A stretch of DNA of 64,000 nt from Antedon mediterranea (Eukaryota; Echinodermata; Crinoidea; Comatulida; Antedonidae): assembly GCF_964355755.1 (NCBI RefSeq), contig NC_092673.1, positions 27,347,001-27,411,000 on the forward strand, written 5' to 3'. Shown piece by piece: positions 1-64,000 of the stretch. The position numbers were made by a program, and so were the translations under genes. The notes beneath the pieces are model-generated. The model did no database searches and was not told the origin of the DNA. It worked only from the letters and a program-made list of their open reading frames with translations. The first letter of the stretch is position 1. The number at the start of each line of letters is the position of its first letter.

Positions 1-56
1 AATCAGCGTTTTTTCCCACACACAGAAGTTTGTTTATTTAATTCGCATTTGTCAAA

Positions 57-2411
57 ATGTCGGTTTCAGAAGAACGTATACCTTTGGCTGAAATAATTAC
101 AATTGACACTGGTAACATAATTAATTGGGCAAACATGAAGCGAAAAGTGCCGACTTCTTCAACAGATGAGGTAATTTAAGCTACAAAAATTATAATAGAT
201 CGGTAGGCTAGGCCAGGCTCATGCAAGCTTAGTCGTCGTTGGTGGAGAGCGAGGATAGGGATTGCAGTACGACTTTCGCTGGTGACCAGTGGTAACGATA
301 TATCGAGGCCTAGCCTCAGATGGTGAGAAGCGTTGAGTTGATTTGTGGTGTAAACAAAATCACCACACGAATTTGGCACACTGACACTTGACTTGTCAGT
401 TTCGATTCTCCCCACCATTCCTTGTTCCTCCCCCGGCCAATATGCTGTCTCCCCCCCCCCCATTATATACCCACCCGCTGTCCCCCAACATATGTAGCAT
501 TTTAATACTGTATTCCCATTTACACATTAGACACAATACTATAGTCGAATAGTCCTATAATATCATTAAAATTTTATATTAAAAGTCTAGTATAATTTTG
601 TATAATATAAACTAAAAAAACATTTTTATCAATAGATTCGAGTAAGTATTGATACAACCTTAAGTGCCTGTCAAAAAGAGGCTGACCTTGAAAAGCAACG
701 TGACCTTCGCCAACTTGTGTGCTGCTATCCAAACAAAATTCCAAGTCTAGAAACAAGAGAAGAACAGAAAATTACTGTAAAGTTGTTCATTTTCAACACA
801 GAAGTAGAAATATTCAAAGAAGCTATTCAAAAAGGTATAGGCCTATGTAAATCATACCGAATAAATGTAATTTACCAATGAATTTTGGTGTTATTAATAT
901 ACTAAAACAAATAAATATATAAAATATGGTATATACTTTATATTCTGTACTTATTTTTTCAGCCTTAAAACAGCTTTCAGTGACGATGATTGATACAGTC
1001 TTACTGAGCATGCCCGACGAACCTGATGATGAAAATCTAACAATAGATCATGTGAAACCTCTTTGGGAAATTCTAGAGGGATATGTGGCCCAGGGTACTA
1101 TTGGAAACTTGGGCGTTAGTGATGTAGACCTACCACTGTTTGTAGAGCTTTATAATTGGGCTGAGGTATGAGCTTAGTTGCAGTCTAAATATAGTGGTAG
1201 TCTTAAGCTCTGTTTACACTATCAAACTAGTTTGACAAAAAAGTATGATGTGCCCAAATATGGTTGTGATGACATCATCGTGTCCATATATGGGCACATC
1301 ACATTTTGTTTGTTGCATAATGTTTGATTGGCTTATATATAGAGCCTAATACAAATTCCTTACCACACAAAGTTCAAGACACAAAATCCTAAAATACCAA
1401 AAAAAAACTAAACAATTTAAGATGAGATGCAAAGGAACTATTTTCACTGGTTTGTAGGGAGATTACACATTTATTTTTTGGTGTTCAATGGAGTAGAACC
1501 CCTTCTTTGGTAGACCCCTAATAAGGGGACACTTTCCTGTGAAACAAACAAGATATATAAGGAAAAATTATATCTTTAGCACTAACAGTCCCCTATTCAG
1601 TGGACAACCTTATTAAAAGGGGACACTTTGTTGGGTCCTGAAGGTGTCCTTTAATAGTGGTTCAACTGTTGTCATATGTTTGTGTTTTTTTTTTCAGGTT
1701 AAGCCAATGATTAATCAGTTAAACCTGGCTACGTGCTGCGTCATTCCACCAGAAATGAAGGACTTTGCAAAAGAAAATAATGTGCAGCTTCTCACACATG
1801 CAGACCCACGAAGTAAGCCATTCACATGCCATTCCAATTCTCGGTACTGTATCTACTTCCGAGGTATCATAAGAATATTTGGTTATACAACATCACATGT
1901 GTTTCACATGTATCTAGTAGTAATCTAACCTTACATGATACAGGCACCACATTTGATGTAAATTAGATGCTGTATTACCAAATATTCCTATGATACAGCA
2001 AAAATAAATAGTATGTAGAGCATTGCGAATTGGGTACTAGATGCGTGTATATTCTTGTGGTTCTATTGTATAGCATTGTGGTGCTATTGTATAGTCTTGT
2101 GGTGTTTAGAAGGCCCCATCAAATTTTCTTCAGTGCAAATAAAGTTGTTCTATGTAACGTTCATTGGTAAGATTCTGCTTGAACTATAATATACTGTAAT
2201 TATTTGTTTTATTATATTTATAGATATCCTACCAGTCGAAGTATTCCAAGAGATTGTTTCAAACCAATTCAGTTCACGAGATGCTGCCGGCGCCACGTGG
2301 TATCCATCGTGGGTTGTACGATACACGTCAATTGTCAAAAACCGCGCCATTGTTCGCTGCAAGGGATATATTGTACGGGCTCAGCGGAATCTCTCTATCA
2401 TTGATGGATGA
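57..2411 (+). CDS. GCLM: Glutamate-cysteine ligase regulatory (modifier) subunit, 5 exons
   Basis: Coding exons join(57-170, 636-834, 963-1165, 1698-1812, 2224-2411); phases agree and give 272 aa, against 274 for human GCLM. GCLM is a catalytically inactive aldo/keto-reductase-fold protein. It binds the catalytic subunit GCLC in the cytosol, lowers its Km for glutamate and eases feedback inhibition by glutathione, the first step of glutathione synthesis. Family-typical blocks are visible: GTIGNLGVSDVDLPLFVELY in exon 3, VKPMINQLNLATCCVIPPEM then QLLTHADP in exon 4, and WVVRYTSIVKNRAIVRCKGY near the C-terminus. All introns are GT-AG. The start at 57 is the first ATG seen and gives the expected length; only 56 bases of upstream sequence are in the window, so the promoter is missing. 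Intron 3 carries a family A MITE and a family C repeat. The next gene, RABL6, converges tail-to-tail about 3 kb downstream. Confidence 0.96.
1205..1347. repeat. MITE family A copy, GCLM intron 3
   Basis: Left end AAGCTCTGTTTACACTATC, a core of GATGTGCCCAAATATGG and TGTCCATATATGGGCACATC, and a decayed right end (TAGAGCCT). It is one of about 20 copies of the same short inverted-repeat element in the window. Confidence 0.85.
1493..1668. repeat. Dispersed repeat family C copy, GCLM intron 3
   Basis: Contains GTAGAACCCC, AAGGGGACACTTTCCTGTG, TTGGGTCCTGAAGGTGTCC and TTCAACTG. The same order of blocks recurs near 7250, 14354, 35115 and 54795. The halves are loosely inverted (GGGGACAC and GTGTCC), as expected of a non-autonomous element. 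Confidence 0.65.
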
Positions 2412-4823
2412 TGTTGAATACAAATATTAAAGAATATACTGTATTAAACAACATTCACATTGTTGAAAACTGACCAATCAGGGCATGATTTTTCAAATTT
2501 ATCAGGCGTAATCATGGTTGCCATGGTAATCTAGAATAAATTTCAATGTTATAATGGGTGTGTGATTTGTCTCATTTTCAATGTTGATATAATGAATTAG
2601 ATGTTCAGTTTTATACAATATTAAAACCATGTATACCACGTTTTTAATATTCCGCTTTCCATTTAAACATAAGATGATCATTTTTACATAAAGGACACAT
2701 ATACCGTAAATTAGTATATCCTCACTGTTCTTTACAACAATTCATAAACTGTATTTTAACCAATATAGTTGGGAATTATATTTAAAAAATATTTTTAAAA
2801 TGGCAAACAAATACATTTTTAATGAGTAAATGTATGTGTGGGATTACTGTATATGTAATTGTTTTTTAAATGAAATGTTGATTTCCTCTATATTGGTCTA
2901 TATCAACATAATAAGTAATTATACATAGGTTGTTTATATTTTTGAGAATACACTAATTAGAATAAAAATATTAAAAATCAATTTTGTTATTTTATTTATT
3001 ATTCTTCAATAAACAAAACAATCACAATAATTAATAATACTATTACATGAAATATTCCAGTCTTCACTGTCCCTTAAGAATATACATATGATACATGTTA
3101 TTTACAATAATCTACGATATACTGTCTTCATGCCACAACATCATTTAACCAATAAGTACATACTAGCCTTTAAAACGCTTGCAAATATATTTCTATGGAA
3201 AGATGTTGAGGAATGCAGTGCGGAATAAAAGCTAATAAAGGAAAGGTCATTTAACAGGTGCACCAACCCCGACCCAGGAGTACATTTGATTTCACCTGAT
3301 AAGAGCTACTGCTAAAAGAATAAAATGGCATTAAAAAGGGTTAGTAACCTTAAAAAACACATGTTTCCAGAATCCTACCTGCTTGCTACACTATCTAGCT
3401 GGTGAAATTATTTCTAAATTACATATACGCCCATAATAGAAATTGCTAAACATACAACATACTGTACTAATCTACCCTGTACGCTGAATATAGTAGAGAT
3501 ATACTTTATTAAATTAGTAGAGGAATGGAAAACGGTACAACTGGTTCACATATAGATATCGTATTCATCATACACACTATGGTGGAACATAATAGATGGG
3601 TTATTAATTATTGGTAGAACATTTGGTTAAAAATGCACATTGTATAATAGACAAGGGGTACTGTATATACCCAGGAACCAACGGTAAAGGGCAACATAAA
3701 TAAATTAAAAAAATACAATAACTTTAACGAAGTAGTTTGATATTTAATTACTGATTTACGGTAACAGATTCCATTCAATATCTGTAAGCAATTACATATA
3801 TATTTTGATATAGCAGATATAAATAACACAAACATAACTATACTTCTATTTTATTATTTCTTATATTAAACATACAAACTAGATGCCTCTGATACAGCAA
3901 GTAGTCATGGCAGTGGGGGTTTAAGAATTTTGAAACCAGGCGTAGACTTTTGGATAAAGTATATTTTTTTTTGTTTGGAGTACTTTACGTTGAAGATTGG
4001 TGTTTGTCAACGTTAACAAATGTTTATTATTAAAATTAGATTTTCTGCTGAGCACAAAGGTTTCCAAATTGTAAATTAAACTTCAATATTATACAAGTTT
4101 ATTGTTCAGGATATTTCTAACAGGGGAGCCTCAACAAATAGTGTTATAAAGTCTGAATTCAGAATTTTATTTTAGCTGTCAAAAAAAGGAGTGCGCGACT
4201 AGAGCAGAATTCTTAATCAGCTCTTGTCTCCACGTCGTCATGGTACTCACAGCTGGATTTTATACTTAATTTCAAATAATCTATTGTTACCGGTGTAACA
4301 AAAGAACAAAAGTTAAGATTGACTTATTAGATTTCTCTAGTTTTGGTGGGAAGAAAATAGATTAAATAGAATTATATTTTATTTTAAATAAATATAAACA
4401 ATACGTAAAATAAGTTTCATAAAAAATATTCAACAGTACTATCAACAAAAACTACTGTGGTACGTTAAATAAATATCCATATTTTGTATACATATAATAA
4501 TAATAACAATTATTACTGCAGAACTATACGATCATTACTGCAGTAGCATCATACAAATTAAAACAAGAAAAGCAGCATATACAATATAAATATATTAACT
4601 GTTATTGTTTACTACAGTACATAAAATGAAAATTGCAATAATCAGATACTGTGAAATAATACCATTTTCAATTTCACAGTAAAACTGTCCTTTTTTGAGT
4701 CTGTATTTAAGGATGAGTAAAGCTGAGATAGCTGTGGTATTTGTTTTCACCTATAAATTAAATCTCTATCCAAAATTACAATATAAACCTATATATCATA
4801 CGTTAGGGAGCGGTATAGAAGAG

Positions 4824-4961
4824 TGACCATTACGAAGTTGTTTTAAATTGGGGAGGTTTTAAACATATGATTGACCATTACGGAGTTGTTTTAAATTTGG
4901 GAGGTTTTAAACCTATGACCATTACGGAGTTGTTTTAAATTGGGGAGGTTTTAAACATATT
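4824..4961. repeat. Tandem repeat, about 50 bp x 3
   Basis: Three successive copies of a unit containing GACCATTACGGAGTTGTTTT, AAATTGGGGAGGTTTTAAAC and a short spacer. Unit length varies between about 47 and 51 bases. Confidence 0.85.
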
Positions 4962-5135
4962 TGATCCCTATCTCATCTAAATATTTGAAACATTTTAAAG
5001 AGTAAATTTATAATATCTAAAATCATTTTCAAAATGTATATTTCTTTTCCTGCTTTTCTCAAATTTATTCATTTTTTACATTACAGTACAAGGTTTTGTG
5101 AGAGTGAATTCAAAGAGTAACAAGAGAAGATCTAG

Positions 5136-5335
5136 CAACAGGATACTGAACTCAGGAGATCAAAGGGTTTATCTGTGGCTGCGACACGATCAGTTCTACG
5201 CACCTAATTTACACAGTGTGCCGCGGAGCATATGTACATAGTACAGTACTGTTGGTATTTGTTGCAGCCAGACATAAGATCAAAGGACTGTTACGAGTTG
5301 GCAAGACCAGCTCAGTGTCCTGTTGGGTTGACTTT
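5136..5335. repeat. Dispersed repeat family D, copy 1
   Basis: About 200 bp with close similarity to 37420-37638. Shared blocks are CAACAGGATACTGA, GGTTTATCTGTGGCTGCGAC, CACAGTGTGCCG, CAGTACTGTTGGTATTTG and GCAGCCAGACATAAGATCAA. No coding frame is conserved. Class unknown. Confidence 0.75.
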
Positions 5336-5436
5336 CATTCTACCAACTGAGTTATATAATTTCAAAGTTTTGCACCTTCTCAGATCCGTTTTTCATAATT
5401 GGACAGCATAAAGAAATACAATAACAATACAAGGGC

Positions 5437-8400
5437 TTAAAACACCTCATAGTTTGTATCACCCTTCCCTTCTAAGAATGCCTCAAATGCGTCCATTTCT
5501 GGATCTCCAATATCGTCTTCAACAACGGGTGATTTCTTTTTCTTTTTTTTCTTCTCACCTGTTTCATCTGATTTGTCTTTTCTTCTTCTGTTTGGATCAG
5601 TGTCTTTTTTGCTTTCCTTGTCTTTACTCTTCTTGTGTTTGTGCTTCTTTACCTTACCATCATTCTGAAAGACAAGCATTAGTAGAATGAACTTTGACCT
5701 TTTAATCAACTTAAGCAGTGAAGTTAAACCATATCATCCTCTACAAACAGCCTAGATCTTGTGATCCACTTTTGACTACTTACTTGCCAACTAGCTGAGT
5801 GGTCTATCTAAAATAAAGATCTTATTTCACATTGTAACGCACCTCAAGTAGCCCAATTATTAAAGATTGTACAACCCTCTATAAGTAGCCTAGTTAAAAT
5901 CTTATTTATACCAATTCCAGGTACCCTAATTTCATTTTGTCACCCACCAAAAGTAGCCTAATTCAAGATCTAGCATGCAATTATATTTTTCTATTTCTAC
6001 TACTGTACATCCAACCAACATCAATGAATATTTACCTCCGAATTTGATTTATCTTTTTTCCTTTCCTTGTCTTTACTTTTGTGTTTCTTCTTTCTTGTTG
6101 ATGATGAGTTTGTACTAGTTGTATCAGCATCACTGTTGCTATTATCTATCACATCATTTTCCAATTTGGACTCTTTTACACTTGCTAAAATATCAAATTC
6201 ATCACTTATTTCCCGGTTTAACTTTTCTGTTGATGAAATGAGGGGAGTGTGAAAAAGATGAGGATGATAATAGAATGAATGGGTAGAAATGAAACCATCT
6301 GAAAAAAAAATCAGGCTGAAGACTTCTGTGGCAGTTATTTGAAGTAGTGGCACTGTGGCTTAGTGCTTGATATGCTTGCTTACCATTTCTAACGTCCTCG
6401 GTTTAAATCAAATTTCAGGATTTTTCAAACAGCCAATAAAACAACCCTCTAAGGATTAAGGGTTACTTGGGTTTTGTGCCTGTAATTAGCCAGTCATGTA
6501 TTTAAGGTTGGATGGTGTGAAAATGAAAAAAATATACCAACTCTTTGATGATTACATGTTTTTAATTCTTCCAGTTATTAAAGATGTATTGTCCCCCTGA
6601 AAAAATAATTCTCAAAAAATGTTTGAATATGCCATTTTAATGTAACATAATAGTTATCCACTTTGACCAAAAATTGGATCGAACAAAAATTTAAAGCAAA
6701 AGATGGTCAAATTGGCTGCCAGCCAATGGGTTTTGGTTGAATTTAACCATTTATTTTTAAGTGAAAACATTATTTTTTTCCCATTTTTTCTACAGAAGTG
6801 ATTAACTTGATTAAAACTACAAAATAACATATTCAAAGTCTGATTTAATTAATCTTCATTTTTCATGTTTTTGGAGGACAATACATCCTTACATTGCTGA
6901 GTCTAATTTCCAAGCATGTAATTTTCAAACCTTTTTCAGTATAAACAGTAGTTAGGTCGGTATAGTGCAGAATAGAACGGCGGTGCTTGGTTCTATTCCT
7001 GAAACAAGAGTAAACTAAAAGGTATGAGTAATGCAGCATTGAACTGTATCAACAACCTACTTACTGGTTTTGTTATTCTTTGTACCAACACTCTCAAGGA
7101 AGTCCAGATCATCAAGATCTAAGCTGATAACTGGTGTCGGAGATGCCACTGGTTCCTGATCAGTACTGGATGTTCGACTTTTCTGAACTGCCTGAAAGAA
7201 AAAGGGTTAAATTTGATTTAAAATTAAATGGTTAACTACATGAATAGTTAAAACCCTTTCTCTTGGGACACCCCCATTAAGGGGACACTTTACATGAAAA
7301 GAACAAGGTGCAATATATATTCTAACAATATGCCCAAGCCCCAACTACAGTTGAACCCATATTAATAGAGGTTTCTCCTTAATAAATGTGTTAATAGGGG
7401 TCTAATGTAGCTAGTTAATATTTCAAGAGATAACATAATAGTATTGGTACCTGCTCTGCATCACTATCTTCTTCATCACTACTTTCAACTGGAGGAGGCA
7501 GACTCTCCTGCTTAAAGATCCTTGTGTTCTTGCTGCCAAAGTCCGTCAGCTGTATGCTAGAAGAAGGGTTCTTCACCTCCACACCAAATTCTTTGATGTC
7601 AATATCAACATCTTGAGCAACAACTGGTGAGTCATCCTCTGAGCTAGAGAGTTCTATATCTTTGCTGGTGATGGCAGTCTTTGAAGGTTTCTTTGTTTCT
7701 GGTTCACTGTCGCTGGTTGGCAGTACGGTGGGTGAGGTCAGAGTGTTGGCGTTGGATGCAGATGAGAATGTGAGGTTCATCTCATCGTCTGAATCAATCT
7801 CTTCTTGATATCCTGCCACCATTGGGTTACCATCGGCTTCATCACTTTGCAAATTAAAACTAATTGTTAATTGTTTTTCTAAAGTTTTAACTACCATTCA
7901 TAGTTGCAAAAAGAGAATTAATGTGATAATGGTTTAATTAAAAACATATTCAATGCACTTCTACAATCCAACCTTCACCAACATTGGTGCAAATTGATTT
8001 TTTGGTGTGTTTGTAGAAGATGTCTGGTAAATTTTGTTGTATGTATTTTATATGGATGTCCTATCCGAAATAAAGGAAATGAATGAATGTCTATGTGTAC
8101 AGAGACTGTAGAAAGACACAATAAAATATAAAAAAAGTGCATAGAAAAGACAGTAGGGACTGGGCACCTAAACTTTTGAAGATTGCAATGCAAAAGATAC
8201 ACAATTTCTAGGCCCTGGGCCTGTCTTATTTCAAAACCCTTTAACCCCACTGATTACCGCAGCACTGCAGCTATGGGAATACACCTTTCTTACCTATCAC
8301 TGTCATATTTTTGTTCTTTTATTGCAGTTTTCTTGAGTTTCTTTGATGCTTTATCCACATCTTTCCAGAATTCATTATTGGCGCTGTCGTCAGGGACAAA

Positions 8401-11400
8401 GTCATCCACATTGCTGACGACCCCCTTGGAAGAAGTGGGTATCGTTAGAGGAGGAACCTCAGTTTCTGTATAAAAAATAACAAAGTTTATGAATATATGA
8501 ATAAATAAAATTAACCATCCCCATTTTTCACAACAAATGAAAAATTAACAAGATGAATTTGATGTCCAATCTTATTTCCCAGCCCTGAGTTGACTACCTC
8601 AGAGGACTTCAGCTTTGATCCAGTTATGTGTTAGCCACTAGTGTAACTTAGTGTTCCGATGATAGTGTACTTAGTGTTCCAATGATAGTGTAACTTAGTG
8701 TTCTGATGATAGTGAAACTTAGTGTTCCGATGATAGTGTAACTTAGTATTCTGATGATAGTGAAACTTAGTGTTCCGATGATAGTGTAACTTAGTGTTCC
8801 AATGATAGTGTAACTTAGTGTTCCGATGACAGCGTAACTTAGTGTTCCGATGATAGTATAACTTAGTGTTCTAAAAACTCATGACCTACCTGATGGTTCG
8901 CTTTTTGTTGACTTCTTACTACTGAAAAACTTGCCAAATCTTGATGATATCGAAGTTTGGGCGACAACAGCTGGTGGAGGCGATTGTGTTGATTGTTCAG
9001 GCAGTGGGGATTCGTTTGTTTGTGAATTCTTTCGTTGAATATTCGGTGAATTTGACGGCGTAGTTCTTTGTGGAGTTGTTGCTGGGGAAGGTTGATTTGG
9101 AGTACTGATTGGAGAACTTTGTGAACTTGGTGAACTTGTTTCTAAATGATGTGAAAAAACATTGCTGTATTGTACCTATTTGAGTTACTGTTGGCCAGAA
9201 AATTAGTAAAGTGGTGGTCCATAGCCTCCTAAGCTCTGTCTACATTATAAAACTTTATGTGACAACAAAAATTGTGATATGGACATGATGATGCCATATC
9301 ACTACTTTATTTGGGCATATCACTACCATATTTGGGCACATCGCACCCTTTTTTCAAACTAGACCTTTATAAAGAAAAACTATTATTTCAATGTATGCAG
9401 ACTGGGGAAAAAGTTTTTCAATTATGTATAATAAACCTATTGTATATTATACAGGAAATAAACTTAAGCTCTGTCTACACTATTAAACTAGTTTGAACAA
9501 ATAAGTGTAATGTGCCCAAATATGGTAGTGGTATGACATCATCATGTCCATATATGGGCACATCACATTTTTTTGTCACATAAGTTTGATAGTGTAGACA
9601 GAGCTTTATATAAACAAAATTCAATATTTATGATAAGAAACAATTATCGTACCTAATGTTATTTGAGGCGTTCCATTGGTTAAAATTTCTGTTTTCTTAT
9701 TTTGTCGCTGTTTTCTCCTTGTTTCTAATGTTTCTAAATATCTAGTACAAATAAAAATTTATTTATTGAACAATTTTCAGAATAATATAAGAATTTTTTT
9801 TTGACAATTATATTTACTATAGTCAAACAGAATAATTGTTTAGTAGTCACTAAAAAACTTACAAATTATAATTTTGATCTTCTGATTCCAGACGCATATT
9901 TAATTCTTGTAACGTGGCGTCTGCTTCTAATTGGTTAGTTTCTAGTTGCCGTAGTAATGTTTCACGCTATGAGAATAAATTATAAAACAGTTAATCATTG
10001 GATAAAATACCTATAAAACACCTACAGCTCTGTCCACACTATCAAACTAGATTGACAAAAAAAGTGTAATGTGCCCAAATATGGTCACATGGACATATAT
10101 GGGCTATAACATTTTTTTGTCACATAAAGTTTGATAGTGTAGACAGAGCTTTAAAGACCTATAAACATTTCTATAAAACATTGATATAATAATAAACTTG
10201 AAACTGAATCAAGTTTAACTTACCTGTAGCTGTAAGAATGGCACATTAAAAAATGTATGGAGGTATTTAAGACCGAACCCATTCTTCATGGAAGACTCTG
10301 CATAGCGCACATGTGCAGAACCAGGTGGCCTGCTCAGAAAAAAACACACAAGAATTGTTTTCATTATTATTGCCAGTGATATTTAAATTATATTTATGGA
10401 ATATTATGACATCAATAATTTATCTTGTGACTTTGAAATGTACTGGTATCTAAGATCACTAAAATGTAAACATATTCCAAACAGTGTTTTATAGTGATGG
10501 TCATTAGTAAGTCTAATGGCTCATTAGTACAGTATGTAAACCACATTATTATACTCAGTTCCCACCCTGTGTAAACAAATTAATAACAATTCTTTCAACA
10601 TTATTATAAATATTTGTTTGTTTAATATAAAATATTCAATATTTGTTTATATTTTCATTTTTGCTGTGTTTTATGATGAAGTTAAAAACTTCATCTCGCA
10701 TTATATTCCTGCCTCACTAACGATAACATTAACAGCAATTCAAAGTTTAACATTTTATTTTATAAAAATATTTGAAACTACTTATACAATATACACATGG
10801 TTTCAGAATGATTATCATAAATTATTTAAATTTCCCTAGTGTTAAAATGTAGGAAACAAAAAGACTGATTTTCATTTTAAATGAGGACAAATTGGAATGT
10901 TCAATTTAACCTTATTTTTATCATTTTGCCCGGTAACAGTTGTGAAAAAGCTTCAAATTCGTATTCCATGTGTGAAGTACATAATCATGTACTGTAACAT
11001 GACATCATAATAGCAATATTTTATGAATAATAATAAAATGAAAGAAATTTGCTACCTTTCAAATTCCTCTACAAATGTGCTGATGTGGTCCTCCAAGACC
11101 GTGCGGTGTTCGGACATATCACGGAAATTGGCAAGAACCACAACCGGGATGTGATTTGGAATCTTAGGAAGCTCTCGCTCTATGTAACTAAACGTCCTGG
11201 AAAAGACAAACAAAAAAATGTGGCATGAACATCACAAAATACCTAACATTAACACAAAGTAGAAAGATTTAAATTTAGCACCAATACTAAAGCTCTGTTC
11301 ACACTATCAAACTTTGTGACAACAAAATGTGATGTGCCCATATATGTACATCATGATGTCATATCACTACCTTATTTGGGTATATCACAACCTCTTTGGG

Positions 11401-14400
11401 AACATCACAATTTTTTGTCAAACTAGGTTGATAGTGCAGACAGAGCTTAAGACTGTGATGCAAGTTGAAATGCATGTGTTTATGATACAGAGTCCAAAGT
11501 TTATCACGTCTTGGACTTGAATCAACCGAATTTGGTTGACAAAAAAATTTCAAACTAAACCCAAACATAAGCATACAATAAATTAACATAGTTTCTAGTT
11601 AAATATGCCAATTAAATGTCACATAATATTTATTCAGTTTGACTAAAACCTGGATAAAAAAAAAATCCTGAAAAAATTTTAATTTAAAGCAAAATATTCA
11701 AAGTCTGATTTTATTAATCTTTATATTTCAGGTTTTTGGGGGACAATACATCTTTAAATACCCACCAATGTTTTGTAATATCCATTAGCATGACAACACC
11801 ATTAGTTCCCTTGTAGACATCTAAGAACTCCGCATCTAAGCATGGTTCATCTGGTGCTTCCTCAACATCATCATTGGAGATCTTTAACATGTCATTTACC
11901 TTCTTACTACGCCCTTTATCAACTACGTCCCATACCTCGACTTTGACGACATCATCCGTAGCTAAACGCACAAGAAATTGTTATAAAATCTTTAAAAATT
12001 ATATAAAAGTTTCTGCAGCAGATGAACCTCAATTACAAATATGTCTTTAGTTTCAAGATTTGTATTTTTCATTGTTTTCACCTTGAGCAAAATCTTATCT
12101 TTTCATCAACATAGATGAGATAAAGACTGCGTGAGAAAGGATGAGAGGAAGAGTAAAATACACAAGAAATTGTAATAAAATAATCTAAAAATATTATGAC
12201 AGTTTTTGCAGCAGATGAACCTTTTTAGTTTCAAGGTTTGTATTTTTCATGGTGTGGTTTCATGGTGTGGATATGTACGCTTTATAAATCTTTTTACCAT
12301 ATCTTATTAACATGGATGAGAAAAAGAATGCTTGATAATAAGAAGGGTAAAGGATTGGAAGGAAATTGATAAGACAACAACACTTATTCTAAATGAATTA
12401 CCTTATTTTAAAGACAAGTCCTTTATAATCGATTACACTTTTTTATATTACAAAACAATAATCACCAAAAATAAATATGAAGGCAACTGGCTTATAAAGG
12501 TTAAATTTAAATAAAGATATATATAAAGTATATAGTATAAGAATGTAAGTACATAAAGACAATAAGCAACAGAAGAAAAGTGAAAGAAATGAATGATTGA
12601 TATTTGGGTAGATACGATGTATTGGAAAAAACCAATAAATAAATAATTTGAGCAAACAAATTTCACAATAAAATACATACAGAAAAACGGGATAATAAGT
12701 GTGAAATGTTTTATAGAAAATAAAAACAAAAGTGAAAAAGAATGAAATAATTGGTATCTTGAAATTAAAAGAAAATAACAGCTTGTTGTGATTGAATGGA
12801 AATATGCATAGTTACCACCACATGTGATACCAAAGAAGTTAATATAAAGCTCTTATACCCTTAACAAACCAAAAATAAATACACTAGATGAAATAAAACT
12901 GAAATAATACACATAATAAAAACAACATATGTTTAATGGCAGGGTTCATAATTCGACAAATCTGGATTTGAGATTCAGAAATTGCTAGTAGATTGTTCAA
13001 AATTGTTTGTTGGAAATGTTAAAAACTAGATAAGGACAAAAAATGGGCCTTTTTAGTCTAGCATAAGTACAGTATGGTAGGCTTGATTTAGCAATTTCTG
13101 AAAAGTTTTTTAAAATATTGCCTGTTAGTTAGTTGGGTTAGAGTACAGTATTAACAGATTTTTACTGTACATCTAGTAAAAAAAAAATGTCTAGCCTCTC
13201 AATTACTAATATTTGCATAAAGGAATTTGAATATATCTTTTCTTATAAAAATTAACCCATATTATAAATTTAATGAGCCAAGAACAATTAATATGCAGTG
13301 AAGATAGCTGTAGACCATGGCAGTGGCTGTGTACTTGTTGTCAAAGGAATTGATTAAAAAAAATTGGGGGGGGGGGGGATATTTATTTCCCACCTACTGT
13401 ATCAAAATATGTGATGTTGTTAGAATTAGTTTGTTTATCAGAACAATATGAACCCTGCATCGAAGCCTAGCCATCAAAGCAAACATACACACGTCTCATT
13501 TAACAACATTCCTATTTTAAATTATGCAGTCAATTTTTTCAATATAATACAATACATAAATAGCAGGAACTTAAATGTGTGATAAAGTTATTATGTTATC
13601 AGGTACTACACAGTAGGTACATACAGATTTACGCAACAAATAAAATATAATTTGACAGGCAAGTTCCACAACGTTGATGCATTACCTTTAAAATCACGCT
13701 GGCTACCGCAAGCTTATGTTAGCATTTACAAATCAAGGAAGAATTATTAAATAAATGTAGATGAAATTAATTACAATAATAATAATAATAAATGGTCTTT
13801 TATAGTCTTATATTGTTTTATTATTATGATGTTATCACGTATAATACCAACAAAATGAGCATAAATATGACAAAAGGACATTTAATAACAATACAGACAG
13901 TCTTAAAATTAAAGATGTATTATCCTCCTGAAAAAATAATTTTAATGTTGCCTTATATAGAAATCCACTTTGACCAAAAATTGGATCAAATTATAAAATA
14001 TATTATTTATATATATAAATAATAATAATAATGAGGAGAAAGGCTATTGTCGGTTTATCCAGGTAAGCTAGGCACGAAATAGACAATGTATTTACTTAAA
14101 TGAAAAACAGTAATTTAAAGCAAGAAATAACCATTTATTTTGTCATTTTGTAAGTAAAGTGAAAACATTAATTTTTTCCATTTTTAAAAACTACAAAATA
14201 ATCTATTCAAAGTTTGATTTGATTAATCTTTATTTTTCATGTTTTTGGAGGGGCAATACATATACAATTAAATTAATTAATTAAATATAATTGTTTCTTA
14301 TAAGTCAATGAGAACAGCTGAAGTCTCTGTTACTATTCATTAAAAGTAGTCGACAGTAGAACCCCTCCTTTGGGACACCCCCATTAAGGGGACACTTTCC

Positions 14401-15049
14401 TATGAAACAAACATCATCCTCATTTTGAAAGATGTATAAATACACAACAAACTAATTTGAAAAAAAAGTGTGCCCAAATATGGTGGTGATATGCCCAAAT
14501 ATATTAATATGACATCATCATGTCCATATATGGGCATATCACATTTTTGACAGAGCCTTACAGCTCAACTTACCTTTGTAGTTCCATTGAATACTGCACA
14601 CTTGAATCTCTTGGGTAGGAATGTATTCTTCTTTAAACTTATGACCTTGTAGCCGATGGAATAGCGTGGTCTTGCCAACATTTCTGTCGCCTTTGATAAT
14701 TATTTTCACTGAAATGAAAATGAAATGTAATAAAATTGTTTTGAAATTGTACCATTTTTGTTGTGCAATAACAAAACTGGATAGCAGATTTTAATGTGTG
14801 AACCAAACACATACAGTAAGCTACACACATACCATTAGTACCGTAAAATCTGTTTTAATTTAGTATTGTGAATTTTTAAAACACATTGATTTTAGCATAA
14901 ATGTTGAACTTACTGTTATATTGCACACCCTTGGCAAAGCGACGCTGAAGATTTTGCCCCATTGACTGAAATCCACCGGATGGGGACTTCCCCTTAGCCT
15001 CCGCTGCACCAGGCTCATTTGATATGATTTTTTTTAGTGCCGAGAACAT
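5437..15049 (-). CDS. RABL6: Rab-like protein 6 (PARF), 13 coding exons
   Basis: Coding exons, minus strand in gene order: 14914-15049, 14574-14708, 11766-11961, 11056-11196, 10224-10329, 9863-9966, 9653-9741, 8890-9141, 8294-8465, 7451-7844, 7065-7191, 6036-6226, 5437-5664. Phases agree throughout and give 756 aa (human RABL6A 729). The N-terminal third is a Ras-superfamily GTPase domain: P-loop GDRNVGKTT at about 52-60, then [10 protein letters not shown] and [10 protein letters not shown] (98-107) where most Rabs have WDTAGQ. The usual NKxD base-binding motif is not obvious (VVVLANFRD). After [19 protein letters not shown] the protein becomes low complexity and acidic, with [18 protein letters not shown], then Lys-rich runs and a short acidic C-terminus ([18 protein letters not shown]). 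Human RABL6 is linked to cell proliferation and p53/ARF control. It shares an upstream region with SPACA9. Introns carry many repeats. Confidence 0.95.
6347..6530 (+). repeat. tRNA-derived SINE-like repeat, RABL6 intron 12
   Basis: Starts with GTGGCACTGTGGCTTAGTGC, resembling a Pol III A box, followed about 40 bases later by CTCGGTTTAAATC, resembling a B box. The tRNA-like head is decayed. The rest has no other visible structure. Confidence 0.55.
6578..6890. repeat. MITE family B copy, RABL6 intron 11
   Basis: Left end TTAAAGATGTATTGTCCCCC, right end GGAGGACAATACATCCTTA: terminal inverted repeats. The inside has TTTGACCAAAAATTGGATCG and TCTTCATTTTTCATGTTTTT, shared with copies near 11603, 13909, 22210 and 41527. 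Confidence 0.8.
7250..7405. repeat. Dispersed repeat family C copy, RABL6 intron 10
   Basis: Contains AAAACCCTTTCTCTTGGGAC, ACCCCCATTAAGGGGACACT and a diverged right half (GGTTTCTCCTTAATAAATG). Same arrangement as the copy at 1493. Confidence 0.6.
8639..8873. repeat. 24-bp minisatellite x about 10, RABL6 intron 8
   Basis: Repeats of GTAACTTAGTGTTCCGATGA plus TAGT, with scattered substitutions (C/A, T/C, and GTGAAACTT variants that alternate). It ends about 17 bases from the 3' edge of exon 8 (8890), inside the first bases of the following intron on the minus strand. Confidence 0.9.
9231..9370. repeat. MITE family A copy, RABL6 intron 7
   Basis: Left end AAGCTCTGTCTACATTATAA and core TATGGACATGATGATGCCAT with CATATTTGGGCACATC. 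The right end is decayed. Confidence 0.75.
9466..9606. repeat. MITE family A copy (well preserved), RABL6 intron 7
   Basis: Both ends are intact: AAGCTCTGTCTACACTATTA and TTGATAGTGTAGACAGAGCT. The core has CATCATCATGTCCATATATG. It lies about 95 bases from the previous copy. Confidence 0.92.
10026..10153. repeat. MITE family A copy (short), RABL6 intron 5
   Basis: Ends AGCTCTGTCCACACTATCAA and GATAGTGTAGACAGAGCTTT. The core is shortened to ATATGGTCACATGGACATAT. Confidence 0.92.
11289..11449. repeat. MITE family A copy, RABL6 intron 3
   Basis: Ends AAAGCTCTGTTCACACTATC and TTGATAGTGCAGACAGAGCT, with core GTGATGTGCCCATATATG. A TA-like base pair may flank both ends. Confidence 0.9.
11603..11757. 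repeat. MITE family B fragment, RABL6 intron 3
   Basis: Keeps the right half (TTTGGGGGACAATACATCTT) and the internal TATTCAGTTTGACTAAAACC block. The left terminus is missing. The right end stops 9 bases from the exon 3 donor boundary (11766). Confidence 0.7.
13909..14262. repeat. MITE family B copy with internal insertion, RABL6 intron 2
   Basis: Left end TTAAAGATGTATTATCCTCC, right end TTTGGAGGGGCAATACATA. The middle is interrupted by AT-rich sequence and a run of AATAAT, so this copy is longer than the others. Confidence 0.7.
14354..14410. repeat. Dispersed repeat family C fragment, RABL6 intron 2
   Basis: Contains GTAGAACCCCTCCTTTGGGA and AAGGGGACACTTTCCTATGA, matching the left half of the copy at 1493. 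Confidence 0.6.
14448..14560. repeat. MITE family A fragment, RABL6 intron 2
   Basis: Keeps GTGTGCCCAAATATGGTGG and CATCATGTCCATATATGGGC. Both ends are eroded (GACAGAGCC only on the right). Confidence 0.75.
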
Positions 15050-16070
15050 CTTGAATCTTTAGCTAAACCGAATAACTACCTTGGTTTTCATTACTACTAC
15101 ACAGACACAACAAAGTACCTGTACAAAGGAAAATATTAATAGTGTTAATAAATTTTCATTTATAATATTAAAGATACAAAATAAAAAATAACTCTTATTT
15201 AGTATATTTTTATGCAAAATATATATTTAGGAGGTAAGCTGTGTTTTCTATATTTTGTTTTCTTATTGGTCCAATGGAAATTCATTTTGTTTGGCATAAT
15301 TAAGACAAAAGTTTAAAACGAAAAGAAAAATACATCAAATTGCACAAACGCTATATTGTACCGGTAATTAATAGTATAGGCCAATGTTAAAATTTTTTGA
15401 TGGGTTTATGGGTAAAAAAAGTAAATAAATGAATTGTTATTTAATATTGCATTAAAGACACCTTCCCTACGTTTTTTAGATCTATTTTAAGATCACAAAC
15501 TATATTTAATGTAAAAATAATACTATATGGTCCTATTGCGATAACTTTTTTTGTCTTTAAATTGTTAAAAATGTGAAAAATAAGTCGATTCTAATAATTA
15601 TAGCGGCCCCCATTAACACAACACAAACAACAACAATTTAATAGATAGGACAACCTGTTTCCATCAATACTACCTAGGCCTACTAGTGAAATAATGTATG
15701 TTAGGTCTATCATTGGCTAGGCTAGGCCTATATGTGCTGTAGATAGTACTGTCAATCGACAACTTCCAACACCATAATAGATGGGTCGGAAAAGCTCAAA
15801 GTCTACCGTAAATGATAGAGGGCCTAGCCTAGCTAGCTAGGTAGGCTAGCTTACATTTAGACACAAATATTTAACAAGCACTAGATAATAAATAATACTT
15901 CGTATCATTACCTCAGGTAAATTGACAGTGCTGCTTCCCGTTTAAGTGATGACAAGAACAAATTTTAAATTAATTTGGTAAATTGTCATCGATTTTTTCT
16001 GACAATTTGGCTGCTAAATTTCGATCCAATCGCCGGATAGCATACAATTCGTGGCAGCCACCAAAGTAAA
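15050..16070 (-). other. RABL6: RABL6 5' UTR intron and non-coding first exon (predicted)
   Basis: A minus-strand donor GTAATG follows a possible non-coding exon whose 3' edge is at 15912. The matching acceptor lies a few bases upstream of the ATG (near 15057 or 15063). The outer edge of the exon cannot be fixed by eye. The intron holds several TAGGCCTA words (for example near 15685 and 15720). Confidence 0.45.
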
Positions 16071-16440
16071 TACGCTATAAAAAATAGGTTTATAAAATCC
16101 AAATTGAATCATTAATTCTTAAAAATAGGAGGATATGCAATAAACCATTGACTATTTTAAATATTATGTTCACTAAATTTTTTGAAAAATAATAGGTTGC
16201 ATATTTCTACAAATGTTTAACACATTTCAGAATTTCTCGGATGAATACGTACTGATTAGAAATGTTAAAAGTCCAACATGTCAGCCCCCATGGTATTTCT
16301 TTTTATTAACGCCCTCAATCTTTGATTACGAAGTTAATTAATTTATGCCCAATAGGCTGCGCTGTCATGCTCATACATATTCATAAATGAATACCTAATA
16401 AGCCAGCTAAGGTCATGTTCACATAAAACGTACTTAGCTC
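16071..16440. promoter_or_regulatory. Shared 5' region of divergent RABL6 and SPACA9
   Basis: About 370 bases lie between the predicted non-coding first exons of the two divergent genes, so they may share a bidirectional promoter. No clear TATA box was identified. This rests on gene layout and splice-site guesses. Confidence 0.35.
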
Positions 16441-16539
16441 GCACTTGGTGTGTATTTTAATTCTGAAGAGAAGCTGATCGAAAGATTGTGCTCATTTGCA
16501 GTAATTTTCAGAATCTGACATTATACAGTACAAATTAAG
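16440..16539 (+). other. SPACA9: Possible SPACA9 non-coding first exon
   Basis: The segment ends with AAATTAAG followed by a GTAAGC donor at 16540, on the same strand and upstream of the SPACA9 start. The 5' limit is arbitrary. Transcript data would be needed to support it. Confidence 0.35.
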
Positions 16540-17216
16540 GTAAGCATCGTTAATTTCCAAATTAAAAACAAAACTTACTATACGTCTATTTAATGTTTTT
16601 TAAACGACTTAAAAAAAATCAGTTTGCAATACCGTCCGTCGTTCGTCATTTGTTGTGTCACGTTGCGCCGGACTCAAAAAACTACACACTTAGCAACAAA
16701 TATTTAATATAGAATTGACATTTACAAATTAAATATAAAAAGATTTGAAATATAGCTATGCTGTATATTTTAAGTAAATTTAATTTCTAAATCTTAAAAT
16801 ATAAAATCAACAAGGCATTGTTTACTTCCGGTTAGCAACCGTTTGTTTACATGTGTTTCTTCCGCTTGACTGATCACATGCTGTAATATTAACTTGTTCC
16901 ATTATATTAGCTAAATACAATGTGTCAGAAAACACAACAGTCAATCGATGGTATATCATTTTTCACAATTACCTTTTGATATAAATTTGTAATTGAAAAG
17001 AAATTTAAATTAAGTAATTTGTAATTATATCTTCAGCCACTGTATAGATAATGTAAAATATATTATACAGAAAACTGTTATTAAATGTTGATGTACAATT
17101 TTATTATATTTAAATATTTCTTCTAACTTTAAATGTGTGTGCAATTAATAAATAGAAATAACAACAGGAAAATAATAATAATATAATTAATTAATTCCAA
17201 AGGCAACCTACTCTAA

Positions 17217-17935
17217 ACAAAATGACAGTGGCTGATCTGAATGGAGATACAAAATAAAATAAGCCTTGAAAAAATGACAATGCTGTGGGTATCAGTGGCT
17301 GGATCTCAATGAAGATACAAAATAAAATAAGCCTTGAAAAAATGACGATGCTGTGGGTATCAGTGGCTGGATCTCAATATGGAGATACAAATAAATAAGC
17401 ACTGAAAAAATGACAATGCTGTGGGTATCAGTGGCTGGATCTCAATGGAGATACAAAATAAAATAAGCCTTGAAAAAATGACAATGCTGTGGGTATCAGT
17501 GGCTGGATCTCAATGGAGATACAAAATAAAATAAGCCTTGAAAAAATGACAAAATGCTGTGGGTATCAGTGGCTGGATCTCAATATGGAGATACAAAATA
17601 AATAAGCACTGAAAAAATGACAATGCTGTGGGTATCAGTGGCTGGATCTCAATATGGAGATACAAATAAATAAGCACTGAAAAAATGGCAATGGTGTGGG
17701 TATCAGTGGCTGGATCTCAATGGAGATACAAAATAAAATAAGCCTTGAAAAAATGACAAAATGCTGTGGGTATCAGTGGCTGGATCTCAATATGGAGATA
17801 CAAATAAATAAGCACTGAAAAAATGACAATGCTGTGGGTATCAGTGGCTGGATCTCAATATGGAGATACAAATAAATAAGCACTGAAAAAATGGCAATGG
17901 TGTGCATATCAGTGGCTGGATCTCAATGAAGATAC
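17217..17935. repeat. Minisatellite, 67-72 bp x about 11, upstream of SPACA9 coding exon 1
   Basis: Units contain GTGGGTATCAGTGGCTGGAT, CTCAATGGAGATACAAAATA and CCTTGAAAAAATGAC. Two sub-types alternate: AAAATAAAATAAGCCTTG and ATATGGAG...AAATAAATAAGCACTG. That points to higher-order repeat structure. It probably lies in the 5' UTR intron of SPACA9. Confidence 0.93.
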
Positions 17936-18142
17936 AAATAAATAAACAAAAAGCTAAATCAAAACGATACAGCCAGAAAGAAACGCTATTGAATGTTAGG
18001 GCTAAAAGAAATAATTAAAAAAAATACTGTATTCATTTTTATGATTGCTATTATATACATGATATCATATCAATAATATTTTTGTTCTTGTTTTTAGAAA
18101 TAAAAATAAAATTATTACCGGTATTGCATTTAGATTTTTAAA

Positions 18143-19602
18143 ATGGATTCTTTGCGACGTGAGGTTGCAAGACTGAAGGAGCGTTACCGTGTGTTACAGC
18201 GTCAACAGTTTACTTTTGTTAATGCTATGGATCATACTCGTCCAGATGCGTTTGAGCGTGTCAAGCCAGTCCGCACAATAAATGAGGTAATATCTTCTAA
18301 CCCAGTCATAAATAATAATAAATAAAACAGAAATTGGGTTACCGTCTCTGGAAGAACCTTTTCAGGCAACTCTTTTAGGTTGTATGTGCAGGGAAACAGG
18401 CGATCTGTCACTGGTTCTAGGACCTGTCACTTGGAAAGGTTCAAATCCTCTCTCATTCCCTTTTTTGAAAGTCAGATTTTTATTTAAACATAGGCCAATA
18501 AATACCATATCTTGAAAACCTTCTTGATTTCCCAGTATTTTAAAATACTTTCTTGATTCCCATATTAACATCCTCTTTTCACTGATGTCATTTCCTTCAG
18601 GTGAGCAACCTCTATGATCGAAGCAAGAATGCAACTGACCAGCGAGCACTGAAACAGTGGTTGGATCTAGTGTCAGACCTCAGCAACTTTTGTAGGCAAG
18701 TGGAACTCCAGGGTCAAGGGCCAGGACCAGCAGAGAGGGGTCTGGAGAGGTGGAGCATGTTAATGGATAAACATAATGATTTGTCTAACCTCAGGGCTAA
18801 ATATCCGCATCAAGAGGTATGCATATCACCCACCTGTGTTAATTCTATTAAATAAAACGTATTACAGTATAATATAATATACAAATTCATTCAGTTTTAA
18901 CTTACAATGACCATACTAATAATTACAATTCAAATATCACAGATGAATCATCTGAGTTGTGCCGAGGCTCGTGTACAGTACGGTGGCGTGGTGAGCCTCA
19001 TCCCGTTGGCGTTTGAACAAGTTGACCGAACAATTGCAGGCCTGGCAGCGGCTTACAGTACCAGTAGAGCAGAAAATCGGGACAGATTCAATAGAAGCAC
19101 TTCTCAAAACTCCAGACCTATGACTCCAGACGGTAAGAAAAAAATTATTGAAAACACGCATAAAATCGAAAGAGTTTTGGTCCAAATCCTGCACTAGTCA
19201 TCCCAAGAACACACAACTTGTATATATGGTACTTACCTATAGGTTTTATAATGTACATTTTAACTATTTTTCTTCAAAGAATTTGCTAAGGAACGAAAGG
19301 AACGCAGCAGTCGACCGCACACAGCTTCTGCTCGTCACAGACTACGAGCAAAATCGTGTGATAAGATGGTTGACACCCACGATTTACAGCGTCACACAAT
19401 GAAACTTTCGTTGAGTCGATTACCAAAAGGTTTGGATCCCAGTTTGTTGTTCTACCGACGTACACTCAACGGACGTGCCGAGCGGTTGTATCCAACTGGG
19501 GAAATAACATTAGATAAAGCACCATGGAGGGGTGCATCGTCTAACAACATTAACCATATAGATCACAGGCGATTCAGGAATTTAGAAGAAAAATACTACT
19601 AA
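18143..19602 (+). CDS. SPACA9: Sperm acrosome-associated protein 9-like, 4 coding exons
   Basis: Coding exons join(18143-18286, 18601-18816, 18943-19132, 19280-19602) give 290 aa; all introns GT-AG. The N-terminal half matches the SPACA9 (C9orf9) family: LKERYRVLQRQQFTFVNAMD, then SNLYDRSKNATDQRALKQWL, then NDLSNLRAKYPHQ, then MNHLSCAEARVQYGGVVSLI, which is close to the human NHLSCDEARNHYGGVVSLIP. SPACA9 is a small helical microtubule inner protein found inside ciliary and sperm-tail microtubules. The protein is longer than human SPACA9 (222 aa). Its Arg-rich C-terminal part (LPKGLDPSLLFYRRTLNGRA) has no match I can recall there. A start at 18143 fits the family N-terminus, and an acceptor lies just upstream (18097). 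The 3' UTR holds a minisatellite and ends near an AATAAA at 20069. Confidence 0.92.
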
Positions 19603-19647
19603 AGTATGGTTCACTACCTACAACTTGCAATAATATACTTTGGATTA

Positions 19648-20065
19648 CTCTACCACAGTTACTGCAGTAGGTCTACTGCAGTAGGACTAATACACTTTTC
19701 TCAACACATGGATTACTCTACAGCAGTTACTGCAGTAGGTCTATTACACTTTTCTCAACACATGGATTACTCTACAGCAGTTGCTGCAGTAAGTCTACTG
19801 CAGTAGGTCTAATACACTTTTCTCAACACATGGGATTACTTTACCACAGTTACTGCAGTAGGTCTAATACACTTTTCTCAACACATGGATTACTCTACCA
19901 GTTACTGCAGTAAGTCTACTGCAGTAGGTCTAATACACTTTTCTCAACACATGGATTACTCTACGGCAGTTACTGCAGTAGGCCTAATACACTTTTCTCA
20001 ACACATGGATTTCTCTACGGCAGTTACTGCAGTAGACCTAATACACTTTTCTCAACACATGGATT
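19648..20065. repeat. About 52-bp minisatellite x 8 in SPACA9 3' UTR
   Basis: Units contain CAGTTACTGCAGTAGGTCTA, ATACACTTTTCTCAACACAT and GGATTACTCTAC. Some units carry an extra CTGCAGTAGGTCTA duplication. It begins about 45 bases after the stop codon and ends just before the poly(A) signal at 20069, so it is probably transcribed. Confidence 0.92.
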
Positions 20066-20068
20066 ATG

Positions 20069-20074
20069 AATAAA
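20069..20074 (+). terminator. Poly(A) signal AATAAA for SPACA9
   Basis: First AATAAA after the SPACA9 stop codon on the plus strand, directly after the minisatellite. Use of the site is inferred. Confidence 0.5.
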
Positions 20075-20515
20075 CAGTAGCTCAAACTATATAACCCAAC
20101 TTCCACTAATATATTTATAAAAACAATTTAGACCAAAGACCACGCCATATAAAATGCATTTCTATTACCAAAAAGTTGTTGATGATAAATTGTACATTTT
20201 CCAGCATGTCCCTTATACCTGTATATGTGTGAGTTAATAGATTTAGCTTTAAGATAAAAAACTTTTCCCAAGACTGTGTATCTATACAGTGATTGAGTAG
20301 GAATGACTGCAGAATGGGCTAGACATTATTTGGCCTTTTTGTATTTGTTTATCTGTATAGTAGTAAAACTACAAGTATTATATCTCACTAATGATTACAC
20401 TATTAGTGCACCTTAAATTATTATGTAAATTTGTTAAATTATTGTGTGTGACTAGGTGTCCACAATGAACATAGATTATACAGTTATGAGTAGTGAAACA
20501 AATAATATACTGTAT

Positions 20516-20860
20516 GTATATATACACTATCAAACTTTATGTGACAAAAAATGTGATGTGCCCATATGGACACGTCATATCACTACCATATTTGTGCATA
20601 TCACTACTACTACTACTATATTTGGGCATTAACACTAACATTTCAATTTATATAGCGCCTTTACAAGGATCAAAGCGCTTTACAATGACCGATCATCTGG
20701 TGAACATAATTATTTTGGGAAAGATGGGTTTTCAAGAGTTTTTTGAAAATCATAATTGAAGATGAGTCACGAATTGTGCTTGAAAGGTTATTCCAAAGGC
20801 CTGGGCCTAGCACATTACATTTTTTTGTCACATAAAGTTTGATAGTGTAGACAGAGCTTA
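20516..20860. repeat. MITE family A copy split by another repeat
   Basis: Left half runs from TATACACTATCAAACTTTAT to about 20636. Right half, from about 20808, has TTTTTTGTCACATAAAGTTT and ends GATAGTGTAGACAGAGCTT. The roughly 170 bases between are a different repeat (20637-20808). Confidence 0.85.
20637..20808. mobile_element. Repeat nested inside a family A MITE
   Basis: Contains TTTCAATTTATATAGCGCC and CAAAGCGCTTTACAATGACC, a motif resembling the 3' ends of invertebrate SINE-like elements read in reverse. It interrupts an otherwise recognisable family A MITE, so it is the younger insertion. Confidence 0.6.
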
Positions 20861-20874
20861 AAGATTATTAATGG

Positions 20875-20935
20875 TGTGTCTGGCCTAACCAAGATTCAAA
20901 CCCTACTTTGACCATTAGGCCACTGGGCCTGAGAT
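20875..20935 (-). repeat. tRNA-derived SINE head (fragment)
   Basis: On the minus strand, CCCAGTGGCCTAATGG (A-box-like) is followed by TAGGGTTTGAATC (B-box-like) at tRNA-like spacing. Only the head is recognisable. Confidence 0.5.
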
Positions 20936-21712
20936 ACGTGTTGTGTTCATTTATATTACAGTAATATAGTCGTGAATGTTACTTTGTGAAAACACCCTGG
21001 GAAGGTTTAATGTAATAGTCTGGTTTCTGAGTGTTATTGTAATAGGCAATCAATTAAGCCAATAGTCCAGGCACATAGTCTTAATACTGTATTATTTTAT
21101 AATACACAACGTGTACATGTATTGTAAAGTTTTTAGTAAAATTCTATTCCAATTAAATTAATGTTAAATATCTTCAATCGTGTTTCACAAACAGAATTTA
21201 AAATGAAGACTCGTTCAGCCATACCACCACCCCCACAGTATTATAATTGATAGTTCCTTGTTTTCTTCAAATGTTTTTGCTGCACTAATGCAAATGTGTA
21301 AAACCAATATTGAAGGATTTAGCAAGGTAAACATGAAGTTTAAATAAAAGGAATTTCATTGTCCACACTATACAACAAATCAATACATCCATGTAGCCAT
21401 TCATTATAGAGGTCCATTTACCTTGTTCCACAAAGAGGACATTTTGAATCAATAATGACAAACAATGTTCACTTAGTACCAGTAGTACCAGTAGGATGCA
21501 AACATTGCAATTATTCAATCAGCTCAGAAACGTGGATCAATAACGAGTTGAGGCGACTGAAATACAGAGGGCGCCTCTCTGTGGCAACTAAATGATTCAG
21601 CTGGCCTTTTGCATTAACTGAAATTTAAAAACTTGCGGATGATGAACCTCCTGGACTTTCCTGTTGGCAAAATATAAACATTAAAAATGATCTTCATGTG
21701 AACTTCAGTTTG

Positions 21713-21718
21713 TTTATT
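21713..21718 (-). terminator. Possible poly(A) signal for PRPF4
   Basis: AATAAA on the minus strand, about 280 bases downstream of the PRPF4 stop codon. Use is inferred from position only. Confidence 0.4.
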
Positions 21719-21737
21719 ATTATTTGTTTGATTATTC

Positions 21738-21806
21738 GAACAGTGACTTGTCATTGGTCAACTCGCTTGCGTACGTCCTTGCGTTGCGTCTTTAATAGGA
21801 ACTACG
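21738..21806. repeat. Family F repeat fragment
   Basis: TTGTCATTGGTCAACTCGCT, then TGCGTACGTCCTTGCGTTGC, shared with the copies near 44830, 48218 and 59428. It lies about 190 bases beyond the PRPF4 stop and covers or adjoins the PRPF4 3' UTR. Confidence 0.65.
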
Positions 21807-21998
21807 CTTTACTATCTGTGTACATGGTTCTGCCAATACACATTTTACTGTGAGTTATCACAATCTATAGATGCTGATTTCAACTGCATTGTGTTATAGG
21901 CTGTATAATGTCTCCTTGGTGATAGCTAGCATCTGATACAACAGTTTGAGTGTAACTAATGAGATATCATCGCTATGTATAGTTTCCATGACAACATT

Positions 21999-24900
21999 TC
22001 ATTCGGACGCCCACAGTTTAAATGTTCTATCATATGATGCCGTTGCTATGTACTGTCCGTCAGATGAAATATCCGCACCCATCACCTTACTGTCGTGTCC
22101 GGCAAGGGTTGCTATTGGTGCCCAGCCGGGGTGAGCCCACACCTTGGCTTTACTGTCATGGGAACATGTTAGAAGGTACTCACCCGATGTACCTAAAAAA
22201 TGCAGATTAAAAAAAAACAACTGTAACTTAATGCAAAAAATAGTCAAATTCACTGGAAGTCAATGTGTTTTTCGTACCCTTTTTATAAGTGAAAATTATT
22301 ATTATTTTTTTTTAAATCTTGATTAACTTTATCACAACTACAAAATGGCCTATTCGGTCTTTTTTTAAAATAATCTTAATTTTTCATGTATTTTGGGGGG
22401 AAATACATCTTTTATAAAAATTATTTGACTGACCTTCGAACTTGACCCCTGACACTAAGTTTTGATGCGCTGGTATTGTGTAAACTGACTTTCTTTGTCT
22501 TAAATCCCATATTTTGACAGAATTATCTCCACTACCTGTTGCTACAGAATACCTTAATAAGATACATGATAAAATGTTAATAATAATTTGTTAGTTAAGC
22601 TTGGTCTACACTATCAAACTTTATGTGACAAAAAAATGTGATGTCATATCACTACCATATGATGTCATATCACTACCATATGATGTCATATCACTACCAT
22701 ATGATGTCATATCACTAATCACTACCATATTCGGGTACATCACACTTTTTTTGTCACATAAAGTTTGATAGTGTAGACAGAGCTTTAGTACAATGATCTT
22801 TACTTCATTCACACAGTGAAATTATTTAGTGATTTATATTGAGAAACTAACCTCCGTTCACACATTACAATACACATAAATACATACAACATCTTAGTAT
22901 TTATCATTGATTTGGTTGTCCATTTGAGATCTAGTGTGAATCTACCTTTACATACTGTTAATAATAAAATCCTTACCCATTAGGTGAGCAGTTGATAGAA
23001 AGAACCGACTGCAAATGTCCATCAAGGAACATAACACAACGACCTGTCCTTAAATCCCATATACGTCCAAATGCATCTAGACCACTGTAAGGCAATTGAC
23101 TTAATATTCAATTGAAAATGTTCAATCAAGGAATCTTGCCTACCGTCTCTTGCCTTTTCATGCACTGATTATCAGTCATTTTTATTTATTTCACCTTATT
23201 TATAGAGGGTGACCTTAAACAATCAAGGGGTGAGTTATGATACCTGTGCGACAGTGGCTCAGTGTATGAACTAGTACACCGGAGTAACCCACTACTCGTC
23301 TTGAAAGATGATGTATTAGGTTCTTTAACACATTGTTACACTTTGACAATTTTCTTTGGATTAAAGCCACAGCGAACAAACCATAGCAATTACTTTATTA
23401 CCATCTTCATACAGATGCACTAACAATATATTTAAGTAAATGTATTTATACTGGTCCTCAAGCTTAACTGGAAACTGAGGAAATTTGGATTAGGCCCTCC
23501 CCAGACCCATGCCAGTTATACAAATATTTTTTTTTTATAACATTTATTTACAAACTATTGACAAAAAGGAAAGGAAAAATACAATGCATATAATAGAATG
23601 ATAATAGGTCAGAGAATGAAGACAGACATCTTAAGGTGGGCGAGCCTTAATAAATAATAATTAAATAAAAAATACAGGGTGGTATAGTAGTTACTTTGAG
23701 TTGAAATATATTGTAGAGAAAAGAGACCTTACCCAGTAGCCACTAATGAGCCATCACATTGAAAGTCTATGCAGTACACTTCTTTACTGTGTCCTTCCTG
23801 GTGGAGTATTTCTTCCTGTACCTCCAGGTCCCATAACCTCCAGGATTTATCATAACTGTTAAAACAAAGCATTAATTTATTTTTATTAATTAATTTGGTT
23901 AATTTTTATTTAACGAAGCTGGAATGTTGGCCCATAAACAAAAAATAGGCTCTCAGAATTTGTAAGCATATTAGAATAAGTATAGATGACTTAAGCATTG
24001 TCTACACTATCAAACTTTATGTGACAACAAAAATATGATGTGCCCAAATATGGACATGATGTCATCTTATCACTACCATATTTGGGCACATCACACTTTT
24101 TTTTTAATAGTTTGATAGTGTGGAGAGAGCTTTACATTACAAGTTGATTTTTTAACACTTACAATGTACCAAGTAATCATTAAGATGGAACCAAATAATG
24201 CACATCACATGATACGTAATCAACCAATCAAATGGTGTGTTTTAAAATATATTATGCACATCATAAGCAACAAATAGATAAGACAGAAATACTAGCATTT
24301 CTGGATATTGGAGTTTGATTAATGTTTATTTGAAAGTTGGTTTTCAAATCCACTTTTCCACATGTATTGCAAGCTGTTTTATGAATGACGACATTAACAT
24401 GCTGACATGTCATCAAGGTCATCTTACCACGCTGTTCCCAGAAATCTTCCCGACGGATGAAACTCAATTCTCGCTACCCTAGCATCATGACCTTCGACAT
24501 TTGCGAGTGGTTCTTCACTGAGAGAAACAAAAATAAATGTATAACGTAATAAATGGCAAGTATACATTGGTGGCTCAGGCAGAATGGGTCACTTTAAGGT
24601 CTACACTTACTATCAAACTTTATGTGACAAAAAAAAGTGTGATATGCCCAAATATGGTAGTGATATGACATCATCATGACCATATATGGGCACATCACAT
24701 TTTTTTTTGTCACATAAAGTGTGATAGTGTTGCAAAAACTTTACACATGGGTACAATCTGCAGAAATATTATATACTTTAAAACATTTAATATAAAATTG
24801 GTACGAAACTTGCAACATGATTGGAATAGAAATGAACTAACCTATCAAGTGACCATAACTTAACAGAACCATCAGTTGCGCAAGAAGCCATACAGAACGT

Positions 24901-27900
24901 GGATTCATCCCGACCAATCGTTGCTTGTGGATGAAATACAATGCCGCCAACATTATGATTGTGACCTATTAATTAAAACAATATTCCTGCTACAAAATCA
25001 TAACATAGCAACTTGAATATTAAATAGAATTAACAATATCATAAGTAGCTTGTATATATTAACAAAAATCATATGCAATTTCCGTACCTCTCAAAGTCCT
25101 TATTGGCTTAAATTCTGGAACAGACCATAGTTTAATTAGACCAGACCTACAATGCAACAAAATTAAATATTTTATATATATATATCATGGCAACAAAACA
25201 TTTTTTCGTACAATCAAAGTATCATTATTTGAATGGAAAATAAATTGTATTTACCAAGATGAGGTTGCTAAAACTTGTGAATTTGGGCTAAACCGACAGA
25301 AAGATATTGGTCTGGTATCGCCAATCTCACTACCAATAGCTGTTATATTCTGCAAATAATGAAATATACATTAGTTTGTGATACAAGCTTCACATGTGAA
25401 ACACATGTGATGCTGTATCACAAACTTTGCCTATAATACGGGTAAAATGTAGATACAGTACCAATAATCGGACATAATCAAAAGTATTTTAACAATCAGT
25501 CATTCCATACATTTTACAAAACAATGATTTACCCGTAGCTTATTGTGAAGTTCCTGCTTCTTGGCATGTCTTACTGTATCTGGCACTTGTAGTACCTGTC
25601 TAGATTCAGCTATTCTCTGCTGCGCCCTCGGTAAGGAATATTTTGCAATCCACTGTCGAGCGGACTTTAAACTCTGTGGCCCTTCATGGTACCATGTTTT
25701 GTTGTCCTCCTGTTAAAGCAAACATGTTTATTCTGTAATAATTTGTAATATAAGAATTGAAAATAATAACTAATAACTTACCAAGAAGAAAAATCTTAGA
25801 AGTCCATTCTTTTAAAGAAATTCTTTTGATAAAGCTTGGTTGCCAATGAGATACAACACAACTCAAGAAATTTGACCAATCATGACAGGAAGGACTATCT
25901 AAAGTGTGGTTGGTCAACTAACTTACGTTGCATCGTATGCCTTTGTACATGTATACTCCGTACACGTTCACAATGTTTACTCCAGTAATCAACAAGGTAT
26001 TCTCACAAGGCTTACTGCAGTAATCAGAAGACATTGTCTTCTCACAAGGCTTACCGCAGTAATCAACTAGGTGACATGGTATTCTCACAAGGCTTACTGC
26101 AGTAATCAACTAGGTGACATGATATTCTTACAAGGCTTACCGCAGTAATCAACTAGGTGACATGGTATTCTCACAAGGCTTACTGCAGTAATCAACTAGG
26201 TGACATGGTATTCTCACAAGGCTTACTGCAGTAATCAAATAGGTACAGAAAGGTACCAACCTCTTTTTGTTTCTTCTCCTTCTCAACTTCTTTTTGGATT
26301 AATATGTTCAAGCCAGCACTACCAATTAACGACAGCTTCTGTCTCAATCGCTCCCTTCTGTCTGCTGCATCCTCAGCAAATAAACCTAGAAAAAAAAAGT
26401 ACAATAAACAACAATGAATAATTTGCGTAATAGTAGAGAGGCCAAATACACAAAAGTCCTCTATAAAAAGTTTGGGGGGCATTTTTTGTTAATAGCAGGC
26501 AACCATGTTGAATGTATCCTTTGTGGGGTGACAAAAACGATAGGGGTGGATGCCATCTTCAGTTTTGGGTTTTAAGGTCAGTTTATGTGGTCAAGAGGTC
26601 AAACAAGGTCAAAATATAGGATTTTTTTGTATTCACGGAAAATCATCTACATCATCAGATCTATCCAAAAAGGTATATATGAAGATCAACTGATGCTTCA
26701 TATTATAGTACATTTAATTTTACACATAAAAACATAGGAAATTAAATATAAAAGTGTCATTTTCTCAAAATGTTGTTTTCACATATTTTCTGTAAAGTAC
26801 ACACAGTTTTTTAATAGGCTTTTCCCAGTCTGTTGTAAATTTGTCTTTTTCATGTTGTCCACCAGTCATCGTTTTGATTTTTGTCGGAAAAAAATAGGTC
26901 AAGTGTTATATGTATGAAACGCCATATGTGCCAAATGATTGGTCTTTTACTACAGTATAATATTAATATTACCTATAATAATGTAATACAGTAATATTTA
27001 GAAATTTGTTTTTAGAAAAATTATTAATATTACCTATAATAATGTAATAATATTTAGAAATTTGTTTTTAGAAAAATTTCGAAAACAGAGACCCCCTATA
27101 TGACCTAATGTCGAGATGTTTTTGTTTGGGTCAGAGACCCCCTATAATGTAATTATTTAAACATTGTTTTCATTATTTCAATGATACAAGTTTTTATTGA
27201 AGTTTGTTGTTTCAAGAAATCTCGAAAGAGAAACCTGGGTATCGAGTCTTTGTTTTCAAAAACTCTAACTATTGGACTTTATCAAGGTTGGAAGGAGTGG
27301 TAATTGGGGACTTCTTCTTGAGGCCTTCGCATCTATGCTATCATGGCTGACGGTGATAACAAATATAAAACTCCTTAAGTAATTAAGAAGTCCTTTATAC
27401 ACATAGATAAAGACGGTTTTAACGTTATTTACAAACATTACGTTACGTACTGTGTCCAGGTATGAAATCCATCTCTCCCAAAAAGTAAACGCACTTGAAG
27501 AGGACAACGTCATGCGACAAATCAAATTCCAGCTATCCATTCTTATTCATATGAGATCGTTTAAAGTTTCTTGGCCTAACAACCCTGTATGAATTCATGG
27601 TGACTTGATTGAAAATTTTCAAAAGATTTCGAGGGTGTAGCCAAGGAAGACTTCCTTCAAATAAGATGCAATCTAAGCAGAAATACACGAGGACATCAGC
27701 TTAGACTTTTTAAACCTAAATTTCACAAAGGACTGATAAGAGATCCACTTTTTCACAATTAGTAATTATATATTTTAATAGTTTTTCAACCAAAGTCGTC
27801 ATTTCTGAAACCACCAACACATTTAAAAACCGATTGAATTCGTTGTAGAAATGAGGTTAAAAGGGTAAACAAATTTACCTATCTAAACTATCAGAACCAA

Positions 27901-30900
27901 TATTCTAAACACTGAGTGGATGATTGATCAATTCAAAATAGAATCATTGGTATAACAAGAAACGCTGTAATTCATTGATAGGTTCTGCATGACATGGTCA
28001 GACTGATCACGAATCACACATAATACACAATATTCTTTCGAACTGACAGATGATAAGGAAGATCTTATATTTAAAGTAACAACTTATTGAAAGAAAAAAA
28101 ACAGTAGAACTTAGAACTTCATGAGCCACTGAGAAAGCATATAAAAACTGACAGAAAATCTGCTGATCAACCATTGTTTTTTATTTTTTATTTTATTTTA
28201 TTCAATTTCCAGGTAACATACAAAAATCATAAACAAGGTACGGCATCATTCAACAAAACAGAACAAAAGTACTATCAGCACCTGCGGGTAACCAAAAGTG
28301 GATCAGTTCAAAAGAACTGCACTGTCGAGTGGCTTTCCCAACTAATAGTACAAAAAACGCAATAGACATAAAAACACAGTGATAGTCTAGATGAATTCGA
28401 TATCAGTAATACATTTTTTCAGATCCCTTCTAAACCCCCCAAAGTTAAACAGGACTTTGTTACGAACTTCATGCGGGATACATTCCCATATTCGAGGGAA
28501 ATTAACAAACAGGGAGTATTTAAATGCATTAGTTCTAGCATACATGTGTTTAAAGGTGAGGGACTCTGGATACCGAGAATTAATTGTAAGGTATTCAAAT
28601 ATATCAAAATCAATTAAATTATGCAAACACTTAACTACAAAAATTATACTATGAAATTTCATTCTTTGAACCATATCTGGTAAATTTAGTATCTTAAGCC
28701 TGTCAGTGAAATCGCCTTGGAGTATGATCATAGCCCAATTTTAATATCTTTAACCAAATATGACTTCACATATCTTGATGGATGACGTTGAAATACCAAC
28801 AGATGTTCCAGAAGAAAACTTACAGTAAAAACATGATGGTCATGCACTATAGGATGCAGTAAACATGGCTGTAAACATTTGGTGACTATGCAAGTATTTA
28901 TGCAAGTTACCTAGATATTTCATCATTTTGTTGTATTTGATCATTACATTGGAAAGGGGTGGATAAAAGCAGTGACACGATTGAAAGGATAGTCCCAATG
29001 TACTAATCTGTACTTCCGTATGTGTTTTGGGCCACACTCATCGGTTTGGAGGAGAACAAATATCACACAGTTTTTAGACATTCTTTATGTCAATAACAAA
29101 GAGCTTGCAATTATACATGAAAGTTGATGTTAATTAATTATATGCACTTTGTAACAGTAGCCTTCAAAAGTATGGACGATGTCTGGTATAGTGAACAATA
29201 AAGTGGTTGAAAACCTATTAAGAATAATCTAACCAGCTTCCATGCCATTACAGGTTGCAGCACGTCATTATTTCCTGGTTATGGGAAGAGGTCATACTGG
29301 AAATCATTTGTAACGCATCCACTCCTTGTAAATGGAATTGATTAAGACTTTCCACGTACAGTGTACACTAAAGTTTAATATTGCCAAATATACAGTGTGG
29401 TACTCTTGAGCAGATAACTGTATAATAACAGACTACTCTTTGGTGCTACCTCCATCTAGACTCAGTGACCATATACCATTAACACTAGTGATATATATTT
29501 CCCTTAAATATTAAGTATTTCACTTCACTCAATAAATATTTAAGTACCTGTATTTCTACTTCGGGAAACACTTAAAATTAAAAAAACTCACCTATGGTGA
29601 ATACAGACATCATAGAACCTAAACATACGAGCCAACTATCAGGCAGAGATCAGTATGTGGCCTAAATGAATCGGGTCGTTTGGAAGCCCCTAACCCAGTT
29701 GTCAGTTTGGAACTTGTTACATGTGTATGTAAACTAAAGAGCCAGATGAAGTTGTTACAGAAAGCATGCATATGTGGTTGTGATTCAATCGTTTGCCGTT
29801 ACCCAGATGGCCAGTAGGCATTATATATCAGTGCTTGAAGAAATACCCACCTCAGAGCGTCACATCCTTCCATCCCAGAAAAATTTTGAATATTGGCATG
29901 TGCCCATGCCGCCCATTACTCCCAACCCACAAACCCTCTGTGACCGTTAACACCTTCCAGGAGTGACTCAAAAAGTTTAAAATCTTCCCAGTACAATTCT
30001 GGTCTTTTTGACACTACACTATAACCATCAGCCCAAGGCTATCATGAAAATTATATTTATTTCAATTATTACCGATAATTAACAGGTCTGTGCTCTATTT
30101 GACCTTATGACCTTGAAAATGACCTTTAAACTTGTAAGTTGAAAAATTGATGAACTTCACCATCTGCAGCAATATGTCAATAATGATCCAATAATGGTTA
30201 CATTTCTTTTAATTAGCTTATATGTTGTTGAAAACAGCTTAAACCTCTATTTTACCATATTTGACCTTATAACCTTGAAAATGACCTTTGACCTGAAATT
30301 TGAGAGCGGCATCCACCCCTATCTTTTTTGTCATCCCATAAGGGATATATTCCACATGGTTGCCTGCTATTAACAGAAAATGCCCCCCATGATGAAAAAG
30401 CTCACACTGGCCACCCTACTATAATGGCTACGAGTGCTTACTGGCTAAACCCAAGGGGCCCCAGAGCTTAAGGAGCCACAGAGCATGAGCAGTCCAATGT
30501 AACTACCCAGCGTTGGAGGGCCCCTTAGGAGTGCTAAACCAGGGACCTTTGCCCTGTGCGTTACGCCACTGGTTATGTAATAGTAGTTTACCATCGTTTT
30601 ATGGACTGTTTGTATTCAATTAACTGTATTCTGGATTGCGTTCTTAAAAGTGACGTCGTACATGCTTGATCATCCCAGTGGACAGTGCAGCAGTGAACAA
30701 CTACGCAGCATTGGAGGGCCCCTTAGGAGTGCTAAACCAGGGGTCTTTTCCACCATGCATTACCCCACTGCAAATGACTGATTTCAATTTAATAATTCTT
30801 TTGGCAATAATTTGAAAATACTTTGAGCTCAACAAAGTGTCAGTTTTCCTAGCAGGGTGAATCTGTTATAATACAATTCTACATGCTTACATATTGGTTC

Positions 30901-32247
30901 TCCAATATCTCTTAATTTAGCTTTCACCATAGAATCATCAGTTGATATATGAAGGGTCCTTGCCTGAAAGAAAATAAAAACATTATTTTATAGAATGGAT
31001 TTTTCAATGTTTTATACAATACATATTAAACACCAATAAATAAAAGAACAAACAAATCATAGATGGAGTTAATAAAATGTGAAAACAAACCTTTTTTCTT
31101 CTTGCGAACTCGGCTAACAAACTTTTCTTTTGTTCAGATGAATGTTCTTCTAGATTGAATGTTTCACCTGCAGGACAAATGAGCACAAGACAGTAAAATA
31201 AAGATACATTCACTTTCACTCGAAAACTACTTGTATATTTTAAACCACATTTCAATACAAAATTAATTTAAATTTGCACATGCATTGATGTTGTTATGCG
31301 CGATTTGAACGATTTGCGCAATTTGAAATTGCGCAAAAAAATCCTTGCGCAATTTGAAATTGCGCAAAGAATTCTTGCGCAATTTAAAATTGCGCAAGGA
31401 TTTTTTTGCGCAATTTCAAATTGCGCAATCAACTTGCGCAATTTCAAATTGCGCAAGAAAATCTTTGCGCAATTTTAAATTGCGCTGCACAATTTGTAAA
31501 TTGCGCAAGATAGTTCTTGCGCAATATGACACCTTTGCGCAATTTGAAAACGAACTGTAAATTTTCCCATACATGGCTAGGCTAGGCCTAGGCAGAGGAG
31601 TTTAAAATTTAGTATTTTATTATATAAATAAGACCATTTCAATGAAGATAATGTTTAAAACTCACTTTTTAAGTTTTTAATATTAGTTTAAGCTAGGCCA
31701 TGTAACCTAGTCAGTATCAGTAGTCCAGACCCTAGCTAGGCTAGAGTAGTATAGACGGCCGCCCGCGCCGCGCCCGCCTGGTGGAACACCACCGCTTCGT
31801 TTCCCTTCGTCGGTTCTTCGACGGTATGCTAACTTATAACAATATTTGCAGTACTAAAATAAGGAAATGCGATATTTATCTTTAAGTTTGAATCATTCTT
31901 AGAAATTACTATAAAAATATGGGTGTGCATGATTTCACAATCTGTCGAAAAACCTTGCGCAATTTGCAGATTACTTGCGCAATTTAATACGTTGCTTGCG
32001 CAATTTGAAACACATGTTTCAATTCAAATTGCGCAAGGATTTTTTTTGCGCAATTTCAAATTGCGCAAATCGTTCAAATCGCGCATAACAATGTCAATAC
32101 TCCACCTTTAGATATGTTAATGTTGCCTGCTAGAATCCCAGTAGTAATTGCGTCCTCTTTTGTTGCTTCTTTCCGCAACGCCTCCTCCAATGTTCCATAG
32201 TGAACTTTCTGTTTTTTTAGAACTGGACCAATGTCTTCGTCTGCCAT
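21999..32247 (-). CDS. PRPF4: U4/U6 small nuclear ribonucleoprotein Prp4, 13 coding exons
   Basis: Coding exons, minus strand in gene order: 32106-32247, 31091-31167, 30891-30963, 26261-26385, 25533-25709, 25255-25349, 25088-25146, 24842-24965, 24428-24517, 23733-23855, 22977-23084, 22434-22552, 21999-22192. Phases agree and give 501 aa (human about 522). PRPF4 binds PRPF3 and PPIH in the U4/U6 and U4/U6.U5 snRNPs of the nuclear spliceosome. The N-terminus has the short PRP4-like motif region (about 60-105; [19 protein letters not shown]). Seven WD40 repeats fill about 205-501, with [76 protein letters not shown] and a C-terminal [12 protein letters not shown]. The exon 4 donor is weak (GTTGGT). 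The first coding exon has an acceptor 10 bases upstream of the ATG, so a 5' UTR intron is likely. Confidence 0.96.
22210..22413. repeat. MITE family B fragment, PRPF4 intron 12
   Basis: Ends with TTTGGGGGGAAATACATCTT and contains ACTACAAAATGGCCTATTC, as in other family B copies. It occupies most of the intron between the last two exons. The left terminus is lost. Confidence 0.6.
22596..22787. repeat. MITE family A copy with internal 20-bp tandem expansion
   Basis: Left end AAGCTTGGTCTACACTATC, right end GATAGTGTAGACAGAGCTTT. The core is four tandem copies of a 20-base unit, ATGATGTCATATCACTACCA type (22640-22720), instead of one. It lies in PRPF4 intron 11. Confidence 0.92.
23991..24133. repeat. 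MITE family A copy, PRPF4 intron 9
   Basis: TAAGCATTGTCTACACTATC at the left, GATAGTGTGGAGAGAGCTTT at the right, core ATATGGACATGATGTCATC. Confidence 0.9.
24595..24743. repeat. MITE family A copy, PRPF4 intron 8
   Basis: Left end altered (AAGGTCTACACTTACTATC). Right end GTGATAGTGTTGCAAAAACT is diverged. The core ACATCATCATGACCATATAT is intact. Confidence 0.85.
25975..26238. repeat. About 43-bp minisatellite x 6 beside PRPF4 exon 4
   Basis: Units contain TCACAAGGCTTACTGCAGTA and ATCAACTAGGTGACATGGTA. The array ends about 22 bases from the exon 4 donor (exon edge 26261), so it starts almost at the beginning of intron 4. Confidence 0.92.
27265..27540 (-). pseudogene. Possible decayed LINE fragment (endonuclease-RT linker-like)
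   Basis: A 91-codon open frame whose start (SWNLICR...[15 protein letters not shown]) resembles the linker between endonuclease and reverse transcriptase in CR1/Jockey-type LINEs (W-x-L...W-x-x-W pattern). No catalytic motif is visible and the similarity is weak. It may be chance. Confidence 0.25.
27600..27845 (+). pseudogene. Decayed non-LTR retrotransposon 3' end
   Basis: Reading across a frame break gives [20 protein letters not shown], then [12 protein letters not shown], then [11 protein letters not shown]. This matches the common tail of CR1/L2-like reverse transcriptases (TRGH...LFKP...FFSQRVVNxWNSLP...TFKNRLD). Stops and a frameshift show that it is dead. It sits inside the TIR element of PRPF4 intron 3. 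Confidence 0.65.
28387..28731 (-). pseudogene. Non-LTR retrotransposon reverse-transcriptase C-terminal fragment
   Basis: A 114-codon frame has the spacing of LINE C-terminal tails: [20 protein letters not shown], then [13 protein letters not shown], an ART block, then [14 protein letters not shown] and GFRRDLKKC. The upstream RT domain is absent, so it is probably 5'-truncated or a relic. It is on the opposite strand to the LINE tail at 27600. Confidence 0.6.
30474..30775. repeat. Two copies of a short dispersed repeat, PRPF4 intron 3
   Basis: CTACCCAGCGTTGGAGGGCC, CCTTAGGAGTGCTAAACCAG and GCGTTACGCCACTG at about 30510-30570 recur as ACTACGCAGCATTGGAGGGC and so on at about 30700-30772. On the minus strand the end CAGTGGCGTAACGCAC resembles a SINE head. 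Confidence 0.6.
31284..32098. mobile_element. 815-bp foldback element built of TTGCGCAATTT palindromes, PRPF4 intron 1
   Basis: The ends are inverted copies of each other for about 70 bases: ATTGAYRTTGTTATGCGCGA, then TTTGAACGATTTGCGCAA, then more. Each end holds palindromic units with arms TTGCGCAATTT and AAATTGCGCAA: about seven at the left (31312-31550) and two to four at the right (31956-32085). The middle (31750-31830) has a GC-rich block that contrasts with its surroundings. No ORF of note. The right end stops 7 bases from the exon 1 boundary. Confidence 0.85.
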
Positions 32248-32257
32248 TTTGATGCCT

Positions 32258-32637
32258 CTGAAATGAGAAAATGGGACAAAACAAAATTATTTACTTAATA
32301 AATAGGCCTATTGAATTTTCGTTCCCTCGGGCTGGCCTTACTCCTTTTGAACACACTAAAGTTACTCTTAAATAATGTAGACAATTTTGTTGTTTTATTT
32401 TCCATCAGTTCTAGGCTAGGCCCTAGAAGGTCTACTTTACACGTGATATCTGATGCTCTCATACGGCGGGTTGCCCACTGCAAATAAGCTTGTGTGAAAG
32501 CAGTCTCACTGGGCCTAGCTTTCGAAGCTAATAATTCACATAAAAATAACTTTATTTATTTTATACAAACTACATCCTTATCATTACTTATAATTTCACA
32601 TAACGGTCTACAATTCTTGTAGGTATCGTAAGCTTAC
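32258..32637 (-). other. PRPF4: Predicted PRPF4 5' UTR intron
   Basis: On the minus strand a GTAAGC donor at 32637 and a pyrimidine-rich CATTTCAG acceptor ending at 32258 bracket this stretch. The second exon would then supply 10 non-coding bases before the ATG at 32247. The non-coding first exon would begin near 32638-32720. Confidence 0.55.
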
Positions 32638-32719
32638 CAGATTTTAAATTGAAAAACAATAATAGACAGAGGGTTCAAAAAATGTTTTGAAGAACGTCGT
32701 TCAAACGCGCCGTGTGTAG

Positions 32720-33197
32720 ATGGCGCCCTACAGTTTTATAATATTTTTTATAAACAAAACACACTTGCCATGACTTGGCCTAAAATTTGGGAAATTTGTC
32801 ATTGTTTATAGTAATTAAGATTTAATTAATAGTAAGGTGTGTGTTGTTTTATTTAATAATAAACTGTTTGTTTTTCGTTAACACCCTATTTCTAATAAAA
32901 AAATAATAGGTCTAGCTAGGATATAACTGTAGGCCCTAAAAATAATACATACTCTAGGCCCAGGGCCTAGTTTTTTAAAGGAGGCCTACCCGGCAATATG
33001 TGTGTAAGCATGAGGCAAACTTTTTAAAGGAAGTGATCATTTTAATTCTACAGGGCTTTTCATTAAATACAACATTGTTGTGTTTTTGGGACATTTTAGT
33101 GGTGATATGTCAGATTGGCCAAGTTGGGGAAAATAATAAATTTAAGTTGATTAATCCAGTAAACATTTACTCATCAATTTTTTTATGTGTAGCGACA
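32720..33197. promoter_or_regulatory. Shared 5' region of divergent PRPF4 and NDOR1
   Basis: The two start codons are 950 bases apart on opposite strands. The GC-richer patch near 32695-32730 (GAACGTCGTTC, AACGCGCC, ATGGCGCC) is the likeliest PRPF4 start area. A TCTACAG acceptor-like site near 33053 may mark an NDOR1 5' UTR intron. No TATA box was seen. Inference from layout. Confidence 0.35.
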
Positions 33198-38362
<5,165 letters not shown>

Positions 38363-38486
38363 GAAATGATAACTTGGTAAAGACTTAAGGCAGATAACGT
38401 CAATAGTGGTAGATGGACTGTGACTGTGAAGAAGATATTTGTTGTCAATTACAGTGAATAAGATTTATTGCCTAGTAGGAGAATAC

Positions 38487-38492
38487 AATAAA
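38487..38492 (+). terminator. Poly(A) signal AATAAA for NDOR1
   Basis: AATAAA 125 bases after the NDOR1 stop codon on the same strand. Inferred from position. Confidence 0.6.
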
Positions 38493-39425
38493 AGTGGAAT
38501 GAGCCAAAACAAAAGAAAACAACAAAAAACTCTAGCCTAAAATAATTGAGAAAAAACTTATTACTGCAAAATAAGCCAAGTCAGAAATAAATGTTGAGCT
38601 CCATGAATTACTTGCAGATAGTCCCAGCACAACAGGTATCCTACCATTGTCAGCAAAACACTAGACAATCCACTACCTGCAATATGAATATTAACACAAA
38701 TAATGACATGAATGATTTATATGAAAATAAAAATCATCATCATAATATGATTAATTATCAATAGGGGCATATTGACTATATAACTATAATAAAGTAAGTT
38801 TTAATAAAAATAGAGGTGTTTATATTTTTATCTGAAATAAATGATGTAGCTTTTTTATAATTCATTCAATTTCCAATTAAACAATACAATCCAGAAAAAT
38901 AACGTTGAATACATCGTCTCAAAATAAGAATAATTAATTGACTACTACACAAGAAATCGTATCCGAAACAGAAGGTAGAGAGACAATCTAGCCGGCGACT
39001 TTTGCTAACTTTACAGGCCTATTATGTGCTCAGCGGGGTCCCTATTAAAAAGGGTGATTTAGGCCTAAGGCTAGCACGGGCGTGTTATTCGTTTGAGAAG
39101 TTAACAAGCTAAATTGTCGCAACTCTGTTACTGATTATTATCTATTAAATTAATCTTCAGAATGTGTAATTTGTCGGGGTTGTCTCATTCGCCAGGTAAC
39201 AGGTACAAAACAAAACACTTTTTACACCATGTTTTATGCGATTTACGAAAGACGTAACTACAGGTCAATTTTTAATGTAAGAAAACGGAGGTTGCCGTTA
39301 TTTTAGCGTAATGTAATTTTGGAATCAATAATTCTTGAAACAATTCAACAGATTTTTTTTTATATTTGGTCTTACCGTAGTAGGCCTATCCTAAGATTCG
39401 CTGGGTTCGGAGTCCGGCTGAAACC
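38493..39425. other. Intergenic region after NDOR1
   Basis: AT-rich with a few AGGCCT words. No exon, ORF or named repeat is recognised. Confidence 0.5.
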
Positions 39426-39462
39426 ATGTCTCAACCAAAACTTATTACAATTAATTTAGATA
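39426..39462 (+). CDS. Speculative short first coding exon, unknown gene
   Basis: ATG in fair context (AAACCATGT), 12 codons (MSQPKLITINLD) and then a strong GTAAGT donor at 39463. It could be the first exon of a gene running right, but no matching second exon was found and it may be chance. A SINE tail follows within 300 bases. Confidence 0.15.
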
Positions 39463-39699
39463 GTAAGTTGATTCTGTTTTGTTGTTTAGAATTTAAAAAA
39501 CGGTACATTAAAGTAATAAATATTACATAAATTATTTATTATGAATAATTAGTGAAATGAAAGACAATTAATGCTTGTTAGGTACCGTTTCCGTGGTATC
39601 TCCGAAAACCGCGATCGCACAGAAAAAACACCCCAAATTTCACGCCGAAATTAAGCTTTGTTACATTTTTTTTTTCTTCACATTATTGATTGTCTCCAT

Positions 39700-39850
39700 C
39701 CCCGAAACCTCGACTAACAAATACCGGAATGGTGTCCGGCGGGGGATAGTTTATTACCATTAGTTAAGGTCCTATGTAAAGCACCTAGAGGGGTCAGTGA
39801 TCCATTAGGCGCTATATAAATACTGTTTATTATTATTATTATTACTATTA
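39700..39850 (+). mobile_element. SINE 3' end with ATT tail
   Basis: GTAAAGCACCTAGAGGGGTC, then CCATTAGGCGCTATATAAAT, then a run of TTATTATTATT. This is the classic 3' end of marine-invertebrate tRNA-derived SINEs. The head is not clear. Confidence 0.65.
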
Positions 39851-40003
39851 TTTAATAATAAAACAATAACCTGAAAAACAACATTTTCTAAATTCGGAAT
39901 GGTAGGGCCTAGCTTTTTCTGAATCTGCCGATATAAATTGGCATTAACACCGCATCAAACAATTAAACACTTTTATTTATTTACACATAATGCATGCTAG
40001 TAG

Positions 40004-40140
40004 GCCAACCATACAATTCCGAAAGCTCGTACAGATGCTGGAAAATTTATAATTTCTTTTAATGGAGCTCATTTTTGGAATAATTTACCCTTAGCTATAA
40101 AATGTACTTCTTCTAGATTTAAATTCATAAATGAAGTTTT
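40004..40140 (+). pseudogene. Non-LTR retrotransposon tail fragment
   Basis: The frame reads IPKARTDAGKFIISFNGAHF, then WNNLPLAIKCTSSRFKFINE. This fits the LINE C-terminal pattern PRTNxGKFSFxxxGPxxWNSLPxxIKxxxSxxxFK. Nothing of the RT domain remains upstream. Confidence 0.6.
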
Positions 40141-41526
40141 TTTTTTTCTCTTTTGTGGCGCAAACACCACTTTTATTCACATTCATATTATCTCATATTA
40201 CATAAAATCGTATTTTTAAACTTGTAAATGTCGTTACAGTTCATAAGTAACATTTTTACATATATGAATTCTGTATTACTCCTTTTTTCATTAATTTTCT
40301 TATATTTTGTTATACACTTGACAGGATCATCATTATCATCTATCCCGTTTTAAAATAGTTCACACATTTTCATTTGTTTGTTTTCATTTTACAACCCGGA
40401 TTATACAATATATTTATATACATGATAAAAAAAAACAATAATAGCTCAGTACCACCAGTAACCCGTATCACTGTAATTCTTTTTCGGTTAATCGTATCAA
40501 ATTAGAAATTATATTATCATAATCTTATTTCTTAAAGCTACCCATAAATGAAGTTAAATGTTTAATTTTACAAAAACATTAATGTTAGCACTTGTTTACT
40601 TCATTTCTTTTATATAGTTGTTGTGTCTTTTTTATTGAATTATTGTTGTTATATCAAAATTTATGCATTTTGACTAATTTATTTTTTTGTGACAGGAGTC
40701 AATCCTCGATTAGCAAAAGCTATTTTTTGACTCCTTTTCACATATCGTACTGTTTATGTATGAAAGTTAAATTAAACAAGCGACTTTACGCCGACATTTA
40801 TTTTTAAAATCATTTTAATTGTTAAAGTATCTCGATTTTCTACTAATGATGCTCATGACAATTAAATACAGTTACATAACTTCATAATTCTCTCGGGTAC
40901 AATTTTAATGATTTGCAACCTTACATGAAGAACACTGTTTACTCATTTTCATGTATCTTCAGGCCAAAGACTTAATTTTCAGTCTAGAAATAACCTTTCA
41001 TTAGCGTTTAATTAGATCATTTAGCAATTATGTGTGCTTATGTGTTATCGAATGCAATTAAAACTTTTGTCTTCAAACTGTTGAATTATTTTAAAGTGTG
41101 AATTCTTGAGGTCACACGAAGAGATTCTACTAGAAATCGTCTACATGAAATTAGACAAATGATTAATAATATATTTTTCTGTAGGCCTTATTTAATATAT
41201 GCCTATACTTTGCTTTTTGCATGGTTCAATCAGGGAATTGTTAATTTTAATAACAACTCCCTGATGCAATTCAAAATACACTTATTAACGTCCAAAAGAC
41301 AAAAAATAACAAAAACAACAATGAGATAATTTAGAAAATGGACAAAGGCAGGATCCCAAAAAGATGAAAATCTTGTGGCGGAATTGTCTTTATAGCCTAA
41401 ATTAATTAAATTGGTTTGTGACTTCTGACAAAATTGATTGACTTCTTTGTTTTTCTGACAGATTTTTGACCTTGAAGATTTATTGGCCCTGGAAAATAAT
41501 TCTAAAACATGGTTTTGTTGAATAAG
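40141..41526. other. AT-rich intergenic DNA
   Basis: T-rich plus-strand tracts and no supported gene. The ORFs at 40592-40807 (+) and 41230-41556 (-) have no recognisable domain and look like chance frames. Confidence 0.45.
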
Positions 41527-41739
41527 ACATTTTAATGTCACATAATAATTATTCACTTTAATAAAAAAAATTGGATCGAAAAATGTATTTACCTGAAAAA
41601 ATGTACCGGTAATTCAAAGCAAACAAGAGTCAAATTGACTGGGAGTTAATGGGTTTTTTGGTTGAATTTAAACGTGAAAACATATCTTTTTAAAAAAAAA
41701 CTTTTAATCTTCATTGTTCATGTTTTTTTGGGGACAAGA
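41527..41739. repeat. MITE family B copy (truncated left)
   Basis: Contains TGTCACATAATAATTATTC, AAAAATTGGATCG and TTCATGTTTTTTTGGGGACA near the right end. The terminal TTAAAGATG is missing on the left. Confidence 0.6.
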
Positions 41740-41929
41740 GCCTTTAACCCTATTTATTATTATTGTATTTGTATACATGGTTACTATGGATATATCGGTA
41801 GGTCTATAAAGACTATGCAGCATAAGAAGACATGAAACCAAATTCTAAACGTTTTTTAATGGCAAACAAATAACAATTACTGTACCTAAAAAGAACATAT
41901 TCTTCCTTGGATACAAAAAATAATGAATA

Positions 41930-42215
41930 ATACTCGTTTTTATATAGCGCTTATTGCACAATGCTTCTAAGCTCTTTACATTATTACCCCGGTCATTTTT
42001 GGATCAAACACGTATAGAAACCAACCATACTCCCATAATGCAGCTAGTAATCAGCGCAAAGTCGTGTCTTGATCTAACCGGGTACCCATTTATACACCTG
42101 GGTGGAGAGAGGCAAACGTAAGTAAAATATCTTGCCTATGGATACAAACAATGCGGCGGGAGTTGGATTCGAACCTCGATCAGTAGTCCAACGTCCAAAC
42201 TTTTATTCGAAACTT
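41930..42215 (-). mobile_element. tRNA-derived SINE, near full length
   Basis: On the minus strand, GTTGGACTACTGATCGAGG runs into GAGGTTCGAATCC, a good Pol III B box, near the 5' end. A core with CGACTTTGCGCTGATTACTA follows, then AAGCATTGTGCAATAAGCGC and TATATAAAAACGAGTATTAT at the 3' end. A truncated relative lies at 45001-45187. Confidence 0.8.
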
Positions 42216-43509
42216 TCTCATTCTGCTCATTAAAACCAAATTAGGACCAAATCAAACTCGAGACACAAGTTAGGCCCGCACTGTACTAGATCAGGAAACT
42301 TATTAGGCCTATACTGTCCTAATTAATGTATGCGGTCGGGTTTCAATAAAAATGTGCAGGCGCGCCTACAAATTACCAATGGTACCCCTACACGATGTTC
42401 ATAAAATCTGGAGCCTAATGAGCACATTCATAACATATTAAGAACCAATTTTAGATTTCAATACTGGGGTAGCCGTACTTTAATGAGCCTATTTATTTAT
42501 TTATTGGTTTATTCTTTTTAACAACAATGCGTTCGTCAATAGCCACTTAATGAGTCAAGAAATGAACAAGGGATTACAATTATTACTAAAATTTGTACGT
42601 CAAACATTATTCTTCGGACATATGCTTTGAAATACCTGACGTACGCTCAAGCACGTGATGAGTACTGTCCATTCGCAGGCCAATTGTGTCAATACAAAGA
42701 TTGTTGTTTTTTCTTTTGTTCTGATTGGCATAAGATGACATTAATGATGTTTTCTAATCAGCCCATGATTGGACAGAAGTTGTCGTTAACAACTCCAGTC
42801 TCGTGCCGATTTATCTATCATCATGTTATTAAGAACCAATTAAACAGAGATTTAGTTTCGGCCAGATGAAGGAGGGTAAGACAGAGTTTGTTAACAAAAC
42901 AAGAAAATCAATGTTTTCCTTCTTCTAACTATTATATCTCTCTCAACACACATTGTAAATTAATCTGTTGTCTGCCTACTCACGTGTATGTCCAGTTACA
43001 CGGTTCGGGCGAGGAATTACAGGAGCCTGCCTAAGCCCTATGGCGTGGTAAATATGTGTTGTTATAATATGGTTGTTTATCAAGCTTTTGCCGCAACTTC
43101 ACATATTCAGGTGGGCAGCTGCCTTGTAGCTGCTTACAAATACTAATTAAAGTTCAAAATGGATGCTGTGATTGTCTTATTATCACGTCTTATTATTAAC
43201 GTTCTATATTCACGGCTTGTTATATTTTTTTTCTATTTTTCTTGTTTTTTTTTAAAAAGTTGTTTCATTGCAGGACCATATTGAAAACAGATATTTTGTG
43301 ATCTTTTCTTTTCTGAATTATGTTATCCTGCCTAAATATGTTTTAATAAAATAAAATAAAATACATTGTTAAAACATTGTTGTATGTACTCCTCTTTTGT
43401 GTGTCATACGGACCCGCATCCACCCCACCACCCATTATCTTCCCCCTGTATCTTTAAAATGAATGGTGGAAACATGGTATTGACACGGACCCGTGATTTT
43501 GTGTTTATT
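42216..43509. other. Intergenic DNA, no gene identified
   Basis: Mixed sequence. The ORF at 42627-42869 (+) is Cys-rich by chance and has no start context or splice signals that support it. Confidence 0.4.
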
Positions 43510-43597
43510 AAGGCTCTGTCTACACTATCAAACTTTATGTGAGAAAAAAATGTGACACTTTTTTTGTCAAATTAGTTTGAGTGTAGACAGAGCTTTA
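43510..43597. repeat. MITE family A, minimal 88-bp copy
   Basis: AAGGCTCTGTCTACACTATC, then a deleted core, then TTGAGTGTAGACAGAGCTTT. Both ends are present but almost all the internal sequence is lost. Confidence 0.88.
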
Positions 43598-44199
43598 GAT
43601 AGAATAATGAAGACTAGACCTAATGAACATCTTCGCTAATGATGTAACATCCATTGTATTCCCAAACTAACACAGCTCGTCTTATCTTTTCAGATTAACG
43701 AACTTTACAAACCTGATGAGTAGATTCTATTTGTGACTTCGCTATATAAAGGTTTATTTGTGGTCCTAAAATGTCACTGTATACAGTAAAATCGAATGGG
43801 CAAATTCCGTTTGATTTCAGTGGCCATGCGCGCGTCGGCTAAGGCTAAGTTTATACTCGGCTCTTATTTCTTGTTTTATTTCGCAATTCCTGGAGTGTTA
43901 CAACTATAATATTTAAACAAATTATTAAATACAATAATGCGCTAGTTAACTTTTAGCCTAAACGGGTTAGAGGAGTGCACCTTTGTTCCTTTGGTCAACA
44001 AGTGGAATTATTTTAGGATGGGATAGTGTACGTGTCAGTCAATGTCACAACCTGTGAATTACACAAGACCTTATTTTGTTATTCTACAGGCGTTTTCAAC
44101 TTCCTAGCCAACATACGACCTTTCTTTGTCGTAAAGTTGAGTTTTGTCGCAGTTCATGATAGTCAGTTGTATTTGGGTCACCTTATTAAAACTGATACT

Positions 44200-44600
44200 T
44201 CTTAGGCCTGAGAAATGTCAGCGTCTTAACGTGAGAGAGGACGTTAATCGTTCCTATCTTACCCACTGGCATACCCTTTCGCGGCTTTTCTTGTCCTACT
44301 CCGGACCCCTGCTTCCATACAAATCACCCCCAGCGCGTACCACGTCATTTATGTCATGAACAATCCACATTCGCCTGTCGATTGCACGGCCTTGCTCCCG
44401 CCCTATCACTTGCTTGCCCCGGGCACTGTTTTTATTTCATTCCTTGTACACCCGCTTGAGGAAAACAATAATATTATTGTAGTTTCGTGTTTAAAATTTA
44501 TACAAACACTATTACACTAACCCGTGCAGTCCCGAGCGGGTGAGTAGTATCCCGAGTGGGACTATCTTCTTTTGCGCACAGGGAGGGAGGTTTTCATGGC
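44200..44600. other. GC-rich island without a recognised gene
   Basis: Base composition is clearly richer in G+C than the surroundings (CTCCGGACCCCTGC, CCCCAGCGCGTACC, TTGCTCCCGCCCTATC, CAGTCCCGAGCGGGTGAG). A 71-codon plus-strand frame (44144-44359) crosses it, but I do not recognise the protein. It may be a retroelement piece or a CpG island. Confidence 0.35.
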
Positions 44601-44815
44601 AGGCAATAGATACAATCTTCAGTGTGCAGGTGCCAGCTGCAGACTAGATCGGTCTCCCTGTGTGGCATTCGAGGTGTGCTAAGCTGCTGCGATCAGGCTA
44701 ACACAATTCTACCTATCGATGAAATCAGAAGCTGTGACTGCGGTAATGTGAAGACAGTTTATTTTTGCAACTTCGTATTTTTTCAGGCACGTGAGAAAAA
44801 GTTTGTTTGACCATA

Positions 44816-45222
44816 ACAGTTTTTACGCAAGTTGTCAAGCGATGGATGACAAGGCACCGCGTCATTTATTTGTCAAACTTGCGTTGCACGTCCATGCGTT
44901 GTGTCCTAAATACTGGTTCCCACTTTGCAACGCAAGGACGTAGACGCAACGCAAGCGGGTTGAATCATGACAAGCGACAGTTCAAATAATCCATCGCTTA
45001 ATAATAAAATAAATAATAATAATAATATTCGTCCTTATAGCGCTTATTGCACAATGCTTCTACGCGCTTCAAATTATTACCCCAGTCATTTTTTTGTACC
45101 CGAACACGTATGGAAACATACTTCCATAATGCTGCTAGTAATCAGCGCAAAGTCGTGTCTTGACCTGGATGGAGAGAGGCAAACGTCTTTGTGTTGCGTC
45201 CTAAGTGGGAACCAAGCTTTAA
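44816..45222. repeat. Family F repeat with nested SINE
   Basis: The outer element has CTTGCGTTGCACGTCCATGC, TACTGGTTCCCACTTTGCAA, CGCAAGGACGTAGACGCAAC and the closing TAAGTGGGAACCAAGCTTTA. A SINE fragment (45001-45187) splits it. Confidence 0.8.
45001..45187 (-). mobile_element. SINE fragment inserted in family F repeat
   Basis: Shares TATAGCGCTTATTGCACAAT and GCTAGTAATCAGCGCAAAGT (plus-strand reading) with the SINE at 41930-42215. It lacks the tRNA head. The AAT-rich tail lies at the low-coordinate side, as expected for the minus strand. Confidence 0.75.
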
Positions 45223-47443
45223 TTGGCTTAGGACAGTGGCGAATTACTTTCCCCTAAAAATCTATTCTAGAGAGACAATTTAGGGAGCACATTATGAATA
45301 TTCATAGAACACAGATCAAGTCTGGTTCTTTGACTGCTGAATGATGACGTCAGCACTCGGTTCGAAATCAATATATTTTATTGGGTGCTTTAGATGGCTA
45401 AGTTGCTAGGAAATATCAGCTATATATATATTGCAATCTATCGGATGTTAGAGAAAGTCTTTGAAACAAATACGCGGCTGACAATACATATTTTCCGATG
45501 TAATAATAACATAACCAATGAGAATATACGCACGCCCATATCAACATTGTGAACGATGTATATCAGTTTTGTCCCTTCTTTAATTAATCTATATTAGTTG
45601 ACTCTTAACACGAACTGGAGGTATTTTAATCCTGATGACGTCACTTTACGTCTTTTGATGAAATAGGATTTTCTATATTGTAAATATTTAATATTCTTGG
45701 TCTATAAATCTAAAGCATTAAACATAAATCGTTAGCCTAAGCCTGGTTGGTTTCAAACTAAGTCTAAACTTGATAAATCGCTTTACGTTATTAGATATTT
45801 TCTTGTGGGCGGTAAAGTTATTTAGATAACAGTGTGTCAAATGAGAAAAAACGTTATATTAAAGGTTGGACGTTTACGGTCGCTCAAAAAATATCAGGTT
45901 GATTTTTCTAATACGATATGATATGTGTATACGATCAGATACCGGGCATGATATGCAAATAATAAACGATGTATTATACAGCATAATATTGTAAATCATG
46001 GATCCATCTTGTTTCTGATTGGCTACCATTAGTAAAGTAAGTAGGTTTGAGGCAGCGCCACCAAAATAAAAAAAAAACTTTTAAATGGTTCTAGAGGACG
46101 CCCTAACAGATAAAGTAAGTAGGCCTACACAGTGCATCCAGCAGTAAATATAAAGTAAATGCTATTATATAACTTGTCAGATGTTTGGCCTAATCTGACG
46201 TAACTTTGTACTTTATCTAAATACACTGAGAACACACACACAAGTAATTAGTATTAGTAACTACTCTACAGAAGTTAAATACAATTATCATGCTATTACA
46301 TACGTACGTTAAAATGCTATTCAACATATTCAAAAAATATTTTAATAATACTATGTTGTGGTTTCTAAAAATGTTTAAAGTCAGTATAATTATATACATG
46401 TTTCCCTCTTTACGTCATCCATTTTATTTATACTTTCAGCGAGCATTACGTCACAACATAAATGAAAGCAACTGTATCTACAAAGCAACCACTGTTTTAA
46501 CTGCTTCCTAACCCCGGGAAGTACGCGGATCCCACAACTGTTTTAACTGCTTCCTAACCCCGGGAAGTACGCGGATCCCACAACTGTTTTAACTTCTTCC
46601 TAACCCCGGGATGTAATATTCTTAGCAACACACTGTGCTACTTGTTGAATTAATAATTCCCACTTACAAATATTAAGTTTTTATTTACTTTCGTAAAATA
46701 TTAGCCTGTTTAGGCATCCTCTGTGAGGATCAGGCTGGTTAATTATATTCTGATTGCTATAGCCAACGAAACACCGCTGAGCCGTCACGCGAAGTCATCG
46801 TTTCCGTGGTCACTGAATAGCCGCTACAAAGCTCACAAAATAAACCTCTCGTGAGGGCAATATTGTTTTTATTAATTAATACCACATATATTATAAATCA
46901 TATTGTGTTTATGTGTCAAACTAAGCCGCATAGTTCCGATTTACGTCTAAATGGGTTCTAATTGATGCTTTTAAACCGAAATTACAGTGACGATGTGATG
47001 CAATTCAAGAGAAAATGCTCAAACTTTCAATTTAGTTACAAAAATATCTATACTAAAAGGTAGTCTGGATTCCAGACAGAGTTTTAACTTAATATTAGTA
47101 AAACTATAAATATTTTGGCCATATGGCGTTTATCTACAGACTTGGGGTGAAGTCTATATACTTCAAATCCGGTTTGTTAAAAATATAAGTGTCATTGTCG
47201 ATTAATCTGAATTGTGCCAAATTTACATTATAATATAAAAAGTATAACAAAATATAAAATTCCATTTAGAAGTTCATACAAAATAATCTAAAAATTTACA
47301 TACAGTAAACTACCATTACATTTGTGATGTGCTTCTCAAGGTTGAGTTATTACGGTTATTTATTTATTTATTACTTCTTGGAAAATCGGTTTGTCACAGT
47401 ACTGTATTATAATCTATAGGCCTACCCGGAATATTAACCTCTT
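45223..47443. other. Intergenic DNA, mostly unique
   Basis: No exon found. Contains the minisatellite at 46491-46609. Otherwise AT-rich. Confidence 0.4.
46491..46609. repeat. 46-bp tandem repeat x about 2.5
   Basis: ACTGTTTTAACTGCTTCCTA followed by ACCCCGGGAAGTACGCGGAT and CCCACA. The first two copies are nearly identical. The unit is GC-rich relative to the flanks. Confidence 0.9.
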
Positions 47444-47560
47444 AAAGCTCTGTCTACACTATCAAACTATTTTGACAAAAAAAAGTGTGATGTGCCAAAT
47501 ATGGTAGTTATATGACATCATCATCATGTCGATAGTGTGTAATATTTGATAGTGTGCACA
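47444..47560. repeat. MITE family A copy
   Basis: AAAGCTCTGTCTACACTATC at the left and TTGATAGTGTGCACAG at the right, core ATATGACATCATCATCATGT. Confidence 0.85.
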
Positions 47561-47608
47561 GATTCAGAAATTACACCGTAAACATCTTATGTTTGTATCT
47601 GTTGTCAG

Positions 47609-47730
47609 TGGATATGCCCATATATGGACAAGATGATGTCATCACTACTATTTGATCATATGACTACCATATTAGGACACATCACTACCATATTTGGGCA
47701 CATCACACTTTTTTTCAGAGCTGTAGACGG
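47609..47730. repeat. MITE family A fragment adjacent to a second copy
   Basis: Core GATATGCCCATATATGGACA, CATATTTGGGCACATCACAC and a decayed right end (CAGAGCTGTAGACGG). The left end is missing. It lies about 50 bases from the preceding copy. Confidence 0.75.
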
Positions 47731-48210
47731 TAGGTTTATCTATAGGGTATATATACTGGTACCCCCTACCAATTTTACTGTGCTTAGATCAGTTTTGTCC
47801 CGCAGACTTTCTTATGTCTTCTCTCTGATAAAAATACAATATAATTAGCCTTAATATTGTGAAACGGTGTTACAAAAACAATGATACAAACATTACAGAG
47901 TTATCTAGCAGGGGATCAGCCAGCCGCCCGCTGACATTATACAAACTTTTCAATTAAACAAAGCTAAAATGTTTCGGATATTTCACAGAAGGGGTATAAC
48001 CCACGCCACCCGCTGCTACCATGGACATTCATGTGAAAGGGATCTGAAAAGCTTGCGCAACAAGGCGACTTAAATCCAAAAACCAATGGTATCTATGAAT
48101 GTTCGCTGATTTGTCTTAATTCTCTTCCATCCCTAAATGCATTGATAGCTAAACAAACAAATTAAATGGCATTGTTGTCTGCAGTAATCTTGGCATCATT
48201 TAGCCTGGGT

Positions 48211-48352
48211 TTTACATAGAACGCAACGTAACAACGTATGTGCAACTCAAGTAATTTGACCAATCACATGCAATGGATTATACGAATACGCTGCTTGTCA
48301 TTGGTCAACTTGCTTGCGTTGCGTCGTCTACTCCTTGCGTATCGTCCTAGCT
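48211..48352. repeat. Family F repeat copy
   Basis: ACGCAACGTAACAACGTATG, GTAATTTGACCAATCACATG, TTGTCATTGGTCAACTTGCT and TGCGTTGCGTCGTC, arranged as loosely inverted halves. Confidence 0.75.
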
Positions 48353-49646
48353 TAAGAATAGTGGGTTGGTTGGGTAGGCCTACTACATCGTCCTATTTGT
48401 CACGTACCGCAATGGGTATTTGACTATATCCACACTTCTAAAATCTATATTTAAAAAAAACATCTCGAACTAAAATAGGCCTATAGTGTTATTTTGTACA
48501 ACAAAAAATCGTTTCAAAGGTATATTTTGAGGTACAGTACTCGATTAAATTTAAATTTTTATCAGCAAGGAAGTAAAAATGTCCTTGCTATAAACCGCGT
48601 CAATCATTCTGTACTAAGCCACCTCTTGAATGGGTGTCGTCTGCGTTTTGTTCACCCATATTCACCAATGTTTTCCGGTTAATTTCATCCCATGTACACT
48701 GTCAATCGGTCTTATAATCCTACTAAAAAAGACAGTCACATTTTCAAAGAAAATTCAATACATTGTTTTCTTTTTAAAGTGAATGTTTACCTTAATAGGC
48801 CTATAGAGATTATTGTCGTTGTCTGAGATTTTGATGTTTAAAACAAAGATAGATATTCTTTTCAATAAAGACTTAAATAAACTCTCCAAGAGCCAGATGT
48901 CAAATAACCATAATATTTCCTACATACACTAGTATTACTTTATTATTTGATGTACAAAAAGGTCTGAGATTTCAAATAAGCATTTTACTTATATAGGCCT
49001 AAGCAGGGAAAAGTGAATTCCACTCTTCCTTGGCCTAAGTAACAGACAAACTCCACATGCATAACTGTACATTAATCCTCGCTACAATGTATAGGCAGGG
49101 AGGTGACCTGGTATATAGGCCTTACCGGTACATCACGACTGAAACAATGGCGAAATCTATGAAATCTCTCCCCATAGGAAATCTATTCAGTAGAGGTGGA
49201 TAATATAAATTGGTAAATGATATATTATATTGTGTACTTGATTAAATAAATACTTGTGTTAACACCATATGGCTCAATAAAGAACTATATATTAAATTTC
49301 ACCTATAACAGTCACGTTTCCCAGCGTGAAGTACAAAACACAATCAGTTCATTAGAGAAGATATACCCCTCGTTCACATAACGTATAATAGTGTTTAAAT
49401 CAAACTATCTTATCTGGGTACTTCAACGAGAAACAATACAACACCTTAACTCCCTGTCATTCAAATATATTAGGATCTCAGAGGGAGGGGATTACTGTCA
49501 ATCTAGTGCGTACATAATAGGGTATTAAGCAGTTTACCGCTAAGGGATTTACGCAAAGCACACTAATCAAGTCACTCACATATTCCCTGACAGGGTGAAT
49601 GATATACAGTACCAATGATATAATAATAGTTCTAAAATAACATTTT
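48353..49646. other. Intergenic DNA with many AGGCCTA words
   Basis: TAGGCCTA-type words occur near 48368, 48476, 48796, 48992 and 49117. No gene or other repeat is recognised. Confidence 0.45.
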
Positions 49647-50250
49647 CTCTACACTATCAAACATTATGTAATTGTCACGAACTCCCTTTTTATACGTATG
49701 TTTCCGAGCGGTTGAAAATACTTTAGAAAATCCCTTGTGACATAAAAGTATACACACAAAATCCACAAAGTTGTAAAATAACTAAAAAACAAAGCTTTAA
49801 TATCAACTTCAACTTTCAACAATCCAGTAAGCACTTCAAACAACAGTTTCACAATAACTTTTACAATCTAATATCCAACCTCTAATATCCAACCTTCTTC
49901 AAAATTAATGCTTCAATCAAAAATCCTTCTCCCTTCTTACAATATGTTCATAACATTCTAGATCATTCCTTACTTCTTATTCTATTGGATTACAATTTCT
50001 ATTAATAGCACTTCTGGAATGTTCCTGATTGTTCTTATTAATTATACATGGGTTCTTAAATCTAAATATACTCTTATTCTAGAATATTCATGTAGATACT
50101 GTATCTGTTAGGAATGGTAATTTATTACAGTAATCAACAAAAAAAGCGATGTGCCAATATATGGACATGATGATGTCATATATCACTACCATATTTGGGT
50201 ACATCACACTTTTTTTGTCAAACTAGTTTGATAGTGTAGACAGAGCTTTA
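49647..50250. repeat. MITE family A copy split by a roughly 465-bp insertion
   Basis: The left end CTCTACACTATCAAACATTA (49647-49671) and the right part from AAAAAAAGCGATGTGCCAAT (50138) to TTTGATAGTGTAGACAGAGC (50250) are complementary halves of one element. The insert (about 49672-50137) is not recognised. Confidence 0.7.
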
Positions 50251-53200
50251 CAAACAATGTTTGTTTACTTTTACATTTTTACAAAGATGCCAAACGATGT
50301 TTTATTATTCCTGTTCTTATCTTGTTCGCGATATTGAAATATTCGAATAGGCCTACTTTCAATTTATTTTGCAGCCTTTATAAACACAGTTCAATAATAA
50401 AAATCGAACTTGATGCAAATCGATTGAGGATTAGATCGATTATTCTATTTATTTTAACATTTTAAGAAGCCTGGCTTAAATACCGTCAGTAAAACATTTT
50501 GAAAAGTTAGGCCTAATTAAAAAATTTTACATTTTAAACAGAATTCTACTTTACAGGCTAATGTTATCAAATTTTACAGGAGAACATTCATTATTTGTTT
50601 TTTTTTGTTATTTCTTTTTTCGCGATGTAGGTGTAGGCCTACTATTTTTGTCTTAAAGTGGTTGTGAAGACAAGCTCCAGCTTCATACAGCCTCTTCGTC
50701 AATGTAGGCCTATTTTATAAACGTTACCGGTATTTACTTGTTTGTCTCTAAGGTAAATCTATAATTAGATCTAACAGAATCTAATTTGATCAAATTTACA
50801 CGTTTTGTACAATTTTAGCAGATTAATGCATTCAGGCTAGCGTAGTTTTTAGCCCAGATGCGTGGGTCTAAACCACAATACATACCTACCCTGGGCATCA
50901 ACATGTCTGACTTCTGGGTGAAGGGTCATCATTCGTCAGCCACTGAATGTTTATTTTCATTTGAAGTAAAATTTGATTAGGTCAGAGGTCAGATACCACT
51001 TGTGCGTTCTCGATTGTATGGTAAAAGAATGTCATGTTTATTTTTAATCGCTTAACATTTGTCAACACACTCATTTTGACAACTACTTTGTAGTAAAAAC
51101 CACTACAAGAATAAAATCAATCAAGATTAATGCAAAAATGACAAATAACTTATAAATTCGATCATATTAAATTGTGCATCAACGTAGAGCGCATAAGTAT
51201 CGCCTATCCATGGTATATAAATGCCCACTGTCTATCATTACAAATATCTTTTCTTTCATTAATGTAATAATTATTTGCATATAATTTATCAAGTAAGCTT
51301 ACACATCAAGTAAGCTTACACATCGTGTAGCCGAAATAAAAAAAAAAGAATCTCAATTCGAGGGTTAAACAATTTGTATTAAGAAAAAAACAACAACAGC
51401 ATAAACCCCACTTATTTGTCGACAGTGAAATAAGCCCAACGATTTATATTTTAAAATAAACCTCCGGAGCTACCCTTTAAGATAAAACTATAAATGGCAC
51501 GATATCAATGTTGGCACAAAGAACATGACATCAGAAGGAATACCCTTTATAAACTACTGTGATGTACTTTGATAAGTCATTGCAATCATCAGATCATTTT
51601 CTAACAAATTAACTAACCTTTTAATGTATGCATGCTCTGATTCATAATACTGTATAATCTTCTTATAAATTTGAATATGCAAATTAGTTATCATTTACTG
51701 TTACCCCCTCCTGCTGATCTTGGAAAAAAAGAACTAAAGTTTTAAAAACAAGCAGGAGGCCGATCGACTCAATTAAATACTGATTAAGAAAACTAAACGC
51801 AGAAAGAATTTACAGTATCAGACGTAATTTCCACTAAATGATCGGTAATGAAGTTAATGAAGAGTTTAGATTGCTAATTCATTCTGGGGTTTTATTTGGT
51901 GAGATGGGGGGTCTAAAACTTATACTATTCACGTCATGCTAATTCTATAGGCCTAAGATGTTTGTCTATCTTTATCTTTCTGACTTCAAATGCCGCGCGT
52001 ATAACTTTTGTTCTGTTCTTCAGATCTTTAGTAAATTGAACAATATAAATACAATCAACTCACAGATACATTATGACTATCAATTTAAATAATGTAAACA
52101 GAAAATGAAAATGACCTATAGGCCTATAACTATTCCTCTAATATACGGTACTGCCAACACAGTTGTACAATAACAACTTTCCATTTTGAAACTTAACGGC
52201 ATAGAAATCACAACTACGGTACGGTATTAAATTCTGTTTTATGTTTTATGTATCATTTTAAATTTAGCCTAGCATATCTAGCCGAAATTAACTATTTGTC
52301 TAAAATGAACGCTCGGCTTAACGATCCTCCCAAACTGTCAATCAGTCAATCAATCAAAAGTCATCGATGAGTTTAGGATAAGAAGTTATTGTTAAGGTGT
52401 CAAACAAACAGTGAAGTGCACTGGATGTACCTTTATCGATCGTGTGAAAAGGGTTCAACCAAACGGTTTAATACCAGGTAGCCAAGAAAAATGTTGGTGT
52501 AGTATCATCAATACATATCAAGGGTTTAGCGAATTTAGACATTCACACCTATTGTAGGCCTAACTTATTTGTTTGTAATCTATTGTTTGTAAGCTATTTA
52601 AGTAAAGTTTGTTTTAGGGTTTACCATGGAAAAGAGGTTTCTTGGTTTTTTTTCGTCATTTAAATATACAAACGATGTGTTAACACTATTTCAGGTACTT
52701 TACTAAACGCAATATTTGTTTGTTACCAGAGCTATTTAATTTGTTTGATACAGAGCTAGTTGAGAAAAGTTTGTTTTATGTTTTACCATGGAAAGGAGGT
52801 TCACTCTTGATACTAACAAACGAAATATTCAAACAAACATTCTGGAGAAATAAATATGTTATTTGTATAAGAATTGTTATAAAAAAATGTTCCCGTATAC
52901 TTTGAGTACCCGTAAGAACTTTCGAAAAAATACACGATTGTAAAATAATTAATATTAAAAGATTTGACTTATACAATCTTCTTTCTTCAAATATTCAAGT
53001 TTCCCAAAGATTATTAGGCATAATATTTTTTTAAAGCCAAATACTTTATTTGTTTCTTCGTATCCTGCTTTCAAAATGCATCAATCGTTACAACTATTTG
53101 AAACTAAAAAAATATGTATTTTAAAAGAAGAAACGTTGTCTCCTGTTTGTTTCCTTTTGTTACATTTCTTAAAAAGACCTTATAGTTTCAAGTTTTGTTT

Positions 53201-54300
53201 TAATCCGACGGTTCTTGTTCTACAAAAGAACTGGTATCTAAAGGTAGTTAACCTAAAATAAACATTTTTTTTTGGTTCTTATATTTTATTTTAGTGATAA
53301 ATGAAGCGTGTGGGCTAAAATGTTATTTATTACGCCAGTGCATGACATCTATGTATTCGAATCAATCTCGCTTCCAATTTAAAATCTAATCAACAGACGA
53401 AAGTAGTGTATCCAATTTCGCACAAAATATTTTAAGGTATAGAATAGTATGTTAAAGGAGAGAGCCAGCAGTGTTGAAATAAAGGGGATCATCTTTTATC
53501 GAACACGAGCCTTTAGACCACCGGTCGACACATTCCTACACCGACTCAGTTTTGACGGATAGTGTCCAATGATGAATTGGTTCCAGTTATATTGCCTAAT
53601 TAGTGTGGATACTGAAACATGGCCAAGACAAGAAACAAAATTAATATTCTGAATGATAGCTATTTTGGTAGGTTGACTTAACAAGGGTCATCGGCCACTG
53701 CAAGAGTAAATAACATTGAACTAACATTGGTGACAATGTTTTGTCACATCAGTATAGAACTATGTCACATGTAGAAAGTTGATGAGGATTTACTTCATCT
53801 ATTTATTTATCTATCCAAAGTGGTGCTACTATATGCGATATTATAAATTGTACAGTTTGTATGGTTCAAACAATATCTATTTCATTACTTTTTCATATTT
53901 TCTCCGTGCTTCGAGCCTTTTTTAAACAATAAATTAAAATAAAAGTAAAATAAATAAATAAGTAAACTAAATTAAAATATAAGTAAAACATAAGTGTTTC
54001 CAAAGAACCTTTCATAAAACACATTTCTTGAAAGGTTTGATTATAATTTTTTGTTTACATTAGGCCTACACTAATTTTTTTTAAAGAAAGAGCATATCAA
54101 AAATCTATAAACATTACCCAACACGCGATCATTATTATTCAGATAGCATCGCATTACATTGTTATAAACTTAAAGATAAACAGGACGGTCCATTCCTCAT
54201 GACGTAGGTGATTCGATACTTCTCCAAATTCTTTACTAGCTTTTTTTACTCTCAAAACTTTAATTATATTTAATCTGACGTGTAAATTGAGTTGTTTGAT
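50251..54300. other. Intergenic DNA, no supported gene
   Basis: AT-rich, with TAGGCCTA words near 50347, 50633, 50706, 51948, 52120, 52555 and 54062. Short frames such as 52720-52905 and 53076-53261 look random. A small tandem (AAGTAAGCTTACACATC x 2) lies near 51293. Confidence 0.45.
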
Positions 54301-54414
54301 TTTAAAATGTCACGTGATGGTATCGTGTCTCGTCAAAATGACGTTTGCCGGACTGCGAGCATGCGACTCACTCAAGACCTGAGTTGGCCGATTGCTCTAG
54401 CACGCGACAGTTTG

Positions 54415-54549
54415 ATGAAATTAGTACTAATGGTGCTTTTATTCAAAACAATCGGCTGCCTAGTTAGTGAAACTAACTCTACTTTAATTGATGTGTGTTG
54501 GAATGACAGAAGGTATACCCTACAAACCTTATGGAGAATTAATTGGTGA
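54415..54549 (+). CDS. Possible small secreted-peptide exon, unknown
   Basis: From the ATG at 54415 the frame reads MKLVLMVLLFKTIGCLVSET and continues NSTLIDVCWNDRR, the look of a signal peptide followed by a short mature sequence. A GTATAC donor follows at 54513; otherwise the frame ends at 54549. The 5' side is somewhat GC-richer. No family is recognised and the ATG is also in frame with an upstream one at 54298. It could be chance. Confidence 0.18.
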   Translation: MKLVLMVLLFKTIGCLVSETNSTLIDVCWNDRRYTLQTLWRINW

Positions 54550-54794
54550 AATTTGGAAGACAAGGGAATTTTTCATCGATGATACACTGGGCCACCACCA
54601 CAGAGATTCTGATAGTGAGATATTGAAAACAGTATCTGACAACTTGTTATTGTTTATACGCGTGTCTTACGTCCGACTATTTTTCAATATTACCTGTTGT
54701 GACTTTACTATCTTTCTAAACAATCTGTTCTGAATGGGTGGTTTTCACTTGTGCTCGGTATACAGATCGGTCAATTTCAAAAGCAAACTGCAGA

Positions 54795-54893
54795 GAACCC
54801 CTATTATTAAAGCGACACATTCGGGACCCAACAAATGTCCCTCCTTAATCTCCTGAAGAGGGGTGTCTCAAATCAGGGGTTTTACTGTACACA
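54795..54893. repeat. Dispersed repeat family C copy
   Basis: AGAACCCCTATTATTAAAGC, GACACATTCGGGACCCAACA and GAGGGGTGTCTCAAATCAGG, ending GGTTTTACTG. This copy keeps both inverted halves in a short form. Confidence 0.65.
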
Positions 54894-56320
54894 ACATATT
54901 TAAAAACATACGCAGTACTAAAATCCTGACGTCATCAAGACATCTTTTGAAATAAAACAAAAGGTAGATTGTTGTCTACTGTACAAAATCATCAATATCT
55001 AATTTCATACCAGATAACAGTATAATTGGCCTTCATTCCTTACATTAAATCGTTCTCTTCCACTTTTCATCTTCCATTCGATTACTCACCACCCAGCAGA
55101 AGTTAATGCGGTTTTTTCGATACATTATATAAAATAATTTGATGTTTGTTTTCGTAAGATTGAGCGGTAGAAATGTATTGTACGGTATGCAAGATCTGGA
55201 AGTTGATAGTGTCAAAGATTCGTTTTCCGATGGGAAAACACCAATGGATTTCTTTTTCTGTTTTGTCACATTCCCATTCTCAAGGTTTGATCGTTCACTG
55301 GAAATACTTTTTAGCACGTTTCTCTCAAAACGGTATGTAGCTTGTGTTTACTTTACCAAACGATGCTCCTAGGCCCAGATGACTACCCACGTGGTGTTGG
55401 CCAGAATAGACGGGACGCTCCTGGAGGGACTGCCTGAAGGAGTAACTTCTATTCGTTGGCCTACCATGCTTTCAAGTATTGGTTTCGTGGGAACGCTGTA
55501 AAGGTGGTGTAGATTTGTTATTTTCAACCCTTTAAACTGTAAATATTGCAAGAGGCCTGAGGAGAAATGAAACAGTATCACTGACCGGGACTAAAATAAA
55601 CCGGAGAATGCACCAAGTTAACACTCTTTGATAAAACCGCGTGAGGTATTAAATAAAAATGATAATACTATATTTATCTCATCAACAGAAATATCTTTTA
55701 GGCCTTCAAATATTTAAGCATTTCTGTTCAGTGTAAATTATAAGGGAACAATATTTATAGTAAAGTTAGGCCTGTAGATTTCTGCTAGGTCATGCTGGAA
55801 TAGCCCTGCAGATTTTACAAGGACTAAGATCATTTCTCTCCACAGGAGTGGTAAATGATATCATGTCAATCCAGGCTTCCGAATGCTCTCGTTAACCGGT
55901 ATTTTTATGTGGTAAACAACGTTTGAAAAACATTGGTATTATTATGATTACAAATATCTGAAAACATGTTTGTGAACTAGGTTCTTTCTCTTGATAAAAT
56001 ATTACGATTAATAATTATTATTAGTAAGGAAAAACTATTTTCCTAAAAACACAAATATCTTTGATGCCTAACTAACAAGGCTGCAGTCGCGTGCTCAAGT
56101 TAGTGTTTACCGACCGACAGACCAACATAGTGAGCTGTAAAAATATGGAGCTATATATCTGACAGCATTGTTATTATTAAAACCTACAATTAGCCTACAA
56201 TACTAAACCACTTTGATGCAATTATTTATAAAGCATCGTGTAACCCGAAATCTAAAGTCCACAAGTTTCAGCAACAATCCTAAATCCACTCATCGACATT
56301 TTAGGAACACAGATGAATCT
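54894..56320. other. Intergenic DNA; a GC-richer patch near 55375-55500
   Basis: The patch reads ATGACTACCCACGTGGTGTT onward as a 40-codon plus-strand frame ending at a TAA near 55500, and is also open on the minus strand (55369-55581). No protein family is recognised. The rest is AT-rich. Confidence 0.35.
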
Positions 56321-56472
56321 AAAGCTCTGTCTACACTATCAAACTAGTTTGACAAAAAAGTGTGATGTACCCAAATATGGTAGTGATATGCCCAAATATG
56401 GTAGTGATATAACATCATCATGTCCATATATTGGCACATCACATTTAGTTTGATATTGTAGACAGAGCTTTA
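56321..56472. repeat. MITE family A copy, near-consensus
   Basis: TAAAGCTCTGTCTACACTAT and ATTGTAGACAGAGCTTTA, with a duplicated CCAAATATGGTAGTGATAT block in the left half. The outermost bases suggest a TA target site. Confidence 0.93.
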
Positions 56473-56950
56473 AAATTGACAGGATGTGTGTAGGCGTCTA
56501 ACAATTGATTGTTTTAAAATGGAGATATTACTATATTTGGTGTTACTCTCAAACTAGTGTCCAGTCCACCACCAAAACAAGAACAAACAAAGAGGGTTAG
56601 AAACCAGTGGATATAAATAGAACCTCGAGATGAGTATCGACAAGATACGATAATTGAGTAGGTGTCTGACAATTTATTATTTTTAATACTATTATTTCTA
56701 TATTTAGTAAGTTGCCAGTCCACCAAACAGAAAACACTAAAACAAAGAGTTTCTCGCAGGAAGTGGACCTGGTGATACCTTGATGAACTTAGAGAAAGTG
56801 AGCCTGATATGGCGATTTAGTGCGATATTATTAATACCAATTATGGCGAATGAAACTTGGGGTTCATAATGACCAACTTAATGAGGATGGGAAAATGAAG
56901 CGGTTGAAAGATCATAAACAGTACTTGACCACCACCAGTCGTGCCAATAG

Positions 56951-57505
56951 TTTAAAGATGTATTGTCCCTTGAAACACAAAAAAATGAAAGTCAAGATAT
57001 TGTAAATTTGAATTGGCCATATCAAAGTAATATTAAAGTTATTCACGTTAAGTCGAAAATTCGAGCCAAAAACATCAAGTTTACGTAATTAACAGGTAAA
57101 TTAGTTTGATTACATTTCGTCTGGAAAATCGTCACAGCAAAAGTAAACAAAGATTTCAAACCACGAGTGTGCATTATGCATGATACTAATTAGGATTGTT
57201 TACAACTCGTCACGGTTGAGAAGGTGTTTTTACACAGATCGCGAGGAAAGTTTTATGATTATGCATACAGAGTAGCCAAACAAGCGCGTTGCATTATGAG
57301 ATATATTTTGATCGAAAACTTTGACTGGAAGTCAAAGTTATTTTTTTAACAAAAAAACGTCTGTATTTCAGTTAAAAATTTTTTTTTCAACTAATTTTTG
57401 GTGAAAGTTAATATTTATTATAATACTTCAAAATTACCCACTTTTTTTTTAAATATTTTTGTAAAATTTTTTTTTTAATTAGTCAAAGGGACAATACATC
57501 TTTAA
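56951..57505. repeat. Long MITE family B copy (about 555 bp)
   Basis: Ends TTTAAAGATGTATTGTCCCT and AAGGGACAATACATCTTTAA are a good terminal inverted repeat. The interior differs from the short copies and has no ORF. Confidence 0.8.
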
Positions 57506-57608
57506 TGTTTTAACCTAATCATGATTGAGATATTCCAGTGCCTACTCACAGGGAATGTTGAAAAGCAGATGGGGATTTTCTAGCTCGATATTTATCTACA
57601 GGAGAACC

Positions 57609-57771
57609 TATCTGTCTATACACTATCAAACTGTATGTGATAAAAAAGTGTGATGTGCCCATATATGGACATGATGATGTCATACCATTACCATATTTGG
57701 GTATAACACTACCATATTTGGGCACTTAACACTTTTGTTGTCAAACTAGTTTGATAGTGTTTACAGAGCTA
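57609..57771. repeat. MITE family A copy
   Basis: ATCTGTCTATACACTATCAA at the left, TTTGATAGTGTTTACAGAGC at the right, core ATATATGGACATGATGATGT plus a repeated ACCATATTTGGG block. Confidence 0.9.
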
Positions 57772-59427
57772 ATGGAGAACCTTAGTTTATACTAAAGTGG
57801 TGTATGAAACCACCATGAAACGAATGTGTATGACCGAAAAACGAAACGAAGCCCGGGGTTTTCTTCGTATGAACAGAGCTTAAGTTCTAGTAACATTTAA
57901 ACTTGAAGAAAAAGAGGAGTTGAATGAAACATCTTTACATTAATTTTAAACTGAATTTGATTTCATATTTTTTTAATCAAACGATGTAAACATATATTAT
58001 ACCTTTGAACAAAGTGGTACCAGTAAATGCAGAAGATTCTGGTGCGATTTCTGCGGGGCTGTTTCATGTAAAAAAAAAAAATATATATTTAAGGGTCTCC
58101 GAAACGACTAATACACTTTATCTCCATTATACACAAAGCATTAGGTTAGAATAATGAACACAAACGTGACAAGTTTCAATCAGAATCTGAATGTTTGTCG
58201 TAAAGTAGAAGTTAAATTTTCAAGTAGTAAATAAAGATAACTGTATCAAAAGAAAACTAGAAGGAGGTCTAGGAATCCTTAGTGGTGTCATCAATTCTTT
58301 TTGATAAAGTCAATCGCTAGACAATTAATCACGTGACCCTTAATTGGTTTGATTAATGAGGTGCTTAATTAGCCACTTCTACTGAGTGCTCACTCGACAC
58401 AATAGCTTGTCGCGTGGAACTATGATATTCTCGTCATCATTATCTATTATAATTTAGTCGCGTGCCAGAATGCTGGTAAGTATTTTTCGCGGTAATTCAC
58501 ACTTTTTAATCGTCTGCTCAAAAACACTTTTGTGCAATTACAAAAGACTATATAGGCCTACAGTTAATATTAATATTGTTATAGATGGGGAGGATTATGG
58601 TTGTCATGTTCATGATTGTCATGATATTAATGATGTCAGAAAATATGATTTTGATGATGTAAAAAAGATGATGATGATGTTGACAGTGATGATGTAAATA
58701 TTAAAAGTTGATGATGATGATGTAAATAAAGATGATGATGATGTTGACATTGATGATGTAAATAAAGATAATGTTGATATAATATGATGTCGATAAATAT
58801 GACTAATGTTGATAGTGATGACGTATATAAATGAGACGAATTGTAATATGATACACCGAAGATGGGGTGTGGGGTGGCACCAACGCAACAGCGAATGAGG
58901 AGATGACTACAGTTATTGATTAAGAAGTACTATCAGTCTACAACCTAAAATTAAATTCAACAAAAAAATGAGCGAGAACAGACCAAGCTATTATAACATT
59001 TTTTTTAATAGGCTTGTTTCCTATTGTTAAGTTTCATGTAATCGTTATCTAATATAGCACAATGTGGCTTCTATAGAGAATCTAGGTTGCTTATACATGT
59101 CATACGTGAAAACTTATGTCATCACGTATCCATGGTGACGTTAAACAAAACATAATCAAGTTGATGTTAATTGTAAAATGAAACGACAGACTAGCGGTAA
59201 TGTTTGTAAATTACGCGTGCCAAGTATAATGTTTACGAATACCTATGGTATATCGTACAAATGTCCTTATAAGGGAGTACCACAATTGGTACAAATTAAA
59301 TAGGGCCTATTAGAATAAACAATCAAGAAAGTCAGTTGTGAGCATATCAATCGAAAATCGAGTAATTGACTGCAGATAACTTTCTACTACACTAACTTAT
59401 TACAACCGGTGTGAAGGCGAGTCTCTA
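57772..59427. other. Intergenic DNA with a GAT-rich tract
   Basis: No supported gene. It contains the GAT/GATGTAAATAAA low-complexity tract below. Confidence 0.45.
58585..58830. repeat. GAT-rich imperfect tandem repeat
   Basis: Runs of GATGATGATGT alternate with AAATAAAGATGATG and GTTGACATTGATGATG. The ORFs across it on both strands are low-complexity artefacts. Confidence 0.85.
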
Positions 59428-59752
59428 AAGCTTGGTTCCCACTGGGACGCAACAACGCAAGCGCAACGCAAGTAATTTGACCAATCACAGGTGATGAATT
59501 ATTCCAACTGCGCTTGTTGTTGGTCAATTCGCTTGCGTCCTTGCGTTGCGCCCTAAAGCTTGGTTCCCACTAGAACGTAACGCAAGGACGTAAACGCAAC
59601 GCAGGCGTTTTAACCAATGACAAGCGAAGTTATAGACAGTTAGCAATCACAAGCGAATAAGCCATCGCTTGTGATTGGTCGATTCACTTGCGTTGCTTTA
59701 CGTCCTTGCGTTGCGTCGCTTGGGAACCAAGCTTTAGTGGGAACCAAGCATT
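59428..59752. repeat. Family F repeat, double copy
   Basis: AAGCTTGGTTCCCACTGGGA at the start, CCTAAAGCTTGGTTCCCACT near 59560 and GGGAACCAAGCTTTAGTGGG at the end. Between them ACGCAACGCAAG and CTTGCGTTGCG blocks alternate in both orientations, with GACCAATCAC and GTGATTGGTC. It looks like two elements inserted side by side or one in the other. Confidence 0.85.
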
Positions 59753-59880
59753 ATTCTTTCTAAACGTGTGGAATCCGTACGTCGCTGGCGGTCATTGTAC
59801 CGGCTTTAGTATTAGTACCTCGCTATAGTATTTTCAACCCGGTACTATTTAGGCTATATCACTTCAATCGGGAATTGTTA

Positions 59881-59951
59881 GTCAGACCATGTAGGTATAA
59901 AAATAGATCTATTTTTAAAATAGATCTATTTTTATACCTCCATGGTCTGAC
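59881..59951. repeat. 71-bp near-perfect palindrome
   Basis: Arms of 35 bases (GTCAGACCATGTAGGTATAA..., AGATCT in each) with a single-base centre and one mismatch (GTAGG against GGAGG). It could form a long hairpin or cruciform. Confidence 0.92.
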
Positions 59952-60050
59952 AGAAGTAAAGATGGGTTTACACTGAGCCCTCAGTGAGAACGTGTCTGAC
60001 ACAAGTAAAGGTACGTTCACATTGAGCCCTCAGTGTGAACGTAGCTTTAA
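59952..60050. repeat. Short tandem duplication after the palindrome
   Basis: AAGTAAAGATGGGTTTACAC, then TGAGCCCTCAGTGAGAACGT, is repeated as AAGTAAAGGTACGTTCACAT and TGAGCCCTCAGTGTGAACGT. The second copy is itself an inverted repeat (ACGTTCACA and TGTGAACGT). Confidence 0.75.
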
Positions 60051-60889
60051 GGTGGGTTAAACAGATCTGGGAATCAACTGTGTTTTCATATGGGAGTTTA
60101 ATAACCGCTGTAGATATAGGTTATCACTTCAATTAACCATCTTTATTGTGTAAACAACTGTTATAAGTAAACCGATAGGTTTAATGTTACAAATTTAAAT
60201 TAATTAATTAAAATATTATTTGAAATCTTCTGTAACTGAAGACCAAGGTGTTCACTGATAATTAACACGTTGTTTGTTATACCATACTCTTACAAAAATA
60301 TTTGTTAGACAAAATCTTCACCTTCGAAAATGGCATTTTTATAGTAAATTTACTAAATAGAAAAGTTTCTGATACTCGATACGCAACCCCGCGTCTGTAG
60401 CGGAAATGTTTTCTTATTTAAATCGGAAAAAATGTGTTGTTTTAAAAAAAAATAGGAAATGTTTTTTATTACTCCAGTTGGTTGTTATATTTTCTTGGTT
60501 ACTTGACACTGTTGTTCGTAAACGTTTTATAGAATGGAGTTCTTGTTTTAATTGTGCGTCTGTGTTGATATGTTTTAACCTACACTATTGTGTTTTTCTG
60601 CTTATACTATTTAGCACAACGGTCGCTTGTCCTGTCGATTGTACTAGGCCTTTTGGAGTTTAGTGAAGCTGAAATCATTGTACGACTAGAAAACCGTTTG
60701 CTGGCTTCGAATGTGAACGAACGAACGAACGAACAAGTGAAACAAACTCTCTACTCGGGTTTTGTTTAGTTTGATTACAACCGAAGTGATTTTATAATAA
60801 AATTGCTCAGCTTCATTTAAATAGAAATACAAAGCGAAGATCTTAATTCTTGAAACTCCAGATTTGTATGTATAGCGACCTACTATCCG
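60051..60889. other. Intergenic DNA upstream of the right-hand exon
   Basis: AT-rich. The ORF at 60406-60663 (+) is hydrophobic but has no homologue that I recognise. A GAAC microsatellite lies at 60717-60735. Confidence 0.4.
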
Positions 60890-61169
60890 CCAATCAGGAG
60901 TCGCGGTGGGTGGAGCGTCGCTTATGAGACTGTCAATCAAACGGTTGGTAGTAAGTTTCGGATTCACGCAATGAGTAACTCTTACAAACTGTGAACAACA
61001 AGAGTTAAGTCTCAGTCAGCTCAAGCCCTTCCAACTAAATTCATACGAACGGGACTGACTCGGGTGTCAACACGTACTTCTGGATTATATTGAGGCTAGC
61101 CTGAAAAGTTTCAGCAAAATCAACTTTGCATCAGTTGTTTGAAGAGCTCTTGATAAACAGAAGCTTGTG
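60890..61169 (+). promoter_or_regulatory. Likely promoter and 5' UTR of the right-hand gene
   Basis: Contains CCGCCAATCAGG (CCAAT box near 60892), GGTGGGTGGAGCG and a second CAAT (near 60935). GC-richer, less repetitive sequence leads to the ATG at 61170. An in-frame TGA at 61140 shows that no upstream in-frame start is available in this exon. Confidence 0.4.
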
Positions 61170-61265
61170 ATGGGAATGGATGGTGGTGTACCGACTCCTC
61201 GAATGAGTAGTTGTATGCGTAGCCCATCGACTCCTCCAAAGTTGTCTGCAACTAACGGTGTTATG
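61170..61265 (+). CDS. First coding exon (partial gene), unknown protein
   Basis: 32 codons (MGMDGGVPTPRMSSCMRSPS, then TPPKLSATNGVM), then a GTATGT donor at 61266 in phase 0. An in-frame stop (61140) upstream supports this start. The Ser/Pro/Thr-rich sequence is what one sees at the disordered N-termini of nuclear regulators (the TPP...NG layout is loosely like the MTG/ETO co-repressors), but that is too weak for a name. The remaining exons must lie beyond 64000, since nothing matching was found in the last 2.7 kb. Confidence 0.5.
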
Positions 61266-64000
61266 GTATGTAATCAACTTCTTCATTAATAATTTATGTT
61301 CTACGTGATTTTAAATGTATATGTCACAATACAATTTATATATTTATAATAGTATTTGAAACCGTGTTTTGTATAATGTTGGAAAAGAGGTCCATCCTTT
61401 ATTACTAAATTCTGTTATATAATATAAGTATATTCTAAGTCACCTACAATAGGTTTATAACAATACAATAATATATAATATTGTAACACATTATCCTATG
61501 TAATTTAAATAATATTTTTGTTGAAACATTTACTACTTTTTCATAATAAGTCAACGTGTTGATAATGTTACAGTCACAATTTACAATTTAATTCAACAAG
61601 TTTATTAATTATGGAAAACTATTAACTTATGTAATTTTTTATTTTTTAACTGATTCCAGTTTTCCTTTTAAATGAAAATAATACACTACTACTGTACTAC
61701 CACGCTGTATTTGTTTGTATACTCAATTCGAGAGAGGCATAACTCTTTTGTGACACACTTCAAATTTTATCCTAACCACAAGAAACCTGTTAAAACATTG
61801 GGTAACCCACAAAGATGAGATTAATTACAATAGAGACCTCGAAAAAACCATGGACGTAAAATAATAAATATTATTATTTGTACACCTTCACAAAGAGGAA
61901 GAAAAAGTTAGTTTTGAGGAATACAATTTGTCGAATATGCAAATAAAATGAATTATAAATGTTGGTATTGAATACAGTTCAATACAATCAAATTGCAATC
62001 ATATCAATAGTTCTAAACCTAAAATGCTTGCCTTTAATTTATATCAAAAAAATAACCTAGATTTTAATCCGTCACATAATAATTTTTAAATTTTCCAAAA
62101 AACTAATTTAAAAAAAAACAATTGGTACTGTACGTCATGGGAAACTAATAATCTAAAATTACTACTGAAAACAAAAACAAAGAAATGAGAAATAGTGTAA
62201 AAAACTAATTTTTGAATTTCTTCTCGTTCGTTCCACGAGAAAGTGTCTCGTCAATGGGTGTGGAAGGCTTCTATCATTACATCTCGTTTTGTGTATTATG
62301 GTAAAAACGTAAACATATATATGAAGAGAGTGGTTAGGCCTAATGATTTAATTTCTCGGTGTTGTGCACAATGTGATGTTCATTTCAACTAATCATAGGC
62401 CTATACATTCATCTTCCTAAACACGCTGGTCAGACAATAGGTTCAGACGTGCATATTCTCGGATAAAACGAATACTTAATTATTTAAAACGTTAATAAGT
62501 GGAATTCGTAAAACATGAAGGTTAATTTTACATCACAACTGTGTTATTAAAGAGCAATACCATTTAAAAATTAACGATATAGTAAAGTACCTATAAAAAT
62601 GGACCTTGCGTACATTTATTGCATTTTTACTCCGTTTAGTATAAGTGTTTTGGATGTGGATAGATTGTTCTATAGCGTTGGTCATTTTAGAATTTAATTA
62701 ATTAATTTAAAGATAACTTAACGGTAATCATAGTGGAAGATATATAAGGAACACAACTATGCAAACAAGTCATTCTTAGATTGGGGATGTAGATGACAGA
62801 AGCGGAATTAATACAGTACAGTAGTAGGCCTACAGTAATAGTATTGATTGTTTGTTGTAAGTATACGGTTCTATTCTCGATCTTTCGGTTCGACTCAAAC
62901 CACTCCAGTACTAGTAGGCTAGATGATGAACTTTCGGAGAATATATAGTCTGGAATGTGTCTACCACTCAGCTCTTTTAAGGGTTTCTAGTTTTATAGGC
63001 TGTTTATGTGATTTTTATTGAGTATGTATCAGGGTTATCCTGAATGGTGATGCGTTGACTGAAGATCTTTCGTTTTATATAATACTGTAGCCAATGTTTA
63101 TTTACAAAACGAATGACTGCAATAGACGTGACGAGCTTCAAACGTGGACTACACTTTTTTATGTTTAGTTAAGGAGTTCGGCACTCCAGAAGGTTTAACA
63201 CCGGTAGCCCAAGTGGTTTAGAAAGGAAATTACAAAATTACATTACTGATCGTGTTTTAATATCATAACATTTCTCAAGGGAACTTGAATTGTATTATTT
63301 TAATTTACGAGTAGGCTTACTTAAGTTATGTCTATCGTGTAGTGGAGTGTTCAAGCGTTCATAAACTCTGGCAAAATTGGTAATTTTATTAACATTAATT
63401 TCATAAAGGCGTATTCTTCAAGTGAGATTACGAACACAGACGGTTAACGCACACATACCGGTAACAAACAGTATGTATGATTATAGTCTTTGTACGCGCG
63501 CGTAGATATTTTGATGACTGCAAATACAGTACCACCCATTTAAAACCTGAAAGATATTTAAAACGTCAGTAACCTTTCTCTATTCCCCAGCAATATCAAA
63601 ACATTTGTAATTTTTCTTTGATGAGAAGAGTAAAGAAACGTTACCGCGATACTTGCCAAGATTATTTTTAATCAAAAGCAGATAAAGTCACATATCAAAC
63701 GGAAATCCTAATCCCCCGTACTCGGTTTCTCTAGGCCCTATCTAAACATGTTGAATTATATGGGGACGGGCAGTCTGATTGCTTTCCCTTCGGCTAAAAC
63801 GTGTAGATCTCCCTTGCCGATGACGCCTCTTCACACTTTTGAAAGAGTATTTTGATGCCTAAGCCGAGAGAAACAGACAGTTAGGGCTAAATATAAATCG
63901 CGGTATCTTTTGTATCCTTGTTACTTTCAATTTAATTTTTTAACCGGTTATTTCGTCATTATAATTTACTGAAAACGAAACTTGTCAGAGACGAGACGTA
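61266..64000 (+). other. Probable first intron of the right-hand gene
   Basis: AT-rich without named repeats of the other families. It carries a few AGGCCTA words (62336, 62396, 62825). A short alternating GC block (GTACGCGCGCGTA) lies near 63492. No second exon is visible before the window ends. Confidence 0.4.

Follow-up and report, generated by a model that had tools for sequence, protein, structure and literature searches.

The first intron of the PRPF4 gene of Antedon mediterranea harbors a member of a young, non-autonomous, cut-and-paste-type DNA transposon family of the foldback kind, a conclusion drawn from copy number, identity, target-site duplications (TSDs), a target motif, and empty sites. 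The family is apparently undescribed so far, though of a known kind. Very probably, this non-autonomous foldback transposon was moved in trans, presumably by an enzyme of Ginger2 type, and landed in a PRPF4 intron that was already there. The features of the element and its host gene are listed below in the coordinates of the window, i.e., the whole 64,000-nucleotide stretch of DNA that was analyzed.

31292..32090, no strand: whole element, subfamily A, from homology limits and the termini TGTTATGCGC...GCGCATAACA in sampled copies
31288..31291, plus strand: left TSD, ATGT, from sequence and the TSD statistics of the family
32091..32094, plus strand: right TSD, ATGT, on the same grounds
31292..31341, plus strand: left terminal inverted repeat (TIR), pairing with 32041-32090
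31314..31549, plus strand: left array of TTGCGCAATTTNAAATTGCGCAA palindromes and half-units, with 14 TTGCGCAA words
31550..31945, plus strand: unique core of subfamily A, in whose place subfamilies B and C have other cores
31954..32068, plus strand: right, shorter array of TTGCGCAATTTNAAATTGCGCAA units, with one full palindrome at 32046-32068 and 6 TTGCGCAA words
32041..32090, minus strand: right TIR, lying with the left one within a single 58-nt complementary pair
31168..32105, minus strand: intron 1 of the host gene PRPF4, whose GT donor (32105-32104) and AG acceptor (31169-31168) lie beyond the limits of the element
32106..32247, minus strand: PRPF4 coding exon 1 (host), from the hPrp4 match of exons 1 and 2

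The element and its family

The mobile unit is 799 bp long and reads 5'-TGTTATGCGCG...CGCGCATAACA-3'; its ends are TGTTATGCGCGATTTGAACG and its complement. Apart from short chance frames, it has no coding capacity. When the 815-bp query is aligned to other genome copies, the homology extends from position 9 to position 807, and the limits of the initial annotation (31284-32098) are accordingly too wide. The inverted ends described there are borne out, the arms 31284-31341 and 32041-32098 being 97% complementary over 58 nt. On either side, the outermost 8 bases consist of the TSD (ATGT) and 4 flanking bases (ATTG/CAAT), not of arm, and they resemble arm sequence because the target sites of the family are themselves near-palindromic.

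The genome scan covered 354 Mb in 18 contigs, and copies turned up on 11 large scaffolds, C1 to C11. For the 28 nt at the start of the terminus there are 614 exact matches, 311 on the plus and 303 on the minus strand, against none for a reversed-pattern control, which corresponds to about 300 elements. All 40 copies scored among 438 first candidates are near full length and 99-100% identical to the window copy, and among nine copies of 799-bp type the pairwise difference averages 0.41% and does not exceed 1.0%. The suspicion that the sequence is a mobile element is thus upheld by some 300 copies with fixed ends, TSDs of 4-5 bp, and empty sites; it is not a single-copy sequence.

Subfamilies A, B, and C, together with A/B mosaics, have common arms and different cores. 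Most fetched copies measure 693 to 880 bp, and most typed copies carry 7 to 15 TTGCGCAA words in the array left of the core. Four copies (L018, L031, L033, and L084) have cores that are partly subfamily B-like and partly subfamily A, which suggests recombination or template switching between copies. A 1516-bp copy (L069) was considered as a longer parent and rejected, as its extra core matches other repeat DNA (the flank of L006) and marks a nested or joined insertion. At locus L035, around positions 300-1530, a copy reduced to its last ~50 bp lies beside a repeat with AACTCGTCCGTAGTGACGAGTTCAAATCTAGT at its borders, the two occurrences of this sequence being separated by about 1.15 kb. At L014:621-741, a sequence that resembles 5S rRNA (74 bits to Rfam RF00001) directly adjoins a family copy; with the GGTTCGA box that follows, it could be a 5S-derived SINE that served as target.

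Integration sites and the probable transposase

Among 38 distinct sampled insertions, 33 carry a TSD of 4 bp, three one of 5 bp, and two none, which makes 36 with a TSD of either length; the initial annotation had proposed to look for TSDs in other copies. The DNA around the 4-bp TSDs follows a palindromic target motif, ARTR-NNNN-YAYT (symmetrized consensus). A purine precedes and a pyrimidine follows the TSD in 29 of 33 targets (p about 5e-14 in a binomial test with 25% expected); the share of T at -2 and of A at +2 is 89%, and the bases inside the TSD are only weakly Y-W-W-R. Empty sites are represented by the joined flanks (one TSD kept) of L009 and L070, which match uninterrupted repeat paralogues at 92-93% identity through the junction; the joined flanks of L027, L031, L075, and L077 show small gaps at the insertion site when compared with repeats. 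Precise integration of the cut-and-paste type is established for the family, and the window copy presumably arrived in the same way.

Ginger2/Tdd transposons encode, or are mobilized by, a transposase that resembles the Gypsy integrase (rve, H2C2). Ginger2 transposons have TGTNR termini, 4-bp TSDs, and the target RTATAY (Bao et al. 2010, PMC2836005), and their TSDs have also been given as 4 or 5 bp (PMC10045372). The family described here resembles Ginger2/Tdd in its termini, TGTTA...TAACA, which fit the TGTNR rule, in TIRs of the 50-180 bp class, and in the length of its TSDs; its R-N4-Y target may correspond to RTATAY. It differs in the palindrome arrays of its arms, the extension of the target to ARTR-N4-YAYT, and the loose sequence of the TSD, and no transposase or coding partner was found for it. 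From termini, TSD length, and target, Ginger2 is the superfamily that fits best, the family being a candidate member, and we favor, with moderate confidence, a mode of action like that of Ginger2. In the proposed mechanism, a transposase supplied in trans, probably an integrase-like (rve) DDE enzyme of Ginger2 type, would most likely recognize the 28-nt termini and either cut the element out or copy it. The TG...CA ends would then be joined to ARTR-NNNN-YAYT target DNA with a stagger of 4 bp, sometimes 5 bp, which would give rise to the TSD.

An element of the same kind could instead be mobilized by the transposase of another superfamily that generates TSDs of 4-5 bp, whether IS481EU-like, Academ-like, or undescribed. 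We regard this as possible but distinctly less likely. IS481EU also has TGT..ACA ends and TSDs of about 4 bp (PMC10045372), and the failure of our searches to find an autonomous partner leaves room for such an enzyme; however, Ginger2 agrees in termini, in TSD length, and, less clearly, in the R-N4-Y target, and IS481EU is reported only from parabasalids, where TSDs of ~15 and ~25 bp occur as well. None of the 38 copies has a TSD of that length, and the host genes, such as PRPF4, have introns; IS481EU itself was rejected on these grounds. Ginger1 was set aside as well, since it needs a CCGG or CCGT TSD and none occurs among those sampled. Galileo of Drosophila is similar in its foldback structure, long terminal inverted repeats, repeated arm units, mosaic and deleted copies, and palindromic target motif; however, it belongs to the P superfamily, with TSDs of 7-8 bp against 4-5 bp here, and its arm repeats are direct tandem repeats (PMC4168063) rather than palindromes.

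The search for an autonomous partner of the family took in genome arms with different inner borders and odd-bordered copies, fetched or located, all of which proved to be ordinary copies or a lone end. Nine copies on scaffold C1 without a second exact terminus were fetched and are ordinary non-autonomous copies. All exact termini lead into a TTGCGCAATTTNAAATTGCGCAA-type array apart from isolated cases, namely a lone truncated end and copies that are ordinary by sequence or position. This lone end, an isolated 27-nt terminus at L082:42-68 without array or second end, lies upstream of a host-gene exon that by eye resembles a cytochrome b5 reductase-type gene. Of the matches to Pfam rve in the genome, those that were inspected resemble retroelements of Gypsy/BEL type or pieces of retroelements, and no termini of the element lie nearby. 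No transposase-bearing partner having been found, the superfamily is assigned from ends, TSDs, and target only. Such a partner could be absent, could have diverged at its ends, or could have the same border letters as subfamilies A, B, and C.

Palindrome arrays of the arms

The arm unit is a 23-nt palindrome, TTGCGCAATTTNAAATTGCGCAA, that is present in every sampled subfamily. Full palindromes of the left array start at 31314, 31345, 31375, 31406, 31434, and 31465, and Tandem Repeats Finder reports a 31-bp period with 5.7 copies at 31314-31485. The element holds 20 of the 22 TTGCGCAA words of the whole window. The description of the arms as chains of palindromes in the initial annotation agrees with the many nested inverted pairs that were found. 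The foldback structure is real and its folding is far beyond chance: on the PRPF4 strand, the predicted RNA fold has -340 kcal/mol against -195 for shuffled sequences (z = -19), and the left arm folded as DNA has z = -15.5.

Such a very stable predicted fold might point to structured intronic RNA that serves PRPF4 as a functional RNA or as a regulatory hairpin. This is extremely improbable, as the same sequence is found in about 300 unrelated places in the genome, Rfam yields no family at or above its gathering score (the arm matches all fall below it and come from generic hairpins), and the stability is explained by the palindromic arms. The arrays are more probably extra transposase-binding DNA or replication-unstable arm DNA than a coding or RNA feature.

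Palindromic-array arms are unusual. The family shares with MITEs its short length, lack of coding sequence, TIRs, TSDs, and high copy identity, but differs in arms that hold arrays of self-complementary units and allow many possible folds. One family copy contains, nested within its right array at L012:2231-2512, an unrelated foldback of 282 bp with perfect 58-nt outer arms, 72-nt inner arms, and TTCGTTTGAACGGATTA palindromic units, and an architecture of palindromic arrays has therefore arisen at least twice in this genome. A more speculative idea, which we consider rather unlikely, is that the arrays take an active part in the mechanism. An integrase-type TG..CA foldback would multiply self-complementary arm units, perhaps through hairpin replication slippage or because the repeats serve as transposase sites. 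Unrelated foldbacks such as the one in L012 would have converged in a host that tolerates or generates palindromes.

The PRPF4 intron and its significance

The assignment of the host gene to PRPF4 and the intron coordinates 31168-32105 given in the initial annotation are right, as indicated by the hPrp4 match and the GT...AG borders. The translation of exons 1 and 2 aligns across their junction with human hPrp4 (E 1.4e-13), which has no extra residues at this point. The element starts 124 bases from exon 2 and makes up 799 of the 938 bases of the intron, or 85%, where ~87% had been estimated; it ends 15 bases from exon 1, 4 of them TSD, and not 7. A segment of a PRPF4 intron, 30490-30740, contains two stretches of CCCTGGTTTAGCACTCCTAAGGGGCCCTCCAA-type sequence at a distance of about 190 bp from each other, and the flank of L071 matches it over 30 bp; it is probably another dispersed repeat.

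The initial annotation proposed that the insertion had created or greatly extended the intron in the manner of introners. According to this explanation, the element either brought splice sites with it or recruited them, and in this way gave rise to PRPF4 intron 1 and to introns at other places. The large share of the intron and the closeness to the donor speak for it, as does the fact that, in some introners, both splice sites are recruited from the exon DNA around them (PMC9860276); the element is also like introners in being a non-autonomous DNA transposon with TIRs and a 4-bp TSD inside an intron. However, it neither supplies nor recruits splice sites, and neither splice site lies in the element or the TSD. 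When the element and one TSD are removed, a normal GT-AG intron of 135 bp remains with both splice sites and a pyrimidine-rich end. This empty intron holds an in-frame stop if unspliced, so splicing was needed before the insertion and the intron is older than the element. The lack of extra hPrp4 residues at the junction likewise speaks against this origin. Of 34 other copies, a single one has joined flanks (198 bp) that can be read as an open frame, the corresponding figure for control DNA of these loci being 13%; the element does not seek exons. Creation of the intron thus fails as an explanation, and we consider an introner origin very unlikely. The insertion hit a pre-existing 135-bp intron, 15 bases from its donor.

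An element that fills 85% of an intron therefore need not have made that intron, which calls for caution when introners are called by position alone. The family is young and probably recently mobile, its palindromic target motif is clear, and several of its insertions could be compared with empty sites; it is of use both in the annotation of this genome and in the search for an active transposase. If the palindrome-array arms are functional, they would bear on how foldback elements grow.
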